Shown here: positions 1 to 64,000 of the stretch, one piece after another | Layout of the letters: every line of letters begins with the position of its first letter | Position numbering within the stretch: the first letter of the stretch is position 1 | Assembly (NCBI RefSeq): GCF_000949635.1 | Contig: NZ_BAFN01000001.1 | Coordinates: forward strand, 3,097,052 to 3,161,051 | Direction: 5' to 3' | DNA: 64,000 nucleotides | From: Candidatus Brocadia sinica JPN1 | GTDB lineage: Bacteria; Planctomycetota; Brocadiia; Brocadiales; Brocadiaceae | Translations under genes and position numbers: made by a program | Notes under the pieces: generated by a model | What the model was told of the DNA's origin: nothing | The model's input: the letters and a program-made list of their open reading frames with translations, nothing else | Databases searched by the model: none

Positions 1-138
1 CGTTTCTGAAAATTTTGGGAAAAATGTCGGACAGGTTTGAGGTTGAAGTTTATGCCTATGTTCTCATGAATACTAAATCGTGGTTTATTAATCTATCTTT
101 TATGGGGTACAGGTTGGTGTAACAATCAAGAAATCGGA

Positions 139-402
139 TTACCATTTATAGACATCCTTTCTAAGTCGAACATGATAAATAACTACGGCCTTATTTTCAG
201 TGTCAACCTGATAAATTACACGATAATCTCCAATTCGCAAACGATAGCTTGTCTCCGAGCCTTTCATTTTTCTGGATTGAACTGGAAAAGGGTTATCAGC
301 AAGTCCTCCAATAGCATCAAGAATCTTTGGAATGAATTGTCTGTCAATTTTTCTCAGATCGTGTTCTAACGAACCTCTTGGCTCAATTTTATAAGAGCCC
401 AT
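139..402 (-). CDS. RelE/ParE-family toxin
   Basis: An 87-residue protein of the RelE/ParE mRNA-interferase fold. It shows the typical order: basic N-terminal helix with KIDRQ, the GGLADNPFP loop, then the core strands YRLRIGDYRVIYQVD and the C-terminal VRLRKDVY. In the family such toxins cleave mRNA on the ribosome and are neutralised by the co-transcribed antitoxin. The start overlaps the end of the upstream antitoxin gene by 14 bases, the usual translational coupling. Length and all core strands look complete, so it is probably functional. Family assignment is secure; the exact subgroup (RelE or ParE) is not settled. Confidence 0.88.
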   Translation of the reverse strand: MGSYKIEPRGSLEHDLRKIDRQFIPKILDAIGGLADNPFPVQSRKMKGSETSYRLRIGDYRVIYQVDTENKAVVIYHVRLRKDVYKW

Positions 403-574
403 CGGCTTTTAACCTTTTTTTAAGTTCTTCAAGACTAATAGCTGGTTCGTTTTTGCGCTCTGCTATGACTGTTAGATCGTGAATATCTTCTAACAGCTCT
501 TCATAATCCTCAAGCGGTAAAATAACAGCTGTCTTGTTACCTGATTCATCTACTATAAATTGAGTGTCCATCAT
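389..574 (-). CDS. Antitoxin of the RelE-type pair
   Basis: A 61-residue acidic protein: an N-terminal strand region (residues 1-18, FIVDESGNKTAVILPLEDYEE) like Phd/YefM-type antitoxins, followed by an acidic helical tail that should wrap the toxin. It lies directly upstream of and overlaps the toxin gene. An AAAGGAGTGA ribosome site precedes two consecutive ATG codons, so the start may be one codon later (571). A 10-base palindrome AAAGCGCTTT at 588-597 sits just upstream and could be the autorepression operator (inference). Confidence 0.82.
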   Translation of the reverse strand: MMDTQFIVDESGNKTAVILPLEDYEELLEDIHDLTVIAERKNEPAISLEELKKRLKADGLL

Positions 575-587
575 TCACTCCTTTCGT

Positions 588-597
588 AAAGCGCTTT
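588..597. promoter_or_regulatory. Palindrome upstream of toxin-antitoxin operon
   Basis: The perfect palindrome AAAGCGCTTT lies 14 bases upstream of the antitoxin start. Toxin-antitoxin operons are usually autorepressed at such palindromes, so this is a candidate operator. Only position and symmetry support it. Confidence 0.35.
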
Positions 598-1090
598 AAA
601 TCAAATAGGGAAAAATCAATGAACTGAATATATCAAGGCCTTTTACCGCTGTCAAGCAAGTATAATTCATAGTTACCAGGATGCCTGAGAATAGAGATTT
701 TTGGGCCATGCAGGAGTCATGGTCAATGAAAGGGGCAAGATATAAGGGATCTTCATATTCCAATCGTAATGAAAGGTTCTTCAGAAGGCGTCCTGTTTGC
801 TGTAGCTTGGATTAAGCGATAACGAATCCACCTTTCCCTGGTTGCGTGCGTTTACGCACAGGCAGACTGGAAATATTATTGGTGGATTCGGCGTAAAAAC
901 CAACGCCTTAATTGTTCGATTGAGCCTCACGACGAAGTCCACCCTACTCATAATTTAAGTACAACCAAAACGGAAGGTATTAACATTCCGTTACTGAAAA
1001 GAAGCCGTTTGTTACTACTGATAGGGAATTCTTGAAAATTTCCGAGGAAATGGATTTGGTACTATACGATGGAAAAGTTTAATGAGTTTC
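598..1090. other. Gene-free stretch with a MITE-like inverted repeat
   Basis: No convincing coding region on either strand. The only structure is a nested inverted-repeat element at about 823-907 (listed separately) and a short hairpin around AACGGA/TCCGTT near 968-990. The rest is unassigned sequence between two toxin-antitoxin remnants. Confidence 0.5.
823..907. repeat. Nested inverted repeat, MITE- or REP-like
   Basis: A perfect 10-base inverted pair CGAATCCACC (823-832) and GGTGGATTCG (881-890) encloses an inner hairpin GTGCGT-TT-ACGCAC (846-859). A further small stem GGCGT/ACGCC spans 890-907. Such compact symmetric units without an ORF resemble miniature or REP-type elements. I cannot see other copies in this window. 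Confidence 0.45.
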
Positions 1091-1092
1091 TG

Positions 1093-1120
1093 TTTGACAA
1101 TTAATTATAAGATGTATAAC
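1093..1120 (+). promoter_or_regulatory. Sigma-70-type promoter of the AbrB-PIN fusion gene
   Basis: TTGACA (1093-1098), a 16-base spacer and TATAAC (1115-1120) stand about 50 bases upstream of the antitoxin-like gene at 1171. Confidence 0.5.
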
Positions 1121-1170
1121 ATCAAATAAGACATAGCTAATAAATCATATATAGATATTGAGGTAAGACA

Positions 1171-1473
1171 ATGAAGACATTAGTAAGTGATCGGGGGCAA
1201 GTAGTTATTCCAAAAAAGATACGGGAAACTATCCATATCGGCAAAGGTGATGAGTTGGAGGTTGAGGTTGTCGGAGAGACCATTGTTTTAAAGCCAATCA
1301 GGAGATTTAAAGCCAATAAGTGGCAGGATTATGCCGGAATAGGAGAAGGGATTGTGTCCGCCCATCTTAAGGACAAGAAACTTGCAAAAGATATGAATCT
1401 GCCTGTTATAACCGATGATCCTGAATTTAAGAGCGTCGGAAATATTATTAAAGTCATACCATTAACATCATAA
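1171..1473 (+). CDS. AbrB/VapB-type antitoxin fused to a PIN-toxin C-terminus
   Basis: A 100-residue ORF. Residues 1-45 form a SpoVT/AbrB swapped-hairpin DNA-binding domain (SDRGQVVIPKKIRE, then ELEVEVVGETIVLKPI). Residues 46-70 look like the usual VapB tail (QDYAGIGEGIVS). From about residue 72 the sequence changes to the end of a PIN ribonuclease (LAKDMNLPVITDDPEF, then IIKVIPL), including its last conserved Asp. The simplest reading is an in-frame deletion that joined vapB to the last ~28 codons of vapC, removing most catalytic residues. It keeps a GAGG ribosome site, a good promoter and an open frame, so a DNA-binding protein may still be made. No toxin activity is expected. Confidence 0.75.
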   Translation: MKTLVSDRGQVVIPKKIRETIHIGKGDELEVEVVGETIVLKPIRRFKANKWQDYAGIGEGIVSAHLKDKKLAKDMNLPVITDDPEFKSVGNIIKVIPLTS

Positions 1474-1984
1474 GAGACCGGTATTATATGAATATCGCTG
1501 AAGATTTTTTATGAGGAACTCTGAATTAAGCACAGAGTAAAGCAGTTATCTCCAAAGGTTCAATCGAGATTAGTTGGAGTGGAAATAGGGATTAAATGAA
1601 AATGATTAAAAGAGAGGACATAGTATCTGAGAGGGGTAGGTCATCCTTGATTAGTGATTTAATTTTTTTCCCGTAACAATTAGTCAGGCAATTAAGATGT
1701 CACCATATCTGATTTTAATTTGACAGGGGTACAAAATGGGCAAGCACGTTCCAAACGATTATACCTGCATCCTTACGCCGTTTTAAAATCGGCTCCCCAT
1801 CATACGGAAGCACTTTACAAAGAAACGAATAAGAATTTTGATGAAATGAAAAAGAGTGTTATGGACTTGTCATACCAGCTTGGCAGATTAAGAGGTAATC
1901 GCATAATGCCGCTCAGTGAAATTCTAATTGCTGAATTGGGTAGGGTGCCGGAAGATGTTCAAAATATCCTCTTGTCTTTAAAGG
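1474..1984. other. Degenerate sequence between toxin-antitoxin remnants
   Basis: An open frame from a TTG at 1720 to 2007 contains a coiled-coil-like piece (residues ~30-58, ETNKNFDEMKKSVMDLSYQL) and then a short piece resembling the start of antitoxin-like DUF2281 proteins (PLSEILIAELGRVPEDV). It has no ribosome site and looks like a patchwork of fragments. I do not call it a gene. Confidence 0.4.
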
Positions 1985-2256
1985 ATGTTTGGATCAAATC
2001 TCTATGAAGTATGCTGTAAGGAAAAACGTTGTCTGGTAACGCTGGATTTGGATTTTGCGGATGTAACCCGCTTTCCTCCAGGTTCATCAAGTGGAATAGT
2101 TGTCATTCGTATTCACCGGAATCCAAGTTTTGCTTTACTGGAACAACTGGTACGGCAATTTCTGCAGGCACTCACTCAAATCCCGTTGAGAAGAAGCTTT
2201 GGGTTGTTGAGGTTGGTCGAATCAGGATTCATCAGCCGGAAGCAGAAGGAGGCTAA
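1985..2256 (+). pseudogene. DUF5615 PIN-like toxin (VapC45 type) remnant
   Basis: The reading frame from 1985 gives YEVCCKEKRCLVTLDLDFAD and the following GIVVIRIHRNPS segment, the middle of DUF5615 PIN-like toxins (CLVTLD carries conserved acids). Near 2175 the homology jumps to the next frame and continues as NPVEKKLWVVEVGRIRIHQP to a stop at 2256, which is the normal family C-terminus. The N-terminal ~45 residues, including the first catalytic Asp, are absent. Truncation plus an internal frameshift make it a pseudogene. Confidence 0.72.
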
Positions 2257-2347
2257 TGAATCATATATAATATTGAGGTAAGACAATGAAGACATCAGTA
2301 AGTGATCGGGGGCAAGTGGTTATCCCAAAAAAGATACGGGAGACAAT
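2254..2347 (+). repeat. Direct repeat copy of the antitoxin 5' region
   Basis: This stretch nearly duplicates 1139-1232: both contain the TAAATCATATATA-like leader (with small indels), the TTGAGGTAAGACAATGAAGA start region and the first ~20 codons of the AbrB-type gene, with only a few base changes. Homology ends at about 2347. Confidence 0.75.
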
Positions 2348-2393
2348 CAAAAGAATTAGAGATTTCTTTAATTTTATCACATGTGTATCGTAA
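2286..2393 (+). pseudogene. Truncated duplicate of the AbrB-type antitoxin
   Basis: A 35-codon ORF starting at an ATG with the same GAGG ribosome site as the gene at 1171. Residues 1-21 (SDRGQVVIPKKIRETI) match the intact copy with one substitution, then the sequence diverges and stops. The remaining AbrB strands are missing, so it cannot fold as a complete domain. Together with the copy at 1171 it records a partial duplication. Confidence 0.7.
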
Positions 2394-2520
2394 AATATAA
2401 CGCCTGTTGTTTCTTCTTTGTGAACAAAAATCCATTCCCTAAAGTCCTTGTTTTCTGTTAAAAGTAGTGCCTGAGTATGATTTCACAAAATTTGACGAAA
2501 GGGTATCCTCCTCTCATGCT

Positions 2521-4239
2521 CTACGTTCTCTTCTTTTTACAAAAGGCTTTTAATTTATCGGGGGGAAATGTATTAATTACGTTCTTTGCCTCCAGCCATC
2601 CCCTGCGCGCTATTCCCACGCCCAATTCAATCATCCACATCTGATCCAGATGGTGGGCATCCGTACTAATTGAAATCATGGCTCCTGTCTCCTTGGCCTT
2701 TCTGCAATTGATGTCGTTCAGGTCGAGGCGGTCATAAAAACAATTAATCTCAAGGGCTGTACCCGTCTCTGCGCAGGCCTCTATGACCTTATCCAGATCT
2801 ACTTCATATCCCTCACGCTTACTGATCAGGCGTCCTGTGGGATGGGCAATGATATTCACATACGGATTGCGAATTGCTGCAATCATTCGCTCGGTGATTT
2901 TTTCTTTTCCCTGTTTAAACCCGCTATGGATGGAGGCTACAACAAGGTCAAGTTTTTCTAATATTTTGTCTGGAAAGTCCAATGACCCATCGGCCTTGAT
3001 GTCCACCTCTGTTGCCTTAAGCAAGGTAAAACCTTTAAATTTTTTATTGAGTTTATCGATCTCCTCAATCTCTTCAAGCAGTTCATCATCTTTCAGACCA
3101 TTCGCCACATGAAGCGACTTTGAGTGATCAGAGACCACAAGATATTTATAGCCCATCTTCATAGCATGCCTTGCCATCTCTTCGAAAGTAGGAATACCGT
3201 CACTCCAATTAGAGTGATTATGGAGATCTCCCTTTATATCGGAAATCTCGATGAGTTTTGGCAATTTTCCCGCCTGGGCAGCCTCAATCTCCCCCCTGTT
3301 TTCACGCAACTCGGGCGGTATCCAATCCATACCTAAAATCTTGTAGATATCGTCTTCTAACTGCCCGCCGATTTTTTTGTCTCCCTTGAAAATGCCATAC
3401 TCACTGATCTTTAATCCCTTCTTCTTGGCGATCTCACGGAGGTGGATATTGTGCTCCTTTGAACCGGTAAAGTACTGCAACGCCGCACCAAACTCATCTT
3501 CACGAACAACCCGTAAATCTACCTGCACACCCTCCTCTACACGCACGCTTCCCTTGGTATCACCTGCCGCCAATATCTGCGTTACCCCCCGCATATTCAC
3601 AAAAGATTTGATAATTTCCGTACCTTCTGTACCAGAAACGAGGATATCGATGTCTCCAATTGTTTCCTTCATCCTTCGCAACGAGCCCGCCGCCTGGATG
3701 TCCCTGATCTGGGGATTATGCCTCAACCCTTCTATAATCCTTTTCACAACAGGATACGCCATTCCAATGGATATACGCTGCTGACTCGTCTTGAACAACT
3801 CAATTCCCTTAACTATGTTTTCAATTTTCTTATCACCGATCCCAAATAACCCTTGTAATTTATCCTCTTGTAAGGCTTTCTCAAGGTCGTTCAAACTGGC
3901 TATACCTAATTCCCTGTTTAACATGGCCACGGTTTTTGGGCCCAAACCAGGTATCTGCATGAGGGCAACCGTTTCTTCAGAAACGCCCTTCATTACTTCC
4001 TCATATTTAGACATCTTTCCTGTGTTTATATATTCAACAATCTTTTCGGCCGTACCCTCTCCTATACCGGGGATATCTGTCAATTTTTCTGCCCTTGCGA
4101 GATCCTCTATATCCCCGGTTAAATCACCAATTACCCGAGCGGCCTTCCGGTAAGAATTTATGCGGAAAGTATTCTCCCCTTTAAGCTCCAACACATTGGC
4201 AATCCGTTCAAATAATGCCGCAATCTCGTGATTTTTCAC
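2521..4239 (-). CDS. polX: Family X DNA polymerase/3'-5' exonuclease PolX
   Basis: 572 residues, normal length for bacterial PolX, which fills gaps in base-excision repair. Order: helix-hairpin-helix 8-kDa domain (residues 1-75, with IPGIGEGTAEKI), a second HhH (95-145, IPGLGPKTV and LFGIGDKKIE), the nucleotidyltransferase palm with GSLRRMKETIGDIDIL (185-200; the two Asp at 196 and 198 are the metal ligands), then a C-terminal PHP exonuclease domain beginning at about 335 with DLHNHSNWSDG and later ISTDAHH. All key motifs are present. Translation starts at GTG with AGGAG ten bases upstream. It stands alone; its nearest neighbours are unrelated. Confidence 0.95.
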   Translation of the reverse strand: MKNHEIAALFERIANVLELKGENTFRINSYRKAARVIGDLTGDIEDLARAEKLTDIPGIGEGTAEKIVEYINTGKMSKYEEVMKGVSEETVALMQIPGLGPKTVAMLNRELGIASLNDLEKALQEDKLQGLFGIGDKKIENIVKGIELFKTSQQRISIGMAYPVVKRIIEGLRHNPQIRDIQAAGSLRRMKETIGDIDILVSGTEGTEIIKSFVNMRGVTQILAAGDTKGSVRVEEGVQVDLRVVREDEFGAALQYFTGSKEHNIHLREIAKKKGLKISEYGIFKGDKKIGGQLEDDIYKILGMDWIPPELRENRGEIEAAQAGKLPKLIEISDIKGDLHNHSNWSDGIPTFEEMARHAMKMGYKYLVVSDHSKSLHVANGLKDDELLEEIEEIDKLNKKFKGFTLLKATEVDIKADGSLDFPDKILEKLDLVVASIHSGFKQGKEKITERMIAAIRNPYVNIIAHPTGRLISKREGYEVDLDKVIEACAETGTALEINCFYDRLDLNDINCRKAKETGAMISISTDAHHLDQMWMIELGVGIARRGWLEAKNVINTFPPDKLKAFCKKKRT

Positions 4240-4595
4240 TTAAGGAATACTCCTGATCTTTTCACTACCAGACAAAAGAATTCAATGGATTTTTTTAAGC
4301 GTCCAGACCATGAACAGCCGCATTCAGCCTGACACCTGTTCCTGACAGGTGAGGGCTGATCACCGAACGTCCCTGAGAATATCTGATTACACCAGAGGAT
4401 TATACCAACAACCGTAAAACACATCAAATTTTATTTATTGACATGCACACGACACTTTCGCATAATCTAAACGTTTTAAAAAATTTGATTAATAATTTCG
4501 GCCACTAAGGGGCAAAAAACACGAAGCTATGAACTCTTTGTGCCATTGTATCTTTGTAGCAAAAAAGGATTTTCGCAAAAAGGAGATGATACGAA
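4240..4595. other. Intergenic region between polX and mtnP
   Basis: The two genes diverge here. A hairpin CACCTGT/ACAGGTG (4333-4351) with outer AGCC/GGCT pairing is visible, followed by the mtnP promoter. A 63-codon minus-strand frame is not supported by composition or homology. Confidence 0.5.
4438..4466 (+). promoter_or_regulatory. Sigma-70-type promoter of mtnP
   Basis: TTGACA at 4438-4443, a 17-base spacer and CATAAT at 4461-4466, about 130 bases upstream of the mtnP start. Confidence 0.6.
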
Positions 4596-5459
4596 ATGGG
4601 TGAACAGGTGATTGGTATTATTGGAGGCAGCGGTCTTTATAATATTGAAGGAATTGAGGGTGTAAAATCTGTATCGATCGATACACCCTTTGGCAAGCCT
4701 TCCGATAGTTTTACCATAGGTTCCCTGGAAGGTTGCCAAGTGGCTTTTCTGCCGCGGCACGGTAAGGGACATACGATCTTACCATCAGAACTTAACTTCA
4801 GGGCCAATATTTACGGGATGAAAAAACTGGGCGTGGAACACATCATTGCCGTTAGCGCCGTGGGAAGTATGAAGGAGGAAATCCAGCCCCTCGATATCGT
4901 TATTCCAGACCAGTTTTTTGACAGGACACGAGGCAGGATCAGCACGTTCTTTGGTGAGGGGATTGTGGGTCACGTAAGTTTTGCTGATCCGGTATGCGGG
5001 GTGCTTGCTGATACATTGTTCAATGCCGCTAAATCAATAGGTGTCCGTGTACACAAGGGCGGTACCTATCTTTGCATGGAAGGTCCCTTATTCTCTACCC
5101 GTGCAGAATCGAACGTATACCGGCAGTGGGGAGTCAGTGTTATTGGTATGACGAATCTTCAGGAGGCAAAGCTGTCGCGAGAGGCAGAGATCTGTTATAG
5201 CACCCTGGCCATGGCTACGGATTATGACTGCTGGCATGTAAGCGAGGAGGCAGTAACACTGGAAATGATCATTGGAAATTTAAATAAAAACGCCGAAACT
5301 GCAAAACGGATTCTTAAGGAGGCCATTCCAAAAATTGACAAAAAAAGGACGTGTTCCTGTGCAACGGCAGTACAAAATGCCATTGTAACCCACAAAGACC
5401 TTATTCCAGAAAATACCAGGAAGAAACTCGAAATTATCTTTGGTAGATATCTCAGATAG
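4596..5459 (+). CDS. mtnP: S-methyl-5'-thioadenosine phosphorylase
   Basis: 287 residues, the usual size. It phosphorolyses methylthioadenosine to adenine and methylthioribose-1-phosphate in methionine salvage, in the cytosol. Visible family motifs are IGIIGGSGLY at the N-terminus, FLPRHGKGH with LPSELNFRANI (phosphate and base pocket), YLCMEGPLFSTRAES, and VIGMTNLQEAKLSREAEICYS followed by MATDYDCWH (ribose and adenine contacts; Asn/Asp pattern of the MTAP group). An AAGGAG ribosome site precedes the ATG. No other salvage genes are next to it; metK lies 35 kb away. Confidence 0.94.
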   Translation: MGEQVIGIIGGSGLYNIEGIEGVKSVSIDTPFGKPSDSFTIGSLEGCQVAFLPRHGKGHTILPSELNFRANIYGMKKLGVEHIIAVSAVGSMKEEIQPLDIVIPDQFFDRTRGRISTFFGEGIVGHVSFADPVCGVLADTLFNAAKSIGVRVHKGGTYLCMEGPLFSTRAESNVYRQWGVSVIGMTNLQEAKLSREAEICYSTLAMATDYDCWHVSEEAVTLEMIIGNLNKNAETAKRILKEAIPKIDKKRTCSCATAVQNAIVTHKDLIPENTRKKLEIIFGRYLR

Positions 5460-5518
5460 TCTCTATTGCATTAGAGAAAAGCTTGCTAAAAATTTTTGAA
5501 GGGGAGAACATCACATTA

Positions 5519-6337
5519 CTATAAACTTTTGAGCATGATTCCCGCCCCAAATCTCCCCGTTTCCGTGTTCTGGTGGCGGTATGAAAAAAATAGTGTATGA
5601 TTACAATGAGTACACATCTGTGCAACTTCTATATTCCCCCTGGGGATACCCATTTGCATCAGTTGAGTCTTGTTTGCCTCCCATAAATCGAAATAACCCT
5701 TACCATCAGGAGTTCTGTTATTAATATAGCCTTTCTCATTATGAAAGGCCTCCTCAATTTGAACGATAGTTTCATGGCCGATCTCATAACAACACGGACC
5801 GATGGAAGGGCCAATTCCCACAAGAATATCTTGAGGCGAACAATTGAATTTTTCCCGCAATATCTTCACCGTGTTGTATGCTACCATGCGAACCGTTCCC
5901 CTCCATCCTGCATGGGCAACTCCAATTACCTTTTTCTTCGCGTCAAAGAATAAAATAGGAACGCAATCGGCCTGGAGAACCACAAGGCAGATATTGGAAG
6001 TGCCAGTCACCATAGCGTCAGTGGCGCTTATTGCTGTGTCATAATGAAATGCGCCACTGCCTATTAACTCCTTGGGTACGATTTTTACATTACAGCCATG
6101 GACTTGCTGTGCGATGGTAAAATTACTCAGGGGAATTTCAAGGGCTGAGGCGAGCCTCTTGCGGTTCTTGAGCACTAGTTCCGGATTATCACCAACATGA
6201 AATCCCAAATTGAGTGAATCATACGGTGGATTACTAAGGCCACCATTTTTCGTGGATACAAAATGGCAGATTTCTCCGTATTTTAGCAGATGCTGAAAAA
6301 ACCATAGCGGTAATGAGTTTATACTTTTTGCGATCAT
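5519..6337 (-). CDS. pgeF: Peptidoglycan editing factor PgeF (laccase-domain, YfiH)
   Basis: About 272 residues of the multicopper-oxidase-related DUF152 family. YfiH/PgeF removes wrongly incorporated L-Ser from UDP-MurNAc in E. coli; homologues also act on purine nucleosides. Motifs: QVHGCNVKIV, ATDAMVT, LQADCVPILFFD, GVAHAGWRGT, GPSIGPCCYEIG and the C-terminal FFSYRHQNTETGRFG, with the His and Cys metal-site residues in place. The open frame extends upstream to 6391, but that part runs into the terminator hairpin of the preceding glnK transcript, so I prefer the ATG at 6337 (protein beginning MIAKSIN). No good ribosome site is visible at either ATG. Confidence 0.85.
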   Translation of the reverse strand: MIAKSINSLPLWFFQHLLKYGEICHFVSTKNGGLSNPPYDSLNLGFHVGDNPELVLKNRKRLASALEIPLSNFTIAQQVHGCNVKIVPKELIGSGAFHYDTAISATDAMVTGTSNICLVVLQADCVPILFFDAKKKVIGVAHAGWRGTVRMVAYNTVKILREKFNCSPQDILVGIGPSIGPCCYEIGHETIVQIEEAFHNEKGYINNRTPDGKGYFDLWEANKTQLMQMGIPRGNIEVAQMCTHCNHTLFFSYRHQNTETGRFGAGIMLKSL

Positions 6338-6365
6338 GTATTGAAACACTATTATGATAAAAAAC

Positions 6366-6396
6366 AAGGGCGTTGAGTTCATAAAACTCAACGCCC
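6366..6396 (-). terminator. Terminator of the amt-glnK operon
   Basis: A perfect 12-base stem GGGCGTTGAGTT (6368-6379) and AACTCAACGCCC (6385-6396) with a 5-base loop, followed on the minus strand by TTGTTTTTTAT. It lies 38 bases after the glnK stop. Confidence 0.85.
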
Positions 6397-6433
6397 TCTT
6401 TTACACGAATAGTATGATGTAATCAACAAAATA

Positions 6434-6793
<360 letters not shown>

Positions 6794-6861
6794 TTAATGC
6801 CCTAATTTCTGCTGCAACAAGTCGGGTCATTTTGTTCTAAGTATAACAGGACAATAAATAA

Positions 6862-8202
6862 TTACGTGCTTTCGGTTTCGTAATAGTGGTAAGCAATTTC
6901 TTTGTGTTGAGAAATATCCATACCAGCAATTTCTTCCGATTCGCTTGGCCTCAAACCAACGGTTGCATTTACAAACCAGCCTAATAGCGTTGTTATACCA
7001 AAAGACCATGCCCATGCGGCCAGGATACCAATCCACTGTTTTCCGATGATAGCAACGTTGCCGTAAATTAGACCATCAACCCCGAGAGGGTTTACGGATG
7101 TGCTACAAAAGATCCCGGTAGCAAATGCACCCCAGGTTCCGCCCATAGCATGCACCCCAATTACGTCAAGGGCATCATCATATCCCAAAGCCTTTTTCAT
7201 CTTTGTTACACAATAGAAGCAAATCAGCCCTCCACCAACACCTATTGCAATTGATGCCATAGGGCCAACAAAACCAGAGGCCGGTGTAATGGCAACCAGA
7301 CCCGCTACGGCGCCAGAACAAGCGCCAAGGATCGTTGGTTTCTTATGATGTATCCATTCCAGCACAGACCAGGTAAATCCCGCGGCTGCCGCTGAAGTAT
7401 TGGTGACTACAAACGCGCTTGCAGCAAGGCCATCGGCAGCAACTGCGCTTCCGGCATTAAAGCCGAACCAGCCAAACCACAGCAAACCAGTACCCAACAT
7501 CATAAACGGCAAATTATGGGGAGGTTTTATTTCTTTCGGGAACCCTTTCCGTTTCCCCACAAGCATCATCAGGGCGGCACCTGAGGCGCCAGAACAAATG
7601 TGAACCACGGTTCCACCTGCAAAATCCAATGAACCAAGCTTTAATAGCCAGCCATCAGCTGCCCAGACCCAATGCGCCATAGGTGCATAAACTGCTCCCG
7701 TCCATAAAAGGACTAATAATAGCCAGCCATTAAATTTAAACCGTTCAGCAAAGGTACCCGTCATCAGTGCAGGGGTAATAATAGCAAACATACATTGAAA
7801 TATCATGAAAGTTAAATGAGGTATTGTTGTTGCATAGAGGTCACTTGGCGCCTGCCCAACAGCGCCTGCCCCCAACCCACACCATTGGAGACCGCCAATA
7901 AACCACGACCCCGGAGCGAAAGACAGACTATATCCCCAAAGTACCCATTGCACACTTACGATGCACATGACAATAAAGCTCAACCACATCGTATTTACCA
8001 TATTTTTCGCCCTTACCATCCCCCCGTAAAACAAGGCAAGGCCGGGCGTCATAATCAAAACCAATGCCGCCGATGTGAGCATCCATGCATTATTACCCTT
8101 ATCGATTTCCGGTACATCAGCTGCCAACGCATTTGATGCAAATAGCATTATCATCGACAATGCAAAAATCGATGAAATGCCTAAAAAGGCCCCTTTTCTC
8201 AT
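6862..8202 (-). CDS. amt: Ammonium transporter (Amt/AmtB family), copy 1
   Basis: 446 residues with an N-terminal signal peptide (start at 8202, ribosome site AAGGAGAG; cleavage expected near ASNALAADV), then the 11-helix Amt channel. Seen: FYGGMVRAKNM, WVLWGYSLSF, the pore His pair in GGTVVHICSG and DVIGVHAMGG, and WFGWFGFNAGS. The C-terminal tail (GLRPSESEEIAGMDISQH) is the conserved cytoplasmic element that docks P-II. The downstream glnK is 89 bases away, the standard pairing. The Amt subtype differs from the two other copies: it lacks their GPRxGKYNPDG segment and has a GKRKGFPKEIKPPHN loop like E. coli AmtB. A longer frame reaching 8268 is less likely because it lacks a ribosome site. 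Confidence 0.95.
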   Translation of the reverse strand: MRKGAFLGISSIFALSMIMLFASNALAADVPEIDKGNNAWMLTSAALVLIMTPGLALFYGGMVRAKNMVNTMWLSFIVMCIVSVQWVLWGYSLSFAPGSWFIGGLQWCGLGAGAVGQAPSDLYATTIPHLTFMIFQCMFAIITPALMTGTFAERFKFNGWLLLVLLWTGAVYAPMAHWVWAADGWLLKLGSLDFAGGTVVHICSGASGAALMMLVGKRKGFPKEIKPPHNLPFMMLGTGLLWFGWFGFNAGSAVAADGLAASAFVVTNTSAAAAGFTWSVLEWIHHKKPTILGACSGAVAGLVAITPASGFVGPMASIAIGVGGGLICFYCVTKMKKALGYDDALDVIGVHAMGGTWGAFATGIFCSTSVNPLGVDGLIYGNVAIIGKQWIGILAAWAWSFGITTLLGWFVNATVGLRPSESEEIAGMDISQHKEIAYHYYETEST

Positions 8203-8352
8203 AAACCTCTCCTTCTTAAAGTTATAAATAAACTCCTCACCACAAAACCGCATACAAAGTGACACCATGAAACAAACGGTTTTCCACCGGATGAAACAAC
8301 CACTTCATAAAGCTGAATTATTTCATCCTACCACCCCCTTCCTCTAAAAAAC

Positions 8353-9306
8353 TTAGTTTTCGCACGGTCTAAGCTTTATTTCCCACAGGTAACCAGCCAG
8401 ACTATCCATGTCTTTTTGCAGAAAGAGAGAAGGCTCTTTTTCCTTCATTCGGTCAACGACGCTCTTACATCTCCGTTTTGAGTATAATAACGATACGTCC
8501 GATATCTTTAACGGGTTGTGACAGGGTACACAGTTATTCATATATACACCTTCAGTAAAGTCGGCAACATCTTTCTTCGAAATCTCTTTGAGCGACTCAA
8601 ATTCGGCAAGTTTTCCTTTATCAATTTCGCCTTTTTGGTATTTTTTAAATAAATCAATTATCTCCTGTTCGTCCTGTGTAAATCTTTCTTCCTTCTCCAT
8701 CTGCATCCTGTTAAATACATGCAATATATCCTCCTCAACCCAATTTTTATGAGAAAATATATATTCCAAAATATGGCATTGACCGCACTTCTTGCTCAGG
8801 GTTGCTTCCATGTTTTCTTCGGAATGTATTACTGATTTTAAAATTCCCTTATCATCTTTATTTGCCGAAATCAACAACTTTGCATCTGTGGGAGAACTTA
8901 TGATCGTTATGCCCTCGGCCAAAGCGATATAAGGCATAAGACCAAAAAAGCTTTTCTCCCTTCCTATTTCAATCTCGGTATTATCCCTGTAATAAAAAAT
9001 ACGTCTGCTTATCTCGTCATAAACTACTTCCTTTGGCAGTACATACAATCTTTCTTTGTATCTCTTATGATTGGCAATATTTCTGGCGCCTTCATCAAGC
9101 ACTAACCGGATATAAACTCGTTTATCTTTGATAATTAACGATTCTTTCCGTACGATACTGTCCTTAACGGCAATCTCCTGATTATTTTTTTCTGAAATCC
9201 CGTTAACTACGTAATTTTGAGAAAATACGGGAAAAGGCAACAACCCAGGAATGAGCAACGGCGCCACAATTACCACAAGATAAAAATACAGTTTATGATT
9301 ATGCAT
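8353..9306 (-). CDS. Secreted dihaem cytochrome c
   Basis: About 317 residues from the ATG at 9306, giving a signal peptide (MHNHKLYFYLVVIVAPLLI, then FPVFSQN). The first half has no recognised domain and no cysteines before the haem region. The C-terminal third has two CxxCH haem c sites: KKCGQCHILEYIF with a following NW..EDILHVFNRMQ helix, and NNCVPCHNPLK with a late helical DSLAGYLW region. The first site resembles the monohaem domains that carry a W...V..M helix. It sits between two amt genes, on the same strand and 150 bases upstream of amt copy 1, but its role there is unknown. Likely periplasmic (in anammox bacteria, possibly anammoxosomal). Confidence 0.8.
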   Translation of the reverse strand: MHNHKLYFYLVVIVAPLLIPGLLPFPVFSQNYVVNGISEKNNQEIAVKDSIVRKESLIIKDKRVYIRLVLDEGARNIANHKRYKERLYVLPKEVVYDEISRRIFYYRDNTEIEIGREKSFFGLMPYIALAEGITIISSPTDAKLLISANKDDKGILKSVIHSEENMEATLSKKCGQCHILEYIFSHKNWVEEDILHVFNRMQMEKEERFTQDEQEIIDLFKKYQKGEIDKGKLAEFESLKEISKKDVADFTEGVYMNNCVPCHNPLKISDVSLLYSKRRCKSVVDRMKEKEPSLFLQKDMDSLAGYLWEIKLRPCEN

Positions 9307-9974
9307 AATTAAACTATAAGCCTTATCTCTGTAAGCGTACCACAAAAAATCATGGAATGAACGAGGAAGCCTACCATAAATCAACGACAAACAGGTACTA
9401 ATTTATCTTTGTACACCACTGCACCAACATAGGGCATACAACATCGTTATGCTCTTTCAGTCTGACAGGAGATAAATTGCATATCTCAACGAGAGGTAAT
9501 TAGCACTAAGCATACCAAATTATAATTTATATACAAAAAAATATTTTAATAGTTTACTAATAAATATATTAGAACTTATTTTAAATTTTAAAATATAAAT
9601 TTGCATGACATTTGCTAAGCTTGTCCCGGTGGCCGATTTAAACCAACAACATCGCAACCCGGCGACACAACAGATTTTTGTCTTTTTATGACCTGTAATT
9701 ACAGGAAAGACCTAAGGAATGACAAAATTTTTCCCAGAAAAGGCTTTTTTCCCGAGAAAGGGATTTTGAGTTTGAAACGAAATCAGTGTCTGAGTAATAC
9801 AGTAAAAAAAGAATTAAAAATAGGGAAAGGTGCCAGGAGAGAGCAAAAAACTTATTTGTCATCACTAAAATCAAAGAGAAAACAAACAAGTTCTTTTTTA
9901 GAAAGGGTTTTTGAATTTTTGGGGCAATTGAACAATTCAATTCATAGTTCTGCAGTATCTCAATAGTCCCCAAA
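9307..9974. other. AT-rich intergenic region in the ammonium cluster
   Basis: Very AT-rich, especially 9520-9605. Small open frames on both strands at 9686-10009 mirror each other and show no homology or ribosome site. No terminator or promoter is clear enough to call. The region separates the amt-glnK-amt block from the cytochrome-amt-glnK block. Confidence 0.5.
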
Positions 9975-11339
9975 TCAAATTCCAGGATAACAACTTGTAC
10001 CATGTTCATAAATATCTATTCCAGAACGTTCGATATTGACAGGTACCCTCAGCCCCAGGAGGCGCTTCATAACAAAGAAAAACAAAAAACCTACAGAAAA
10101 ACACCAGGCTATCAATGTAACACAGGCTATAAACTGTGCTAATAATTGCCAGCCAGAACCCGTAATCAGACCTTTTACGCCACCATACGTCCCGTCGGAA
10201 AAGATACCCACTGAAAGCAAACCCCAAAGACCATTTGCCCCATGAACCGAAATGGCGCCCACCGGGTCATCTATCTTCAGCCTGGTTTCAATAGTATACA
10301 AAGAAATCCTTGTGATTAAACTGGCAACAACGCCTATGATAATTGCAGCCCAGTGTGGAACATATGCCCCGGATGCCGTAATTGCAACACAACCTGCCAA
10401 CGCACCATTACAGGTCATAATAACATCCGACTTTTTTGTCATGCAAAATGAAAGATAAAGGAGGGTTATAGATCCCGCCGCTGCCGAGAGAAAAGTATTT
10501 ACCGCAATAATCGATACGCGAAGCTCAGTAACCGCAAGCGTACTTCCCGCATTAAAACCAAACCATCCAAAGATCAAGGTAAGAGTCCCTATTACGATAT
10601 AGAGCAGGTTGTGGCCGTGAATCACATTAGGACTGCCGTCCGGATTATATTTTCCGTACCTCGGCCCCACCATCCACGCAGCGACAAATGCAATCAAACC
10701 GCCAATTCCATGTACGATCCCTGAACCTGCAAAATCTCTGGCGCCCACACCAAATGGTAACAACTCCAGCCAACCCTTACCCCACATCCAGTGTCCAAAT
10801 ACAGGATAAAATATGCCACACAAAAAGATACTGTGAATTACATGTACATGAAACTTTAATCTCTCTGCCACAGCGCCCGTGACGATTGTACAGGCAGTTG
10901 CGGCAAACATAATCTGGAACATCCAAAGTACCGATGTGGATACATCGTAGGAATCCCCAAGCAAGAGGAATCCGCTGTAACCGATGAATTGATTCCCGCC
11001 CAAGAGTCCCGGCGCCAACCGTGAACCACCGAACATAAGGCCAAAGCCAAAGAGCCAAAAAACAAATGCACCGACACAAAAATCTATAAAGCTCATGGCC
11101 AGATAATTGAGCGTATTCTTCTTTTGAATAAAACCGGCGCCAAGGAACGTAAACCCCGCCTGCATATTAAAAACCAAAAAAGCACTCAGCAATGTCCATG
11201 CAAAGTTCACCGAAAATTTCAATCCCTGGATACTTTCGGAATAGGTATTGGCGCCACTCGGGTCCCCGGCAAATACATCGATGACGTGGAAAACCAGCAG
11301 GCCACACAGTAGGACGAATAGAAAAGTATATCTCTTCAA
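9975..11339 (-). CDS. amt: Ammonium transporter (Amt family), copy 2
   Basis: 454 residues: signal peptide (MKRYTFLFVLLCGLLVFHVI, then FAGDPSG), then the Amt channel with pore His in SGIVHGIGG and GAISVHGANG, WFGFNAGST, and the loop GPRYGKYNPDGSPN typical of this Amt subgroup. The C-terminus ends shortly after GIDIYEHGTSCYPG. It is a close paralogue of copy 3 (same loops and same tail motif) but lacks its long extension. It lies 88 bases downstream of the Tyr51 glnK on the same strand, with a strong hairpin in between. Confidence 0.94.
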   Translation of the reverse strand: MKRYTFLFVLLCGLLVFHVIDVFAGDPSGANTYSESIQGLKFSVNFAWTLLSAFLVFNMQAGFTFLGAGFIQKKNTLNYLAMSFIDFCVGAFVFWLFGFGLMFGGSRLAPGLLGGNQFIGYSGFLLLGDSYDVSTSVLWMFQIMFAATACTIVTGAVAERLKFHVHVIHSIFLCGIFYPVFGHWMWGKGWLELLPFGVGARDFAGSGIVHGIGGLIAFVAAWMVGPRYGKYNPDGSPNVIHGHNLLYIVIGTLTLIFGWFGFNAGSTLAVTELRVSIIAVNTFLSAAAGSITLLYLSFCMTKKSDVIMTCNGALAGCVAITASGAYVPHWAAIIIGVVASLITRISLYTIETRLKIDDPVGAISVHGANGLWGLLSVGIFSDGTYGGVKGLITGSGWQLLAQFIACVTLIAWCFSVGFLFFFVMKRLLGLRVPVNIERSGIDIYEHGTSCYPGI

Positions 11340-11359
11340 TTTTCTGCTTCCATGAAAAC

Positions 11360-11398
11360 TGCTGATATTGTCCCGCTAAAAGCGGGACAATATCAGCA
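11360..11398 (-). promoter_or_regulatory. Perfect 18-base-pair hairpin between glnK and amt copy 2
   Basis: TGCTGATATTGTCCCGCT and its exact complement flank a 3-base AAA loop. On the minus strand it is followed by GTTTTC, only a weak U-run. It lies between two co-directional genes of one presumed operon, so it may be an attenuator, a processing site or a partial terminator that sets amt output relative to glnK. Confidence 0.6.
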
Positions 11399-11427
11399 AC
11401 ACAACGCCGGACTTTATGACACGGCGC

Positions 11428-11784
<357 letters not shown>

Positions 11785-11831
11785 TCAAATACTATCTGAT
11801 TACATTAAAATCACAAATGCAGTCTATTTCC

Positions 11832-13394
11832 TCATTTTGTCTTGTTTTTTTCCGTCTTTATCCTTGCATACACCCATCGGCCAAGTTTTTCTGAATAAAT
11901 CTTCTCTCTTTCTCTATCCTTACTTAAAGCTTCTTCGAGCAGAGATTGCTGTTCTCGTTCCTGCTCCAAATCAATTGCGGCTTCACCTGTCAGAGGCGTA
12001 AGGAACTCTTCTTCAACAGGATAACAGGGAGAACCGTGAATATGTATATCAACACCTTCATGTTCCGTAAGTTCTGAAACCCTTAAACCCATGGTATATT
12101 TTAACGCGAAGAATATTGCTGCGCCCCATGCAAATGCCCATGCTATGGCAACGATTGTTCCAATAAATTGAGCAAGCAGCTGCCATCCCGATCCCATTAT
12201 TAAGCCATTTACTCCCTGATACGTACCATCAGCAAAAATACCGATAGCCAGCATGCCCCAGATGCCGTTTGCAGCATGGACGGCTACTGCGCCGAGTGGG
12301 TCGTCGACTTTAAACACAACCTCAACCAGCCATAAAGCACCCCTCATAATCAACCCGGAAAGAAGTCCGATAACAGCAGCTGACCAGGGGGCAACATAAG
12401 CACATGGAGCGGTAATGGCAACCAAGCCAGCAAGCGCGCCGTTGCAAATGAAAGGCACATCAATATAACCCGTTAGTGCCCATTGTACAAAGAGCATTAT
12501 GCTAGCGCCTGTTGCGGCCGCTATAAAGGTATTCGTTGCGACTACCGATATGCGCAAATCAGTTGCAGCAAGCGTACTCCCGGCGTTGAAGCCGAACCAG
12601 CCAAAAGCAAGCACCAAAGTCCCTATCACCACATAGACAAGATTATGACCTGGAATAGCATTCGGCGTTCCGTCCGGATTGTACTTTCCTTTTCTAGGTC
12701 CCAATATCCATGCCCCCACAAATGCCATAATTCCACCAATTGTATGGACACAGGCGCATCCTGCAAAGTCTTTTACTCCTGCGCCAATTGGAAGCGCGCT
12801 TAACCATCCACCACCCCACACCCAATGTCCATATATTGGATAAATTAAGCCACACATCATGAAACTATATATGATGTACGGTACAAATTTCATCCTTTCA
12901 GCCACGGCTCCTGCAATAATCGAAACAGTCTTTGTGGCAAACACCATCTGGAAGAGCCAGAACATAATGGTTTGGACATCATATGATCTCCCGCTAAGGA
13001 AAAACCCATCCCATCCGATAAAAGAATTACCATACTCTAGTCCAGGCACCAGCTTAGAACCCCCAAACATCAGGGCAAATCCGAAAATGTAGAAAACTAC
13101 CGCACCGAACGTGGAATCGATAAAACAATGTGCCATATATCCCAGCATGTTCTTTTGCCTTAAAAATCCACCTAAAAAGGCAAATCCCGATTGCATGCTG
13201 AAGACCAAAAAAGCCCCCACCAATGTCCAGGTAAAATTAACGGCATATTTCAATCCGTCAATACTATCTGTATAAGTTGCTGAACCATTTGGGTCGTTTG
13301 CCTCAATAATCCCTAATCCGAACGTAAATATTCCCAAAGTTATAACTAACAACCACATACTTATCATTATTCTATTATTGGTAACAAATTTCAT
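11832..13394 (-). CDS. amt: Ammonium transporter (Amt family) with charged C-terminal extension, copy 3
   Basis: 520 residues, longer than the ~400-450 typical for Amt. N-terminal hydrophobic leader (residues 1-30, ending near GIIEAND), then the channel with pore His in CACVHTIGGI and GAVAVHAANG, FGWFGFNAGST and the GPRKGKYNPDGTPN loop. After the conserved P-II-docking tail (EGVDIHIHGSPCYP) there are ~60 extra residues rich in Glu, Lys and Arg (LEQEREQQSLLEEALSKDRE), predicted helical and possibly coiled-coil, cytoplasmic if topology is standard. First gene of the block amt-glnK-amt. Confidence 0.94.
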   Translation of the reverse strand: MKFVTNNRIMISMWLLVITLGIFTFGLGIIEANDPNGSATYTDSIDGLKYAVNFTWTLVGAFLVFSMQSGFAFLGGFLRQKNMLGYMAHCFIDSTFGAVVFYIFGFALMFGGSKLVPGLEYGNSFIGWDGFFLSGRSYDVQTIMFWLFQMVFATKTVSIIAGAVAERMKFVPYIIYSFMMCGLIYPIYGHWVWGGGWLSALPIGAGVKDFAGCACVHTIGGIMAFVGAWILGPRKGKYNPDGTPNAIPGHNLVYVVIGTLVLAFGWFGFNAGSTLAATDLRISVVATNTFIAAATGASIMLFVQWALTGYIDVPFICNGALAGLVAITAPCAYVAPWSAAVIGLLSGLIMRGALWLVEVVFKVDDPLGAVAVHAANGIWGMLAIGIFADGTYQGVNGLIMGSGWQLLAQFIGTIVAIAWAFAWGAAIFFALKYTMGLRVSELTEHEGVDIHIHGSPCYPVEEEFLTPLTGEAAIDLEQEREQQSLLEEALSKDREREKIYSEKLGRWVYARIKTEKNKTK

Positions 13395-13999
13395 AAATTT
13401 CGCCCCTCTCCTCGCAAAATACTACCTTTTATCCAAATTAATTACAACAAATTAAATAATTTTTTTATTTTATATTAGCCCACCTCCCTCTGTAACCTTT
13501 TGCACAAAATGATATTAAAAACATAGGGTATTTACTAAACTAATCTAATAGGAGCAATTATTGTTCCCATGATGCCTTAAGAATATCTACAAGGTATTTT
13601 ACAACACATTTTGCACTTTATATATTCTTTATTAATGAAGAGATACAATTTATTTTCACCACGACATTATCGTCATGAGCATTACTTATTGAAGATATTG
13701 GCATTGTTCACCATTCTTAACCTCTTTCCTCAATCCTTTTCCATAATCTCTTTGTAAAATTGGAGTTATAGAGTGATCTCAAATTACAAACCAAAAATAT
13801 CCCACTGGCTTATTCCAGCCACAATGAATTATAACCCCCTTAATTAAAAAAGTTTTTTAAATTTTCATTCACAAATAGCTTAATTTTTGGTACAAATGAA
13901 AAAGCGCTGGTGTTGGGGAAAAGCCTTGGTAGTAACCGGCTCAGTTTTGGGCTTATCTGAGCAGCTTCGGCACCGGCGCACTTCTTATTTATTATTATT
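13395..13999. other. Intergenic region between divergent amt and moxR operons
   Basis: About 600 bases, strongly AT-rich at 13440-13480, which should contain promoters for both directions. I find no full consensus promoter and no sigma-54 GG-N10-GC site that I would defend. A minus-strand frame at 13840-14094 is a shadow of the moxR start. Confidence 0.45.
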
Positions 14000-15010
14000 A
14001 TGACCACCGCTGAAATTGAAAAAATAGACCGCCAGGCCATCGAAAAGATAGTCGATGGACGCCATAAGATAAAAAAAGAGATTGCAAAGGTCATCGTAGG
14101 GCAGGAAGAGGTAATCGATTATCTCCTCATCGCCCTCTTTTGCAAAGGGCACTGTCTCTTTGTGGGGGTGCCGGGACTTGCCAAGACATTGCTGGTAAGC
14201 ACGCTTGCAGATGTCTTAAACCTAAAATTTAACCGCATCCAATTTACTCCCGATCTTATGCCCGCAGACATTACCGGCACTGACATCTTAGAACAAGACC
14301 ATGCCACGGGAAAAAGGTTTTTTAAATTTATCAAAGGCCCGATCTTCTCCAATATTCTCCTTGCCGATGAAATCAACCGTACACCTCCGAAAACACAAGC
14401 AGCGTTGCTTCAATCAATGCAAGAATACAAGGTTACCGCTAGTGGAACCACATATGCCCTCAATCTTCCTTTTATTGTATTCGCAACGCAAAATCCCATC
14501 GAGCAGGAGGGCACATATCCCTTACCAGAGGCACAACTGGACCGATTCATGTTCCAAATCGACGTCAAGTATCCCTCCAAAGAAGAGGAAATAGAAATTG
14601 TACGAACTACAACATCCCCTTTTAAACCAACAGTTGCCAAAATCTTCAGTCCCGAAGAAATAACGAGCCTTCAGGACCTCGTAACAAGGGTACCTGTAGC
14701 CGATTATGTGCTTGAATATGCCATAAGATTAGTTCGTGCTTCGAGGCCAACTGACCCAAATGCACCCGACTTTGTTAAAAAATGGATTAGTTGGGGGGCG
14801 GGACCCCGCGCTTCTCAATATCTCATCCTTGGGGGCAAGGCACGTGCATTACTCGACGGCAGATATGCAGCCACTTGCAATGACGTTCGGGCAATTGCCA
14901 AACCTATACTGCAACACCGCATCATCACGAATTTCAATGCAGAGGCGGAAGGAAAAACATCCTTGCACATCATTGAGCAATTACTCGACACCATAAAAGA
15001 ACACCTATAA
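14000..15010 (+). CDS. MoxR-type AAA+ ATPase
   Basis: 336 residues, complete for the MoxR family. Walker A in GVPGLAKTLL (about 58-67), Walker B in ILLADEINRTPPKTQAALL with the MoxR hallmark, sensor region FATQNPIEQEGTYPLPEAQLDRF, then the lid domain. MoxR ATPases act as chaperones that mature partner proteins with von Willebrand A domains, and the next two genes encode exactly such partners (DUF58 and BatA types). No Shine-Dalgarno precedes the ATG, which follows a run of TTA/TTAT triplets. Confidence 0.93.
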   Translation: MTTAEIEKIDRQAIEKIVDGRHKIKKEIAKVIVGQEEVIDYLLIALFCKGHCLFVGVPGLAKTLLVSTLADVLNLKFNRIQFTPDLMPADITGTDILEQDHATGKRFFKFIKGPIFSNILLADEINRTPPKTQAALLQSMQEYKVTASGTTYALNLPFIVFATQNPIEQEGTYPLPEAQLDRFMFQIDVKYPSKEEEIEIVRTTTSPFKPTVAKIFSPEEITSLQDLVTRVPVADYVLEYAIRLVRASRPTDPNAPDFVKKWISWGAGPRASQYLILGGKARALLDGRYAATCNDVRAIAKPILQHRIITNFNAEAEGKTSLHIIEQLLDTIKEHL

Positions 15011-15082
15011 TATATACGAATTTAAAGAGACAAACAGATGTAGTCCCCTTAATTCATTACTTATCTAAGACAAATTAACTCT

Positions 15083-15988
15083 ATGCCAGAAAACCCCTTC
15101 GACCCTGTAACACTCTCAAAGATAACCAACATGGAATTACGTGCAAAACTTCTGGTAGACGGAGTTTTGTCCGGTATTCACAAAAGCCCCTATAAAGGTT
15201 CCAGTATCGAATTCCTTGAGCATAAAGAATACTCGCCGGGAAATGAGATAAAACATATCGATTGGAAGGTACTGGCAAAGACAGATAGATATTACATCAA
15301 GCAGTTTGAGGAAGAAACGAACCTCAAATGTTACATATTCATCGACAGCAGTGGCTCAATGGGATATAAATCAACCGGTATCAGTAAGTTTGAATATGCT
15401 GCTACCCTTGCGGCTTCACTGGCGTATTTATTATTGAAGCAATCCGACCTTGTTGGGCTGATCAGCTTTAGCGACAAGGCGCTGCAATACATACCCCCGA
15501 GGTCACGCCTCACACACTTGCATGTCTTGCTGAATGCCCTCACGGAATTAAAGACTGCGGGGAGATCAGACACCAGTGCCATATTAAACGAATTTGTCGA
15601 AAAGATTGGCCGCCGTTCTTTAATCATTATCATATCTGATTTTTTTGATGACACAAAAAAAATAATCCATCAGTTGAAATATTTCCTGTTCAAAAAAAAT
15701 GAGGTTATCTTGTTTCATATACTTGATCCATATGAGCTAACGTTCCCTTTTGAAACGATTACCTTTTTTGAATCAATGGAAGATGAGAGGCGCATTTTGG
15801 CAGACCCTAAATCCATGAAAGACCAATATCTTTCTGAGATTAACCACTTTATTGAACAATTCAGGCAATCCTGCTTTGAAAATCAAATCGATTACTGGCT
15901 TATCGATTCTTCGACTCCGCTAGATCAGGCGCTTATCAAGTTTCTGGCAAGAAGAGAAACCTCTTTGCGCCCAACTCACAAGGGCTGA
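15083..15988 (+). CDS. DUF58 domain protein with vWA-like fold
   Basis: 301 residues. The DUF58 signature appears at ~45-75 (GSSIEFLEHKEYSPGNEI, then HIDWKVLAKTDRYYIKQF), followed by a von Willebrand A-like domain with an intact MIDAS start FIDSSGSMGY (DxSxS) and a later ISDFFDD. In the usual moxR-DUF58-BatA operons this is a cytoplasmic target of the MoxR ATPase. Here it follows moxR by 72 bases. The substrate and physiological role of these complexes are not known for this organism. Confidence 0.88.
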   Translation: MPENPFDPVTLSKITNMELRAKLLVDGVLSGIHKSPYKGSSIEFLEHKEYSPGNEIKHIDWKVLAKTDRYYIKQFEEETNLKCYIFIDSSGSMGYKSTGISKFEYAATLAASLAYLLLKQSDLVGLISFSDKALQYIPPRSRLTHLHVLLNALTELKTAGRSDTSAILNEFVEKIGRRSLIIIISDFFDDTKKIIHQLKYFLFKKNEVILFHILDPYELTFPFETITFFESMEDERRILADPKSMKDQYLSEINHFIEQFRQSCFENQIDYWLIDSSTPLDQALIKFLARRETSLRPTHKG

Positions 15989-16078
15989 TACGAAACAGTT
16001 TACGTGCTATGGAAGGTAAGCAATAAGCGTTGCATTTTGATAGGTATTTTTTATCTTTGATTTTTAATTTTTATAAAC

Positions 16079-18208
16079 ATGCTCTCCTTTCTTAATCCCC
16101 TTTTATTGTTGGGCATACTGGGTGCAAGCATCCCCATCATTATCCATCTCATAAACAAGAAAAAGGCCGTCTCGCATAAGTTTGCAGCCATTGACTTTCT
16201 CCTGGAAACAAAAAAACGCATCTATGTAAAATTCAAACTTCGCCAGTTAATCCTTTTAATCCTCCGGGCTTCCCTGCTCGTCTTCCTTGCAACGGCCCTT
16301 GCAAGACCACTTATAAGAAACTTCGGCGGGGTCGCGGAAAAAAACATCCCTACAAGCAACGTTATTATCATAGACGACTCGTACAGTATGCAGTATTCAG
16401 ACCGTCACGAACCGTTTTTTGCATCTGCCAAAACTGCCGCAAAGAAGATCGTTGATACCCTGACAAAAGACGATGATGCCGCTGTAATTACCTGCTCCGG
16501 CATAGCATCGCAGGTCCTGCCTGAACTCGATTACGATAAAAAACACCTTTTAGACTTCCTAGAGCAATCACAACCCAGTTATACAGTCACCCAGATTGCA
16601 CCTGCATTGGATGCGGCAGTTGAAATTTTAGCAACTGCCAGGACATCAGTGAAACGGATATTTCTGCTTACTGATATGACACGAAATGGCTGGGACCCTG
16701 CCTGGTTCAAGGGTGGACAAGAAAAATTGAAAAGACATGTATCCAGGATTCATATCGTGGATATATCAGAAGGCAGAAAACTCAAAAACATAGCCATTAC
16801 TCAAGTTGAACCCAAACTAACCATGTTAGAAAGAATTTCAGAAGGCCGTATCAAAGCAACCGTATCTAATTTTTCACCTGCACAGGCCAAAGATCTTTTA
16901 GCACAAGTGTTCGTTGGCGGGGAAAAAGTAACGCAGGGCTTTTTTAATATCGAAGCCAGTGCATCAGACACGAAGGAATTTTTCTTTACCGTAGAAAAAG
17001 GGAAGGTTCATCAGGGTTGGATTGAAATTGCCGCGGACAATTTAAGCGTGGACAACAAACGATATTTCACGATAAATACAACACACAAACTGGATACATT
17101 GTTGATTGATGGCGATCCCAAAACAAATATCTACGAAAGTGAAACCTTCTATCTTGAGAAGGCATTAAACCCGGGACGTGAGCACGTATCTCCCATCAAA
17201 CCAGTAATATGTTCAATACACGAAGTCAATAACATTACCTTTGCCAATTTTAATATTATCTTTTTGTGTAATGTTGAAACCCTACCATCTGACAAAATCC
17301 GCGAGCTTGAAAAGTTTGTAAAAGAAGGCGGATCGGTTGTTTTTACCCTTGGCAATAAGGTAGATGCCGATTATTATAATAATTCATTTAGCGCCCTTCT
17401 GCCCCATCGACTCTACACTACAAGAACTTTTTCCAGTAGCAGCCCGCTATCGGAAGAACAGCCACTTAGCCTGAAGGCTGCAGAACCCATACACCCTATT
17501 ATACGCATCCTTCCCGAAACCCAAATGAATACATTGTCTTCGGCAAAGTTTTACCGGATATTTTATGTTGACCCAACACCGCAAGGAACTTGTAAAACAG
17601 TACTTTCCTTTTCCGACAATACCCCGGCTCTTATTGAACGGCAGGTCGAGCGGGGAAAGGCGGCGCTTTTTACGTCGTCGATAGATCGGGATTGGACGGA
17701 TTTACCCGTAAGACCATTTTTCCTTCCGCTCATACAGCAACTGTGCAGATTTGTATCGGGAAATGTCTTCGAAGAGGTACAAAATGAAATCCTGGTCAGA
17801 CACGATTGGCAATCCCCCTGTCCCGGAGATATGAACGCTATAGAAATAACCAATCCTGAAGGGGCAAAAACCGTCCTGCAACCAGGCATCGTGAATAACG
17901 AAAAATCCTTTTCATACAACGAGACAAATATGCCAGGGGTTTATGCTGTTACCGTGGATGGGAAGCCGCATCCGCAATTCCCCGCGTATTTTCCTGTGAA
18001 TATAGATACTACCGAATCTAACTTGGACAAAATAGATCAAAAAGAAATTACGGCCTTTATGGGTGGTACAAACCTCACCATAACAACCTCACATATCGGC
18101 GAAGCACACGACGTACTCCTCGGAGAAGCCAAAAAGACCCTTTGGGGCCTCATCCTCTTTCTCACCCTATGCATCCTCTTCATCGAATCATTTGTTTCCA
18201 GAAAATAA
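16079..18208 (+). CDS. BatA-type membrane protein with vWA domain
   Basis: 709 residues. N-terminal BatA domain with two membrane helices (residues 1-25, LNPLLLLGILGASIPIIIHL, and ~58-80), a vWA domain with MIDAS DDSYSM (about 100-106), a long periplasmic-like middle with a glutamine-amidotransferase-like fold (GGSVVFTLGNKVD region, typical of this family) and a final membrane helix (LWGLILFLTLCILFIESF). This is the membrane partner of the MoxR/DUF58 pair. The usual following genes of such operons (DUF4159, TPR proteins) are not present downstream. Confidence 0.88.
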   Translation: MLSFLNPLLLLGILGASIPIIIHLINKKKAVSHKFAAIDFLLETKKRIYVKFKLRQLILLILRASLLVFLATALARPLIRNFGGVAEKNIPTSNVIIIDDSYSMQYSDRHEPFFASAKTAAKKIVDTLTKDDDAAVITCSGIASQVLPELDYDKKHLLDFLEQSQPSYTVTQIAPALDAAVEILATARTSVKRIFLLTDMTRNGWDPAWFKGGQEKLKRHVSRIHIVDISEGRKLKNIAITQVEPKLTMLERISEGRIKATVSNFSPAQAKDLLAQVFVGGEKVTQGFFNIEASASDTKEFFFTVEKGKVHQGWIEIAADNLSVDNKRYFTINTTHKLDTLLIDGDPKTNIYESETFYLEKALNPGREHVSPIKPVICSIHEVNNITFANFNIIFLCNVETLPSDKIRELEKFVKEGGSVVFTLGNKVDADYYNNSFSALLPHRLYTTRTFSSSSPLSEEQPLSLKAAEPIHPIIRILPETQMNTLSSAKFYRIFYVDPTPQGTCKTVLSFSDNTPALIERQVERGKAALFTSSIDRDWTDLPVRPFFLPLIQQLCRFVSGNVFEEVQNEILVRHDWQSPCPGDMNAIEITNPEGAKTVLQPGIVNNEKSFSYNETNMPGVYAVTVDGKPHPQFPAYFPVNIDTTESNLDKIDQKEITAFMGGTNLTITTSHIGEAHDVLLGEAKKTLWGLILFLTLCILFIESFVSRK

Positions 18209-18625
18209 TTTAGCCACAAAGATTATCTCCTTATGCCGTTTTTCGTCGTGTTGATGACCCGCAAAATTTAATTCTTGCCTGTTGTTACTAATCTTGATGT
18301 ATTTTTCAGTTTGGATCCAATTTAAATTGGATTTATGTTGACTTGAAAGCTGATTGCCTTGATAATATATACATTCCGCTGAGATATCAAAAATTGCCAA
18401 CCTCTAAAACGACAATTAAAAAGCGAAGAAGATAGCAAGACACCCCAAGAGAGTTATTGAATATCCTGCGTGTTTAAACAGGCAAAGCAAGGTCTTGATA
18501 AGACAAAGCTTATTTTGCTTACCTTCCTTTGGTAGCTTCAAATGAAAAGCATTTCTACGAATGATTAAGAATCACGGTCTTATAGTTTTGGCGTGAGGGA
18601 CAATTTTACAAAAGGAGAACAATCC
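18209..18625. other. Intergenic region with an 18-base palindrome
   Basis: No gene. It contains the perfect palindrome ATCCAATTTAAATTGGAT at 18315-18332, which could be an operator or simply an AT-rich symmetric stretch. Confidence 0.5.
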
Positions 18626-18958
18626 ATGAGGAAATTGATTGTGTTAATGGTTTTGAGTTTATTTACGTGTGGTGTTACAAAAGCAACAGTTGCAGGCGAT
18701 ATTTGTGGGTATGTGTACGATACTAATAATAAAGGTTTGCCTGGAGTTAAGATATCTAGTAAAGACGATTATAAAGTTTATAGTGAAAAAACGTCTGCTA
18801 GTGGCAGTTATTACCTTTCTTTAAGTGTTGGAAGTTATACGCTCACATATGAAAAAGAAGGTTACCAAACACAAAGTAGTGATGTAAGTTTATTAAAGGA
18901 TGAAAAAAAATATTTAGAGATGGTTGTTATGGTCGCAAACCCAATTCCGACTAATTAA
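18626..18958 (+). CDS. Small secreted protein with carboxypeptidase-regulatory-like fold
   Basis: 110 residues from the ATG at 18626 (ribosome site AAAAGGAGAA; the open frame starts 11 codons earlier without one). A signal peptide (MRKLIVLMVLSLFTCGV) is followed by one transthyretin-like domain: ICGYVYDTNNKGLPGVKIS, then TSASGSYYLSLSVGSYTLTYEKEGYQ. These beta-sandwich modules usually mediate binding at the cell surface or act as folding modules and have no peptidase activity. It is 35 bases upstream of a cyclic-nucleotide-binding protein gene, but no functional link is established. Confidence 0.78.
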   Translation: MRKLIVLMVLSLFTCGVTKATVAGDICGYVYDTNNKGLPGVKISSKDDYKVYSEKTSASGSYYLSLSVGSYTLTYEKEGYQTQSSDVSLLKDEKKYLEMVVMVANPIPTN

Positions 18959-18993
18959 AGGCATTTTATTTCAAAATAATTGAAAGGAGTCTT

Positions 18994-19581
18994 ATGGAGC
19001 AGTTCATTAGCAGAACGGAGAAGATAAAGGATGGTAGTATCATCCTGGAAGAAGGCAGTTGGGCTTATTACGCTTACGTTTTACAATCCGGTAGGGCCAA
19101 GGTCTGGAAAAACATCAATAACAAACCGGCGCTTGTTGGCACGTTAAAGGAAGGGGATATTTTTGGGGAAATGAGTTTCTTTGGTATGGCGAAAAGAACC
19201 GCCTCTGTGACAGCAGATGGCGATGTAATAGTAGGCATGATCACCAAAGACACCTTTATGGACGCTGTTAATAAACTCCCGAAAGAATCGCGTGTCAAAC
19301 TCGACAAAATGACGCAAGACCTCTTATACCTTAACGATGCCTATAACCGTTTGACGAATTGTATACGTGAGATATCGGATATCAAAGGGCGGATGATTGA
19401 TCCCAAGCTTTTTGAGAAAGAGGTCGAAAACATGCCAGATCTCTTGCGCGAAGTAGTGGGCCGGGCGAGTAAACGTTTTATTTCAGCTATAGACGGAAGT
19501 ATAAAACTCATGACGCAACTGGAAGAAGCCTCCAGGACTATCGATTCATTATCTACGACACTGATTCAAAGATGTGAATAA
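18994..19581 (+). CDS. Cyclic nucleotide-binding domain protein without HTH
   Basis: 195 residues. Residues ~12-110 form a CAP-type cNMP-binding jelly roll with the phosphate cassette GDIFGEMSFFGMAKRTASV (Glu and Arg ligands present). The C-terminal ~85 residues are helical and carry no helix-turn-helix, so it is not a CRP-like transcription factor; it may act by binding another protein. GAAAGGAGT lies before the ATG. A terminator follows, and a class III cyclase homologue begins 225 bases downstream. Confidence 0.85.
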   Translation: MEQFISRTEKIKDGSIILEEGSWAYYAYVLQSGRAKVWKNINNKPALVGTLKEGDIFGEMSFFGMAKRTASVTADGDVIVGMITKDTFMDAVNKLPKESRVKLDKMTQDLLYLNDAYNRLTNCIREISDIKGRMIDPKLFEKEVENMPDLLREVVGRASKRFISAIDGSIKLMTQLEEASRTIDSLSTTLIQRCE

Positions 19582-19701
19582 ACATGCATGAAGCAAAAGC
19601 AATTCAAGTGTCAGATATCAGGTAATGTAGTGGATGTTAAAGGTAAATCCGATTGAAGCGGCACGGTTAAGCCTCAAAAAACTTGAAGCAGTAAGCAAAA
19701 C

Positions 19702-19752
19702 AGGCTGTCTGGGAATACCAATAAAACACTTATTCTTGGACAGCCTTTTGTT
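19702..19752 (+). terminator. Rho-independent terminator
   Basis: AGGCTGTC (19702-19709) pairs with GACAGCCT (19739-19746) across a long loop, followed by TTTGTTTTG. It separates the cNMP-binding protein gene from the cyclase-like gene. Confidence 0.65.
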
Positions 19753-19805
19753 TTGTTATGCCATAGATTGAGAGAGGGTATAAACTCAAATTTAGGAAAA
19801 AGGGA

Positions 19806-20663
19806 ATGGAAAACAATACTATTAAATTTCCAACTGAAAAGGCGAAGCGGATTGTTCTGTTTTGCGACCTCAGGAATTCAACAGATATATTGATGGATTT
19901 CGAACATGGTATCTACTGTGGCATTGAAAGTTCAGGAGTAAAACCCTTTACCTATGCAGAATTTATTATGGACGTCCATGAAACGTCCTATAAAGAACTC
20001 TATTTAGGGCATGAAAACACCTATGCAGAAATATATGGTGATGGTGTGATGGGAATATTTCCGGAAGATAATGCAAAGTACATTTTAGAAAATATTTATA
20101 GGCTTACAAAACGCATGCGCATTTATAATGATTCCCAAAGCGAGGGTGTCTTTAAACCCAGAATCGATATCGGTTTTGGCATTACGGTAGGAGGGGTTTC
20201 GTTTGTTTATTACCCACTGGATAAACGCCATCATCCGGTAGGACGATGTATTCATGAGGCTGCCAGAATTGAAGGACTATCGAGATTATATGATGCCAGG
20301 GTTTTGATTTCTGACCGGTTTTTTAAATTTGCTGAAGGTTACATTCATACTGACCAGAGGTTCTCTTATCGTTTCATTGACCGGATTATACTAAAGGGCT
20401 TCAGGGAACCCGTTACCCTATTTGAACTTCTTATTGACAATGACCCCAGATTTGAGATTAAAAAAAACTCCATGAAAGAATATTCGGAGGCGTACTCGAG
20501 GTATTGCAGAAGAGAATGGGGAACAGCAGCGGAACTCTTTCAGAAAATCTACCAGGAATATGGATTAGGTATAGGATCGGTTATGGCAAAAAGATGTAAT
20601 ATCCTTTCAAAGAGCCCCTCCAATACAGATTGGAATGGAATATGGAATATGAAGGATAAATAG
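19806..20663 (+). CDS. Class III adenylate/guanylate cyclase homologue
   Basis: 285 residues. The nucleotide-cyclase fold is seen from residue ~15: FCDLRNSTDI (first metal Asp), YAEIYGDGVMGIFPE (second Asp), IDIGFGITVGGVSF, GRCIHEAARIEGL, VLISDRFF and KGFREPVTLFELL. Two substrate-handling positions look altered: the Lys usually preceding the GD hairpin is absent, and the transition-state Asn of the usual VNxAAR motif is His here, while the Arg is kept. It may be a weak, atypical or regulatory cyclase. The C-terminal ~60 residues have no recognised domain. Neighbours: cNMP-binding protein upstream, radical SAM fragment 14 bases downstream. Confidence 0.8.
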   Translation: MENNTIKFPTEKAKRIVLFCDLRNSTDILMDFEHGIYCGIESSGVKPFTYAEFIMDVHETSYKELYLGHENTYAEIYGDGVMGIFPEDNAKYILENIYRLTKRMRIYNDSQSEGVFKPRIDIGFGITVGGVSFVYYPLDKRHHPVGRCIHEAARIEGLSRLYDARVLISDRFFKFAEGYIHTDQRFSYRFIDRIILKGFREPVTLFELLIDNDPRFEIKKNSMKEYSEAYSRYCRREWGTAAELFQKIYQEYGLGIGSVMAKRCNILSKSPSNTDWNGIWNMKDK

Positions 20664-20677
20664 TAAGCGTTCACAAT

Positions 20678-21652
20678 TTGAACTGGAACGATAAAATATT
20701 GTCATGGTACAATATTATTCCTCAATATCCGTTAATTTCATTTAAGTCAGAATTATTGCCCGCACTTATCGAATGGCAACGAGGCAAAGGGCAAACAACA
20801 TTCAATTGTCAGGTCTCTATAAACCTTGCGGATGATGAGCAGTTGATGAGAATGATGATTGATACCGGATTTGATATCGTTTTTATTGGAATTGAGACGC
20901 CGAATGAAGACACTCTGATCGAATGCGGCAAAAAACACAACAAAAACCGCAACTTAATTGAAGACGTAAAACGCATACACCGGGCAGGATTGCAGGTAGA
21001 AGGAGGTTTTATTGTTGGGTTTGATAACGATATGCACTCCGTCTTCCAGCAACAAATTGATTTTATTCAGAAAAGTGGGATTGTAATGGCTGTTGTTGGG
21101 ATGCTTCAAGCGCTGCCTGGCACGAAACTTCCCAAACGTCTGAGACAGGAAAATCGTGTGCTAGGTCAAATATCCTGGAACAGTATAGACGGTGGAACAA
21201 ATATTATCCCTGCGATGAGCCTTGATGTCCTACGGGAGGGATACAAAAATATCCTGCATCACATTTATTCTCCAAAACACTACTATCACCGCCTCAAGAC
21301 CTTCTTCCGGGAATATAACCCTCAAAAAACTGAAACCCCACAGAACTTCGGGTACATCCTGGCATTGTTTCGTTCAATCTACCACGTGGGAATCATAGGC
21401 AAGGAACGATTCCATTATTGGAACTTCTTGTTATGGACATGCCTTAACTATCCAAAGTTGTTCCCGCTAGCCATCAGACTTGCAATTTACGGTCACCATT
21501 TCCATAAAGTCTGCGAACTACACATCTTTAAGAACTCGTCATTGCCAACCAAATACCTGAAAAATAATTCCGGGATAATTCACGATTATACGGACAGGTT
21601 GTTTGAAAGACCTCAGGTAGTTACTCAAAACAGGATACAAAATGGTGATTAA
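20678..21652 (+). pseudogene. N-terminally truncated B12-binding radical SAM protein
   Basis: A 324-residue open frame starting at a TTG. It matches the C-terminal half of cobalamin-binding-domain radical SAM proteins with a DUF4070 tail: SINLADDEQLMRMM, DIVFIGIETPNEDTLIECGK, VEGGFIVGFDNDM, MLQALPGTKLPKRL. The N-terminal B12 domain and the CxxxCxxC cluster motif, which belong ~200 residues earlier, are absent, and the space upstream is occupied by the cyclase-like gene. Without the cluster site it cannot be a radical SAM enzyme. The remaining frame is long and clean, so the truncation may be recent or the rest may act as an independent module. Confidence 0.72.
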
Positions 21653-21806
21653 AAAAGCCGGGAACTACGTCTCAATACGAATTATATTTAGCGATTTTTA
21701 ATGAACAAAAACTTCTAAAACGAAGTCGTCGGGAGAATGATTCTGGTATTAAAACGCCCGAAAAACGGTGATGAAATCATTAAAACGGGAGAAAGCCTTT
21801 TAATAT

Positions 21807-22528
21807 ATGATAAAGCTGATAGTAGTAAGGCATGGAGAAAGTATATGGAATTACGAAAATATATTCACAGGATGGACGGATATTGATTTATCAGCTCGTG
21901 GAGTTGCAGAGGCAAAACAAGCAGGGAAAATTTTAAAAAAGAGGGATATGTTTTTGATATAGCCTTCACTTCCATACTTAAAAGAGCAATTAAGACTTTG
22001 TGGTATATTTTAGATGAAATGGATTTAACGTGGATACCTGTATACAAAACATGGAGATTGAATGAAAGGCACTATGGCGCATTGCAAGGTTTAAACAAAG
22101 CAGAGGTGGCTAAAAAATACGGAGAAGAACAAGTCCTTATATGGAGGAGAAGTTATAATGTGCCTCCTCCTTCCCTTATGTTAACAGACGAACGTTATCC
22201 TGGCAATGATATAAAATATCAGGATATTGATAAAAAAGAAATACCTTTAACAGAGAGTTTAAGAGATACGATTTTTAGGTTTTTACCTTACTGGAATGAG
22301 GCAATATTACCTGCTATCCATGAGGGAAAAAGGGCTATCATTGTAGCTCACGGAAATAGTTTAAGGGCTTTGGTCAAATATCTCGATAATATACCAGACG
22401 ACAAAATCACGGAGTTAAACATCCCTACAGGTATACCCCTCGTGTACGAACTTGATGAGAGATTAAAACCAACCTCGAAATATTATCTTGGAAATTTAGA
22501 AAAGATCATTCAAGCAAAAGAAGCGTAG
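21807..22528 (+). pseudogene. gpmA: 2,3-bisphosphoglycerate-dependent phosphoglycerate mutase, frame interrupted
   Basis: From the ATG at 21807 the frame encodes the catalytic start [14 protein letters not shown] and [10 protein letters not shown] and then hits a stop (TAG at 21960-21962). The rest of the enzyme continues in the -1 frame as [46 protein letters not shown], to 22528. Joined, it would be ~240 residues, normal for dPGM of glycolysis. The break lies at A21935-G21941, the heptamer A_AAA_AAG, exactly in phase for -1 slippage, with AGGGA seven bases upstream. It may be programmed frameshifting, a sequencing error in an A-run, or a true inactivation. Confidence 0.8.
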
Positions 22529-22628
22529 GATAGTCATGAATTTCCTCCTGAAAGTAAACACGATACCAATCAAGTGTTTATCAAATTACCGTTTGTATTG
22601 TTGCTCCCGTGATTCGTCAATTGATTAA

Positions 22629-22655
22629 GTTAGTAGGGCGGAGAGGCTCTTCGTC
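22629..22655. repeat. Imperfect hairpin between gpmA and ispD
   Basis: GTAGGGCGGA and TTCGTCCTAC pair imperfectly around GAGGCTC. It lies between convergent genes and may serve as a bidirectional terminator or be a REP-like element. Confidence 0.35.
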
Positions 22656-22767
22656 CTACAGTTACAATTCAAAATTCCACGTCGGGCATGGACGTACTAC
22701 CTTGCGTTTGCTGGTTTCGTGCCTCAATCCAACACAAACTTTGGTCCACGGTAGCTTACAACCCCAC

Positions 22768-23448
22768 TTATTTAAGCAATGCTTCAGCGATGCGCATATC
22801 TTCTGGTGTGGTAATTTTAATATTTTCATCTGTACCAGGCACAATATACACGGGGTACCCTGCCTTTTCCACCATTTGCGCATCGTCCGTAAATTCTCTA
22901 TCCACGTCCTGAAATTGATCGAAGACTTTTAGGATGAGTTCCCTTTTGAATCCTTGCGGTGTCTGGGCCATCCAGAGATTATTTCTTGGGACGGTCCGCT
23001 GGATGCGCAAATCACTTCCTGCCTCTTTAACGGTAGCCTTCATAGGTGCGGCAAGGATAGCGGCGTGGGATTCTCTTACCTTGTTTATAACCGCTTCGAT
23101 GTGTTCTTTTCGTACAAGGGGTCTGACAATATCGTGGATCAATACGATTTCGGCATCAGCCCTCGTCTGGCAAAGCCCATTATAAACACTATTCTGACGT
23201 TTTTTGCCACCGGCAACGATTTTTTTTACCTTGCAGGCATCCAGGACATCCTGCCATTGTTCACGAAGGAATTGTATCTCAGCCTCACCAACAACAAGGA
23301 TGATTTCACCGATCACGTCAGTTTGAGAAAACCGTTCAATCGTGTGGAGAAATATGGGTTTGCCATGAATCGGCAGGAAGGGTTTTTTGACAGACCCACC
23401 CATACGTAAGCCAAGACCCGCTCCAACTAAAACAACTGATACTGCCAT
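22768..23448 (-). CDS. ispD: 2-C-methyl-D-erythritol 4-phosphate cytidylyltransferase
   Basis: 226 residues, standard length. IspD joins CTP and MEP in the non-mevalonate isoprenoid pathway. Motifs: the CTP-binding loop VLVGAGLGLRMGGSVKKPFL near the N-terminus (Arg and Lys catalytic pair), VAGGKKRQNSVYNGL, VLIHDIVRPLV, and TPQGFKRELILKVF followed by TDDAQMVEKAG and the KITTPEDM C-terminus. In the DxxRP motif this protein has IHDIVRP where IHDAARP is common. It is followed downstream by a structured intergenic region. Confidence 0.93.
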   Translation of the reverse strand: MAVSVVLVGAGLGLRMGGSVKKPFLPIHGKPIFLHTIERFSQTDVIGEIILVVGEAEIQFLREQWQDVLDACKVKKIVAGGKKRQNSVYNGLCQTRADAEIVLIHDIVRPLVRKEHIEAVINKVRESHAAILAAPMKATVKEAGSDLRIQRTVPRNNLWMAQTPQGFKRELILKVFDQFQDVDREFTDDAQMVEKAGYPVYIVPGTDENIKITTPEDMRIAEALLK

Positions 23449-23492
23449 TTTATATTCATTCGTACCATTTATGCTACTTCGTGGTTAAGGCA

Positions 23493-23969
23493 TTACAAAC
23501 GTTTTTTAAATTCTTTATACAGGTCTTCCAGAGACTGTGGAATAATCTTCACATCAGAGATAATAGGCATAAAGTTTGTGTCTCCATTCCATCGTGGCAC
23601 AATATGGAGGTGGAAATGACCAACAAGCCCCGCGCCGGCAGACCTTCCCAAATTGATGCCAAGATTAAAACCCTCGGGTTCCATCATGGCCATAAGAAGC
23701 TCTTTCATGTCTCGTGTCAGCTTCATAATCTCCAGCATTTCCTGATCGGTGAGGTCCGAAATATCCGGCTTGTGCTTGTTCGGTACAATCATGAGATGGC
23801 CGCTATTATATGGATATTTGTTCAGGATACAGAAACACTCTTTGCCCCGATAAACAATGAGATGTTTTTCGTCCTGATTACTCTGAAAAGAGTTACAGAG
23901 GAAACAACCGCTTTCTTTCGGTTGTTCCTGAATATATGCGATACGCCATGGCGCCCAGAGATTTTTCAT
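23493..23969 (-). CDS. HIT-family hydrolase
   Basis: 158 residues from the ATG that gives MKNLWAPWRIAYIQ, the usual start of this HIT subfamily (the open frame extends 10 codons upstream). Zinc-type cysteines CFLCN near residue ~22, then AP4A phosphorylase-like core with ILNKYPYNSGHLMIVPN and the catalytic histidine triad HFHLHIVPRW near 115-124. Members hydrolyse or phosphorolyse dinucleoside polyphosphates; the exact substrate cannot be told. It sits just upstream of ispD on the same strand, 44 bases away. Confidence 0.9.
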   Translation of the reverse strand: MKNLWAPWRIAYIQEQPKESGCFLCNSFQSNQDEKHLIVYRGKECFCILNKYPYNSGHLMIVPNKHKPDISDLTDQEMLEIMKLTRDMKELLMAMMEPEGFNLGINLGRSAGAGLVGHFHLHIVPRWNGDTNFMPIISDVKIIPQSLEDLYKEFKKRL

Positions 23970-24041
23970 AGGATAATAGCCTGGATAAACCAGGATCAAA
24001 AAGGTTAAAAATCATAAATCAGGGTTTAGGAAATAAGGTTA

Positions 24042-24272
24042 CTATCCACACCCGGCACAGGTAGAGGCTGTGCAACTTCCACAACCACCTGAACCGCCAT
24101 CAGGAGTACCACTGCCACTTCCTCCCACAGATACCCCAAATACCGAAAATATCTTTTGAACATTACCACTCTGGCAGGACGGACAAAACAGTTTTTTCCG
24201 CTCTGATGCACTCCTGAAATATTCGTCAAATTTTGTATTGCATTGGTTACATTGGAAGTCATATATTGGCAT
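24042..24272 (-). CDS. FmdB-type zinc-ribbon protein
   Basis: 76 residues. MPIYDFQCNQC and FCPSC form the four-cysteine zinc ribbon of the FmdB regulatory-protein family; the C-terminal third is low-complexity Gly/Ser followed by a cysteine-rich end (CGSCTASTCAGCG). The family was linked to formamidase regulation, but most members have no known role. Its tail is similar to those of many short FmdB proteins. Confidence 0.88.
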   Translation of the reverse strand: MPIYDFQCNQCNTKFDEYFRSASERKKLFCPSCQSGNVQKIFSVFGVSVGGSGSGTPDGGSGGCGSCTASTCAGCG

Positions 24273-24350
24273 AGTAAATTACTCCACAACTTGATATTTA
24301 AAGATTTCTATTTTATCTGAGATTCCAAAAACAAGATTTCGGCCTTGGTT

Positions 24351-25124
24351 TCATGGCAAATAAGACATGGGATTAACAGGCTTGTCTTTAACATAGATCT
24401 TAAAATTGACTTCTTGTGATTTGCCTGTACCCCCCGGATTCGCATTTGCTATGGGCTGTCCCTGCTCCACATAACTGCCTTCCCCCACAACCGGATTACA
24501 ACAGCATCCGTATATGGTGCGGACTCCTCCCTCGTGTTTAATCACGATGGCACGCATGCCGTCATCCGCATCGGTGACGGCCTCGACGGTACCCTTTTTA
24601 GCGGCCACAACCTTTTGGCCTGGTTGTGGCAATATATAGATACCTGAATTTTTCACTCCATTCCTCGTTTCACCGAATTGCGACACAATTTGTCCTTTTA
24701 CAGGCCAGATAAAACCACGGGCAGACACACCACCAGTAACATTACTTGTTGTTGATGCACAACTTGAGTGCGATGCAAACGATGTATAAGATTTTCCAGC
24801 GGTGGGGATGATAAGCTTCTGCCCCACTTTCAAGTCTTTTGTATTACCGATATGATTGGCCCGAAGAATTGTATCAACGGATACTCCGTAGTTTTTCGAA
24901 ATGCGCCACAAGGTATCCCCTTTTTTAACTACATAGGTCGTCTTTTCGCCTGAAATGGAGGGTTGATAAGAAGCCCCTGACTTTTGACCTTCGATGGATC
25001 TCATTTCGCTCTCCAGAGGCGTCGGTACCTTTGACTTTTTGGGTTGTGAGGCACAGCCTCCGATGAAAGGCGATAAAAACGCAGCACATATGACAACAAA
25101 GTGTAGAAGATGATATTTTTTCAT
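24351..25124 (-). CDS. LysM/LytM lipoprotein with degenerate peptidase site (NlpD/EnvC-like)
   Basis: 257 residues from the ATG at 25124. Lipoprotein signal with lipobox FIGGC (residue ~24), a LysM domain (YVVKKGDTLWRISKNYGVS, then LKVGQKLIIP) that binds glycan, and a C-terminal M23/LytM domain. In active M23 peptidases the zinc site reads HxGxD and HxHFE; here the matching places read NSGIYIL and EVNFKI, so at least three zinc-binding positions are lost. This is the state of NlpD and EnvC, which activate amidases during cell division and do not cut peptidoglycan themselves. Probable outer-membrane or periplasmic location. Confidence 0.86.
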   Translation of the reverse strand: MKKYHLLHFVVICAAFLSPFIGGCASQPKKSKVPTPLESEMRSIEGQKSGASYQPSISGEKTTYVVKKGDTLWRISKNYGVSVDTILRANHIGNTKDLKVGQKLIIPTAGKSYTSFASHSSCASTTSNVTGGVSARGFIWPVKGQIVSQFGETRNGVKNSGIYILPQPGQKVVAAKKGTVEAVTDADDGMRAIVIKHEGGVRTIYGCCCNPVVGEGSYVEQGQPIANANPGGTGKSQEVNFKIYVKDKPVNPMSYLP

Positions 25125-25600
25125 AGTGTATGGCAAATCAAATTTGGTTCTTTTTCGGTATTTTTCGGAAACTATACGCTTTGGAGCATGCCCTTTTGCG
25201 CAGATTCAAAAGTTGAAAAACCTGCATACTATTTTACAGACATGCATAACTAGTGAATTTTATCAGTGGTCATAGGCAAATTCAAGTGATATTAGTGAAC
25301 AGAAAACCGGTTTGTTACCTTTGTCAATGAAGAACCTCCCTATTTTCAAAGCAAATCGACAGACAATTGGACTTACGCAAAACAGCGCCGTCACTGGGAT
25401 GAAAAAAGTGTGGCAGGTCTTGCAGGTTGTAAAGCATAAAGATTGAATGATGCAGCGCTGCATCACTCAGTAACATCTTCAAGGTCATCCAGATTTATGT
25501 ATAGGAATTGCCAGGCTGCGGGTAGAGAGCGAAGGGTCTCTTTGCTCTCCATCGGGAGAGTAACGAAGTTCTGATTTTATCACTATCCTGGAACATTTGA
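25125..25600. other. Intergenic region without a supported gene
   Basis: A 67-codon minus frame at 25263-25466 has no homology and no ribosome site. On the plus strand a short open piece around 25340-25440 also does not match anything I recognise. GCAGCGCTGC at 25452-25461 is a small palindrome. Confidence 0.45.
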
Positions 25601-26113
25601 TTATCGAAACTCCACTGCCTCATGTTTTGATACCCGCGGAGGAGGTGGCGGAGTCACGAGGGGATAGCCAACAGGTACTATGGCAACAGGACGGAGATTT
25701 TCAGGTAAATTCAGGAGATTGAATACCTCTTCCTCATCAAATGCGCCCACCCATACCGTGCCGAGCCCGTTTTCATGCGCTACCAGCATCATGCCCATAA
25801 TACTGGCTGCGACGTCCTGAATGGAGTAAAGATATACACCCCTCTCTCCATATCTGCCAGAGATCCTGCTATCTGTGCAACCAACGATTACAAGGGGCGC
25901 TTCGGCAATAAAACTTTGGCCCAAAGCAGATGAGACAATTCCCTTTTTGAGTTTTGCATCTTTCACAAAAAGGAACTTTCTTGCCTGCAGATTCCCTGCA
26001 CTCGGCGCCCATATCAGGGCATCTATGAGTTTATCAACAATTTCCCCGGAAATGTCCTTTTTCTGGAAACTCCTTATGCTCCTTCTCTCCTTAATTGCTT
26101 TTAAAATCTCCAT
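25601..26113 (-). CDS. Nitroreductase-family flavoprotein
   Basis: 170 residues, a short member of the FMN-dependent nitroreductase family. The FMN phosphate site is seen in IKERRSIRSF, then WAPSAGNLQARKFLFV, and the C-terminal half has SIMGMMLVAHENGLGTVWVG and VAIVPVGYP. Such proteins reduce nitro groups, quinones or flavins with NAD(P)H; no substrate can be named. An AAAGGTT precedes the ATG. It follows a DUF296 gene on the same strand (52 bases) and may share its transcript. Confidence 0.9.
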   Translation of the reverse strand: MEILKAIKERRSIRSFQKKDISGEIVDKLIDALIWAPSAGNLQARKFLFVKDAKLKKGIVSSALGQSFIAEAPLVIVGCTDSRISGRYGERGVYLYSIQDVAASIMGMMLVAHENGLGTVWVGAFDEEEVFNLLNLPENLRPVAIVPVGYPLVTPPPPPRVSKHEAVEFR

Positions 26114-26165
26114 AACCTTTTCCAGGTTAAAATTACATTTATATTCAGGATGGAAAAAACCCTTG

Positions 26166-26600
26166 TTAAAGCTTCAAAATGTTTAATCCTGACACAGGAT
26201 CAAGCTCCCTTGCCGCATTGATTCCGCAGAGTTCGATAATTACAGCCTCAAGGACGAGAAATGTGCTAGAATTTTCCCTGAGGCATCCGACCTTTACCGC
26301 ATCCTTTTTGCCGAATGCTGCATGTAAATGGACCTTTGGCTCGTTGTTCTGGTTAAATATGGTTCCGAATCCGACGACTTCGTGGCTTTCGCCAAGATCT
26401 CTCCACACGGGGGCAGGGGGAATCTCATCTTTTTCAGGCCCTACCACAATCTTCCCTTCACGCATGCCGCCTACCAGATAAAATGCAGCAGCGCTTATAC
26501 CCTCTTTTTTTGCTATGCTACTGAGATTTCCAAGAACATCCTCTTTGTCTTCAAATCTTGCGACGACAACCCTTCCTGTCTTACCTACCTGATATTTCAT
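26166..26600 (-). CDS. DUF296 (PPC-domain) protein
   Basis: 144 residues from the ATG at 26600, which has GGAGG eight bases upstream; longer starts to 26648 lack one. The PPC/DUF296 fold, a trimeric beta-sandwich found in plant AT-hook proteins and in bacterial stand-alone proteins, is shown by FYLVGGMREGKIVVG, HEVVGFGTIF, VHLHAAFGKKDAVKVGCL and VLEAVIIEL. The conserved histidines of the HLHA motif may bind metal. Bacterial members have no fixed function. Confidence 0.88.
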   Translation of the reverse strand: MKYQVGKTGRVVVARFEDKEDVLGNLSSIAKKEGISAAAFYLVGGMREGKIVVGPEKDEIPPAPVWRDLGESHEVVGFGTIFNQNNEPKVHLHAAFGKKDAVKVGCLRENSSTFLVLEAVIIELCGINAARELDPVSGLNILKL

Positions 26601-26738
26601 CCCCAAAACCTCCATGCATAACTTTTTATCACCTCGATGCCCGCTCATCTGTTTTTCTGAACGTTAGCTTAAATAAATAACTTGAAAGCCCCGAAAATGC
26701 AAGTAAAATCAATAACAAAAAAGATCCGGAGGTGTATT

Positions 26739-28367
26739 ATGAAAATAAATGATTTTAAAGATGCAATATCCTGCTGGAAGTTTATACTTTCAGACGTAAA
26801 ACGAAACGCAGGTCTTCTCAAAGAAATTAGAAGATTTGCAACAGAAAATACTGCGCCTGTTGAAATCGTTTTTGGTACATCAGGCTGGAGGGGTGAAACG
26901 GGCACCGATTTTACCTTTCATAACGTGCGCATAGTAACTACTGCGATTCTGGAAATGTTCAAGGCTGGCGGGCAGGAGGTGATGGAATCACTTGGAGTAA
27001 AGAATTTTGATGAGGTTAAAAGGCGGGGTGTGATTGTAGGCCATGACAACCGGTTTTTAGGGCCTGAATTCGCAACAGCCGTAATGGGATTGCTTGCGAG
27101 AGAAGGAATAAAGGTCTACTATGCAGGTGAGGCCACTACTCCGGAATTTTCCGCTGCCATTGATATGTTACATGCCGCCTGTTCTATAAACCTTACCCCT
27201 TCGCACAATCCGGCGAATTATTCAGGATTTAAATTTAATCCATCTGATGGAGGGCCCGCCGGTTCAGAGATAACAAAGGTTATCGAAAAAAATGCAAACA
27301 GGATGATGGCTGAGAAGACGATGATACAAGAACCAAAGGGAGGGGATTTCCACAAAATTGATACGATAAAACTCTATGAGGGCTTTCTGAAAAAACGTGG
27401 CACCCTAGACCTTGAGAGGATAAGGCGTTTTATAAGAGAGGCGGACTGTTTTGTTTGTATCGACCATGTCCATGGCGCTACGAGGAGAAGGCCGAATATA
27501 CTCCTGGGTGAAAGTCCGAAAATAAGATATTTAAGGGCGGATGATGACTATCTCTTTGGAGGCATACCACCAGAACCTTCAGGAAAGAATATGAAGTTGG
27601 TTATGGAGGTATTAGGAGAGAAAGAAAACAGATTTAAGTTGGGCGCCATAATGGATCCGGATGGTGACAGGATACGATTCACGGATGGGGAAACAGACAT
27701 TACTATGAACCACTTTGGAGCCATGGCGTTACATTTTTTGCATACATACAAGCATATTCCGGGTGTCCTGGTAAAGTCTGTAGCCACGAGCAACTTTGGA
27801 AATGCTATTGCCGGAAAACTCGGCGTTCCTATAAAAGAGACGGCAGTTGGTTTTAAAAATTTCAGACCCTATATGCTTCAGGACGCAAAAGAGAGGGCTA
27901 TCGTCTCATATGAGGAAAGCGACGGTATATCAGGCTATAATAATACGCTTGAAAAGGATGCCTTATTCGGGCTTTTGCTTGCAATTGAAATGATGGCAGT
28001 TACCGGGAAAAATATTGGTGAGTATCTCTGTGAACTTGAGAAGAAATTTGGGGCTTATTTTCCCGAAAGGGCCGGTGTGGAGGTTGACCGTTCTTTGGCA
28101 GGTGCGCCACTTCTTGAGAAGCTTTCGAGACTTCAGACAAAACTGACTGTCGGAAGCAAAATAACGGTTGGCAAAAATAGTAAAAATATCAAAACAATAA
28201 TAAATAGAGACGGAATAAAGGTTGTATTCGATGATGATTCGTGGTTTTTGATAAGGCCGTCAGGCACTGAGCCGAAGGTAAGATTTTATGTGGAGACACG
28301 GTCTTCAGAGGATCTGAGAGATATGATCGGGGCAGCTGAAAGGCTGACGAGAGAAGCACTTGCATAG
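26739..28367 (+). CDS. Phosphoglucomutase/phosphomannomutase family protein
   Basis: 542 residues from the ATG at 26739 (GGAGG upstream). The four alpha-D-phosphohexomutase motifs are present in order: substrate entry FGTSGWRGE, the phosphoserine loop TPSHNPANYSGFK, the metal loop DPDGDRIRF and the C-terminal phosphate grip RPSGTEPKVRFY. The sugar loop reads SYEESDGIS. The enzyme interconverts hexose-1- and hexose-6-phosphates; glucose or mannose preference cannot be decided. It follows the upstream minus-strand genes divergently and is followed by a broken nucleoside transporter. Confidence 0.93.
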   Translation: MKINDFKDAISCWKFILSDVKRNAGLLKEIRRFATENTAPVEIVFGTSGWRGETGTDFTFHNVRIVTTAILEMFKAGGQEVMESLGVKNFDEVKRRGVIVGHDNRFLGPEFATAVMGLLAREGIKVYYAGEATTPEFSAAIDMLHAACSINLTPSHNPANYSGFKFNPSDGGPAGSEITKVIEKNANRMMAEKTMIQEPKGGDFHKIDTIKLYEGFLKKRGTLDLERIRRFIREADCFVCIDHVHGATRRRPNILLGESPKIRYLRADDDYLFGGIPPEPSGKNMKLVMEVLGEKENRFKLGAIMDPDGDRIRFTDGETDITMNHFGAMALHFLHTYKHIPGVLVKSVATSNFGNAIAGKLGVPIKETAVGFKNFRPYMLQDAKERAIVSYEESDGISGYNNTLEKDALFGLLLAIEMMAVTGKNIGEYLCELEKKFGAYFPERAGVEVDRSLAGAPLLEKLSRLQTKLTVGSKITVGKNSKNIKTIINRDGIKVVFDDDSWFLIRPSGTEPKVRFYVETRSSEDLRDMIGAAERLTREALA

Positions 28368-28492
28368 GGGGGATACATGATACTGCGTCTGCTCCTTCTG
28401 CCGATCTATGTTCAACAGATTGCAGATTGTTGCCGTGTCATCTGGTGCATCATGATGAAGAGTACGTTCTCTAAAAATAAGGGTAAGGGAAA

Positions 28493-28884
28493 ATGATTAT
28501 TCAAGGTGTCCTTGGAATACTGGCTTTGATCACTATAGCCTGGTCCATGAGTGAAAACGAATGGAAGGTTAACTTGTACAATGTCATGGTACGGCTTGCA
28601 ATACAATTCATACTGGCTGCGGTTATGCTGAAACTTCCCGTGTTCAAAGAGATCTTTCAGGTGATGAGCAAAGTTGCTGTGTCTCTGGAAGAAGCTACGA
28701 AGGCGGGGGGCTTCTTCTGTGTTTGGCTATCTTGGCGGAGGTTCACTTCCCTTTGATGAAAAATCACCGGGTTCGAGATTTGTCCTATGAGATAGTCTCT
28801 TTGTGGGTTAAGTCCATTATAGCCGGAACCCTTGCTACCTGCATGACCGGCGCAACCGTGGGAATTTTTGCGATTAATGTTTAA
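28493..28884 (+). pseudogene. Collapsed concentrative nucleoside transporter (NupC family)
   Basis: The start matches a CNT N-terminus (GVLGILALITIAWSMSEN, then VMVRLAIQFILAAVML). At the G-run 28705-28710 the frame shifts: the conserved continuation SVFGYLGGGSLPFDEKSPGS follows only after removing one G. Then, after a second frame change near 28788, the sequence jumps to the family's extreme C-terminus (KSIIAGTLATCMTGATVGIF) and a stop at 28884. The whole transport core of ~250 residues is missing, so this is an internally deleted pseudogene. Confidence 0.8.
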
Positions 28885-29320
28885 GTTTGTGTTGTAAAAA
28901 TACCGGTTCATTTCGTTATCGGCTAGGAGACTATTCTCACGGATAAGAAGCGTCGTTTCTGCCCTTGAACAGGTTATGGTTCTCAGGTAATGACCTGAAT
29001 TAATATTTGACATATGGAATATTTTTTTATAATAACCTCTCTTTTGTTTTTCCTGTAAATTTTGGTACATGTTTCTCGCTTGGTGGTTAATTTAAACCAA
29101 TGATTTCCTTTTAAATAGTTCATGTATTTTATGCGTGATGTAATAACTCATTGATTTTGGAGAGGTTGCCTCTTTTGTTTGTTTTGGTACGATATATGCT
29201 CTGCTGTACGTGACAAAAATGGTTAAGGTAACCGTTTGAGTTGACACGCCGGCGATAAACAGGCAGCAGTTCGTATTGATAACAGTATAAACTTTGGTTC
29301 ATTGGCGGAGGTTAAAGAAG
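28885..29320. other. Intergenic leader of the cytochrome array
   Basis: No gene on either strand; the minus frame at 28657-29070 is a shadow of the transporter remnant. The region should hold the promoter for the cytochrome genes, but no consensus -35/-10 pair is convincing. Confidence 0.45.
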
Positions 29321-29851
29321 TTGATAAGAAAGAGTTTTTTTGCAGGACTTGTTGTTGTCGGATGCATTATAGCAACTCAGGGGTTTGCCGATGAGGCGCC
29401 GAAGGGTGAAAAAGAAAAAAGTGAATTAGCAAAGATTATGGGTGAAATAGACAAACACTATAAGGCCGTTGAACAAATATCTGGTTATTACAAATATACC
29501 AGTAATGATTGGAAGGTTATATCCGAGGCGAGTGCAAACATTACCCAACTGACTAAGACAATTATCAGTAAATTTCCTCGTCCTGATGATAAAAAATACC
29601 AGGACTTGAACAAGATAATGTTGTCAGAGGCAGAAAAGATGTTAGAAGTTGTAAACCATAAGGACGAGAAAGGGGCACTGGAAGATGCCCAATGGCAAGT
29701 AAGACGGTTAAGGCAAACGTGTGCTTTATGCCATAAACATTTAGGAATTCATATTTACCCGCAATTGTATCCTGGTAAAAAAGAGGAATTACAACCTGGA
29801 CAACAAGAAATACCCGCACCAAAGGAAACGGGCGTTCCAAAAGATTGGTAG
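29321..29851 (+). CDS. Secreted monohaem cytochrome c, C-terminal haem
   Basis: 176 residues. The likely start is a TTG at 29321, nine bases after a GGAGG; a TTG further upstream at 29294 has no ribosome site. A signal peptide (IRKSFFAGLVVVGCIIAT, then QGFADEAP) precedes a helical domain with one haem site CALCHK near residue ~142, so the haem lies at the end of a four-helix-bundle-like protein, as in class II cytochromes c. A proline- and glutamine-rich tail follows (QPGQQEIPAPKE). First of three tandem small cytochromes. Confidence 0.78.
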   Translation: MIRKSFFAGLVVVGCIIATQGFADEAPKGEKEKSELAKIMGEIDKHYKAVEQISGYYKYTSNDWKVISEASANITQLTKTIISKFPRPDDKKYQDLNKIMLSEAEKMLEVVNHKDEKGALEDAQWQVRRLRQTCALCHKHLGIHIYPQLYPGKKEELQPGQQEIPAPKETGVPKDW

Positions 29852-29884
29852 AGATTTTCTCCAGGGAGCATCGTTGTTAATACG

Positions 29885-29914
29885 GCAAGAAATCAGATTT
29901 TTACCGTTTCTTGC
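29885..29914 (+). terminator. Possible terminator after the first cytochrome
   Basis: GCAAGAAA (29885-29892) pairs with TTTCTTGC (29907-29914) around a 14-base loop, followed by TTAATC. A weak U-run makes it uncertain. Confidence 0.45.
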
Positions 29915-30479
29915 TTAATCGACCATAAAATTTTTCCTTGACTCATTTTGTCTTCAATGATATATTGCCGGGAATCGGGGTTTTAAAATCAATCTCGCTG
30001 TGGTCTCGTCAGATTTTTGGTAGCAGCGACAGAGAAACTGGCTACTACCCGCTATGCCCCTTTTCCCATACGTTTTTTCTGCTTCAAGTACATAAAGAGT
30101 CTTGGTTCCTAAAATAATCTTGATCTCCCGGACGTTCTTCCTTATATAAGAAGAAAGAACGGTATGGTTTCGCGCAGTTTGCAAGGTACATGCCGTTGGG
30201 AAATGCAAGGGTTGTTGTGTTTTTATATGCCGGGTAGATTGTTTATATTACGACATTTGCACTATGCATTCAATGTTTTTTAGTTATGAAGGGAGGTGAA
30301 GTGAAAGTTTGAAGTTTAGGGGCTGGTTGCTAAGTTCGAGGGATGCCGATTAAGGAATAAAAGCCCTTTTATGCTAAGGCGTTTTCTTGTTTATCAGGAG
30401 CAGATGTTTTGTTGTAATTCCATAAGTGGTATGTACGTTTATAAAGTTATTTAGAAAAAAGGAAAGTGAGGAGGGGAAA
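29915..30479. other. Long non-coding gap inside the cytochrome array
   Basis: About 565 bases without a supported gene; a minus frame at 29954-30208 has no homology. A hairpin built on CGTTCTT/AAGAACG encloses CTTATATAAG at about 30133-30161. The gap separates the first cytochrome from the following two, suggesting that they have their own promoter. Confidence 0.45.
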
Positions 30480-30890
30480 ATGAGGCTAAAAAAAGGTATT
30501 TTCGCCGGAACGATTACATTATTCATTGCTGCGGTGTCATCAGTGAGTTATGGACAGGCAAGCCAGGGCGAGTTATGTAAAAAAATGTGGGATAACTTTC
30601 AGACAATGAGAGCTATGACCGGGCTTTCCGCTGCAGATGATAGTCAATTTGCGAAATTTTCGGCAGCTGCAAAGGCAATTAACGCAGATACTGAGACTTC
30701 CAAGGGCAAATTTGCAACCGATAAGAATTATAACGTTTTGAATGACGAGGTTCTCTATCATTCAACCGAGATTGATAAGGCAGCATCAAACAAGGATCTC
30801 GAAGAAATTCAGGTGCAGTTCAGAAGGCTAACGATTGCCTGCAGGAATTGTCATAAGATTTATAGATCAGAGCTAAAGCTCGTTCCGTAA
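30480..30890 (+). CDS. Secreted monohaem cytochrome c, class II-like
   Basis: 136 residues from the ATG at 30480 with GAGGAGGGG before it. Signal peptide (RLKKGIFAGTITLFIAAVSS, cut near SYGQASQ), then a helical domain ending in CRNCHKIYRS, the C-terminal haem site characteristic of class II cytochromes c (cytochrome c' or c-556 fold). It resembles the first cytochrome of the array in architecture (helices, then Q-W/F-RR-L...C..CH: QVQFRRLTIACRNCH versus QWQVRRLRQTCALCH), so the two are diverged paralogues. Function in electron transfer is inferred only. Confidence 0.84.
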   Translation: MRLKKGIFAGTITLFIAAVSSVSYGQASQGELCKKMWDNFQTMRAMTGLSAADDSQFAKFSAAAKAINADTETSKGKFATDKNYNVLNDEVLYHSTEIDKAASNKDLEEIQVQFRRLTIACRNCHKIYRSELKLVP

Positions 30891-30946
30891 TAAAATACAT
30901 TAGACATCCTACATACATTATAAAATAAATGAGGAGGAATTGAATC

Positions 30947-31327
30947 ATGAAATTGTTGCGTTTATCATACATAATACCCACCGTTGTAGGTCTGGGGTTA
31001 TCTATAACCAGTTCAGCATGGGCATTGACTCATCACACCCCTGGCGATACGACAAAGAGTCCATATACGATTTTCGCTGGTCTTGGTTTTGCTGTACAAG
31101 AGAGCTGTTATTTTTGCCACGGAAATGGTGGTAAGGGTACCGCTAAGGGGCACGAGTACGGAGTTCCTGATTTTACCGATCCAGCTTTCCAATCGTCAAA
31201 AACAGATGAACAGCTGGTAAAGCACATCAACGCGGGTAAGGGAAAATGCCCTGGTTATCAGGGAAAGATGTCACCTGAAATGATCGAGAAGATGGTAGAA
31301 ATTGTGAGAAATTTTGGTACAAAATAA
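30947..31327 (+). CDS. Secreted class I cytochrome c
   Basis: 126 residues with a ribosome site GAGGAGGAA. Signal peptide (MKLLRLSYIIPTVVGLGLS, cut near SAWALTH). The haem motif CYFCHGNGGKGTAKG lies in the N-terminal half, with VPDFTD and a later GYQGKMSPEMI whose Met is the probable sixth ligand, followed by a final helix. This is a class I fold, unlike the two preceding genes. It is 56 bases behind the second cytochrome and ends the array at a bidirectional terminator. Confidence 0.9.
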   Translation: MKLLRLSYIIPTVVGLGLSITSSAWALTHHTPGDTTKSPYTIFAGLGFAVQESCYFCHGNGGKGTAKGHEYGVPDFTDPAFQSSKTDEQLVKHINAGKGKCPGYQGKMSPEMIEKMVEIVRNFGTK

Positions 31328-31381
31328 CCATAGCAGTTATTTTCGCAATCTCAAGATCAAAATAAAGAGTGAAAAATAGAA

Positions 31382-31422
31382 AAAGGGGGTATATAAAATA
31401 TACTGTTTTATATACCCCTTTT
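31382..31422. terminator. Bidirectional terminator between convergent genes
   Basis: GGGGTATATAAAA and TTTTATATACCCC form a 13-base stem around TATACTG, flanked by AAAA on the left and TTTT on the right, so it works in both directions between the cytochrome array and the isochorismatase-like gene. Confidence 0.85.
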
Positions 31423-31448
31423 GCGTTTTTGCGAGGAGTTCAGAGATT

Positions 31449-31991
31449 TTACAGTATCTCCGCATGGAAAAGCCGCTTTATTTGCTGCAAGGCAAATTGG
31501 TGTTCACTTTCGGTAAGCGCAGCAACGCAATCCTGAGGGATAATAATTTTATAGCCTCTCATATAGGCATCTGCTGCAGTATATAAAACACAAATGTTTG
31601 TTACTACTCCGGTAATTATGAAATGCGTTATGCCTAATCTTTTGAGCAATTTATCCAGAGAGGTTTTATAAAAGCAGGAGTAGCTTTTTTTTGCCACCAC
31701 AAAATCTTCTTTCTGTGGTTTCAGTTGTTTGATAACGTCCGCACCTTCGGTTCCTTTTACGGCATGCCTTGGCCATAGCTGAAATTCTGGGTCTTTCTCT
31801 TTATGTGTATCGCAGCAGTAAATAATGGGAATATGCTTCTTCCTTGCCTTTTTTATTTCTTTCCTGATGTTACCGATTATCGCTCTTGCGGTGGGAACTT
31901 CGAGAGAAGCTCCTTTATTAACAAAATCGTTTAACATATCAGCGATGAGAAGGGCATACTTTTCTTTGCCGGGTTGTTTTGCATTTTCCAT
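31449..31991 (-). CDS. Isochorismatase-like cysteine hydrolase
   Basis: 180 residues, complete isochorismatase-like fold. The catalytic triad is visible: Asp in LLIADMLNDFV, Lys in RHAVKGTEG and Cys in ITGVVTNICVLYTAADA. A metal or substrate segment YCCDTHKEKDPEF matches nicotinamidase-related proteins. The reaction could be deamidation of nicotinamide or a related compound; the specificity is not decidable. It is the last gene of a minus-strand series that begins with the OYE-type reductase. Confidence 0.9.
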   Translation of the reverse strand: MENAKQPGKEKYALLIADMLNDFVNKGASLEVPTARAIIGNIRKEIKKARKKHIPIIYCCDTHKEKDPEFQLWPRHAVKGTEGADVIKQLKPQKEDFVVAKKSYSCFYKTSLDKLLKRLGITHFIITGVVTNICVLYTAADAYMRGYKIIIPQDCVAALTESEHQFALQQIKRLFHAEIL

Positions 31992-32022
31992 ATTTTAATC
32001 TCTCGTGAGAGATGTATACCGG

Positions 32023-32790
32023 TTAAAGGGTAAATCTTGCAAAATCCTCTGCAAAAATGACCTCACCATGATAAATATTTTTCAGTTCCCCTGGTAAGCA
32101 GGTATTCTTCTTTATGCTGAAATCACAGACTGGATAAAAGTGCGACAATAGTAATCTGTCGCATTGTGATTCCTTCGCAATTTGAGCGCAAAGTCTGGGG
32201 GTAAGATGGCCTTCAACCTTTTGGCCATCTGGAAAAGAGCATTCAAGAATCAGGGTATTAACTTTTCTGGCTAAACGCAGGATGCCTTCACAATAATCCG
32301 TATCACCTGAGTACGTCAGAGTTTTACCCTCTAAGGATTCTATGCGGAAGCCGATACTATGCATTGAATGTTGTGTGGGCTCTACGATAACCTTCCAATC
32401 ACAATAGACTATTTCCCCTTTGTCGATTTCTTTTAGATGCAGATCAAAGGTTTTGGGTTTTATCGTTTCTCCAAATACCCATAACAAGCCTTCATGAAAT
32501 GCCTTTAAACCCGTGGGACCTGTAATAGAAAGAGGCTTGGTTCTTTTCGGCTCATTATATCGCATTGCAAAAAGGAATGAAACAAGGTCCAGCGAGTGGT
32601 CTGGGTGGAAATGGGAATAGTAGATGTGGTCAATATCCAAATAGGTAATACCTGCAAGGAATAGTTGCCTTAAAGAGCCGGGGCCGGTGTCAAAAATAAG
32701 ATGTTTGTCTCTTATCTTTAAGAGGGTACATGGATATGCCCTTTTCTCCGATGGCATGCCTGTGCCAGAACCGATAATCGTTAGTTCCAT
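32023..32790 (-). CDS. Metallo-beta-lactamase-fold hydrolase, RNase Z-like
   Basis: 255 residues. N-terminal LTIIGSGTGMPSEKRAYPC, zinc motif YSHFHPDHSLDL (the HxHxDH signature), then TQHSMHSIGFRIE, YSGDTDYCEGILRLA and LLSHFYPVCD. The layout is that of RNase Z/arylsulfatase-like MBL proteins, but the length is below the ~300 of true tRNase Z, so a small-molecule phosphodiesterase or similar role is equally likely. Its ATG overlaps the end of the upstream gene by 10 bases, showing an operon. Confidence 0.87.
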   Translation of the reverse strand: MELTIIGSGTGMPSEKRAYPCTLLKIRDKHLIFDTGPGSLRQLFLAGITYLDIDHIYYSHFHPDHSLDLVSFLFAMRYNEPKRTKPLSITGPTGLKAFHEGLLWVFGETIKPKTFDLHLKEIDKGEIVYCDWKVIVEPTQHSMHSIGFRIESLEGKTLTYSGDTDYCEGILRLARKVNTLILECSFPDGQKVEGHLTPRLCAQIAKESQCDRLLLSHFYPVCDFSIKKNTCLPGELKNIYHGEVIFAEDFARFTL

Positions 32791-34109
32791 TTTACAAAAT
32801 TTACACCGTCCATATCACCAGGTAGCGGAATATCCAGCGAATGTAAGATAGTTGCTGTAACATCGGTAATCGCTAAAGAATGCTGGGTGATATTTTTGTG
32901 ATTCACATACACAAAAGCATTGTCGTAGGTATGCATACCGCTAAAAACTCCCTTACCCAAGAGCGCTTCCTTATAGATAGCCCCTTTTAAATCGTAGCCA
33001 TGCTTGGGTTCTATCACCAGGTCAGGCGCTCTGTCGAAATATTTTCCATGATATATTTCTTCCCGTTTGTGGATTTTATCAATTATGGTTGTTTTTGTGA
33101 CAGGGTCTTTCAACCCAGTAAGTTTGGATATGAGCATGTTCCTCAATTGTTCATAATCATTGCCTGCCTCTACACATCCATGTGGTTCCCGTCCTTTCAG
33201 ATTGATATAAATTCTTCCGGGGTCAAGACAGTAAGCCCTTGATCCCTCGCCCATATCAGCTAAGGATTTAGGCGGAGTCGTTTTGAAATGTAAAAAACCC
33301 TCCTCCTTTAACCAGTGATTAATATATACCTCCTGTTGTAAAGCACAAAATCCGTGGTCAGACAGAAGAATAAGCGTGGTGTCGTTGTCAATATTTTCCA
33401 TAATTTTGCCGATAGCGGCGTCTATTTTTTTATAATAGTCCAGAAATAAAGGGCTGTATTTGGGGTCGTTTCTTTCCGTAAATTCCCAGAAGAAGTGGTG
33501 CAGTCTATCTGTCTCTGTAAATATTCCAATAAAAAGGTCCCAGACTTCATTCTTCATGAAATGGAGAATTGCCCTGGTTCTCTTTTCCAATGTCAGAAAT
33601 AAATCGTCAAACAACTTGTCCTTTGACTCATGAATGAGTTGTGTTTCAACATCGATTTTGTATCCCATTTCCTTCAAAGCGGGCACAATTGAAGCTGGAA
33701 ACGATGCCCGACCAAGGTCTATTGCAACGAATCCCGCTATAAGGATACCATTCATTTCTGAGGCAGGGTACGTCGATGGCACGTTAATCACGACAGACCG
33801 CTTGTTATAATTGCTGAGGATATCCCAGATCGGTTTACCCTGTATATGTTTTGAATTAGGGTAGTACATATCGTAGGTGTTGGGAATTCTGTCCATGAAG
33901 CCAAAAACGCCGTGTTTGGCCGGGTTTTTCCCTGTCATAAATGACGTCCATGCTACTGATGATACTGCAGGGTGTGTGGACTTCATCTCCCGGAGTGAAC
34001 CCGCGGAGAGTAATTTGGATAAATTTGGGCAGATACCTTGTTGTGTTAATTTATGAACGAGGCTGTAAGGAGTTCCATCCAGGCCAATGACAATCGTTTT
34101 TTTCCCCAT
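32781..34109 (-). CDS. Alkaline-phosphatase-superfamily nucleotide pyrophosphatase/phosphodiesterase
   Basis: 442 residues. The type I phosphodiesterase fold is seen in VIGLDGTPYSLVHKL (metal Asp), HPAVSSVAWTSFMTGKNP (nucleophile Ser/Thr region), FTETDRLHHFFWE (metal Asp and His) and LLSDHGFCALQ (metal Asp-His). No signal peptide. Members act on phosphodiesters, phosphonates or lipid head groups; specificity is unknown. Its stop overlaps the start of the metallo-hydrolase gene, and the OYE-type gene is 15 bases upstream, so the three genes are one transcript. Confidence 0.86.
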   Translation of the reverse strand: MGKKTIVIGLDGTPYSLVHKLTQQGICPNLSKLLSAGSLREMKSTHPAVSSVAWTSFMTGKNPAKHGVFGFMDRIPNTYDMYYPNSKHIQGKPIWDILSNYNKRSVVINVPSTYPASEMNGILIAGFVAIDLGRASFPASIVPALKEMGYKIDVETQLIHESKDKLFDDLFLTLEKRTRAILHFMKNEVWDLFIGIFTETDRLHHFFWEFTERNDPKYSPLFLDYYKKIDAAIGKIMENIDNDTTLILLSDHGFCALQQEVYINHWLKEEGFLHFKTTPPKSLADMGEGSRAYCLDPGRIYINLKGREPHGCVEAGNDYEQLRNMLISKLTGLKDPVTKTTIIDKIHKREEIYHGKYFDRAPDLVIEPKHGYDLKGAIYKEALLGKGVFSGMHTYDNAFVYVNHKNITQHSLAITDVTATILHSLDIPLPGDMDGVNFVKWN

Positions 34110-34124
34110 GCGATTTCTCGTCCT

Positions 34125-36050
34125 TTATATTTTTATCCCGATTTCTACACCTTCAGCAACGGCTTCAAGCGCTGTACGGCCTGCCACTGCATCACCGGCA
34201 GTATAAACCTCAGGAACAAAGGTTTGAATAGATGCTGCAAGGGTACTGTTGGGTTGATGAAGCGTGGGAATAACGATCGTATCAAACCCATCAAGTTTCT
34301 GATCTGCTTCTCTTCGGCGGCTGATGACGAGGTAATTGTGCCCAATCTCAGTGACCTTTGCGTTGATATGTAATTGAGCGCCCATTTTTTTCAGACGTTC
34401 GCAAACATGATAGCGGGGATGCGCAACCAAACCTAATCCAAGGACACGCCGCATTTCTATAAGGGTAATTTTTTTGCCCCGGGATGCGAGGAAGTCGGCA
34501 AGTTCGCAACCCTCCGGGCCCCCGCCAACAATGGCTATGTTATTTCCCATGGTATCAGCAGACAGGAAGGCTTTCGTAACATTCAGTACGCCGTTGTTTT
34601 GTGTGCCATTGATTTCAACGGGAACGTTTCTGGCTCCATGCGCAAGAACGACTGCATCGGCCGAAAATTGTTTGATAGATTCAGCAGTTGCTTCTTTGTT
34701 GAGCAGAATCGTAGTATTTGTCTTTTTAACCTGGCTTATTAAATAATCGAGAAATTTTCCCAAGGACTCTTTCCTGGGCGCCAGGGATGCATAACGAAAA
34801 CTTCCGCCAAGCTGTGACTCCTTTTCCCACAAAGTAACATTATGTCCACGGCTGGATAGTAAATGAGCAGCAGAGAGCCCGGCAGGTCCACCCCCAATGA
34901 TAAGTATTTTCTTTGGTTGTGTGGTTTTTGTTGTGCAGGAAATGCCTTCTTTGCCAATGTAAGGGTTAACCGTGCATACAAGCTTTTTCTCGGAGATACT
35001 TTCGATACACCGGTTACAGCTTATGCAGGTTCTTACCTCATCAAGCCGGCCTTCTTTTACCTTGTTGGGGAAGTATGGGTCAGCAATAAGGGTGCGCCCC
35101 AATACAATGAGGTCGGCCTTGTTTTCTTGCAGTACGTTTTCGGCCATCGTGGGATTAACAATCCTGCCAACAGCTAATACGGGTATTTTTACAACAGACT
35201 TGATCCCTTCTGCAAGATGGATAAAACAGCCTTCTTCTAAATAATAACAGGGTATATTAAAAAAGGCGGATGCGTAGTTGCATGCAGAAACGTGAATGGC
35301 GCTGGCGCCAGCCTTTTCAAGTATCCTGGCTATCTCTTTACTTTCCTCCAGTTTGAGTCCAGAATTGGTGTACTCGTCTGCGCTGATACGGCATATTACC
35401 GGATAGTCTTCGGGTACATGTTTTCTGATGGTTTCGACAATCTCCCTGGCAAATCGTGAACGGCGGGCTGTGTCTCCCCCGTAATCGTCTGTTCGTATAT
35501 TCGATTCCGGGGAAAGGAATTGATTCGCCAGATATCCATGCGCCATGTGGATTTCGACACCATCGAATCCTGACTTTATGGCACGGATGGCACCATCGGC
35601 GAATTTATTGATTATAGCCTTGATTTCTTCACCCGTTAATTCCTTGGGCATTTCCTTGGTTAAAGGGCTCGGAATGGCAGAAGGGGCTACTGGTTTCAGA
35701 CCGGTAAAATAGGACAACGCCTCTTTGCCTGCATGGCTTAATTGTATAACAATCTTTCCGCCTACTGTGTGGATGCTGTCCGTTAGTTTTTTTAAACCCG
35801 GAATAAATTTGTTATCATGTATGCATAGCATACCGTCATTAACCCTGCCAACGGGATCAATAGCAGTATTTTCCAGGGTAATGTATCCCACTCCTCCCAA
35901 AGCACGCTCTCTGTAGTAAGCGATAATCTCCTCTGTTACAAAGCCCTCTTTATCGCATAAATGGGTTTCCATAGGGGACATCACCATACGGTTCTTTACG
36001 CTGAGTGAACCTATCTTAAATGGGCTGAAGAGTTTCGGAAAAGCAGTCAT
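34125..36050 (-). CDS. NADH:flavin oxidoreductase (OYE/2,4-dienoyl-CoA reductase type)
   Basis: 641 residues. N-terminal TIM-barrel FMN domain (residues ~1-340: NRMVMSPMETHLC, HAGKEAL, FDGVEIHMAHGYLANQFLSP, AVGRIVNP), a cysteine motif for one [4Fe-4S] (CISCNRCIE, with a later Cys in KLVCTVNP), then an FAD/NADH domain with GGGPAGLSAAHLLSSRGH and a second dinucleotide fold IVGGGPEGCELADFLA. This is the architecture of trimethylamine dehydrogenase and dienoyl-CoA reductase. Substrate unknown. First gene of a compact operon with the phosphodiesterase-like and MBL genes. GGAGG stands 12 bases before the ATG. Confidence 0.9.
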   Translation of the reverse strand: MTAFPKLFSPFKIGSLSVKNRMVMSPMETHLCDKEGFVTEEIIAYYRERALGGVGYITLENTAIDPVGRVNDGMLCIHDNKFIPGLKKLTDSIHTVGGKIVIQLSHAGKEALSYFTGLKPVAPSAIPSPLTKEMPKELTGEEIKAIINKFADGAIRAIKSGFDGVEIHMAHGYLANQFLSPESNIRTDDYGGDTARRSRFAREIVETIRKHVPEDYPVICRISADEYTNSGLKLEESKEIARILEKAGASAIHVSACNYASAFFNIPCYYLEEGCFIHLAEGIKSVVKIPVLAVGRIVNPTMAENVLQENKADLIVLGRTLIADPYFPNKVKEGRLDEVRTCISCNRCIESISEKKLVCTVNPYIGKEGISCTTKTTQPKKILIIGGGPAGLSAAHLLSSRGHNVTLWEKESQLGGSFRYASLAPRKESLGKFLDYLISQVKKTNTTILLNKEATAESIKQFSADAVVLAHGARNVPVEINGTQNNGVLNVTKAFLSADTMGNNIAIVGGGPEGCELADFLASRGKKITLIEMRRVLGLGLVAHPRYHVCERLKKMGAQLHINAKVTEIGHNYLVISRRREADQKLDGFDTIVIPTLHQPNSTLAASIQTFVPEVYTAGDAVAGRTALEAVAEGVEIGIKI

Positions 36051-36332
36051 TAATTATAAATACCTCCTAACCTGGACAAGCTAAAATAAAAATATTTTAA
36101 ATTTACGAATTATGATTTGGGATTTGAAATCATAATTCGCGAATCGTGATTTGTAATTTCTCTTCAAAAATGGTAATTAACAACAAATTAGGCATAGACA
36201 ACACCCTTTAATCGCTTGACTGATCTCGCACGAAATTCCCCTTAATAAAAGGGGACCGAGGGGGGGCTCATGCCGCTGTTAACTTCGAAATTCCTCATCG
36301 TCAAATATAAGGTACTGACTTCCATCGTGTAC
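36051..36332. other. Intergenic region with inverted repeats
   Basis: A 13-base perfect inverted pair CGAATTATGATTT (36106-36118) and AAATCATAATTCG (36127-36139), followed by a partial third copy, and a CCCCTT/AAGGGG hairpin followed by a G-rich tract at about 36238-36267. These look like small repeat elements; no gene is present. Confidence 0.5.
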
Positions 36333-37460
36333 TTATGCCTTTTGAAGCATGACATCCCGTTGTTTTCTTCTTACCGGATTATAAAGTGTGTCCCTCTCGA
36401 CGGGTTCGCGGCCAGCCTCTTTGATCAGCTTGATGATTTCGCGGACGGATAATGCCTCCGGCGTTTCTGCACCAGCAGCATGGGTTATTTTTTCTTCCTG
36501 TACGGTTCCATCAATATCGTCCACGCCGAAGCTGAGAGAAACCTGGGACAGCTTGATTCCCAGCATAATCCAGAATGCCTTTATGTGGTCAAAGTTGTCG
36601 AGCATCAACCGGCTTATTGAAATGACCTTTAAATCCAGCATGGCTGTAGTACTGGAACGGTTTGATAGTTCAGTGTTTTTCGGATGGAATGCCAGCGGGA
36701 TAAAAGACATAAATCCGCCCGTTTCGTCTTGAAGTTCTCTCAACTTTATGAGATGGTTAATCCTGTCCTCATGAGTTTCCACATGACCATAGAGCATTGT
36801 TGCATTGCTCCGTAATCCCAGGGTATGGGCCTCACGCATTACCTGTAACCACCCATCGCCGCTGAGTTTTTCCGGACATAATTGCTCCCGAATCTTTGGA
36901 GAAAATACCTCCGCGCCACCTCCCGGCAATGAGCCCAGCCCGGCCTCTTTAAGTTCCTTCAACGTTTGATGTACGGAAAGTCTTGCTATCTGAGACAGGT
37001 GTTCGATTTCTACTGCGGTAAATGCCTGGATATGTATATCAGGACAGCTTTCGTGAATTTCACGGAGCATCTTTATATAAAAACCGAATGGAATATCCGG
37101 ATGCAATCCGCCGACGATATGGAGTTCCGTTGCACCTTCTTCAACCGCAGCTACGGCCTTTTCGAGGATTTCCCCCATATCCATCTCGTATGAACCGGAT
37201 TCTTCTTTGTCCCTGCTAAAGGCGCAGAACTTACAACGATTCTTGCAGATATTGGAGTAGTTGATATGTCGATTGGTAATATAGTATGCCGTATTGCCGT
37301 TTTTTTGTTCACGGACGATGTTTGCGATATGACCAATAGGGAGAATATCATTGGACTTGAAAAGCCGCACACCATCCGCAAAGTTTAGTCGTTCACCCTG
37401 TTCCGCCTTTTGAAGGATATCGTATATGGATAATGATTTTAATAATTTTTCCATTTTCAT
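36333..37460 (-). CDS. mqnE: Aminofutalosine synthase MqnE
   Basis: 375 residues from the ATG at 37460. A radical SAM enzyme that makes aminofutalosine from chorismate-derived enolpyruvyl benzoate in the futalosine menaquinone pathway. Cluster motif CKNRCKFCAFSRDKEE, then ELHIVGGLHPDIPF, VEIEHLSQIARL, GLGSLPGGGAEVFSPKIR, ATMLYGHVET and FIPLAFHPKNTEL are the MqnE/MqnC signature blocks; the GG-G-E core favours MqnE. No other mqn gene is adjacent. A 12-base palindrome TTTGACGTCAAA lies just upstream (37474-37485). Confidence 0.9.
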   Translation of the reverse strand: MKMEKLLKSLSIYDILQKAEQGERLNFADGVRLFKSNDILPIGHIANIVREQKNGNTAYYITNRHINYSNICKNRCKFCAFSRDKEESGSYEMDMGEILEKAVAAVEEGATELHIVGGLHPDIPFGFYIKMLREIHESCPDIHIQAFTAVEIEHLSQIARLSVHQTLKELKEAGLGSLPGGGAEVFSPKIREQLCPEKLSGDGWLQVMREAHTLGLRSNATMLYGHVETHEDRINHLIKLRELQDETGGFMSFIPLAFHPKNTELSNRSSTTAMLDLKVISISRLMLDNFDHIKAFWIMLGIKLSQVSLSFGVDDIDGTVQEEKITHAAGAETPEALSVREIIKLIKEAGREPVERDTLYNPVRRKQRDVMLQKA

Positions 37461-37473
37461 GAAAATATCAGAA

Positions 37474-37485
37474 TTTGACGTCAAA
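37474..37485. promoter_or_regulatory. Palindrome upstream of mqnE
   Basis: TTTGACGTCAAA, a perfect 12-base palindrome 14 bases upstream of the mqnE start codon. Its position fits an operator, but no partner protein is known. Confidence 0.3.
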
Positions 37486-37597
37486 ATCAAGGAATATGTC
37501 CCAGTCAGGATAGCATGCGAATTTTCATTTTTGACAGGATTGAGAGGATGAAAAACGGAAATTCCATTAATTTCATGTTTTATATAGTATATCCTTA

Positions 37598-37625
37598 TTG
37601 ACAAAATTATCTATTTTATTATACC
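37598..37625 (+). promoter_or_regulatory. Sigma-70-type promoter of osmC
   Basis: TTGACA (37598-37603), a 16-base spacer and TATACC (37620-37625), 120 bases upstream of the osmC-like gene. Confidence 0.45.
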
Positions 37626-37744
37626 TTAGTAAGATAGATTTTATAACATCCCTAACATACGACCGCGTACAGGTAGTGTATTCTAGTGTTAGGGGAATTG
37701 TATAATTAAAAGATATTGGACCATCAGGAAAAGAGGAGAACGAG

Positions 37745-38305
37745 ATGACACAGGAAAAGAAAGTCAACGGAGTAGATGTCGGCCAGTTGTTTAGTACGAT
37801 AGAAAATATTAAGAAAAAACCTGAAATTGCGAAGTTCAAATTCCGGGCAACCAATAAATGGGTCGACGGCACACACAATCGTGCAACTATAAAAGATTTT
37901 TATGGTGCTGGCAAGGAGGATACTTCCCGGGAGCCTATGGTATTTGAACTGGATGAACCTCCTGTTCTTTTGGGGAAGAATAAGGGCGCTAATCCTGTCG
38001 AATATCTTCTTGTTGCCTTGTCTGGTTGTCTGACGACAAGCCTGATTGCTCATGCATCTGCCAAAGGAATCACAGTAAAGGCAGTTGAATCCAGATTAGA
38101 GGGTGATTTGGACCTCCGGGGATTTCTTGGAATATCGCAAGACGTGAAAGTCGGCTATGAGAATATCCGCGTGTACTTCAAAATCGATGCGGATATAGCT
38201 GAAGTACAGAAGGAGGAACTCATCCGTATGGCTCAGAAATACTCACCGGTATTTAATTCTATAGCAGCTCCGGTGCCTGTCTCTGTTCTACTGGACAAGA
38301 GATGA
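37745..38305 (+). CDS. OsmC/Ohr-family protein
   Basis: 186 residues, somewhat longer than the ~140 of typical OsmC because of an N-terminal ~45-residue extension. OsmC core: GANPVEYLLVALSGCLTTSLIAHASAKGI (first conserved Cys), then a beta-region and KYSPVFNSIAAPVPV. The second peroxidatic Cys of Ohr/OsmC (usually CPV before the end) is replaced: this position reads SPVFNSI. Hence classical thiol peroxidase activity is doubtful. Ribosome site AGAGGAG. Confidence 0.87.
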   Translation: MTQEKKVNGVDVGQLFSTIENIKKKPEIAKFKFRATNKWVDGTHNRATIKDFYGAGKEDTSREPMVFELDEPPVLLGKNKGANPVEYLLVALSGCLTTSLIAHASAKGITVKAVESRLEGDLDLRGFLGISQDVKVGYENIRVYFKIDADIAEVQKEELIRMAQKYSPVFNSIAAPVPVSVLLDKR

Positions 38306-38618
38306 GCGCCACAAAAAAAGGTCATCCGTGAGATTGTCAAGAGTCGGAAACGTGAAGAGAAACTGCTTATATACTCAAGAGACTTACAATTTGTGATTTA
38401 TAAACTTGATACAGAGTAACCATAATCTGACGGGGTGTTGTTGTAAAACTGCTTAATGCTTTGTACTTGCAAGGGTCAGGCTTGTATTGTCTATCCAAAT
38501 TTCAAATGGATAATTCATAAACAACGTCGTGGAAGTTCAACACGGACAAACGGAGTTTGTCCGTGCCACCCCATTATCGATGTATAATTCACAATAATTC
38601 AAATTTATGGAGAAAAAG
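38306..38618. other. Intergenic region with REP-like hairpins
   Basis: Contains a TATCCA/TGGATA hairpin at about 38492-38512 and a perfect 11-base stem CACGGACAAAC (38541-38551) with GTTTGTCCGTG (38555-38565) around GGA. Such sequences are typical of dispersed REP-like elements. No gene. Confidence 0.5.
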
Positions 38619-39713
38619 ATGAAGAGTAAGGTCTATTTTATCAAGGTAGAAAATGGTGAGGATGTTTCTTCCCTTGCACAAAAGACGAATTATCTCTTTG
38701 ATTTTGCTGGTTTTGCGGATGAAATTCAGAAAAATGACATGGTGGCAGTAAAAACCAGCTTCGGCGAAAAAGGGAATATTGGATATCTCAAGCCACCTGT
38801 CGTTAAAGCGGTAGTTGACAAGGTAAAGGATTGTAAAGGAAAACCCTTTTTGATAGAGACGAATACCCTGTATGTGGGTCGTCGCACCAACGCCGTTGAT
38901 CATCTCTCACATGCCCACGAGCACGGTTTCAGCTACGAAAGCGTTGGAGCCCCCATTATTATTGGGGACGGGCTCTTTGGCGAACATGACGTGCAGGTAG
39001 AGATCAACCAGAAACTGTGCAAATATGCTTACGTAGCCGGTGTCGCTAAGGCGGCAAATGCCATTGTCTCAATCGCTCACGTAACAGGGCATCTGGCAAC
39101 CGGTATGGGAGCTACCCTGAAAAATATTGGGATGGGACTCTCCTCTCGTGGCGGAAAACTGGCACAACACTCCGGCGTAATTCCTCAAATTCTTAAGAAA
39201 CGGTGCAATACCTGTGGCGCATGTGGCAGATGGTGCCCGGTGGGAGCGATTACGATGGGTGAGCAGTATGCCATTATCGACCCGAAGATATGTATTGGTT
39301 GCGGGGAATGTCTGGCCGTTTGTCAGTTTGATGCGGTAAAGATTGCCTGGGATGAGAGCACGGTCAACCTGCAAAAAAAGGTTGCGGAACACTGCCTGGC
39401 TATTTTAAAAGGGAAGACAGGTAAGGTGGTCTTTTTCAATTTCCTGACCCATATTACCAAGCACTGCGATTGTATGGATAAGCCTTTTAATCAGGATATG
39501 AAAGATATCGGCATCGTTGCGTCCAGAGACCCTGTCGCAATTGAAAAGGCAACAACGGACATTATCAAAGAACGTATTGGAAAAGACTTTTTCAAAGAAG
39601 CCTGGCCTAACATTGATTACACGATTCAAATTTCTTACGCACAGGAGATTGGGCTGGGCAGTATGGATTACGATCTGGTACCCTGTGGACAAGAAGACGA
39701 CATCGTAGTTTAG
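38619..39713 (+). CDS. DUF362 protein with two [4Fe-4S] clusters
   Basis: 364 residues from the ATG at 38619 with GGAG seven bases upstream (an ATG four codons earlier overlaps the ribosome site). The DUF362 domain fills residues ~1-190 (MVAVKTSFGEKGN, then FLIETNTLYVGRRTNA, HVTGHLATGMGATLKNIGMGL) and a bacterial ferredoxin insert follows with CNTCGACGRWCP and CIGCGECLAVCQ. Such proteins occur across anaerobes and are thought to be cytosolic electron carriers or Fe-S assembly factors, without proven function. A DNA-rich debris region follows. Confidence 0.88.
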   Translation: MKSKVYFIKVENGEDVSSLAQKTNYLFDFAGFADEIQKNDMVAVKTSFGEKGNIGYLKPPVVKAVVDKVKDCKGKPFLIETNTLYVGRRTNAVDHLSHAHEHGFSYESVGAPIIIGDGLFGEHDVQVEINQKLCKYAYVAGVAKAANAIVSIAHVTGHLATGMGATLKNIGMGLSSRGGKLAQHSGVIPQILKKRCNTCGACGRWCPVGAITMGEQYAIIDPKICIGCGECLAVCQFDAVKIAWDESTVNLQKKVAEHCLAILKGKTGKVVFFNFLTHITKHCDCMDKPFNQDMKDIGIVASRDPVAIEKATTDIIKERIGKDFFKEAWPNIDYTIQISYAQEIGLGSMDYDLVPCGQEDDIVV

Positions 39714-39834
39714 ACTAAATATCTGGTATCAATAACCTTGCATCCCGTATGCTTTGGATGACCACACGAGAGTTTTCTGGGGATTTGGAAGCACGGTATA
39801 TGGCTAAAGAAGAATCAGAAGGCACGGGATAAGC
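39714..39834. other. Unassigned DNA before the transposase remnant
   Basis: Short stretch with no gene of its own. It is presumably the decayed front part of the transposase, but the homology cannot be followed. Confidence 0.35.
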
Positions 39835-40179
39835 GCCGCAGCCCGTATTGCCGAAGTAACAGTTCGATATATACGGGCAGAATTGAAGCCTCAGCCCTGT
39901 TTTAAAGAGACACCTCCGATATCCCTCTGGATTATCCATGTGAAAGAAGAGCATCCCCCTGCCGGTACGAAGGCAGTAGAATGGTTTTTGCTGACGACAA
40001 TTGACATAAAATCACAGAATGATGCGCTGAATTGCCTAGAATGGTATCGCCTGCGCTGACGCATAGAAGATTGGCATCGTGTGTTGAAATCCGAATGTGG
40101 TGTTAAAGTACTGGCGCATAAAACTGCCGAGCGGCTCAAACGGGCGACAGCAATAAATTCAGTATCAATTTGTGGATAA
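39835..40179 (+). pseudogene. IS4-family (Tn5-like) transposase remnant
   Basis: A plus-strand frame encodes VRYIRAELKPQP, LWIIHVKEEHPPAGTKAVEW, FLLTTIDIKSQNDAL, WYRLR then a stop (40057-40059) and RIEDWHRVLKSECGVKVL, AHKTAERLKRATAINS. This is the C-terminal catalytic block of Tn5-like DDE transposases, where the motif normally reads YRxRWxIEDFHR with the catalytic Glu; the Trp codon has become a stop. The N-terminal two thirds and inverted repeats are absent. A dead fragment. Confidence 0.78.
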
Positions 40180-40200
40180 AGGGTAGGACACTGCCTTGGC

Positions 40201-40232
40201 ATCAAGGGGCATGTTGCAACATGCCCCTTGAT
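40201..40232 (-). terminator. Perfect 32-base palindrome after metK
   Basis: ATCAAGGGGCATGTTG is followed directly by its complement CAACATGCCCCTTGAT. It lies 19 bases past the metK stop. It should form a very stable hairpin or cruciform and may end the secA-waaA-metK transcript, although no U-run follows. Confidence 0.6.
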
Positions 40233-40250
40233 ACTGCAAATTGCTTACTT

Positions 40251-41417
40251 TTAAATGTCAGCAGCATTTCTCAGGGCATCTACCATATCGGTCTTTTCCC
40301 ACGTAAAGGTGTCTTCTGGACGACCGAAATGTCCGTGTCTGGCGGTAATCTTGTATATCGGTCTTCTGAGTTTTAACCGATCAATAATACCCTTTGGGGT
40401 CATATCGAAAACCTTTTCACAAATTTGGGTAAGCTTTTCATCGGGGATCTTGCCTGTGCCTTCCGTAGCGATGTGGATGGCAAGGGGCTTTGCCACACCA
40501 ATAGCATAAGCTACTTGTGCTTCGCACCGTTCTGCCAGGCCGGAAGCTACTACATTTTTTGCGATGTGTCTGGCAGCATAGCAAGCGCTTCTATCAACCT
40601 TCGTTGGGTCTTTTCCTGAAAAAGCGCCACCACCGTGACGCCCCCATCCACCATACGTATCCACGATAATCTTTCGCCCTGTCAAGCCGCAGTCCCCCTG
40701 GGGACCACCGATCACGAAACGTCCAGTGGGATTTATATGATAAATCGTTTTACCATCCATGAGGTTTACTGGTATCACCTGTTTCGCAATCTTTTCAATC
40801 ATATCATCTTTTATGGTCTCATATTTTACATCCGGCGCATGTTGGGTAGAAATAACTACGGTATGTACCCTGACAGGCGTATGATCCTGATATTCAATGG
40901 TAACCTGAGATTTTGCATCGGGGCGGAGATATTTTAATGTCCCGTTTTGCCTTAGTTCGGCGAGTTTTATAATAATCCTGTGAGCTAGCATAATAGGAAG
41001 CGGCATGAGTTCAGGGGTGTCGTTACAAGCATAGCCAAACATCATTCCCTGATCACCAGCCCCGTGCTCCTTATAGAGGCCTTCGCCACTCACCCCTTGT
41101 GAGATATCTGGTGATTGTTTGCCTATGCTGGTAAGAACCGCACAGGTATTATAATCGAATCCCATTGAAGCATCATTGTAACCGATTTCTTTTATGGTAT
41201 TTCTTACAATATCGGGAATGTTTGCATTGGCCTTTGTGGTAAATTCTCCCGCTACAAAGGCAACACCTGTCGTCACCAATGTTTCACACGCTACCCTGCT
41301 CATCGGGTCTTGCTCAAGCATTGCATCCAGCACCGCGTCAGATATCTGGTCAGCGACCTTATCTGGGTGTCCCATGGATACTGATTCTGAGGTAAATACA
41401 TGCCTTCCCTTCTTCAT
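40251..41417 (-). CDS. metK: S-adenosylmethionine synthetase
   Basis: 388 residues, normal length. It makes S-adenosylmethionine from methionine and ATP, releasing PPi and Pi. Motifs: [63 protein letters not shown] with the P-loop-like [17 protein letters not shown]. The start codon overlaps the waaA stop by four bases (ATGA), so it is translationally coupled to waaA and belongs to the secA-waaA-metK cluster. It ends at a perfect palindrome. Confidence 0.97.
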
Positions 41418-42729
41418 ACTGATACTGTCCTCTCCTTCAATAAAATTTTCCTTAACACTTTTAAATTACGATCGGTAGCACCCCGTTGTTTTATTACAAC
41501 CGATTGTGCCCTCTTACCTATTTCCTGTGCTTCGTCCGGATGCTCCAATAAATACATCATTTCTTTTAATAGTGACGGTTCATCCTGAACAACCTTTATG
41601 GCATCAGCTTCTCTTAATAACTGAACCGCCTCAAGAAAATTAAACGTATGCGGACCAACAATAACTGGCTTGGCAAGTCCTGCTGGTTCCATCATGTTTT
41701 GTCCACCAAGCGGCACAAGACTTTTCCCGACAAAAACACAATCGGCAATGCTATATGTTGCAAGTAATTCCCCGACGGTATCAACAAGAATAACTGTTTC
41801 ATATCTAGATTCGCCTATTTTATTTCCTTTGTCGAGTGCGGTCTTCTTTATCCATCTAAGCCCCATGGACTCGATAAGCTTGCCTATAGTGTCGGCCCGT
41901 TCGATATGTCGTGGAACCAAAATCAGTCTTAGTTTTTTAATTTTTGTGCAAAGGTGTTTAAAGATTTTTAAAATAACGCGCTCTTCCCCCCCATGAGTAC
42001 TGCCACAAACAACGACCTTATCGTCTTTGTCAATTTCCAAAAGGCACATTAACCGTTTTTTCGTGTCTTCCGGGACGTCAGTTACCATATTATCAAATTT
42101 CATATTGCCTGTAATAAGGATTTGTATCTCGGATATGCCTAAATTCATAAGACGAGTTGCATCGGCCTCGGTCCTTGCACAAAAGGCATTGTCCCTCGTG
42201 GCTAAACTTTCAAAGAATCCCTTTGATAGTTTCCTGACCATACGATACCATTTGAACGATTTTTCTGATATTCTGGCATTCAGTAAAACAACTGGAATAT
42301 GCCTTTTTGCCGTTGCTATTAAAAAATTAGGCCATATTTCCAATTCGATCAATATCACGCAAATGGGTTGTATGGTACTCAGTACCTTCTCAGTCACCCA
42401 ACTCAAATCGAGAGGGAAATAAAAAGTCTTTTTGTCATGAAAGCATTGTTTCGCAACAGACAAACCCGTATTGGTATTGGTAGTGACAACGATATCTAAA
42501 TAATTAAACTCTTTTTCGATAGATTTTACAAGTGCTTTTGCTGTTAAAACCTCTCCAACGGAAGCGCAATGAATCCATACGCATGGTTTTTTTCTTTCCC
42601 TCGTTTCAATCCACCCCAAACGTTGAGGCAAACCGGAACGATAGCGCTTGCTGGTTATGAATTTCAAAAAAAATAAGGCGAGCCAAAAGTGAGCGCTGTT
42701 ATATAAACGGCATCAAAGATTGTCGACAT
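41414..42729 (-). CDS. waaA: Kdo transferase WaaA, with a frame break in a T-run
   Basis: WaaA adds Kdo residues to lipid IVA. The long frame begins at a TTG at 42667 and encodes 417 residues: [81 protein letters not shown] and [20 protein letters not shown], all typical. The usual membrane-anchored N-terminus lies upstream in another frame, from the ATG at 42729 ([20 protein letters not shown]), and joins if the T8 run at 42666-42673 (minus strand) had one more T. Either a sequencing error, or slippage during transcription restores the full protein. Located between secA and metK. Confidence 0.85.
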
Positions 42730-42801
42730 GCAGGGTTGGATGGATTTTTAGGTTATTCATGTGACTTTCGCAAGTATTATTCAGAGAGTAAAAAACTCAA
42801 A

Positions 42802-45417
42802 TCAACTTACCCTGCCACAACACTGCTTGAACTTTTTGCCACTACCGCATGGGCAAGGTTGATTTCTGCCTACCTTAATCCCGACTTTGATAGGCTCAAT
42901 CTTTCGCTCGGTTTGTTCTTCTGAGTTCGCATTTGTACCCTGAATGGCAGCAGCAACTGGCGATTCCTGAATCGTTTCCAATCCCGAGACTTCCTGGTGA
43001 ACATAGTGGTCTGGGTGCCATATATCTTTTCTCTCCGCCTCTTTGCCTAATTGCAATTTGAATATAAGGTCGGTTACTTCGTCTCGAATCGATAAATTCA
43101 TGCTTTCAAACATAGACAGTGCTTCTCTTTTATATTCTATTCTTGGATCCACCTGTGCATAGCCGCGGAGGCCAATGCCTGACCTCAGATGGTCCATGGC
43201 ATAGAGGTGATCTTTCCATTTTGTGTCGATTTTTTCCAGCAGGAGTATCTGGGCAATTTTTTCCATTTCGTCTTTGCCAATGGCGTTTTCCTTTGCTTCG
43301 TATGCCTCTTCAGCTTTCTTTATCAAAAAAACTTCCACATTCTGACGCGTCTTTTCCTCAACCTCGTTGAGATCAATAGACAAGCCGAATTTTTGCCTGA
43401 ACCAATCTGCAATATCAAAGGGTTCTTCCTCATCTCTTCCGCTCTTTGTGCCAAAAGCAAAAGCTGTTACCTCCTTAATACCATCCTCCATCATTTGGAA
43501 AATATAATCGCGGATATTCTTGCCTTCAAGCACATCCTGCCGCAGAGAATAAATCATTTTTCTCTGCTGGTCCATTACTTCGTCATATTCGAGCAGGTGT
43601 TTCCGTATTTCAAAATTGTGCTCCTCGACCTTTTTCTGTGCCCTCTCAATGGACTTTGAGACCATTGAGTGCTCAATCGCCATACCCTCTTCCATCCCAA
43701 AGGTCTTCAAGAGTGAACTAACGCGCTCAGAGGCGAAAATACGCATCAGATCGTCTTGAAGCGATACATAGAAGCGGGATGAACCGGGGTCCCCCTGACG
43801 GCCGGCACGTCCACGAAGCTGGTTGTCAATGCGCCGAGCCTCATGCCTTTCGGTGCCTACGATATGAAGGCCTCCAAGAGATGCAACACCCTCACCTAAA
43901 ACAATGTCTGTACCCCTTCCGGCCATATTCGTTGCAATTGTCACATTCCCACGCTGCCCGGCTTTTGCAACGATATGTGCCTCCCTTTCGTGTTGCTTGG
44001 CATTTAACACCTCATGTTCAATGCCTTCTCTCATGAGTTTCTCACTCAGCAATTCTGATTTTTCAATGGAAACTGTTCCGACCAGTGTTGGCCTGCCTGT
44101 TTTATGTACCTCTGCAATCTCTTTAATGATGGCATCAAACTTTTCCTTTTCAGTCCGATAAACCCGATCCGGGAAATTTGTACGACTCATAGGTTTGTTT
44201 GTGGGAATAGCAACAACTTCCAGTTTGTAGATCTTGTCGAATTCTGCAGCCTCAGTCATTGCCGTTCCTGTCATCCCGGCAAGTTTTTTATACAATCGAA
44301 AAAAATTCTGAAGGGTAATCGTAGCCAGTGTCTGGTTTTCTTCCTTGATGCGTTGATGCTCCTTTGCCTGTACTGCCTGATGAAGTCCATCGCTCCATAC
44401 ACGACCTTCCATTAAGCGCCCGGTAAATTCATCTACAATGACTACCTCACCGCTTTTGACAATATAATCCCGATCGTTTTTGAACAGGTGGTGGGCCCTA
44501 AGCGCCTGCTCTATGTAGTGAGGCCACTCCATATTCCTGTCGGTGTAAATACTGTCAACATTCAGGAGTTTCTCTACTTCTTCAATACCCTCCTCGGTAA
44601 GATGAGCCATACGCTCTTTTTCTTTTATTTCAAAGTGTTTCCCGGCTTTTAAACGTCTGGCAACTTTATCTGCTATATAATATTTTTCTGTAGACTCTTC
44701 TGCAGGGCCAGAGATAATTAAGGGGGTACGCGCCTCATCGATCAATATACTATCAACTTCATCGACAATGGCATAATTCAGACCGCGGCTAATCTGCACC
44801 TGTTCTTCCGTCCTGACCCTCATGTTATCACGGAGATAATCAAAACCAAATTCGTTGTTTGTTCCATAGGTAATATCGCATAAATAAGCGGCTTTCTTTT
44901 CTTCGTATGGCTGATTTGACTGAATGGCACCAGTTTTTAGCCCTAAAAATTCGTATAAGGGGCTCATCCAATCCCTGTCGCGTTTTGCCAGATAATCATT
45001 GACGGTAACAATGTGGACGCCTTTTCCTGAGAGTGCATTCAGGTACGCGGGAAGGGTAGCAACCAGTGTCTTGCCTTCACCAGTTGCCATTTCGGCAATC
45101 TTTCCCCCATGCAAAACAATACCACCAATAAGCTGAACGTCAAAGTGTCGCATAGTGCGATTGGGACTGTCAGGGTTGGGAGCAATAAGAACCCTCCGGC
45201 TCGCTTCCCTCACAGTGGCGAATGCTTCTGGCAGGAGATTGTCTGTGGTTTCCCCCTTGGATAATCTTTCTTTAAACGCATCCGTTTTCTGTCGGAGTTC
45301 AGCATCTGTTAATGACATCATCTTGGGTTCGAGAGAATTGATCTGTTCTATAATAGGTTTTATCTTCTTAAGTATCCTCTCATTTGATGTTCCAAATATT
45401 TTCGTTAGAAAACTCAT
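42802..45417 (-). CDS. secA: Preprotein translocase ATPase SecA
   Basis: 871 residues, normal for SecA. It drives protein export through SecYEG. Visible in order: GGKIAEMATGEGKTLVATLPAYLNAL (Walker A), DYLRDNM, VDEVDSILIDEARTPLIISGPA (DEAD-type box), a preprotein crosslinking region, ATNMAGRGTDIVLG and QLRGRAGRQGDPGSSRFYVS (helicase motifs), and a C-terminal SEC-C zinc motif CPCGSGKKFKQCCG. All ATPase motifs are intact. A consensus promoter precedes it at 45572-45601. First gene of secA-waaA-metK. Confidence 0.98.
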   Translation of the reverse strand: MSFLTKIFGTSNERILKKIKPIIEQINSLEPKMMSLTDAELRQKTDAFKERLSKGETTDNLLPEAFATVREASRRVLIAPNPDSPNRTMRHFDVQLIGGIVLHGGKIAEMATGEGKTLVATLPAYLNALSGKGVHIVTVNDYLAKRDRDWMSPLYEFLGLKTGAIQSNQPYEEKKAAYLCDITYGTNNEFGFDYLRDNMRVRTEEQVQISRGLNYAIVDEVDSILIDEARTPLIISGPAEESTEKYYIADKVARRLKAGKHFEIKEKERMAHLTEEGIEEVEKLLNVDSIYTDRNMEWPHYIEQALRAHHLFKNDRDYIVKSGEVVIVDEFTGRLMEGRVWSDGLHQAVQAKEHQRIKEENQTLATITLQNFFRLYKKLAGMTGTAMTEAAEFDKIYKLEVVAIPTNKPMSRTNFPDRVYRTEKEKFDAIIKEIAEVHKTGRPTLVGTVSIEKSELLSEKLMREGIEHEVLNAKQHEREAHIVAKAGQRGNVTIATNMAGRGTDIVLGEGVASLGGLHIVGTERHEARRIDNQLRGRAGRQGDPGSSRFYVSLQDDLMRIFASERVSSLLKTFGMEEGMAIEHSMVSKSIERAQKKVEEHNFEIRKHLLEYDEVMDQQRKMIYSLRQDVLEGKNIRDYIFQMMEDGIKEVTAFAFGTKSGRDEEEPFDIADWFRQKFGLSIDLNEVEEKTRQNVEVFLIKKAEEAYEAKENAIGKDEMEKIAQILLLEKIDTKWKDHLYAMDHLRSGIGLRGYAQVDPRIEYKREALSMFESMNLSIRDEVTDLIFKLQLGKEAERKDIWHPDHYVHQEVSGLETIQESPVAAAIQGTNANSEEQTERKIEPIKVGIKVGRNQPCPCGSGKKFKQCCGRVS

Positions 45418-45571
45418 AGGTAATTATGCCTTTTGTATTTTTTTAATAATTTACATAAAACAAAGTGATACGTTTCATTGTACACTTGAATGATACATAC
45501 AATTGCCCCGCGGGCTTTTTCAGTGGCTCCAGCGAAAAATTCAAAGTTGAAGAATCCGCAATTATGTAACT

Positions 45572-45601
45572 ATTGTAAGCAAATATAGATATATATGTCA
45601 A
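45572..45601 (-). promoter_or_regulatory. Sigma-70-type promoter of secA
   Basis: On the minus strand TTGACA (45601-45596), an 18-base spacer and TACAAT (45577-45572), about 155 bases upstream of the secA start. Confidence 0.5.
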
Positions 45602-45626
45602 GGTAATGTTTGGGAATAACAATGAA

Positions 45627-45668
45627 AAAGAAGGCTGTTGATCCCTTTTGTGTTCAACAGCCTTCTTT
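45627..45668 (-). terminator. Terminator of fhs
   Basis: AAAGAAGGCTGTTGA (45627-45641) pairs perfectly with TCAACAGCCTTCTTT (45654-45668). On the minus strand, the stem is followed by TTCATTG after a T-rich run, fitting a rho-independent terminator of fhs; the AAA/TTT ends could make it bidirectional. Confidence 0.8.
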
Positions 45669-45814
45669 AAACGATAGCTTCTGTTTACAGAGTAAAAACT
45701 GGCTTAATCCAGGTTGAAAATGTTTCGATTGGTCTATCGAACTCTTTCCGGGAAACCCGAAATCTTTTGGTATCCGGAGAAGGTGTTCCTTGTTTTGTCT
45801 GAGTAGACAAGAAA

Positions 45815-47578
45815 TTAGAAAAGTCCCTTTACTTTTCCTGTGTTTACGTCAACATCCACACGTCGGAATGCGGGATCGGAACTTGTTCCCGGCATGAGTT
45901 TAATATCTCCTGCCATTGGTACGACAAACCCAGCACCTTTAAAGGTCAATATGTCACGCACGCGGAGTCTCCAGTTTTTCGGAGCGCCTTTTAATTGCGG
46001 GTTATCCGTGACAGACAGGTGTGTTTTCACCATGCAAGTCCCCATTTTTGAGATATCAGGGTCGTTGTCCAATGCCTTGATTTTTGTCAATGCCTCCTGG
46101 GTAAAATCAACCCCGTCGGCGCCATAAACTTCCTTTGCAATCATTTCAATACGCGTCTTTAAAGGGGTACTTAATTCATAGAGAAACTTGAAATTAGTGG
46201 GATGATTGCATGCATCAATCACGGCATCGGCTAGTTCCAGGGCGCCCTCTCCGCCTTTCAGCCAGTGATAAGACACGGCTACGCGGGCTCCGGCCGCATC
46301 TGCTATTTTGCGAATTACATTAATTTCAGCTTTTGTGTCTGTATGGAAATGATTGATACAAACTACAGGGTTGATTCCTGCTTTCCTTACCGTTTCGATG
46401 TGGTGGACAAGATTTTCTGTACCTTTTTCCACCCATGCAACATTTTCTTCTTTATAGCACGAGTCAAGAGGACGTCCGGGTACGGGGATGGGAGCGCCGC
46501 CATGACATTTCATACCACGGACAGTGGTGACAATTACTGCCGCATTTGGGCTATGCCCGGAGTAACGGCATTTTAAGTTCCAGAATTTTTCGAACCCAAT
46601 ATCTGCCCCAAATCCCGATTCGGTTACCACATAATCACCCAATTTTAAGGCGATCCTGTCTGCGATAATCGAGGATTGGCCGATGGCAATGTTGGCGAAA
46701 GGACCAGCATGAACGAATACCGGCTGCCCTTCGATGGTCTGCATGAGGTTCGGATTGATGGCTTCCACCATCCATGCGGTCATGGCGCCGGCCACTTCAA
46801 GATCGCTCGTCGTTACCGGTTTGCCTTTTTTGTCGTAAGCGACAACCATCTTGCCGATTCTTTCTCTCATGTCTTTTAAATCTTTGGAGACGGAAAGAAT
46901 TGCCATAAGCTCAGAGGACACTGCTATAGCAAAGCCAGACTCCATCATGAAGCCATCCATCCTGCCGCCAATACCGATGATAATTTTTCTCAATGCCTGA
47001 GCACAAAAGTCAATGATCCACTTAATTTCAATCCTGTCGGTGTCGATGTCAATCCGTTTTAAATTACTTTTTTTTAGCCTCTCATCGTCATAGTTGAATT
47101 CATGTTGTATTCTGGATGTAAGAGCGACCATGGCAAGGTTATGGGCATTTATAATGGCATTGATATCTCCTGTTAATCCAAGAGAAAACGGGGTTAGGGG
47201 GATACACTGGGAAAGTCCGCCACCAGCAGCAGAACCCTTTATATTCATTGTAGGTCCACCTGATGGCTGGCGAATTGTCCCGATTACATCTTTTTCTCTC
47301 TTCCCCAAACCCTGCACCAGTCCGATGGTCGTAGTAGATTTTCCCTCACCAAGCGGAGTTGGGGTGATAGCGGTAACATCAATAAATTTTCCATCGAGTT
47401 TATTTCCGACACGGTTCAGCACCTTATTGAAATCAATTTTTGCTACATGGTGTCCATGTGGAAGTAATTCCTCTTTCATGAGACCTAACCCATCAGCTAA
47501 TTGATACACTGTTTTCATTCGGGCTTCAGCATCTTCTGCTATTTCCCAATCTGCATGCTTGGTGGGATCCAGCGCCAT
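45815..47578 (-). CDS. fhs: Formate-tetrahydrofolate ligase
   Basis: 587 residues, slightly longer than the usual ~557. It forms 10-formyl-THF from formate, ATP and THF and is a step of the methyl branch of the Wood-Ljungdahl pathway. Motifs: [24 protein letters not shown] (P-loop), [76 protein letters not shown] and [14 protein letters not shown] good AAAGGAGG ribosome site precedes the ATG, and a promoter lies at 47696-47723. It stands alone between terminator and porin. Confidence 0.97.
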
Positions 47579-47695
47579 AGTGTTCCTCCTTTAATAGGTT
47601 ATTTTAAATAAAATTCAAATGCACTACAAACGAATGACTGCTTGGCCTGGAACAGGTAAAGGATATGGTCTGTTCCTGGATATCAGAATTGGTCA

Positions 47696-47723
47696 ATTAT
47701 ACTGAGAAAATTTTTAAGGTCAA
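47696..47723 (-). promoter_or_regulatory. Sigma-70-type promoter of fhs
   Basis: On the minus strand TTGACC (47723-47718), a 16-base spacer and TATAAT (47701-47696), about 118 bases upstream of the fhs start. Confidence 0.45.
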
Positions 47724-47776
47724 GAAAAATGATTTGTGGATTGTCTGGATTTTTTCGATTTATTTTGGGATTTTTA

Positions 47777-47804
47777 TTGACAAGGATTTTTATAAATATA
47801 CAAT
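47777..47804 (+). promoter_or_regulatory. Sigma-70-type promoter ahead of the porin
   Basis: TTGACA (47777-47782), a 16-base spacer and TACAAT (47799-47804). If used, it leaves a leader of about 450 bases before the porin gene. Confidence 0.4.
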
Positions 47805-48264
47805 GCAGCGTGTCATAAGGCGTCTTTAACTAAATTAACTGTCTCATATCGTCCACTTTATCGTTAAATCTTTGACAGTGGAAAAGGATGTAAATGCCAT
47901 TTTCCCATCAGGGTGTCTTTGAAATACAGGGCCTATAATTTTTTTTGTCAAAAGTTGATTTGAAATTGGTGGTATTGTAAGTAGTTGTTGTTCTTGCGTT
48001 TATTTCTTTGCGTGTTGTGTTGTAATCATAATTCAGTATTGATAAAAATTTTATTCGTACCGTATATATAAGGTGGTGGTATATTTTTTGCTTAATTTTA
48101 TTGTGAGGTGGGAGAAAGGGGGGTAGATTTCAGAATTATATAAATATGTATGTTAAGTAAAGCAGATCTAGTTGATTGTTTATTTTTATTTTTTTGACCT
48201 TGGAAAATCTGAAACAGGTAACTTAAAACACTAGATCCTTAGAAAGGAAAGGGGGAAGTTTTAA

Positions 48265-49482
48265 ATGAAGAATGTAAAAAATTGGGGATTGGCTGGCATA
48301 TTGTGCTGTGCGCTGACAGGTTTCGCTTCATCGACTTTTGCGGAAGAAGTGGCGCCTTTAGCGATGGCTTCCTCGGAAGAGGGCAAGTTAGCCAGCTTTT
48401 TCAAAGGCGTAGAAATAAGTGGTTTTATTGATACGTATTATAGTTATAATTTCTCAAAACCGGATGATCAGCGGGGTTCTGCCGGTGGTTTTGCCCGCGA
48501 CGGGGCACAGGGGGACTGGATAGATGTCAGGGCATTCGATAGAGAAAACAATTCCTTTACCCTGGACAATATTGAAATCTCCGTTTTCAAGCCATCCACA
48601 GAAAAAGACCCCATCGGCTTTGGGTTTACCACAAATTATGGTGAAATTGCACAAAGGTTGACATTCCTACCGAGCGATGGCAGGGTTGATGACGATGATT
48701 TTACTGTAAGTCAGGGTTTTGTGACGTACAAGGCGCCTGTGGGAAAGGGCATTGATTTTAAATTCGGTAAATTCGCCACCTGGATCGGGGCAGAACTCTG
48801 GGAAAGCGTTGATAACCCAAACTTTTCCCGTTCACTCCTGTATCAGAATGCAATCCCGTTTACCAATACGGGCTTGGCCGTAAGCTATCCTGTATTGGAT
48901 AGCTTAACCGTGACAGGTTATCTTGTGAATGGCTGGGATACCTTTGTCGACAATAATGATAGCAAAACCTTCGGGTATCAGTTCAACTGGAAAATAAGTG
49001 ATAATACAAACTTTATCGTTAATGGTAGCCACGGAGCCGAACAAGATGAAGACATTGCGCCAGACGCCGATGGAAATATAAGGCATTTCTGGGATTTGAT
49101 TCTGGCATTAAAACCTTTTGAAAAGACGGCTTTTAACCTTAATTTTGATTTTGGTACAGAAGAAGGTGCCGCAGGGTCGGCTGGCGGTTTCTTGCCAGGA
49201 GAAGGCAATGGTAAATGGTGGGGTTTCTCTGGTATTATTAATCAGGATATTACCGACTACTTTGGCTTAGCGCTAAGAGGTGAGTATTTTGATGACCATG
49301 ATGGAGCCAGGATAGGAGTTGCTGCTCTTCATCTCTGGGAAGTTACCGTTACAGCCAACTTTAAGATCAGGGAGAATTTACTTGTCAGGCCCGAAGTTCG
49401 TTATGACGAAGCCAGCGAAGATATATTTAACGGTCATAACGATGAGCTTACAACCGCAATTGATCTTGCCTATTTGTTCTAA
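48265..49482 (+). CDS. Outer-membrane beta-barrel porin (BBP2/OmpL-like)
   Basis: 405 residues. Signal peptide (MKNVKNWGLAGILCCALTG, then SSTFAEEV), then repeated amphipathic beta-strands from ISGFIDTYYSYNF onward, typical of the putative beta-barrel porin-2 family, ending with the C-terminal aromatic residue pattern (IDLAYLF, Phe last) that outer-membrane assembly requires. Asp- and Gly-rich loops alternate with strands such as LRPEVRYDEAS-like segments. It probably forms a general or anion pore. GGAAAGGGG ribosome site, strong terminators downstream. Confidence 0.85.
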   Translation: MKNVKNWGLAGILCCALTGFASSTFAEEVAPLAMASSEEGKLASFFKGVEISGFIDTYYSYNFSKPDDQRGSAGGFARDGAQGDWIDVRAFDRENNSFTLDNIEISVFKPSTEKDPIGFGFTTNYGEIAQRLTFLPSDGRVDDDDFTVSQGFVTYKAPVGKGIDFKFGKFATWIGAELWESVDNPNFSRSLLYQNAIPFTNTGLAVSYPVLDSLTVTGYLVNGWDTFVDNNDSKTFGYQFNWKISDNTNFIVNGSHGAEQDEDIAPDADGNIRHFWDLILALKPFEKTAFNLNFDFGTEEGAAGSAGGFLPGEGNGKWWGFSGIINQDITDYFGLALRGEYFDDHDGARIGVAALHLWEVTVTANFKIRENLLVRPEVRYDEASEDIFNGHNDELTTAIDLAYLF

Positions 49483-49507
49483 TAAATTTTTTATTTAGAC
49501 CAGAAAT

Positions 49508-49530
49508 GCATTCACGCTTATTGTGAATGC
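49508..49530 (+). terminator. Hairpin downstream of the porin
   Basis: GCATTCAC (49508-49515) pairs with GTGAATGC (49523-49530) around CTTATT-type loop bases. It lies shortly after the porin stop and precedes a second stronger hairpin. Confidence 0.45.
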
Positions 49531-49542
49531 CAGAAATTACGC

Positions 49543-49586
49543 AATCCCCCTATGCCATCTTTTACAAAGGTAGGTATAGGGGGATT
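49543..49586 (+). terminator. Second hairpin (terminator-like) downstream of the porin
   Basis: AATCCCCCTAT (49543-49553) pairs with ATAGGGGGATT (49576-49586) around a 22-base loop. Together with the hairpin at 49508 it probably ends the porin message. Confidence 0.65.
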
Positions 49587-49662
49587 TGCATTTATAAGGA
49601 AATGATTTTTTTCAGGTTATTCTGCGTTTGCAAAATCACCAAAAATTCAGTATTGTAAAATA

Positions 49663-51819
49663 ATGAAAAACGGATCAATTTATAAGGAGAATCAGTTTTT
49701 TGTATTTACTCTCATCTTCATATCCGCATTTTCCTTTTTGCTTTATTTAAATGCAACGCACGGCAGGTTTGTCTATGATGATTTTAAGATTATTGTGGAA
49801 AATTCCTTCGTTAAGGAATGGAGGTATCTGCCCAAAATCTTTACGAAAGATTATTTTTCTCTTTCAGGGGAGATGAGTTATCGCCCCCTTGTCACAATCT
49901 CATACTTTCTTGATTATGCCATCTGGCGCTTAAATCCCCTTGGATTTCACCTTACCAATGTCATCTTGCATACAGGAAATTCGGTACTTTTTTATCTTTT
50001 CCTTCGTACCATTTTAGACAACAATAAGATTGTTTTATTTTCAATTTTTTTCTTTGTCACACATCCTCTACTTGTGGAAACCGTAAATGCCGTCGGCTAT
50101 CGGGAAGATCTCTTATCCGCAACCTTTCTCCTTGTCTCTCTTACTTATTTTATAAAATCCGATACCCTTCTTTATCGGGAAACCGGCAAAAAGAGTCGAT
50201 TTATAGTTTATTATGCAATTTCTCTTGTAGCATATCTGTGCGCCCTTTTTTCAAAGGAAATGGCCATAACCCTTCCTAGCCTGCTTATGTTGTTTGTGGT
50301 ATTTTCCGATCAAAGGCCATGGCCAGCCCTTGCGAGAAGATTTAAAGGAATCTATATAGGGTATCTTGCGATTTCCCTATTCTACATTGTAATTCGATTT
50401 ATGGTATTCAGTAATCCGGCATTAAAAACTGCCTATCAACCCGGTGGTTTCTGGGTCAATGTCTTCACCATGATTACAATACTGGCGTCCTATATCAAAC
50501 TATCATTCTTTCCGCTAAATCTTAATGCGGACTACATAGTCCCTCTTGCAACACATCCACTGGAAGCGTCATCTGTTATTTCCGTAACCTTCCTGATATC
50601 AATTTTTACCATATTTGCGATATTGTGCAAAACAAGGAATATGTTTGCCTGCTGGATGGTGTGGTTCTTTGTCACAATGCTGCCCGTTATGAATATCATT
50701 CCCATAGGGAACATCATGGCAGAGAGATATCTGTATATTCCGGTAATGGGATTTTGTGTGTTAAAGGGGATTCTCATTTATCGGATTACAGACCGTACCT
50801 TATCTACACGCGCCATTCCATTGAGGCAAATAGTACAGCTGGTCCTGGTGACCTTAATGATCGGGGGATATGGGGTTTCTATTATCTGGAAGAATGGGAA
50901 TTGGCGGGACGAACTTACATTGTGGACGAAAACCATCGCCCGTTCCCCTGACAGCTATCGTGCCCATTGCAATTTGGGAAATGTATACATGGAAAGAGGT
51001 CTTATAGAACGGGCACAAATGGAATATCAGACTGCGTTAAACATAAACCCTAAAGATGCCAGTATTCATAGCAACCTTGGCGCAGTCTATAGCAAACAGG
51101 GCCTTATTGATAAGGCCTTTATAGAATACAAAGAAGCCATTCAACTGGACAGAAATTATGCGCAACCTCATAATAATCTGGGCAACATTTACTATAATCA
51201 GGGCTACCTTGACAAGGCAAGATCGGAGTATGAGGAGGCATTGAGGATAAAGCCGAACTATTCACATGCCCATAATGGGCTTGGCAGTATCTATGATTCA
51301 ACTGGAGAACACGATAAGGCCATGGAGGAATTTCAGAAGTCCCTTTATTACGACAGCCGATACATACTTGCCCGGAACAATTTGGGTGTAAATTATGCAA
51401 GAAGAGGGCAGATATATGAAGCCGTTGCTGAGTTTAAAAAGGCTCTTGCGATTGACTCAAATCAGCCGCAAGGCCATTATAACTTGGGGCTTGCTTATGA
51501 AAAATTGGGAAAACAATCTGAAGCCATCAATGAATATAATATCGTAATTCGGCTCGATCCCAACAATCTCAATGCTCACTATGCACTCGGCAGTTTATAC
51601 CGCGGATTGGGCCTGGCAGACAAGGCTATAGACGTATTCCAGAAAATTCTTATACGTAACCCAAACATCGTAAATGTTCACAAAAATCTCGTTTTTTTAT
51701 ACCTCGATAGCAAAAATGATAGAGAAATGTCTCAATATTATCTTAAGGAATTATTAAGGATTGATCCCTCTCAGGTGGAAAAAGAGGACATCAGGCAGGT
51801 CTTGAATCGTTTAAAATGA
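49663..51819 (+). CDS. Membrane glycosyltransferase-like protein with eight TPR repeats (TMTC-like)
   Basis: 718 residues. The N-terminal ~420 residues are a multi-helix membrane domain like the O-mannosyltransferase-related TMTC proteins and other GT-C enzymes: a loop with FVYDDFKIIVEN near residue 40 (the GT-C Asp-Asp motif), YRPLVTISYFLDY, and helices such as IVLFSIFFFVTHPLLVETVNAVGYR. From about residue 425 eight TPR repeats follow, each with the N-LG-Y pattern (for example HNNLGNIYYNQGYLDKARSE). A function in surface protein glycosylation is possible. A decayed paralogue of the N-terminal part lies at 54231. Confidence 0.83.
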   Translation: MKNGSIYKENQFFVFTLIFISAFSFLLYLNATHGRFVYDDFKIIVENSFVKEWRYLPKIFTKDYFSLSGEMSYRPLVTISYFLDYAIWRLNPLGFHLTNVILHTGNSVLFYLFLRTILDNNKIVLFSIFFFVTHPLLVETVNAVGYREDLLSATFLLVSLTYFIKSDTLLYRETGKKSRFIVYYAISLVAYLCALFSKEMAITLPSLLMLFVVFSDQRPWPALARRFKGIYIGYLAISLFYIVIRFMVFSNPALKTAYQPGGFWVNVFTMITILASYIKLSFFPLNLNADYIVPLATHPLEASSVISVTFLISIFTIFAILCKTRNMFACWMVWFFVTMLPVMNIIPIGNIMAERYLYIPVMGFCVLKGILIYRITDRTLSTRAIPLRQIVQLVLVTLMIGGYGVSIIWKNGNWRDELTLWTKTIARSPDSYRAHCNLGNVYMERGLIERAQMEYQTALNINPKDASIHSNLGAVYSKQGLIDKAFIEYKEAIQLDRNYAQPHNNLGNIYYNQGYLDKARSEYEEALRIKPNYSHAHNGLGSIYDSTGEHDKAMEEFQKSLYYDSRYILARNNLGVNYARRGQIYEAVAEFKKALAIDSNQPQGHYNLGLAYEKLGKQSEAINEYNIVIRLDPNNLNAHYALGSLYRGLGLADKAIDVFQKILIRNPNIVNVHKNLVFLYLDSKNDREMSQYYLKELLRIDPSQVEKEDIRQVLNRLK

Positions 51820-51834
51820 TCATGTAAATGAATG

Positions 51835-51908
51835 TGGGCCCACAAGGATTCGAACCTTGGACACGCGGATTATGAGTCCGCTGCTCTGACCAGCTGAGCT
51901 ATGGGCCC
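51835..51908 (-). tRNA. tRNA with CAU anticodon (Ile2 or Met)
   Basis: Complete 74-base cloverleaf: acceptor GGGCCCA with TGGGCCC, D-arm AGCTCAGCTGGTCAGAGC-like, anticodon arm GCGGACTCATAATCCGC with CAU, T-arm CCAAGGTTCGAATCCTTGG, discriminator A; CCA is not encoded. CAU is read by both elongator Met and lysidine-modified Ile2 tRNAs. The GGGCCC acceptor favours Ile2, but that is a weak criterion. A TTGAAA-N16-TATAAT promoter lies upstream. Confidence 0.9.
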
Positions 51909-51924
51909 GTGCAGATAATGTAAA

Positions 51925-51952
51925 ATTATAACAAAATCTTATCCCTTTTCAA
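51925..51952 (-). promoter_or_regulatory. Promoter of the tRNA gene
   Basis: On the minus strand TTGAAA (51952-51947), 16 bases, TATAAT (51930-51925), 17 bases before the tRNA 5' end. Confidence 0.5.
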
Positions 51953-52031
51953 TTTCATTTTCAAATAGCCCATTCTGGCTTGTCTTTACCATGGCAAAAT
52001 ATCGGTAATGGTCATCTTATACCATGCTGGA

Positions 52032-52766
<735 letters not shown>

Positions 52767-53624
52767 ATGTCTTACACAACTCTTATATCCGCTTCCGAAC
52801 TTTTCGATCAGATTGCTAATCCAGATTGGGTGATTATCGATTGTCGTTTTTCCCTGGATGATACGGAACGTGGCCGCCGGGATTACCTTCAAGCCCATAT
52901 ACCCGGCGCCGTCTATACACACTTAAACGAAGACTTGTCTGGTCCGATCATTCCCGGCAAGACCGGCCGCCATCCACTGCCAAAGCCTGAAACATTTGCC
53001 CAAACCTTGTCAAATTGGGGAATAGATGCTAAAGTTCAAGTTGTAGCCTATGACGATAAGGGCGGTGCAATGGCGGCAGCCCGACTATGGTGGCTGTTGC
53101 GATGGGTTGGTCATGATGCCGTTGCAATCCTGGACGGCGGTTGGCCACAATGGCAAAAGAAAGGTTACTCGGTAACAAGCGGTATTGAAACCCGAAAACC
53201 AAGGGTCTTTACCCCCAGAGTTCGAAACGACTTGTTGGTTAGTTCCGCTGATGTTTTGAAGATACTGCACAATCCAAACTTTCGTTTAATTGACTCACGG
53301 AGCGCAGACCGCTATCGTGGTGAAAACGAGACAATTGATCCGGTAGCTGGTCATATTCCAGGTGCTTTCTCTGCTCCTTTCGCCAATAATCTGGATTCGA
53401 ACGGGTTGTTTATTTCCCAGGAAGATCTGAAAGACCGCTTTCAGGATTTGCTTGGTAATATACCACCTGAGCGTGCAGTTTTCTATTGCGGTTCAGGTGT
53501 CACCGCATCACACAACCTTCTTGCCTTAGCTCATGCAGGTTTTGGAGACGCCCGTTTATATGCTGGTTCATGGAGCGAATGGATCACCAACACGGATTAT
53601 CCAATCACAAAGGGCACAGATTAA
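52767..53624 (+). CDS. Rhodanese-domain sulfurtransferase (SseA-type)
   Basis: 285 residues from the ATG at 52767 (a longer frame upstream is random-looking). Two rhodanese domains: the N-terminal inactive one (WVIIDCRFSLDDTERGRRDY, AHIPGAVYTHLNEDLSG, VQVVAYDDKGGAMAAARLWWLLRWVGHD, VAILDGGWPQW) and the C-terminal active one with RLIDSRSADRYRGENE, AGHIPGAFSAPF and the catalytic loop FYCGSGVTASHN. The Cys loop CGSGVTA is the 3-mercaptopyruvate/thiosulfate sulfurtransferase type. No adjacent sulfur gene; it lies in a debris region but looks intact. Confidence 0.93.
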   Translation: MSYTTLISASELFDQIANPDWVIIDCRFSLDDTERGRRDYLQAHIPGAVYTHLNEDLSGPIIPGKTGRHPLPKPETFAQTLSNWGIDAKVQVVAYDDKGGAMAAARLWWLLRWVGHDAVAILDGGWPQWQKKGYSVTSGIETRKPRVFTPRVRNDLLVSSADVLKILHNPNFRLIDSRSADRYRGENETIDPVAGHIPGAFSAPFANNLDSNGLFISQEDLKDRFQDLLGNIPPERAVFYCGSGVTASHNLLALAHAGFGDARLYAGSWSEWITNTDYPITKGTD

Positions 53625-53649
53625 AAATCCCCGAACTAAAGAGGGGCCA

Positions 53650-53853
53650 ATGAAACTGGATAGGCCTGTCCTTATTGAGGGACGTCAAAAAAACACACTA
53701 CTGGTTTCTATCGATTTAATTATTAAAAACACCCGAAACAAGGTATTGTTAGGTTTGCGAAATGATGAATCCGTCAGAAGTTGTTGGTTCGTTCCTGGTT
53801 CTCGGATTTGCAAGATTGAATTTTATTTATTCGCATATATAATATTTTATTGA
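53650..53853 (+). pseudogene. Truncated GDP-mannose mannosyl hydrolase (Nudix) fragment
   Basis: A 67-codon frame. Residues 15-52 match the front of GDP-mannose mannosyl hydrolases (LVSIDLIIKNTRNKVLLGLR, then CWFVPGSR). The frame leaves homology before the Nudix box (GX5EX7REUXEEXGU), which is missing, and stops. A truncated, non-catalytic remnant. Confidence 0.75.
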
Positions 53854-53925
53854 ATTTTGTCTTTATTGTTGATATTATCTCTTTTTCGTTTTTATATACA
53901 CATCTTAACATTTTTGGAGGATTCT

Positions 53926-54018
53926 ATGGCAAATGGTTTTGCCGGGAAAAAGAAGCATCGGTTAAATAGGAAAAAATATCTCTTAAAAAGGCGCAGAAGG
54001 AAACACGAGAAGGTTTGA
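53926..54018 (+). CDS. 30-residue strongly basic protein
   Basis: A short ORF with a perfect GGAGG ribosome site six bases before its ATG. The product MANGFAGKKKHRLNRKKYL..., ending RRRRKHEKV, has about half Lys/Arg residues. The KKHRLNRKKYLLKRRRRK core resembles the COX24/AURKAIP1-type short basic proteins that bind the small ribosomal subunit. This resemblance is suggestive only. The ribosome site and codon-neat frame argue that it is translated. Confidence 0.6.
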   Translation: MANGFAGKKKHRLNRKKYLLKRRRRKHEKV

Positions 54019-54230
54019 TATGGAATTTATTTTCGCTTTTTGTGTAGGAATTCCCGTTATGGATTTTAGGGTTACAGGCGAACACGGGTTATTGTGGTTA
54101 TTATGAGCTAGCAGAAAAGAAGGTAGATGTATAATTCATACCAACTCATCAATAAACATGGGCGGTAACATTCAGATCAGATAAATCACTTTTTTTCATT
54201 TGACAACTTTCCCTTACCATTGTTGTTTCC

Positions 54231-54688
54231 GTGCTGCTCTACTTGTATACTATCGGAAACAATTTTGTCTATGACGATAAGTTTATCGTTGTAAATAATT
54301 ATCTGATAAGGTCGTGGCATAAGGTGTCTATAATCTTTTCAAGTGATTATTTCACGGGAGATGGTGGACTCAGTTATCGCCCATTTGTAACAGTATCCTA
54401 TTTCTTGATTACTCCTTTTAGCGCCTCAATCCTGCTGGATATCATCTTACAAACCTATTTCTCCATAGCCTTAACACCGTCCTTTTATTCTTCTTTCTTT
54501 CTCGCCTCTTGAGCACGCTCGGCGGAACATACAAAGAATCGGGGGTTTTGCTCAATCATATTCCCAACCTAAGTCCAAAACATAGTATCGTAAATTCCTG
54601 TAATTTTAGCTTCATCGGAAATGTATATTTTAAAAAGGGCGCCCTTGATGCGGCTGTTCTTGGCAAAGGGAAGCTATCAATAAGATGA
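54231..54688 (+). pseudogene. Decayed paralogue of the TMTC-like TPR protein
   Basis: From 54231 the frame shows FVYDDKFIVVNNYL, SSDYFTGDGGLSYRPFVTVSYF, aligned with FVYDDFKIIVEN and MSYRPLVTISYF of the protein at 49663. Near 54435 the frame shifts, and the other frame continues with GYHLTNLFLHSLNTVLLFFF. Most of the membrane domain is then missing, and a TPR-like piece (CNFSFIGNVYFKKGALDAA) runs to the stop at 54688. Frameshift plus a large internal deletion make it a pseudogene. Confidence 0.8.
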
Positions 54689-54702
54689 TTGAAAAAATCG
54701 GG

Positions 54703-54741
54703 ATAAAAAAATAGGGGCTTCATGACTTGCACGAAGCCCCC
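54703..54741 (-). terminator. Terminator of rpoD
   Basis: GGGGCTTC (54714-54721) and GAAGCCCC (54733-54740) form the stem. On the minus strand the hairpin is followed by TATTTTTTTATCC, a good U-run. Confidence 0.85.
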
Positions 54742-54768
54742 CTCTCGGTCACTCCTTGAGGAGTTGTA

Positions 54769-56250
54769 TTAATTTGTCATCACCCCTTCGAGAAATCCTT
54801 CTAATTTCCTGCTTCGCAGTGGATGTTGCAGTTTGCGAATGGCAACGGTTTCGATTTGTCGTATGCGCTCCCTTGTTATGTTAAACCGTTCCCCAATTTC
54901 TTCCAACGTGTGGGTGTACCCGTCACCAATACCAAATCGCAGCTTAATCACCTCGCGTTCCCGATGATTCAGTGTGTTAAGTACTTTTTGTAACTGATCC
55001 TTAAGCAGTGATTGGTGAACAGCGGAGATTGGCGATTCCATCTTTTTGTCCTGGATAAAATCCTCAAACATCGTTTCACCATCGTCGCCAATTGGATTTT
55101 CTAATGATATAGGCTGAGACGCAATTCGGAATACCCGATAAACCTCTGAAACTGGAATTTTCGCTTCTTTTGCGATGGTCTCTAGTTTGGGTTTTTTGTC
55201 AAGGCATTCCTGCGAGTTCCTCAACACTTTGTTCGTCTTGTTGATTACATCCGTCATGTGTACCGGGATGCGTACCATCCTTGCCTTGTCATCTATTGCC
55301 CTGATAATCGCCTGCTTGATCCACCAAGTGGCATACGTGCTAAATTTAAAACCCATACGATAATCGTATTTATCAACAGCCCGCATCAGACCCGTGTTTC
55401 CTTCCTGAATAAGATCGTGGAAGACCATGCCGCGCTTCCTGTACTTTTTTGCAATACTCACCACCAGTCTCAGATTACCCTCAGAGAATCGATTCCTGGC
55501 AGATTCGTACTCATGGTAAATGGAATTCATAGAGTGAATAGCTTTCTTTGTTGCTTCGACGGTTTCCATTAACAAGATTTTTGTTTCGCTAGAATCGTGC
55601 AAAAGTTTCTTGTAGACTTCTTTTTTATAATGCGAACCTTGCGGGCTTTCTTTATACGATACTACTTCTGACAAAACGCTTAATAACTCCTTCATAACCG
55701 GCAATATCGTTTCTGCGCGGATGTGCATAGCCTCTAACTCTTTGATCGCCTTCCTCTTCCTGGAAGCTGCTTTTCTCAGGACTCTGGATTTTAAATTTTT
55801 GGAAACAATTCCCTTGTTCATTTTTTCATAGTCTTTTAGGTTTTTTTCAAGTGCGTCTTTGATTTTTTCAGCAACGCAATGAAGTTGCTCGACCGTTTCG
55901 TTTTTGCTTTGCTCTTTTGTTACCGCAGTCTCGACAAATTGGACAAGGTCCGATTCACTATCCAACTCCTCAAGTATACGTACGTATTTTTCCAGGGCAT
56001 AATCAAATCCCAGTACCCTCCTGTGAAGCAACCGGCTCGTAATCTTTATCTTCTTTGCCAGATAGAGTTCTTCTTCACGAGATAACAATGGTAGGGATGA
56101 CATCTCTTTCAAGTAAAGACGAACCGGGTCGTAATCCTTATATTTTATCCTTTGTTCAAGGACTTCCCCTTCGTTATTGTCCTCTTCGGCAACATAATTT
56201 TCATTCATTTCATCGGCTAGATGGTCGATTTTATATTCAAATTTATTCAT
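54769..56250 (-). CDS. rpoD: Primary-type RNA polymerase sigma-70 factor
   Basis: 493 residues. Region 1.2 ([21 protein letters not shown]), a long non-conserved insert (~residues 90-250), region 2 with [49 protein letters not shown] (promoter melting and -10 recognition), region 3 and region 4 with the helix-turn-helix ([31 protein letters not shown]). All residues for -10/-35 recognition are present. Length and layout fit the housekeeping sigma factor, and consensus TTGACA/TATAAT promoters in the window agree. The region 1.1 normally in front is short. Strong terminator downstream. Confidence 0.92.
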
Positions 56251-56686
56251 AGGTAAATTTTCCTAGTTTGAATTGAGTTTTGTAAAATATCATATTTCCA
56301 ACACATATAACACATATTACACACAAAATGTTTACACAAAGTAAATATTTTTGAGATAAATCATAAGTAATTATTGTTAATTGACTTATTGATGGTATAT
56401 GTGCGTTTGCAAAGCCTGGCTGCGAAATTCTTTTGGCCCCTCATTTGCTAACTATGAAATCGCAGCAAAAAACGGGTTAGTCTACCTTATGAATAAAGAC
56501 GAAGGGGTTGACTGTGTCCAAAGGGTGTCGCCAGAATCACAAAGTAATGTCTGTACATGTATTTTTGAACCCAACAGGCCCTCCTGCCTGTCGCTAAAAT
56601 ATTTTTATAGTATTAAATAAAACGTCATATTTTAAAAAGCATTATCTAAAAAATCTATTCAAAAATTAATAATCTACACTTTTTTA
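56251..56686. other. AT-rich intergenic region between rpoD and perR
   Basis: No supported gene: a 73-codon plus frame at 56399-56620 is cysteine-rich and shows no homology or ribosome site. The end of the region carries the perR promoter. Confidence 0.45.
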
Positions 56687-56715
56687 TTGACATGTATGAA
56701 TTATTTACATAATAT
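56687..56715 (+). promoter_or_regulatory. Sigma-70-type promoter of perR
   Basis: TTGACA (56687-56692), a 17-base spacer and TAATAT (56710-56715), 47 bases before the perR start codon. Confidence 0.5.
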
Positions 56716-56743
56716 TCTTAGGTTATTAACAATCATTTTTTAT

Positions 56744-56758
56744 TTATAATTATAATAA
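56744..56758 (+). promoter_or_regulatory. PerR-box-like operator
   Basis: TTATAATTATAATAA matches the B. subtilis PerR box TTATAATnATTATAA at 13 of the 14 specified positions (n is free). It ends three bases before the perR start codon. The sequence is AT-rich, so a chance match is possible. Confidence 0.45.
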
Positions 56759-56761
56759 ATT

Positions 56762-57178
56762 ATGGAAACTGTAGAAAAACTTACGAAAACACTGAGAAGC
56801 CACGGCATGAAGATTACTCCACAGAGGCTAATGATCTTCAAGATTTTAGAGAATAACACTTCCCATCCATCAGCGGAAGACGTTTATAAAAAGGTAAAAA
56901 AAATTTATCCTGCGGTATCGTTTACCACTATCTATAAGACTCTGGAAACGTTAAAGGAGTTGGGAGAAGTCAAAGAACTCACTATTGATGAAGACCGTAA
57001 GCATTACGACCCCAACACCAACATCCACCATCACGTAATCTGCTCTGCCTGTAAAAAAATACTCGATATTTTTGAGGATTTCTCATCGCATATCCAATTA
57101 CCTGACTTCGTCAACAAGGATTACACAGTTACCGGGTTCCAGATATCCTTCTACGGCACCTGCAAAAAGTGCAACTAA
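56762..57178 (+). CDS. perR: PerR-type Fur-family regulator
   Basis: 138 residues. Winged-helix N-terminus (LRSHGMKITPQRLMIFKILEN, SFTTIYKTLETL), then metal site. Residues matching the PerR iron-sensing set are present: HPSAED (His37), RKHYDPN (Asp85), HHHVICSAC (His91/93) and KKILDIFED (Asp104). The second Cys pair CGTC..KKC appears as YGTCKKCN at the end, so the structural zinc site is complete. Such proteins sense peroxide through Fe-catalysed His oxidation and repress antioxidant genes. A PerR-box-like sequence covers the ribosome-site region, so translation start control is probably operator-linked. Confidence 0.87.
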   Translation: METVEKLTKTLRSHGMKITPQRLMIFKILENNTSHPSAEDVYKKVKKIYPAVSFTTIYKTLETLKELGEVKELTIDEDRKHYDPNTNIHHHVICSACKKILDIFEDFSSHIQLPDFVNKDYTVTGFQISFYGTCKKCN

Positions 57179-57207
57179 GAATCGCTTCATTTTGAAATTC
57201 CTGAGCA

Positions 57208-57939
57208 TTAAATCACGTTCGTACCACTATGAGAGTATTGCTTGGAGGCAGTAACAAGGCTACGAAACAGTGCAGCGTGGCAGGGATGCTCTGTCATACG
57301 TTCAGGATGCCACTGGACACCCACAAGAAATGGATGATCTTTGAGTTCGAAGGCCTCTGTTATGCCATCCTGGGTATGGGCTGTAGCTCGCAAACCCTTG
57401 CCCAATTTATTAATAGCCTGATGATGGACACTGTTTGTCTCGATACGCTCTGTCTCAACAATCTGATAGAGGAGAGAGTCTCTTTCTATAGCCACAGGAT
57501 GGCTATAATGCACATTTTGCGAATCTTTATGGATAATAGTTGATATGCCCACTGATGGAATATCTTGTACAAGAGAGCCGCCTAAGACAACGTTTACAAG
57601 CTGAGCGCCGTAACATATGGCCAGAATGGGTTTTTTCATCTGCATGGCGACACGTACCAGGATATTATCGGAAATATCCTTGTCAGGATGAACACAAATG
57701 GTCTTTTTGTGTTGTTCCTCTCCATAGCGTTGAGGGGGTACGTCATTTCCACCGGTAAGGAGCAAGCCGTCCATCTTTTCCAAAAGGAGCCTCACAGTAT
57801 TTTTGTCTTTAACAATAGGCAATAATAGTGGGATACCCTGCGCTGCAATGATAGCATCGCTATAGTCTCTATATGTAAAAGAGTACGGACGCTTACCTTC
57901 CTCTTCGTAATCGCAATTGATGCCAATGATTGGTTTCAT
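57208..57939 (-). CDS. Class I glutamine amidotransferase, gamma-glutamyl-GABA hydrolase type
   Basis: 243 residues of the peptidase C26/PuuD-like family. Catalytic Cys in PILAICYGAQLVNVVLGG, the His-Glu pair in FLVGVQWHPERM and the family loop NDVPPQRYGEE are present, so it is a free-standing hydrolase of gamma-glutamyl compounds. Substrate is uncertain. It converges on perR with 29 bases between. Confidence 0.88.
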   Translation of the reverse strand: MKPIIGINCDYEEEGKRPYSFTYRDYSDAIIAAQGIPLLLPIVKDKNTVRLLLEKMDGLLLTGGNDVPPQRYGEEQHKKTICVHPDKDISDNILVRVAMQMKKPILAICYGAQLVNVVLGGSLVQDIPSVGISTIIHKDSQNVHYSHPVAIERDSLLYQIVETERIETNSVHHQAINKLGKGLRATAHTQDGITEAFELKDHPFLVGVQWHPERMTEHPCHAALFRSLVTASKQYSHSGTNVI

Positions 57940-58218
57940 ATTCGAAAAAGTCTTTTGTGTTGAGAACCAGGTGATTGCCTAATGTACCCTATCCCGCCAT
58001 GAGAAACGCATTCGTTTGAATTGTGCTCTGTTAGGGGAAATAGGAATTGTTTTAAACCGGTTGCTTGCATAGTGAAAGAGTTGAATTATTCTAGGTCTTT
58101 ACCGGAAGGCGTGAAAATATAAGGACGTCAGATAGTCCTGGATAGTTATGGTATTGCGTGCAACTATGGATTTTACAGGAAACAACCAGTTCCATCTTTG
58201 ATTTTCTGAGGTTTATTT

Positions 58219-59553
58219 CTACAGAATATATCGACTCAAATCCTCGTCTTTTGCTATAGCTTGTAATTTGTCCTCCACATACTTTGCATTGATAACTATC
58301 TCTGCGCCATCCATATCAGGGGCATCAAAAGAGGCATCTTCCACAAGTTTTTCCATTACGGTATGTAATCTTCGTGCACCAATATTCTGGGTGCGTTTGT
58401 TAACCTGTACAGCAATCTCCGCAATTGACTCAATAGCGTCATTCTCAAATCGTACCTTAATTCCCTCAGTTTCCAGAAGCGCCTTGTATTGTTTAACCAA
58501 GGCATTTTTGGGTTCAGTCAGGATACGTAAAAACTCCTCTTTTCCGAGATCTTCTAATTCAACACGAATGGGGAATCGTCCCTGCAGTTCAGGAATCAAA
58601 TCCGAAGGTTTGGAAACATGAAATGCACCTGCGGCAATAAAAAGAATGCGGTCAGTCCTGACCATTCCGTATCTTGTATTTACCGTAGTACCATCCACAA
58701 TCGGTAACAAATCTCTTTGTACACCCTCGCGGGATACGTCAGGGCCGTGTGCGGATTCTCTGCCTGCGATTTTGTCAATCTCGTCCACGAAGATAATTCC
58801 AAACTGTTCTGTTCTGCGAATCGCTTCCTGAATGACTTTTTCTCGGTCAATAAGCTTTTCTGCCTCTTCCTGTGTCAAAATCCTTTTTGCCTCAGCTACG
58901 GGGACCTTTCGTATTTGTGTGCGTGGCGGGATCATCTTTTCCAGCATGTTTTGGAAATCCATGCCCATTTCCTCAACCCCCGCAACAAAACCCTGGAGCA
59001 CATAGGGTTTTTCGTGAGTGGTAAGTTCTACTATACGGTTTGAAAGCTCTCCGTCTTGCAATTTTTTGCGGAACTTCTCTCGTGTGCTTAAACGTTGTTC
59101 CTCGGCTTCGACATTGGTCGGTTCCGTACTTTTTGGCACTGGTGGCAATAACAAATCCAGGAGTCTCTCCTCCGCCATCTTTTCAGCCTTTTCCTGGACG
59201 GATTGTATCATTTCGGCCTTGACCATATTTACACCGATCTCGGTAATATCGCGTACCATAGATTCCACATCGCGTCCGTGGTAACCAACTTCCGTGTATT
59301 TTGATGCCTCAACTTTAAGAAAGGGCGCCTTGACGAGGGCCGCCATGCGTCTTGCAATCTCCGTTTTCCCTACGCCTGTGGGCCCTATCATGATAATATT
59401 TTTTGGTAAGACTTCTTCCCGCAATTCATCGGAAAGTTGGTGTCTGCGCCATCGGTTCCGGATGGCAATTGCCACGGCACGTTTAGCATTTTTTTGTCCG
59501 ATGATGTATTTATCGAGTTCTTCTACGATCTTACGGGGTGTTAGTTCCTTCAC
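58219..59553 (-). CDS. hslU: ATP-dependent protease ATPase subunit HslU
   Basis: 444 residues, normal. The AAA+ unfoldase of the HslVU protease. N-terminal [35 protein letters not shown], Walker [17 protein letters not shown], the GYVGRDVE-type pore loop read as [13 protein letters not shown] (His replaces Val), Walker [14 protein letters not shown], and C-terminal sensor-2 [12 protein letters not shown] with the SRYIL end. The I domain between ~100 and 230 is present. Overlaps the end of hslV by one base, so the two are coupled. Confidence 0.97.
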
Positions 59554-60098
59554 TACCTGACCTCCTCCACCTTGATATTTTTATTGGTATATACACAAAT
59601 GTCTGCCGCAATATTGAGGGACTCCGCTACGATCTCTTTTGCAGACAATGAGGTATGTTTCATCAATGCTCTGGCTGCTGCAATTGCATAAGAACCGCCG
59701 GAACCGATACCAATAATGCCGTCATCCGGTTCAATCACATCTCCACCACCCGAAATCAAAAACGAGTATTGTTTATCCACCACAACAAGCAGAGATTCCA
59801 GCCTCCTGAGTACCTTATCTGTTCGCCACTCCTTGGCTAGTTCGTGGGCACTGCGCAGGACATTTCCCTGATACTGTTCAAGTTTGGCATCAAATCTTTC
59901 CATAAGGGCAAAGGCGTCCGCAGATGAGCCGGCAAAACCCACAATGACCTTGTCATGGTAAAGCCGCCGAATCTTTTTCGCGTCCTGTTTTACTACTGCG
60001 GCATTCATGGTGACCTGACCATCGCCACCAATGGCGACATGCCCATTCTTTCGTACCGCTAAAATTGTTGTAGATACAATGACTGGTTTCAAATTCAA
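59553..60098 (-). CDS. hslV: ATP-dependent protease peptidase subunit HslV
   Basis: 181 residues. N-terminal threonine peptidase: [22 protein letters not shown] places the catalytic Thr at residue 10 or 11 after a short propeptide (MNLKPVIVS). Other motifs [58 protein letters not shown] are standard. It is the first gene of hslVU and the stop/start overlap is one base. Confidence 0.97.
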
Positions 60099-60216
60099 AT
60101 CCTTTTTTATAATGACCGACTTAATTGTGATTACCGGGGAATTTCATTTTTGAATTAACCCACAAATAGTATCAATTTGCCTGAAAGTTATCAAGGCTTT
60201 TCTCATTTCTTAGTGT

Positions 60217-60244
60217 TTGACAAACAGCGGATCGGTCGTATAAT
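60217..60244 (+). promoter_or_regulatory. Consensus sigma-70 promoter of the CBS protein gene
   Basis: TTGACA (60217-60222), a 16-base spacer and TATAAT (60239-60244): both hexamers match the consensus fully. It lies 108 bases upstream of the start at 60353. Confidence 0.7.
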
Positions 60245-60352
60245 AAAATCAGAATTACTCAATTATCTGACCTAAAAGTGACGTGTATCGTTAAAGGGAT
60301 AAATAAGGGGCTGTGCGTCAATCCAGATTCGTTTTGAAAGGAGGTATGAGTC

Positions 60353-60751
60353 ATGGTAGCCAAAGACATTATGAATAAGATAGTCACCGCGGCGAAGCGA
60401 AAGACGATCGGCAGGGATTTGGCCGTAAAATTATTGTCTGGCATGTATAGCGGATTGCCTGTTGTGGATGATGATGGAAAGGTCGTTGGGGTGGTAAGCG
60501 AATTTGATCTTTTGAAGGTGATAAGAACCGGGAAGTCGTTGGAACAGGTAACAGCAGGGGATATTATGTCAAAAAATCCTATATGCGTATCCGAAAATAC
60601 TCCTGTCGAAGAGGTTATAGATCTTATGACTAAGCACAACATTATTCGCGTCCCTGTGGTGAGAAATGATACCCTGGTTGGTGTTATCTCCAGATGCGAT
60701 ATCCTCAGCAGTGTTGTGGAACCCGAGTTCGTAACGATTTATGCCGATTGA
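60353..60751 (+). CDS. Stand-alone tandem CBS-domain protein
   Basis: 132 residues with two CBS motifs: DIMNKIVTAAKRKTIGRDLAVKLL with SGLPVVDDDGKVVGVVSEFDLLK, and DIMSKNPICVSENTPVEEVIDLM with IIRVPVVRNDTLVGVISRCDIL. Such pairs bind adenine nucleotides or S-adenosylmethionine and regulate partners. No fused enzyme domain. Ribosome site AAAGGAGGT before the ATG, and a fully consensus promoter upstream. Confidence 0.92.
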   Translation: MVAKDIMNKIVTAAKRKTIGRDLAVKLLSGMYSGLPVVDDDGKVVGVVSEFDLLKVIRTGKSLEQVTAGDIMSKNPICVSENTPVEEVIDLMTKHNIIRVPVVRNDTLVGVISRCDILSSVVEPEFVTIYAD

Positions 60752-60936
60752 GGCAGATGGGGAACAAGGGGAAATTTTCGCAACGTTGCATTGCCGCATC
60801 ACAAAAGAATTACTTCAGATTTTGGATTTCGAATCTGGTATAGAGAAATCATTCGGAATAGCAATCAATTCCGAAAACTTACAAAAAAGAAGTTTTTACA
60901 ACGTAATACGGTAACCTTGCCAAGCAAAGATCAAGC

Positions 60937-61614
60937 ATGAAAAGAATCTTCATACCTGTTAGTATTATTTTTTGTGCCTGTATTTCAGCCTGTAACTCCT
61001 CGAAATACAGGATTTATCAGGATTGTAGGCACATCGAAAGCACGCCTTCTTCCGTCACTGAGATATTGCATTATGACATTGATGTTGTAAAAAGAATGAT
61101 GCAGGTCTTGGAAAGTGCTTCGAATTGTCTTGATAAAGACAGACCCGTTTCTCAAGAGATTTTTGCTGATATTGTAGAAGTCATTTCCGGATTTTCTGAT
61201 AAACACCATCAGGAGAAGGAAGATAAAGTACTTTTCCCTGTGCTAAAGGTAAAGGATGAAGGTAAAAAGAAGGATTTCCTGGGGAGGTTACTTATGGAGC
61301 ATGTATCCGCACGTGATGAAATAAGAAATTTGGCTAAAGCAATCAATACTATCCATCACGGTACAAAGGCAAAAAAGAAGATCGCCAAAATAGCCCGTTC
61401 CTATATCAGGCATATGGAAAAGCACATAGAAATGGAGGAAAGAATCCTTTTCCCCTGGATAAACAAGACCTTGTCCACCGATGAGCACATGATGTTAATA
61501 AAAAAATTTGAAGCTATGGAAAAAGAAGATATTGAATCTGGTGTACATGAAAAATATACCGTCATGATCGAAAGGCTTGAGCAACAATTGATGTTTTGCT
61601 CGGATAGAGAATAA
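60937..61614 (+). CDS. Hemerythrin-domain lipoprotein
   Basis: 225 residues. N-terminal lipoprotein signal with lipobox ISAC (Cys ~19), then a hemerythrin-like four-helix bundle with ILHYDIDVVKRMM, FSDKHHQEKEDKVLFPVLK, MEHVSARDEI and YIRHMEKHIEMEERILFPWI supplying the His and Glu/Asp diiron ligands. It probably binds O2 or NO, or serves iron homeostasis, on the outer face of the inner membrane or in the outer membrane. Placement outside the cytoplasm is unusual for this family. Neighbouring CBS and cNMP-binding genes point to stress-response themes. Confidence 0.85.
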   Translation: MKRIFIPVSIIFCACISACNSSKYRIYQDCRHIESTPSSVTEILHYDIDVVKRMMQVLESASNCLDKDRPVSQEIFADIVEVISGFSDKHHQEKEDKVLFPVLKVKDEGKKKDFLGRLLMEHVSARDEIRNLAKAINTIHHGTKAKKKIAKIARSYIRHMEKHIEMEERILFPWINKTLSTDEHMMLIKKFEAMEKEDIESGVHEKYTVMIERLEQQLMFCSDRE

Positions 61615-61818
61615 TAGGGAGGCGTTTACAAGTGTACGAAAGATCGGGAATTACTTGAGCGAATTACGGTCAATTCCGAGGTCATGGTTGGCAATTCCGT
61701 TCGCAGGGAAGGTGTTAGACGGTTGAGTATGCTCTGAACCCATTATTCAAAGAAAGGCCTGGTTTAGATTCTTCATGCAATGGAGGTTTAGAGATTTCAA
61801 ATTCAAAAGGTTCATGTA

Positions 61819-62406
61819 ATGATGAACGGTTTTTGGGAAAACATATTTAAGAAGGCGGGGGATAACGAAGACAACGTCCTCAAATTGCTCAGGGAAATCC
61901 CGATTCTCGATGATCTTTCCGACGAAGAACTCAGAGAATTTGAACGTATTGCTCATCACCGGTATTTTGAAACCAACGAGCATATTTTTTGGGAAGGCGA
62001 GCCGGGCGTTGGAATGTATATTGTCAAAAAGGGCGTGGTGAAAATTTACAAGGCATCGGCAGATGGGAAGAATGATGCCCTTGCAATCCTGAAGGATGGT
62101 GACTTTTTTGGCGAGTTGGCGTTACTAGACGAATCACCGCGCAGCGCCTCTGCAATTGCTATGGAAGTATGTCATATCCTGGGATTTTTCAGGCCAGAAT
62201 TTTTTAGTGTGCTTGAACGGAAGCCGCGGCTCGGCCTCAAAGTGGCAATGAAACTTGCCAGAATTATCGGCAAGCGCTTGCGTGTTACCAGCGCTGAACT
62301 TCAATCCATCACCACCAGATTGCATAAGCCAGAAAACCTGACGAAGATAATTCTAAACGGAATAGAGCAATCAGGCAGAGGTGGAACCAAAGAAACTAAA
62401 AAATAA
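61819..62406 (+). CDS. Cyclic nucleotide-binding protein, Crp-like without HTH
   Basis: 195 residues. CAP-type effector domain: ILDDLSDEELREFERIA, HIFWEGEPGVGMYIVKKGVVKIY, DGDFFGELALLDESPRSASA (phosphate cassette with GEL and the RSA Arg). The C-terminal part has a helix but no helix-turn-helix, so it is a stand-alone sensor like that at 18994. It ends 23 bases before the AI-2E gene on the same strand, so they probably form one transcript. Confidence 0.87.
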   Translation: MMNGFWENIFKKAGDNEDNVLKLLREIPILDDLSDEELREFERIAHHRYFETNEHIFWEGEPGVGMYIVKKGVVKIYKASADGKNDALAILKDGDFFGELALLDESPRSASAIAMEVCHILGFFRPEFFSVLERKPRLGLKVAMKLARIIGKRLRVTSAELQSITTRLHKPENLTKIILNGIEQSGRGGTKETKK

Positions 62407-62429
62407 ATTTTTAGGGACAGTACGCTATC

Positions 62430-63548
62430 ATGAAGTCCTCTCAACGTACTATTACCATCCACATAAACGGGCGTTTTTTCTCTCAATTAATCAAGTGGTT
62501 TCTTGTTCTTCTGGCACTTGGGTTTGCCATCACATCTTTTATTGTAATGAAGCACTTGTCAGTCGCATTTATTGTCTCTGTTTTACTGGCATTTCTTCTG
62601 GAGCCGATCGTCCTTGCTATTGAAAACCACGATGTCAATCGCACCTGGTCTGTTGTTATTGTCTTTGTTTCAATTGCAGCAATTACTGCGTTTGGAGTTG
62701 TATTCTTGTTGCCGGGCATATCGGCTGAATTTCAATCCATATCCGCGTATCTGCAACTGAAGCCTCCTTCTGTTCTTACCGCTGAACTCGAGGCGACGAT
62801 TGATAGCAAATTTCCTCTTATGAAACGGCATGGGTTGTCTCACGAAATAGCTGTATACCTCCAGCACGGTCTTGATGATTTGATCAAGGAAAGCATTGAT
62901 ATCCTTTTTGAATTTGTCCATATCGTCTCCATGATTTTTATCGTCCCCGTCTCCACTTTTTTCCTCCTCAAAGACGGTCGTCAAATTAAGAAAACTTTCA
63001 TACAATTCGTGCCAAATCGTTATTTCGAGATGACGCTAAGTGTGATTCACAAGATTAGTCAACAAGTGGGTTCGTACATTCGCGGTCAGCTCCTTGACGC
63101 GCTCATTGTCGGCATTCTCTCAAGTATTATCCTACACGTATTACATGTTCGTTATGCTTTTCACATTGGCATTCTCGCAGGCTGCGCTAATATCATTCCA
63201 CACTTCGGACCAATCTTTGGCGCTGTTCCTGCTATATTCATTGCACTTATGGACACGGGTTCGCTTGGACAAGTTATTGTGGTGACATTCTGCTTTGCGG
63301 GCATTCAACTATTCGACTATCTCTTCATCTCACATATGGTGATCTTCAAGAGAATCCACATACATCCCCTCATTGTAGTTGTCGTTGTTCTTGTTGGCGG
63401 CTATTTGATGGGGGTCATAGGGATGTTTGTATCTTTGCTGCTTTTCAGTATTTTGAAAGTAGCCGTGATGGAACTCGTGTGGAGTTTCAGGCATTATCAC
63501 ATCTTCGGACGTTCTCAACGGTTCCTGTCAGAGAACAGCAATGAGTGA
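62430..63548 (+). CDS. AI-2E-family transporter
   Basis: 372 residues. Polytopic protein of the AI-2 exporter/PerM family: about eight helices (KWFLVLLALGFAITSFIV at ~20, HVVSMIF-type helix near 165) and the family signature helix pairs such as GQLLDALIVGILSSIILHVL, AGCANIIPHFGPIFGAVPAIF and VGGYLMGVIGMFVSLLLFSI. Members export quorum-sensing AI-2 or act in Na+/H+ antiport; substrate is unknown here. It follows a cNMP-binding protein gene by 23 bases. Confidence 0.9.
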   Translation: MKSSQRTITIHINGRFFSQLIKWFLVLLALGFAITSFIVMKHLSVAFIVSVLLAFLLEPIVLAIENHDVNRTWSVVIVFVSIAAITAFGVVFLLPGISAEFQSISAYLQLKPPSVLTAELEATIDSKFPLMKRHGLSHEIAVYLQHGLDDLIKESIDILFEFVHIVSMIFIVPVSTFFLLKDGRQIKKTFIQFVPNRYFEMTLSVIHKISQQVGSYIRGQLLDALIVGILSSIILHVLHVRYAFHIGILAGCANIIPHFGPIFGAVPAIFIALMDTGSLGQVIVVTFCFAGIQLFDYLFISHMVIFKRIHIHPLIVVVVVLVGGYLMGVIGMFVSLLLFSILKVAVMELVWSFRHYHIFGRSQRFLSENSNE

Positions 63549-63747
63549 CAATTTCCATAAGAAGACAGGGGAACAACAACCCATTTTTAATCATAATAAA
63601 TCATGGTCTCTTTGGAGAATTCCTCTTTAAAATAATCCTAGAATTTGACAAAAAATACTGCTAAACTAAAACAAGTAAATCCTTGTTTCATAAATTTTGA
63701 TTCCTTGCCCGGTAGTCAGAATTGTAACAAGAGTCATAAAACCGCCA

Positions 63748-63784
63748 TGAATCCTGCCTTGAAAGAAGGATTCACGGTTTTTTT
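63748..63784 (+). terminator. Terminator after the AI-2E transporter
   Basis: TGAATCCT (63748-63755) and AGGATTCA (63767-63774) form the stem, followed by CGG and a TTTTTTT run at 63778-63784. This also shows that a 64-codon open frame over it is not a gene. Confidence 0.75.
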
Positions 63785-63831
63785 GGAGCAGACAACCATT
63801 TTCCCTTCTATCAGGGAAATTCAGAAGACCC

Positions 63832-64000
63832 GTGCCTGAAGAAAAAACTCGAAAACGAAAAGGGATCGTACATATTAATCATGAATACTGCAAGCGTTGC
63901 GGCATCTGTGTGAATTTCTGCCCTGTCAAAAATCTGGAGATTCGACAGCAGAAATTAACGGAATTAGAGAGGTGTATTGCTTGCAGGATGTGTCAGCGAT
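63832..64000 (+). CDS. 2x[4Fe-4S] ferredoxin-type subunit, 5' part (KorD-like)
   Basis: Runs off the window end. The frame from a GTG at 63832 gives EEKTRKRKGIVHINHEYC, then CKRCGICVNFCPVK and ERCIACRMCQR: a CxxCxxCxxxC cluster motif followed by the first half of a second. The length, the basic start and the GIVHINHEYCK start resemble the delta subunit of 2-oxoglutarate- or 2-oxoacid:ferredoxin oxidoreductases. The assignment needs the downstream genes to confirm. No strong ribosome site is visible before the GTG. Confidence 0.7.
   Translation, partial: MPEEKTRKRKGIVHINHEYCKRCGICVNFCPVKNLEIRQQKLTELERCIACRMCQR

Follow-up and report, generated by a model that had tools for sequence, protein, structure and literature searches.

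The closest described systems are mini-proteins of the ribosome. In Borrelia, bS22 is described as 61% lysine and arginine, unannotated, found only via cryo-EM density and differing by one substitution across three Borrelia groups; it occupies the h2/h27/h44/h45 pocket of 16S rRNA (PMC10618245). The same report describes bL38 of Flavobacterium and Borrelia, a lineage-restricted protein that evades annotation, and eL41, whose 24 residues form one basic helix in a pocket of the small subunit (PMC10618245). A further example, bL37, is described as a lineage-specific, unannotated basic ribosomal mini-protein of mycobacteria that lies near H89 (PMC5876184).

We analyzed a window (the whole stretch of 64,000 nucleotides) from Candidatus Brocadia sinica JPN1 that encodes a 30-residue basic protein, MANGFAGKKKHRLNRKKYLLKRRRRKHEKV (Table 1). 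The first-pass annotation had proposed an ATG-initiated ORF here, and its coordinates are exact; it had put lysine and arginine at about half of the residues, which agrees with our count of 14 of 30 (8 K, 6 R), in addition to 2 His. Positions 1-27 contain zero acidic residues. The GGAGG motif that had been reported six bases from the ATG is present, at a counted spacing of 5 bases, and motifs of this Shine-Dalgarno type precede the start at 40 of 53 testable loci, as compared with 372 of 3472 background ATGs (10.7%). Homologues of the ORF are 28-31 amino acids long (55 proteins), and at 33 of the 55 loci (2 of them at a contig edge) there are zero in-frame starts upstream of the conserved ATG, which fixes that ATG as the start.

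Table 1. Features at the miniprotein locus, in positions of the window
Feature	Coordinates	Strand	Remarks
Truncated NUDIX-family gene remnant	53650..53853	+	Cluster c18; overlaps first promoter hexamer; intact relative L065 is NUDIX PF00293
Promoter TTGAAT-17 bases-TATTAT, with TG before the -10 (extended -10)	53850..53878	+	Conserved site; transcript start inferred
GGAGG Shine-Dalgarno, 5-base spacer	53916..53920	+	From sequence; SD-like motif commoner than background
CDS of 30-residue basic protein	53926..54018	+	ATG, 30 codons, TGA; conserved in order; synonymous-only divergence from Ca. B. pituitae
TPR-repeat protein gene fragment	54231..54512	+	Cluster c0; intact relatives are TPR proteins of roughly 720-740 aa

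The first-pass annotation had suggested looking for conservation in anammox genomes, and such conservation is strongly evident, in distribution, in invariant positions and in the predominance of synonymous change. Within the same order, 55 of 62 genomes encode a relative of the ORF (E 5e-14 to 5e-8), each with a single match at E 0.1 or better, and three of the order's families carry the gene near-universally; the 55-protein count used throughout leaves out the 7 genomes that gave no match. The gene is not found in the two f2 genomes or in the single f5 genome of this 62-genome search. Both f2 genomes (G001 and G002) are listed as 93% complete and are positive for hydrazine synthase (HZS). In G016, which has no miniprotein match, the sigma-factor and glutamine-amidotransferase genes that neighbour it elsewhere are missing too. 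The G024 contig stops 338 bases past the amidotransferase gene, on the miniprotein's side if gene order is that of the window, and the G008 and G054 assemblies are fragmented (370 and 270 contigs).

A profile of 19 family members (A1), searched against 75 genomes from the class and 392 from the phylum, gave strong matches confined to families f1, f3 and f4 of the order. Outside the order, the best match in the phylum search had an E of 0.025, and 3 genomes matched at E 0.05 or better, all of them partially. Seven weak-match places, lying outside the order and in G024, G054, G002, G045 and G043, were read from stop to stop and judged to be chance fragments, as was a weak second match in the window's own genome; none of the weak matches that were read shows a family-like start, length and core, the closest being GKPKFRLNKKHYLFK of G024. 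A scan of 84,980 species (one genome per species) gave 45 confirmed loci, though with near-exact peptide patterns that distant relatives elsewhere could escape. The titles of all 45 fit Brocadiales or give just 'Planctomycet-' or 'uncultured bacterium'; the names among them are Brocadia, Jettenia, Loosdrechtia, Scalindua, Brocadiaceae and Brocadiales, with one RIFCSPHIGHO2_12_FULL_52_36. A FULL_52_36 genome is listed in Bathyanammoxibiaceae (PMC9723696). No viral copies occur among the 82 pattern matches. Order-specific, with its own promoter and a single strong match per genome, the miniprotein makes a clean marker.

The sequence itself is under strong purifying selection. In all 55 proteins, 15 of positions 2-27 are invariant: A2, G4, G7, K8, K10, H11, R12, L13, N14, R15, K17, Y18, L20, K21 and R23. 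Lysine and arginine never replace each other at K8, K10, R12, R15, K17, K21 and R23, and H11, L13, N14, Y18, L20, G4 and G7 are fixed as well; this pattern of fixed K-versus-R identity together with fixed H, L, N, Y and G suggests a specific binding site, not mere charge. Comparison of the window with locus L006 (genome G015), taken as Ca. Brocadia pituitae, reveals 13 synonymous and 0 nonsynonymous changes, and across 1485 pairs mean pS is 0.83 and mean pN 0.12. Start, frame and amino acids are thus kept while synonymous change is free, as in a protein-coding small ORF, and the gene at 53926-54018 is genuine, far beyond chance. So nearly unchanged across an order, a gene of 30 codons is likely to have an essential function.

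We compared these values with those of two core ribosomal proteins. Separate genes for bL34 and bL36 occur in 57 and 60 of the 62 genomes of the order, and like the miniprotein both proteins are small, basic, near-universal there and comparably conserved. Between-family mean identity is 0.784 for the miniprotein versus 0.746 for bL34 (64 pairs, from 19 of the 57 bL34-bearing genomes, with bL34 taken over matched positions 8-40) and 0.789 versus 0.857 for bL36 (17 pairs, from 8 of the 60 bL36-bearing genomes). Within the clade, universality and conservation are therefore core-ribosomal-like, with identity slightly higher than that of bL34 and somewhat lower than that of bL36. Because these two exist as separate genes in the same genomes, we rejected the reading of the ORF as what is left of one of them.

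AlphaFold2 predicts one helix, at residues 5-29, with a mean pLDDT of 79.8. Up to an E of 10, the window's protein matched no NCBIfam or Pfam model, and PDB searches gave best matches that are not ribosomal, at E 1.1 with a profile and E 0.64 with the single sequence; among PDB matches at E up to 10 there is no chain of a solved ribosome. The miniprotein appears to be of a similar small, basic, helical kind to bS22, yet no family in the searched libraries matches it. It resembles bL37 (actinobacteria) and bL38 (Flavobacterium/Borrelia) as a candidate for the lineage-restricted small ribosomal proteins that escape annotation, and differs from them in having no match to any PDB ribosomal chain. 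The likeness to eL41 is a works-like analogy only, that of a single basic helix; eL41 belongs to another lineage, and the miniprotein has no PDB match to it. In a collection without preprints or most subscription papers, the motif strings occur in no paper's text, and no listed title or abstract opening names this protein.

The observations establish a protein-coding gene that is conserved nearly as well as core ribosomal proteins and has a conserved promoter to itself. Reading these sequence features together with the structural model and the described mini-proteins, we propose, with a probability of roughly 0.6, that the product of this gene is a miniature RNA-binding protein specific to the order, most likely a ribosomal one, which is expressed from its own promoter as a single-gene mRNA and places a helix in an rRNA pocket. 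A sigma-70-type promoter would give rise to this mRNA, and the strong Shine-Dalgarno site would direct its translation. The predicted fold is a single basic alpha-helix that carries a short Gly/Phe tail at its N terminus; this helix would insert into an rRNA pocket and stabilise that part of the subunit, as in the non-homologous mini-proteins bS22, bL37 and eL41, and the protein would be a stoichiometric member of the ribosome. The fixed residues, the bL34/bL36-like conservation and the predicted helix together point to a specific, unchanging RNA surface as the partner. rRNA is the most likely such surface, because of the analogy with bS22 in the h2/h27/h44/h45 pocket and bL37 near H89. Near-universality (55 of 62 genomes, beside 57 for bL34 and 60 for bL36) counts for a ribosomal role, and the lack of a sequence match to any known ribosomal protein counts against it, as does the finding of no ribosomal-protein gene among the identified neighbours. 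Moreover, two HZS-positive f2 genomes are without the miniprotein, so the protein is not a universal requirement of the order's ribosome.

A narrower version of this proposal, which we put forward only tentatively, is that we are dealing with a new ribosomal protein of the Brocadiaceae-, Scalinduaceae- and Bathyanammoxibiaceae-type families whose non-homologous helix would occupy a pocket in rRNA, perhaps that of bS22/eL41 close to the decoding centre. If true, this would be one more mini-helix independently invented at a functional centre of the ribosome. If the protein sits on the ribosome, it would extend the pattern of bacterial lineages repeatedly acquiring unrelated mini-helices there, and the structure of a Brocadiales ribosome would contain a component absent from existing models. 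Brocadiales are bacteria central to the nitrogen cycle, and annotation and proteome databases with the usual length cut-offs could miss such a gene.

DNA binding is the main alternative to rRNA binding. A protamine-like or nucleoid-associated peptide that compacts DNA would also be expected to combine a high Lys/Arg content, one predicted helix and a lack of acidic residues in positions 1-27, but charge neutralisation would hardly call for the strict choice of K or R at seven positions or for invariant H, N, Y, L and G, and the miniprotein evolves very slowly. We consider a DNA-compacting role rather improbable. A specific DNA-binding role, or another RNA-binding role, would look identical in sequence.

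A second alternative concerns kinship with known small-subunit proteins. The first-pass annotation had seen a resemblance to COX24-type ribosomal proteins, which holds for size, charge, predicted helix and a loose [KR][LM]N[KR]xKY stretch but does not extend to kinship. With the bS22/COX24 (PF08213)/mS38 proteins the miniprotein has in common a length of about 30 residues, a highly basic composition, a helical (here predicted) structure and a tendency to go unannotated. The miniprotein might be a divergent COX24/AURKAIP1/bS22/mS38 member seated in the small-subunit h27/h44/h45 pocket: it shares length, charge and helical prediction with bS22, and its [KR][LM]N[KR]xKY stretch resembles KMNKHKY of planctomycete bS22. 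A search of the window's genome with PF08213 finds nothing up to an E of 10, and the 10 of 392 phylum genomes that this model does match include none from this order, which would leave the bS22 site for the miniprotein to take; PF08213 is, however, missing from 382 of the 392 sampled phylum genomes, so its absence here is not special. In addition, the invariant KH of planctomycete bS22 is not retained in the aligned stretch of the miniprotein, and the N termini differ (MAxG[FY]xGK versus M[GS]S[VL][IL]K in planctomycete bS22).

Alignment with bacterial COX24-domain proteins, which had been proposed as a check, gave similarity no higher than in permuted controls. Pfam models have 0 matches at E up to 10 to the 19 family members. 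For direct comparison we used 10 planctomycete COX24/bS22 proteins and bS22 of actinobacteria, Bacteroidota and Borrelia. The hhalign probability for the miniprotein against bS22 is 1.1%, and in an hhalign run that was probably a global alignment the observed score was reached by 77 of 200 column shuffles. In profile permutations of the miniprotein against four bS22 sets, 942, 742, 1749 and 880 of 3000 reached the observed score, whereas bS22 subfamilies find each other: as a control, planctomycete bS22 finds actinobacterial bS22 (0/3000) and that of Bacteroidota/Borrelia (2/3000), with a weaker control in actinobacteria versus Bacteroidota bS22 (188/3000). With no match by Pfam or hhalign and none above permutation, we rejected membership in COX24/bS22, and a divergent member of the family seems to us improbable.

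We then considered expression and genomic context. Of the 31 loci of the window's family, 30 carry a promoter pattern, TTG[AC]A-16/18-TAnnAT, at 73-101 bases upstream of the ATG, in most cases with an extended -10, as compared with 1.6% of mononucleotide-shuffled controls. The pattern was defined after inspecting 17 loci; 13 of the 14 remaining loci match it. Three of the family's loci have a second match further upstream. The site can still be made out at 10 of 10 genus-level loci that differ in sequence farther upstream. It is absent from the other two families (0/15 and 0/7), and their promoters therefore differ. Taken by itself, a generic promoter scan gave 4 sites versus 2.6 expected, which is not significant. 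Judging from the promoter sequence, transcription in the window would start at about 53885, giving a 5' UTR of about 40 bases.

Neighbours were compared at 48 loci (45 named loci, the window, L032 and L034). ClpX, sigma-70 factor and TPR genes surround the gene in the window's family, with a convergent sigma factor, a TPR gene or another gene downstream. The Scalindua-type family has ComEC upstream and a DegT aminotransferase and LptD downstream. In the third family the neighbours are a phosphoesterase, a PEGA-domain gene or an AhpC/TSA-like gene (below Pfam's cut-off), the downstream gene being the AhpC/TSA-like one or another. No ribosomal-protein gene is found among the neighbours that were identified, which are part of the total. 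In the window's family the promoter is kept while the neighbours change, as expected of an independent gene and not of a leader peptide or debris.

This context bears on the idea that the ORF is a leader peptide, or a translated regulatory ORF that controls the downstream gene. Shortness, a strong Shine-Dalgarno site and its own promoter would all suit such an element, but the downstream gene differs among families, leaving no conserved link, and Rfam shows no element at 53500-54800. Leader peptides have conservation limited to a few codons, whereas here it covers some 26 residues with free synonymous change; we therefore judge regulation of this kind very unlikely. That the ORF arose by chance in decaying DNA, as its position between two gene remnants might suggest, is refuted by its conservation in 55 of 62 genomes, its synonymous divergence and its fixed start, and has a negligible likelihood.

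The surroundings are nevertheless the debris region that the first-pass annotation had described, with a NUDIX remnant upstream (an intact relative in related genomes has 150 aa) and a TPR-gene fragment downstream; its view that the ORF shows no decay of its own is borne out by an intact, conserved protein-coding gene among pseudogenes. A 51-residue frame with an abrupt stop at 52032-52187 (-), which we take to encode a ParA-like N terminus, appears to be another gene remnant in this region. Many loci of the window's family have TPR genes or gene fragments of cluster c0 close to the miniprotein, on one side or on both; examples are 49663-51819 (+) and the fragment in Table 1, as well as L067, L069 and L072. 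Their arrangement suggests repeated TPR-gene duplication around the miniprotein site. The sigma-70 factor at 54769-56250 (-) seems to represent a further group alongside the primary factor; its best match is 48% identical in G016 and G024, and G022 has a 79% ortholog and a 47% paralog.

The distribution of the miniprotein was also set against that of the hydrazine synthase alpha subunit. Among the 62 genomes, 36 have the ORF and HZS_alpha, 19 the ORF only, 4 HZS_alpha only (including both f2 genomes) and 3 neither. Presence of the miniprotein does not track hydrazine synthase, and a gene of anammox metabolism was therefore rejected. The miniprotein follows lineage, not pathway, although fragmented assemblies easily lose HZS: HZS misses in them may be assembly losses, which makes the 19 ORF-only cases weak and the f2 genomes the stronger counter-examples. 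At 5.9 and 7.6 Mb, G001 and G002 carry hydrazine synthase but not the miniprotein, as either an early split or loss would leave them. The window's genome has two HZS_alpha copies of equal score and frame length, at G000:C1:674830-675144 and G000:C1:2801105-2801419, and several few-contig relatives also have two.
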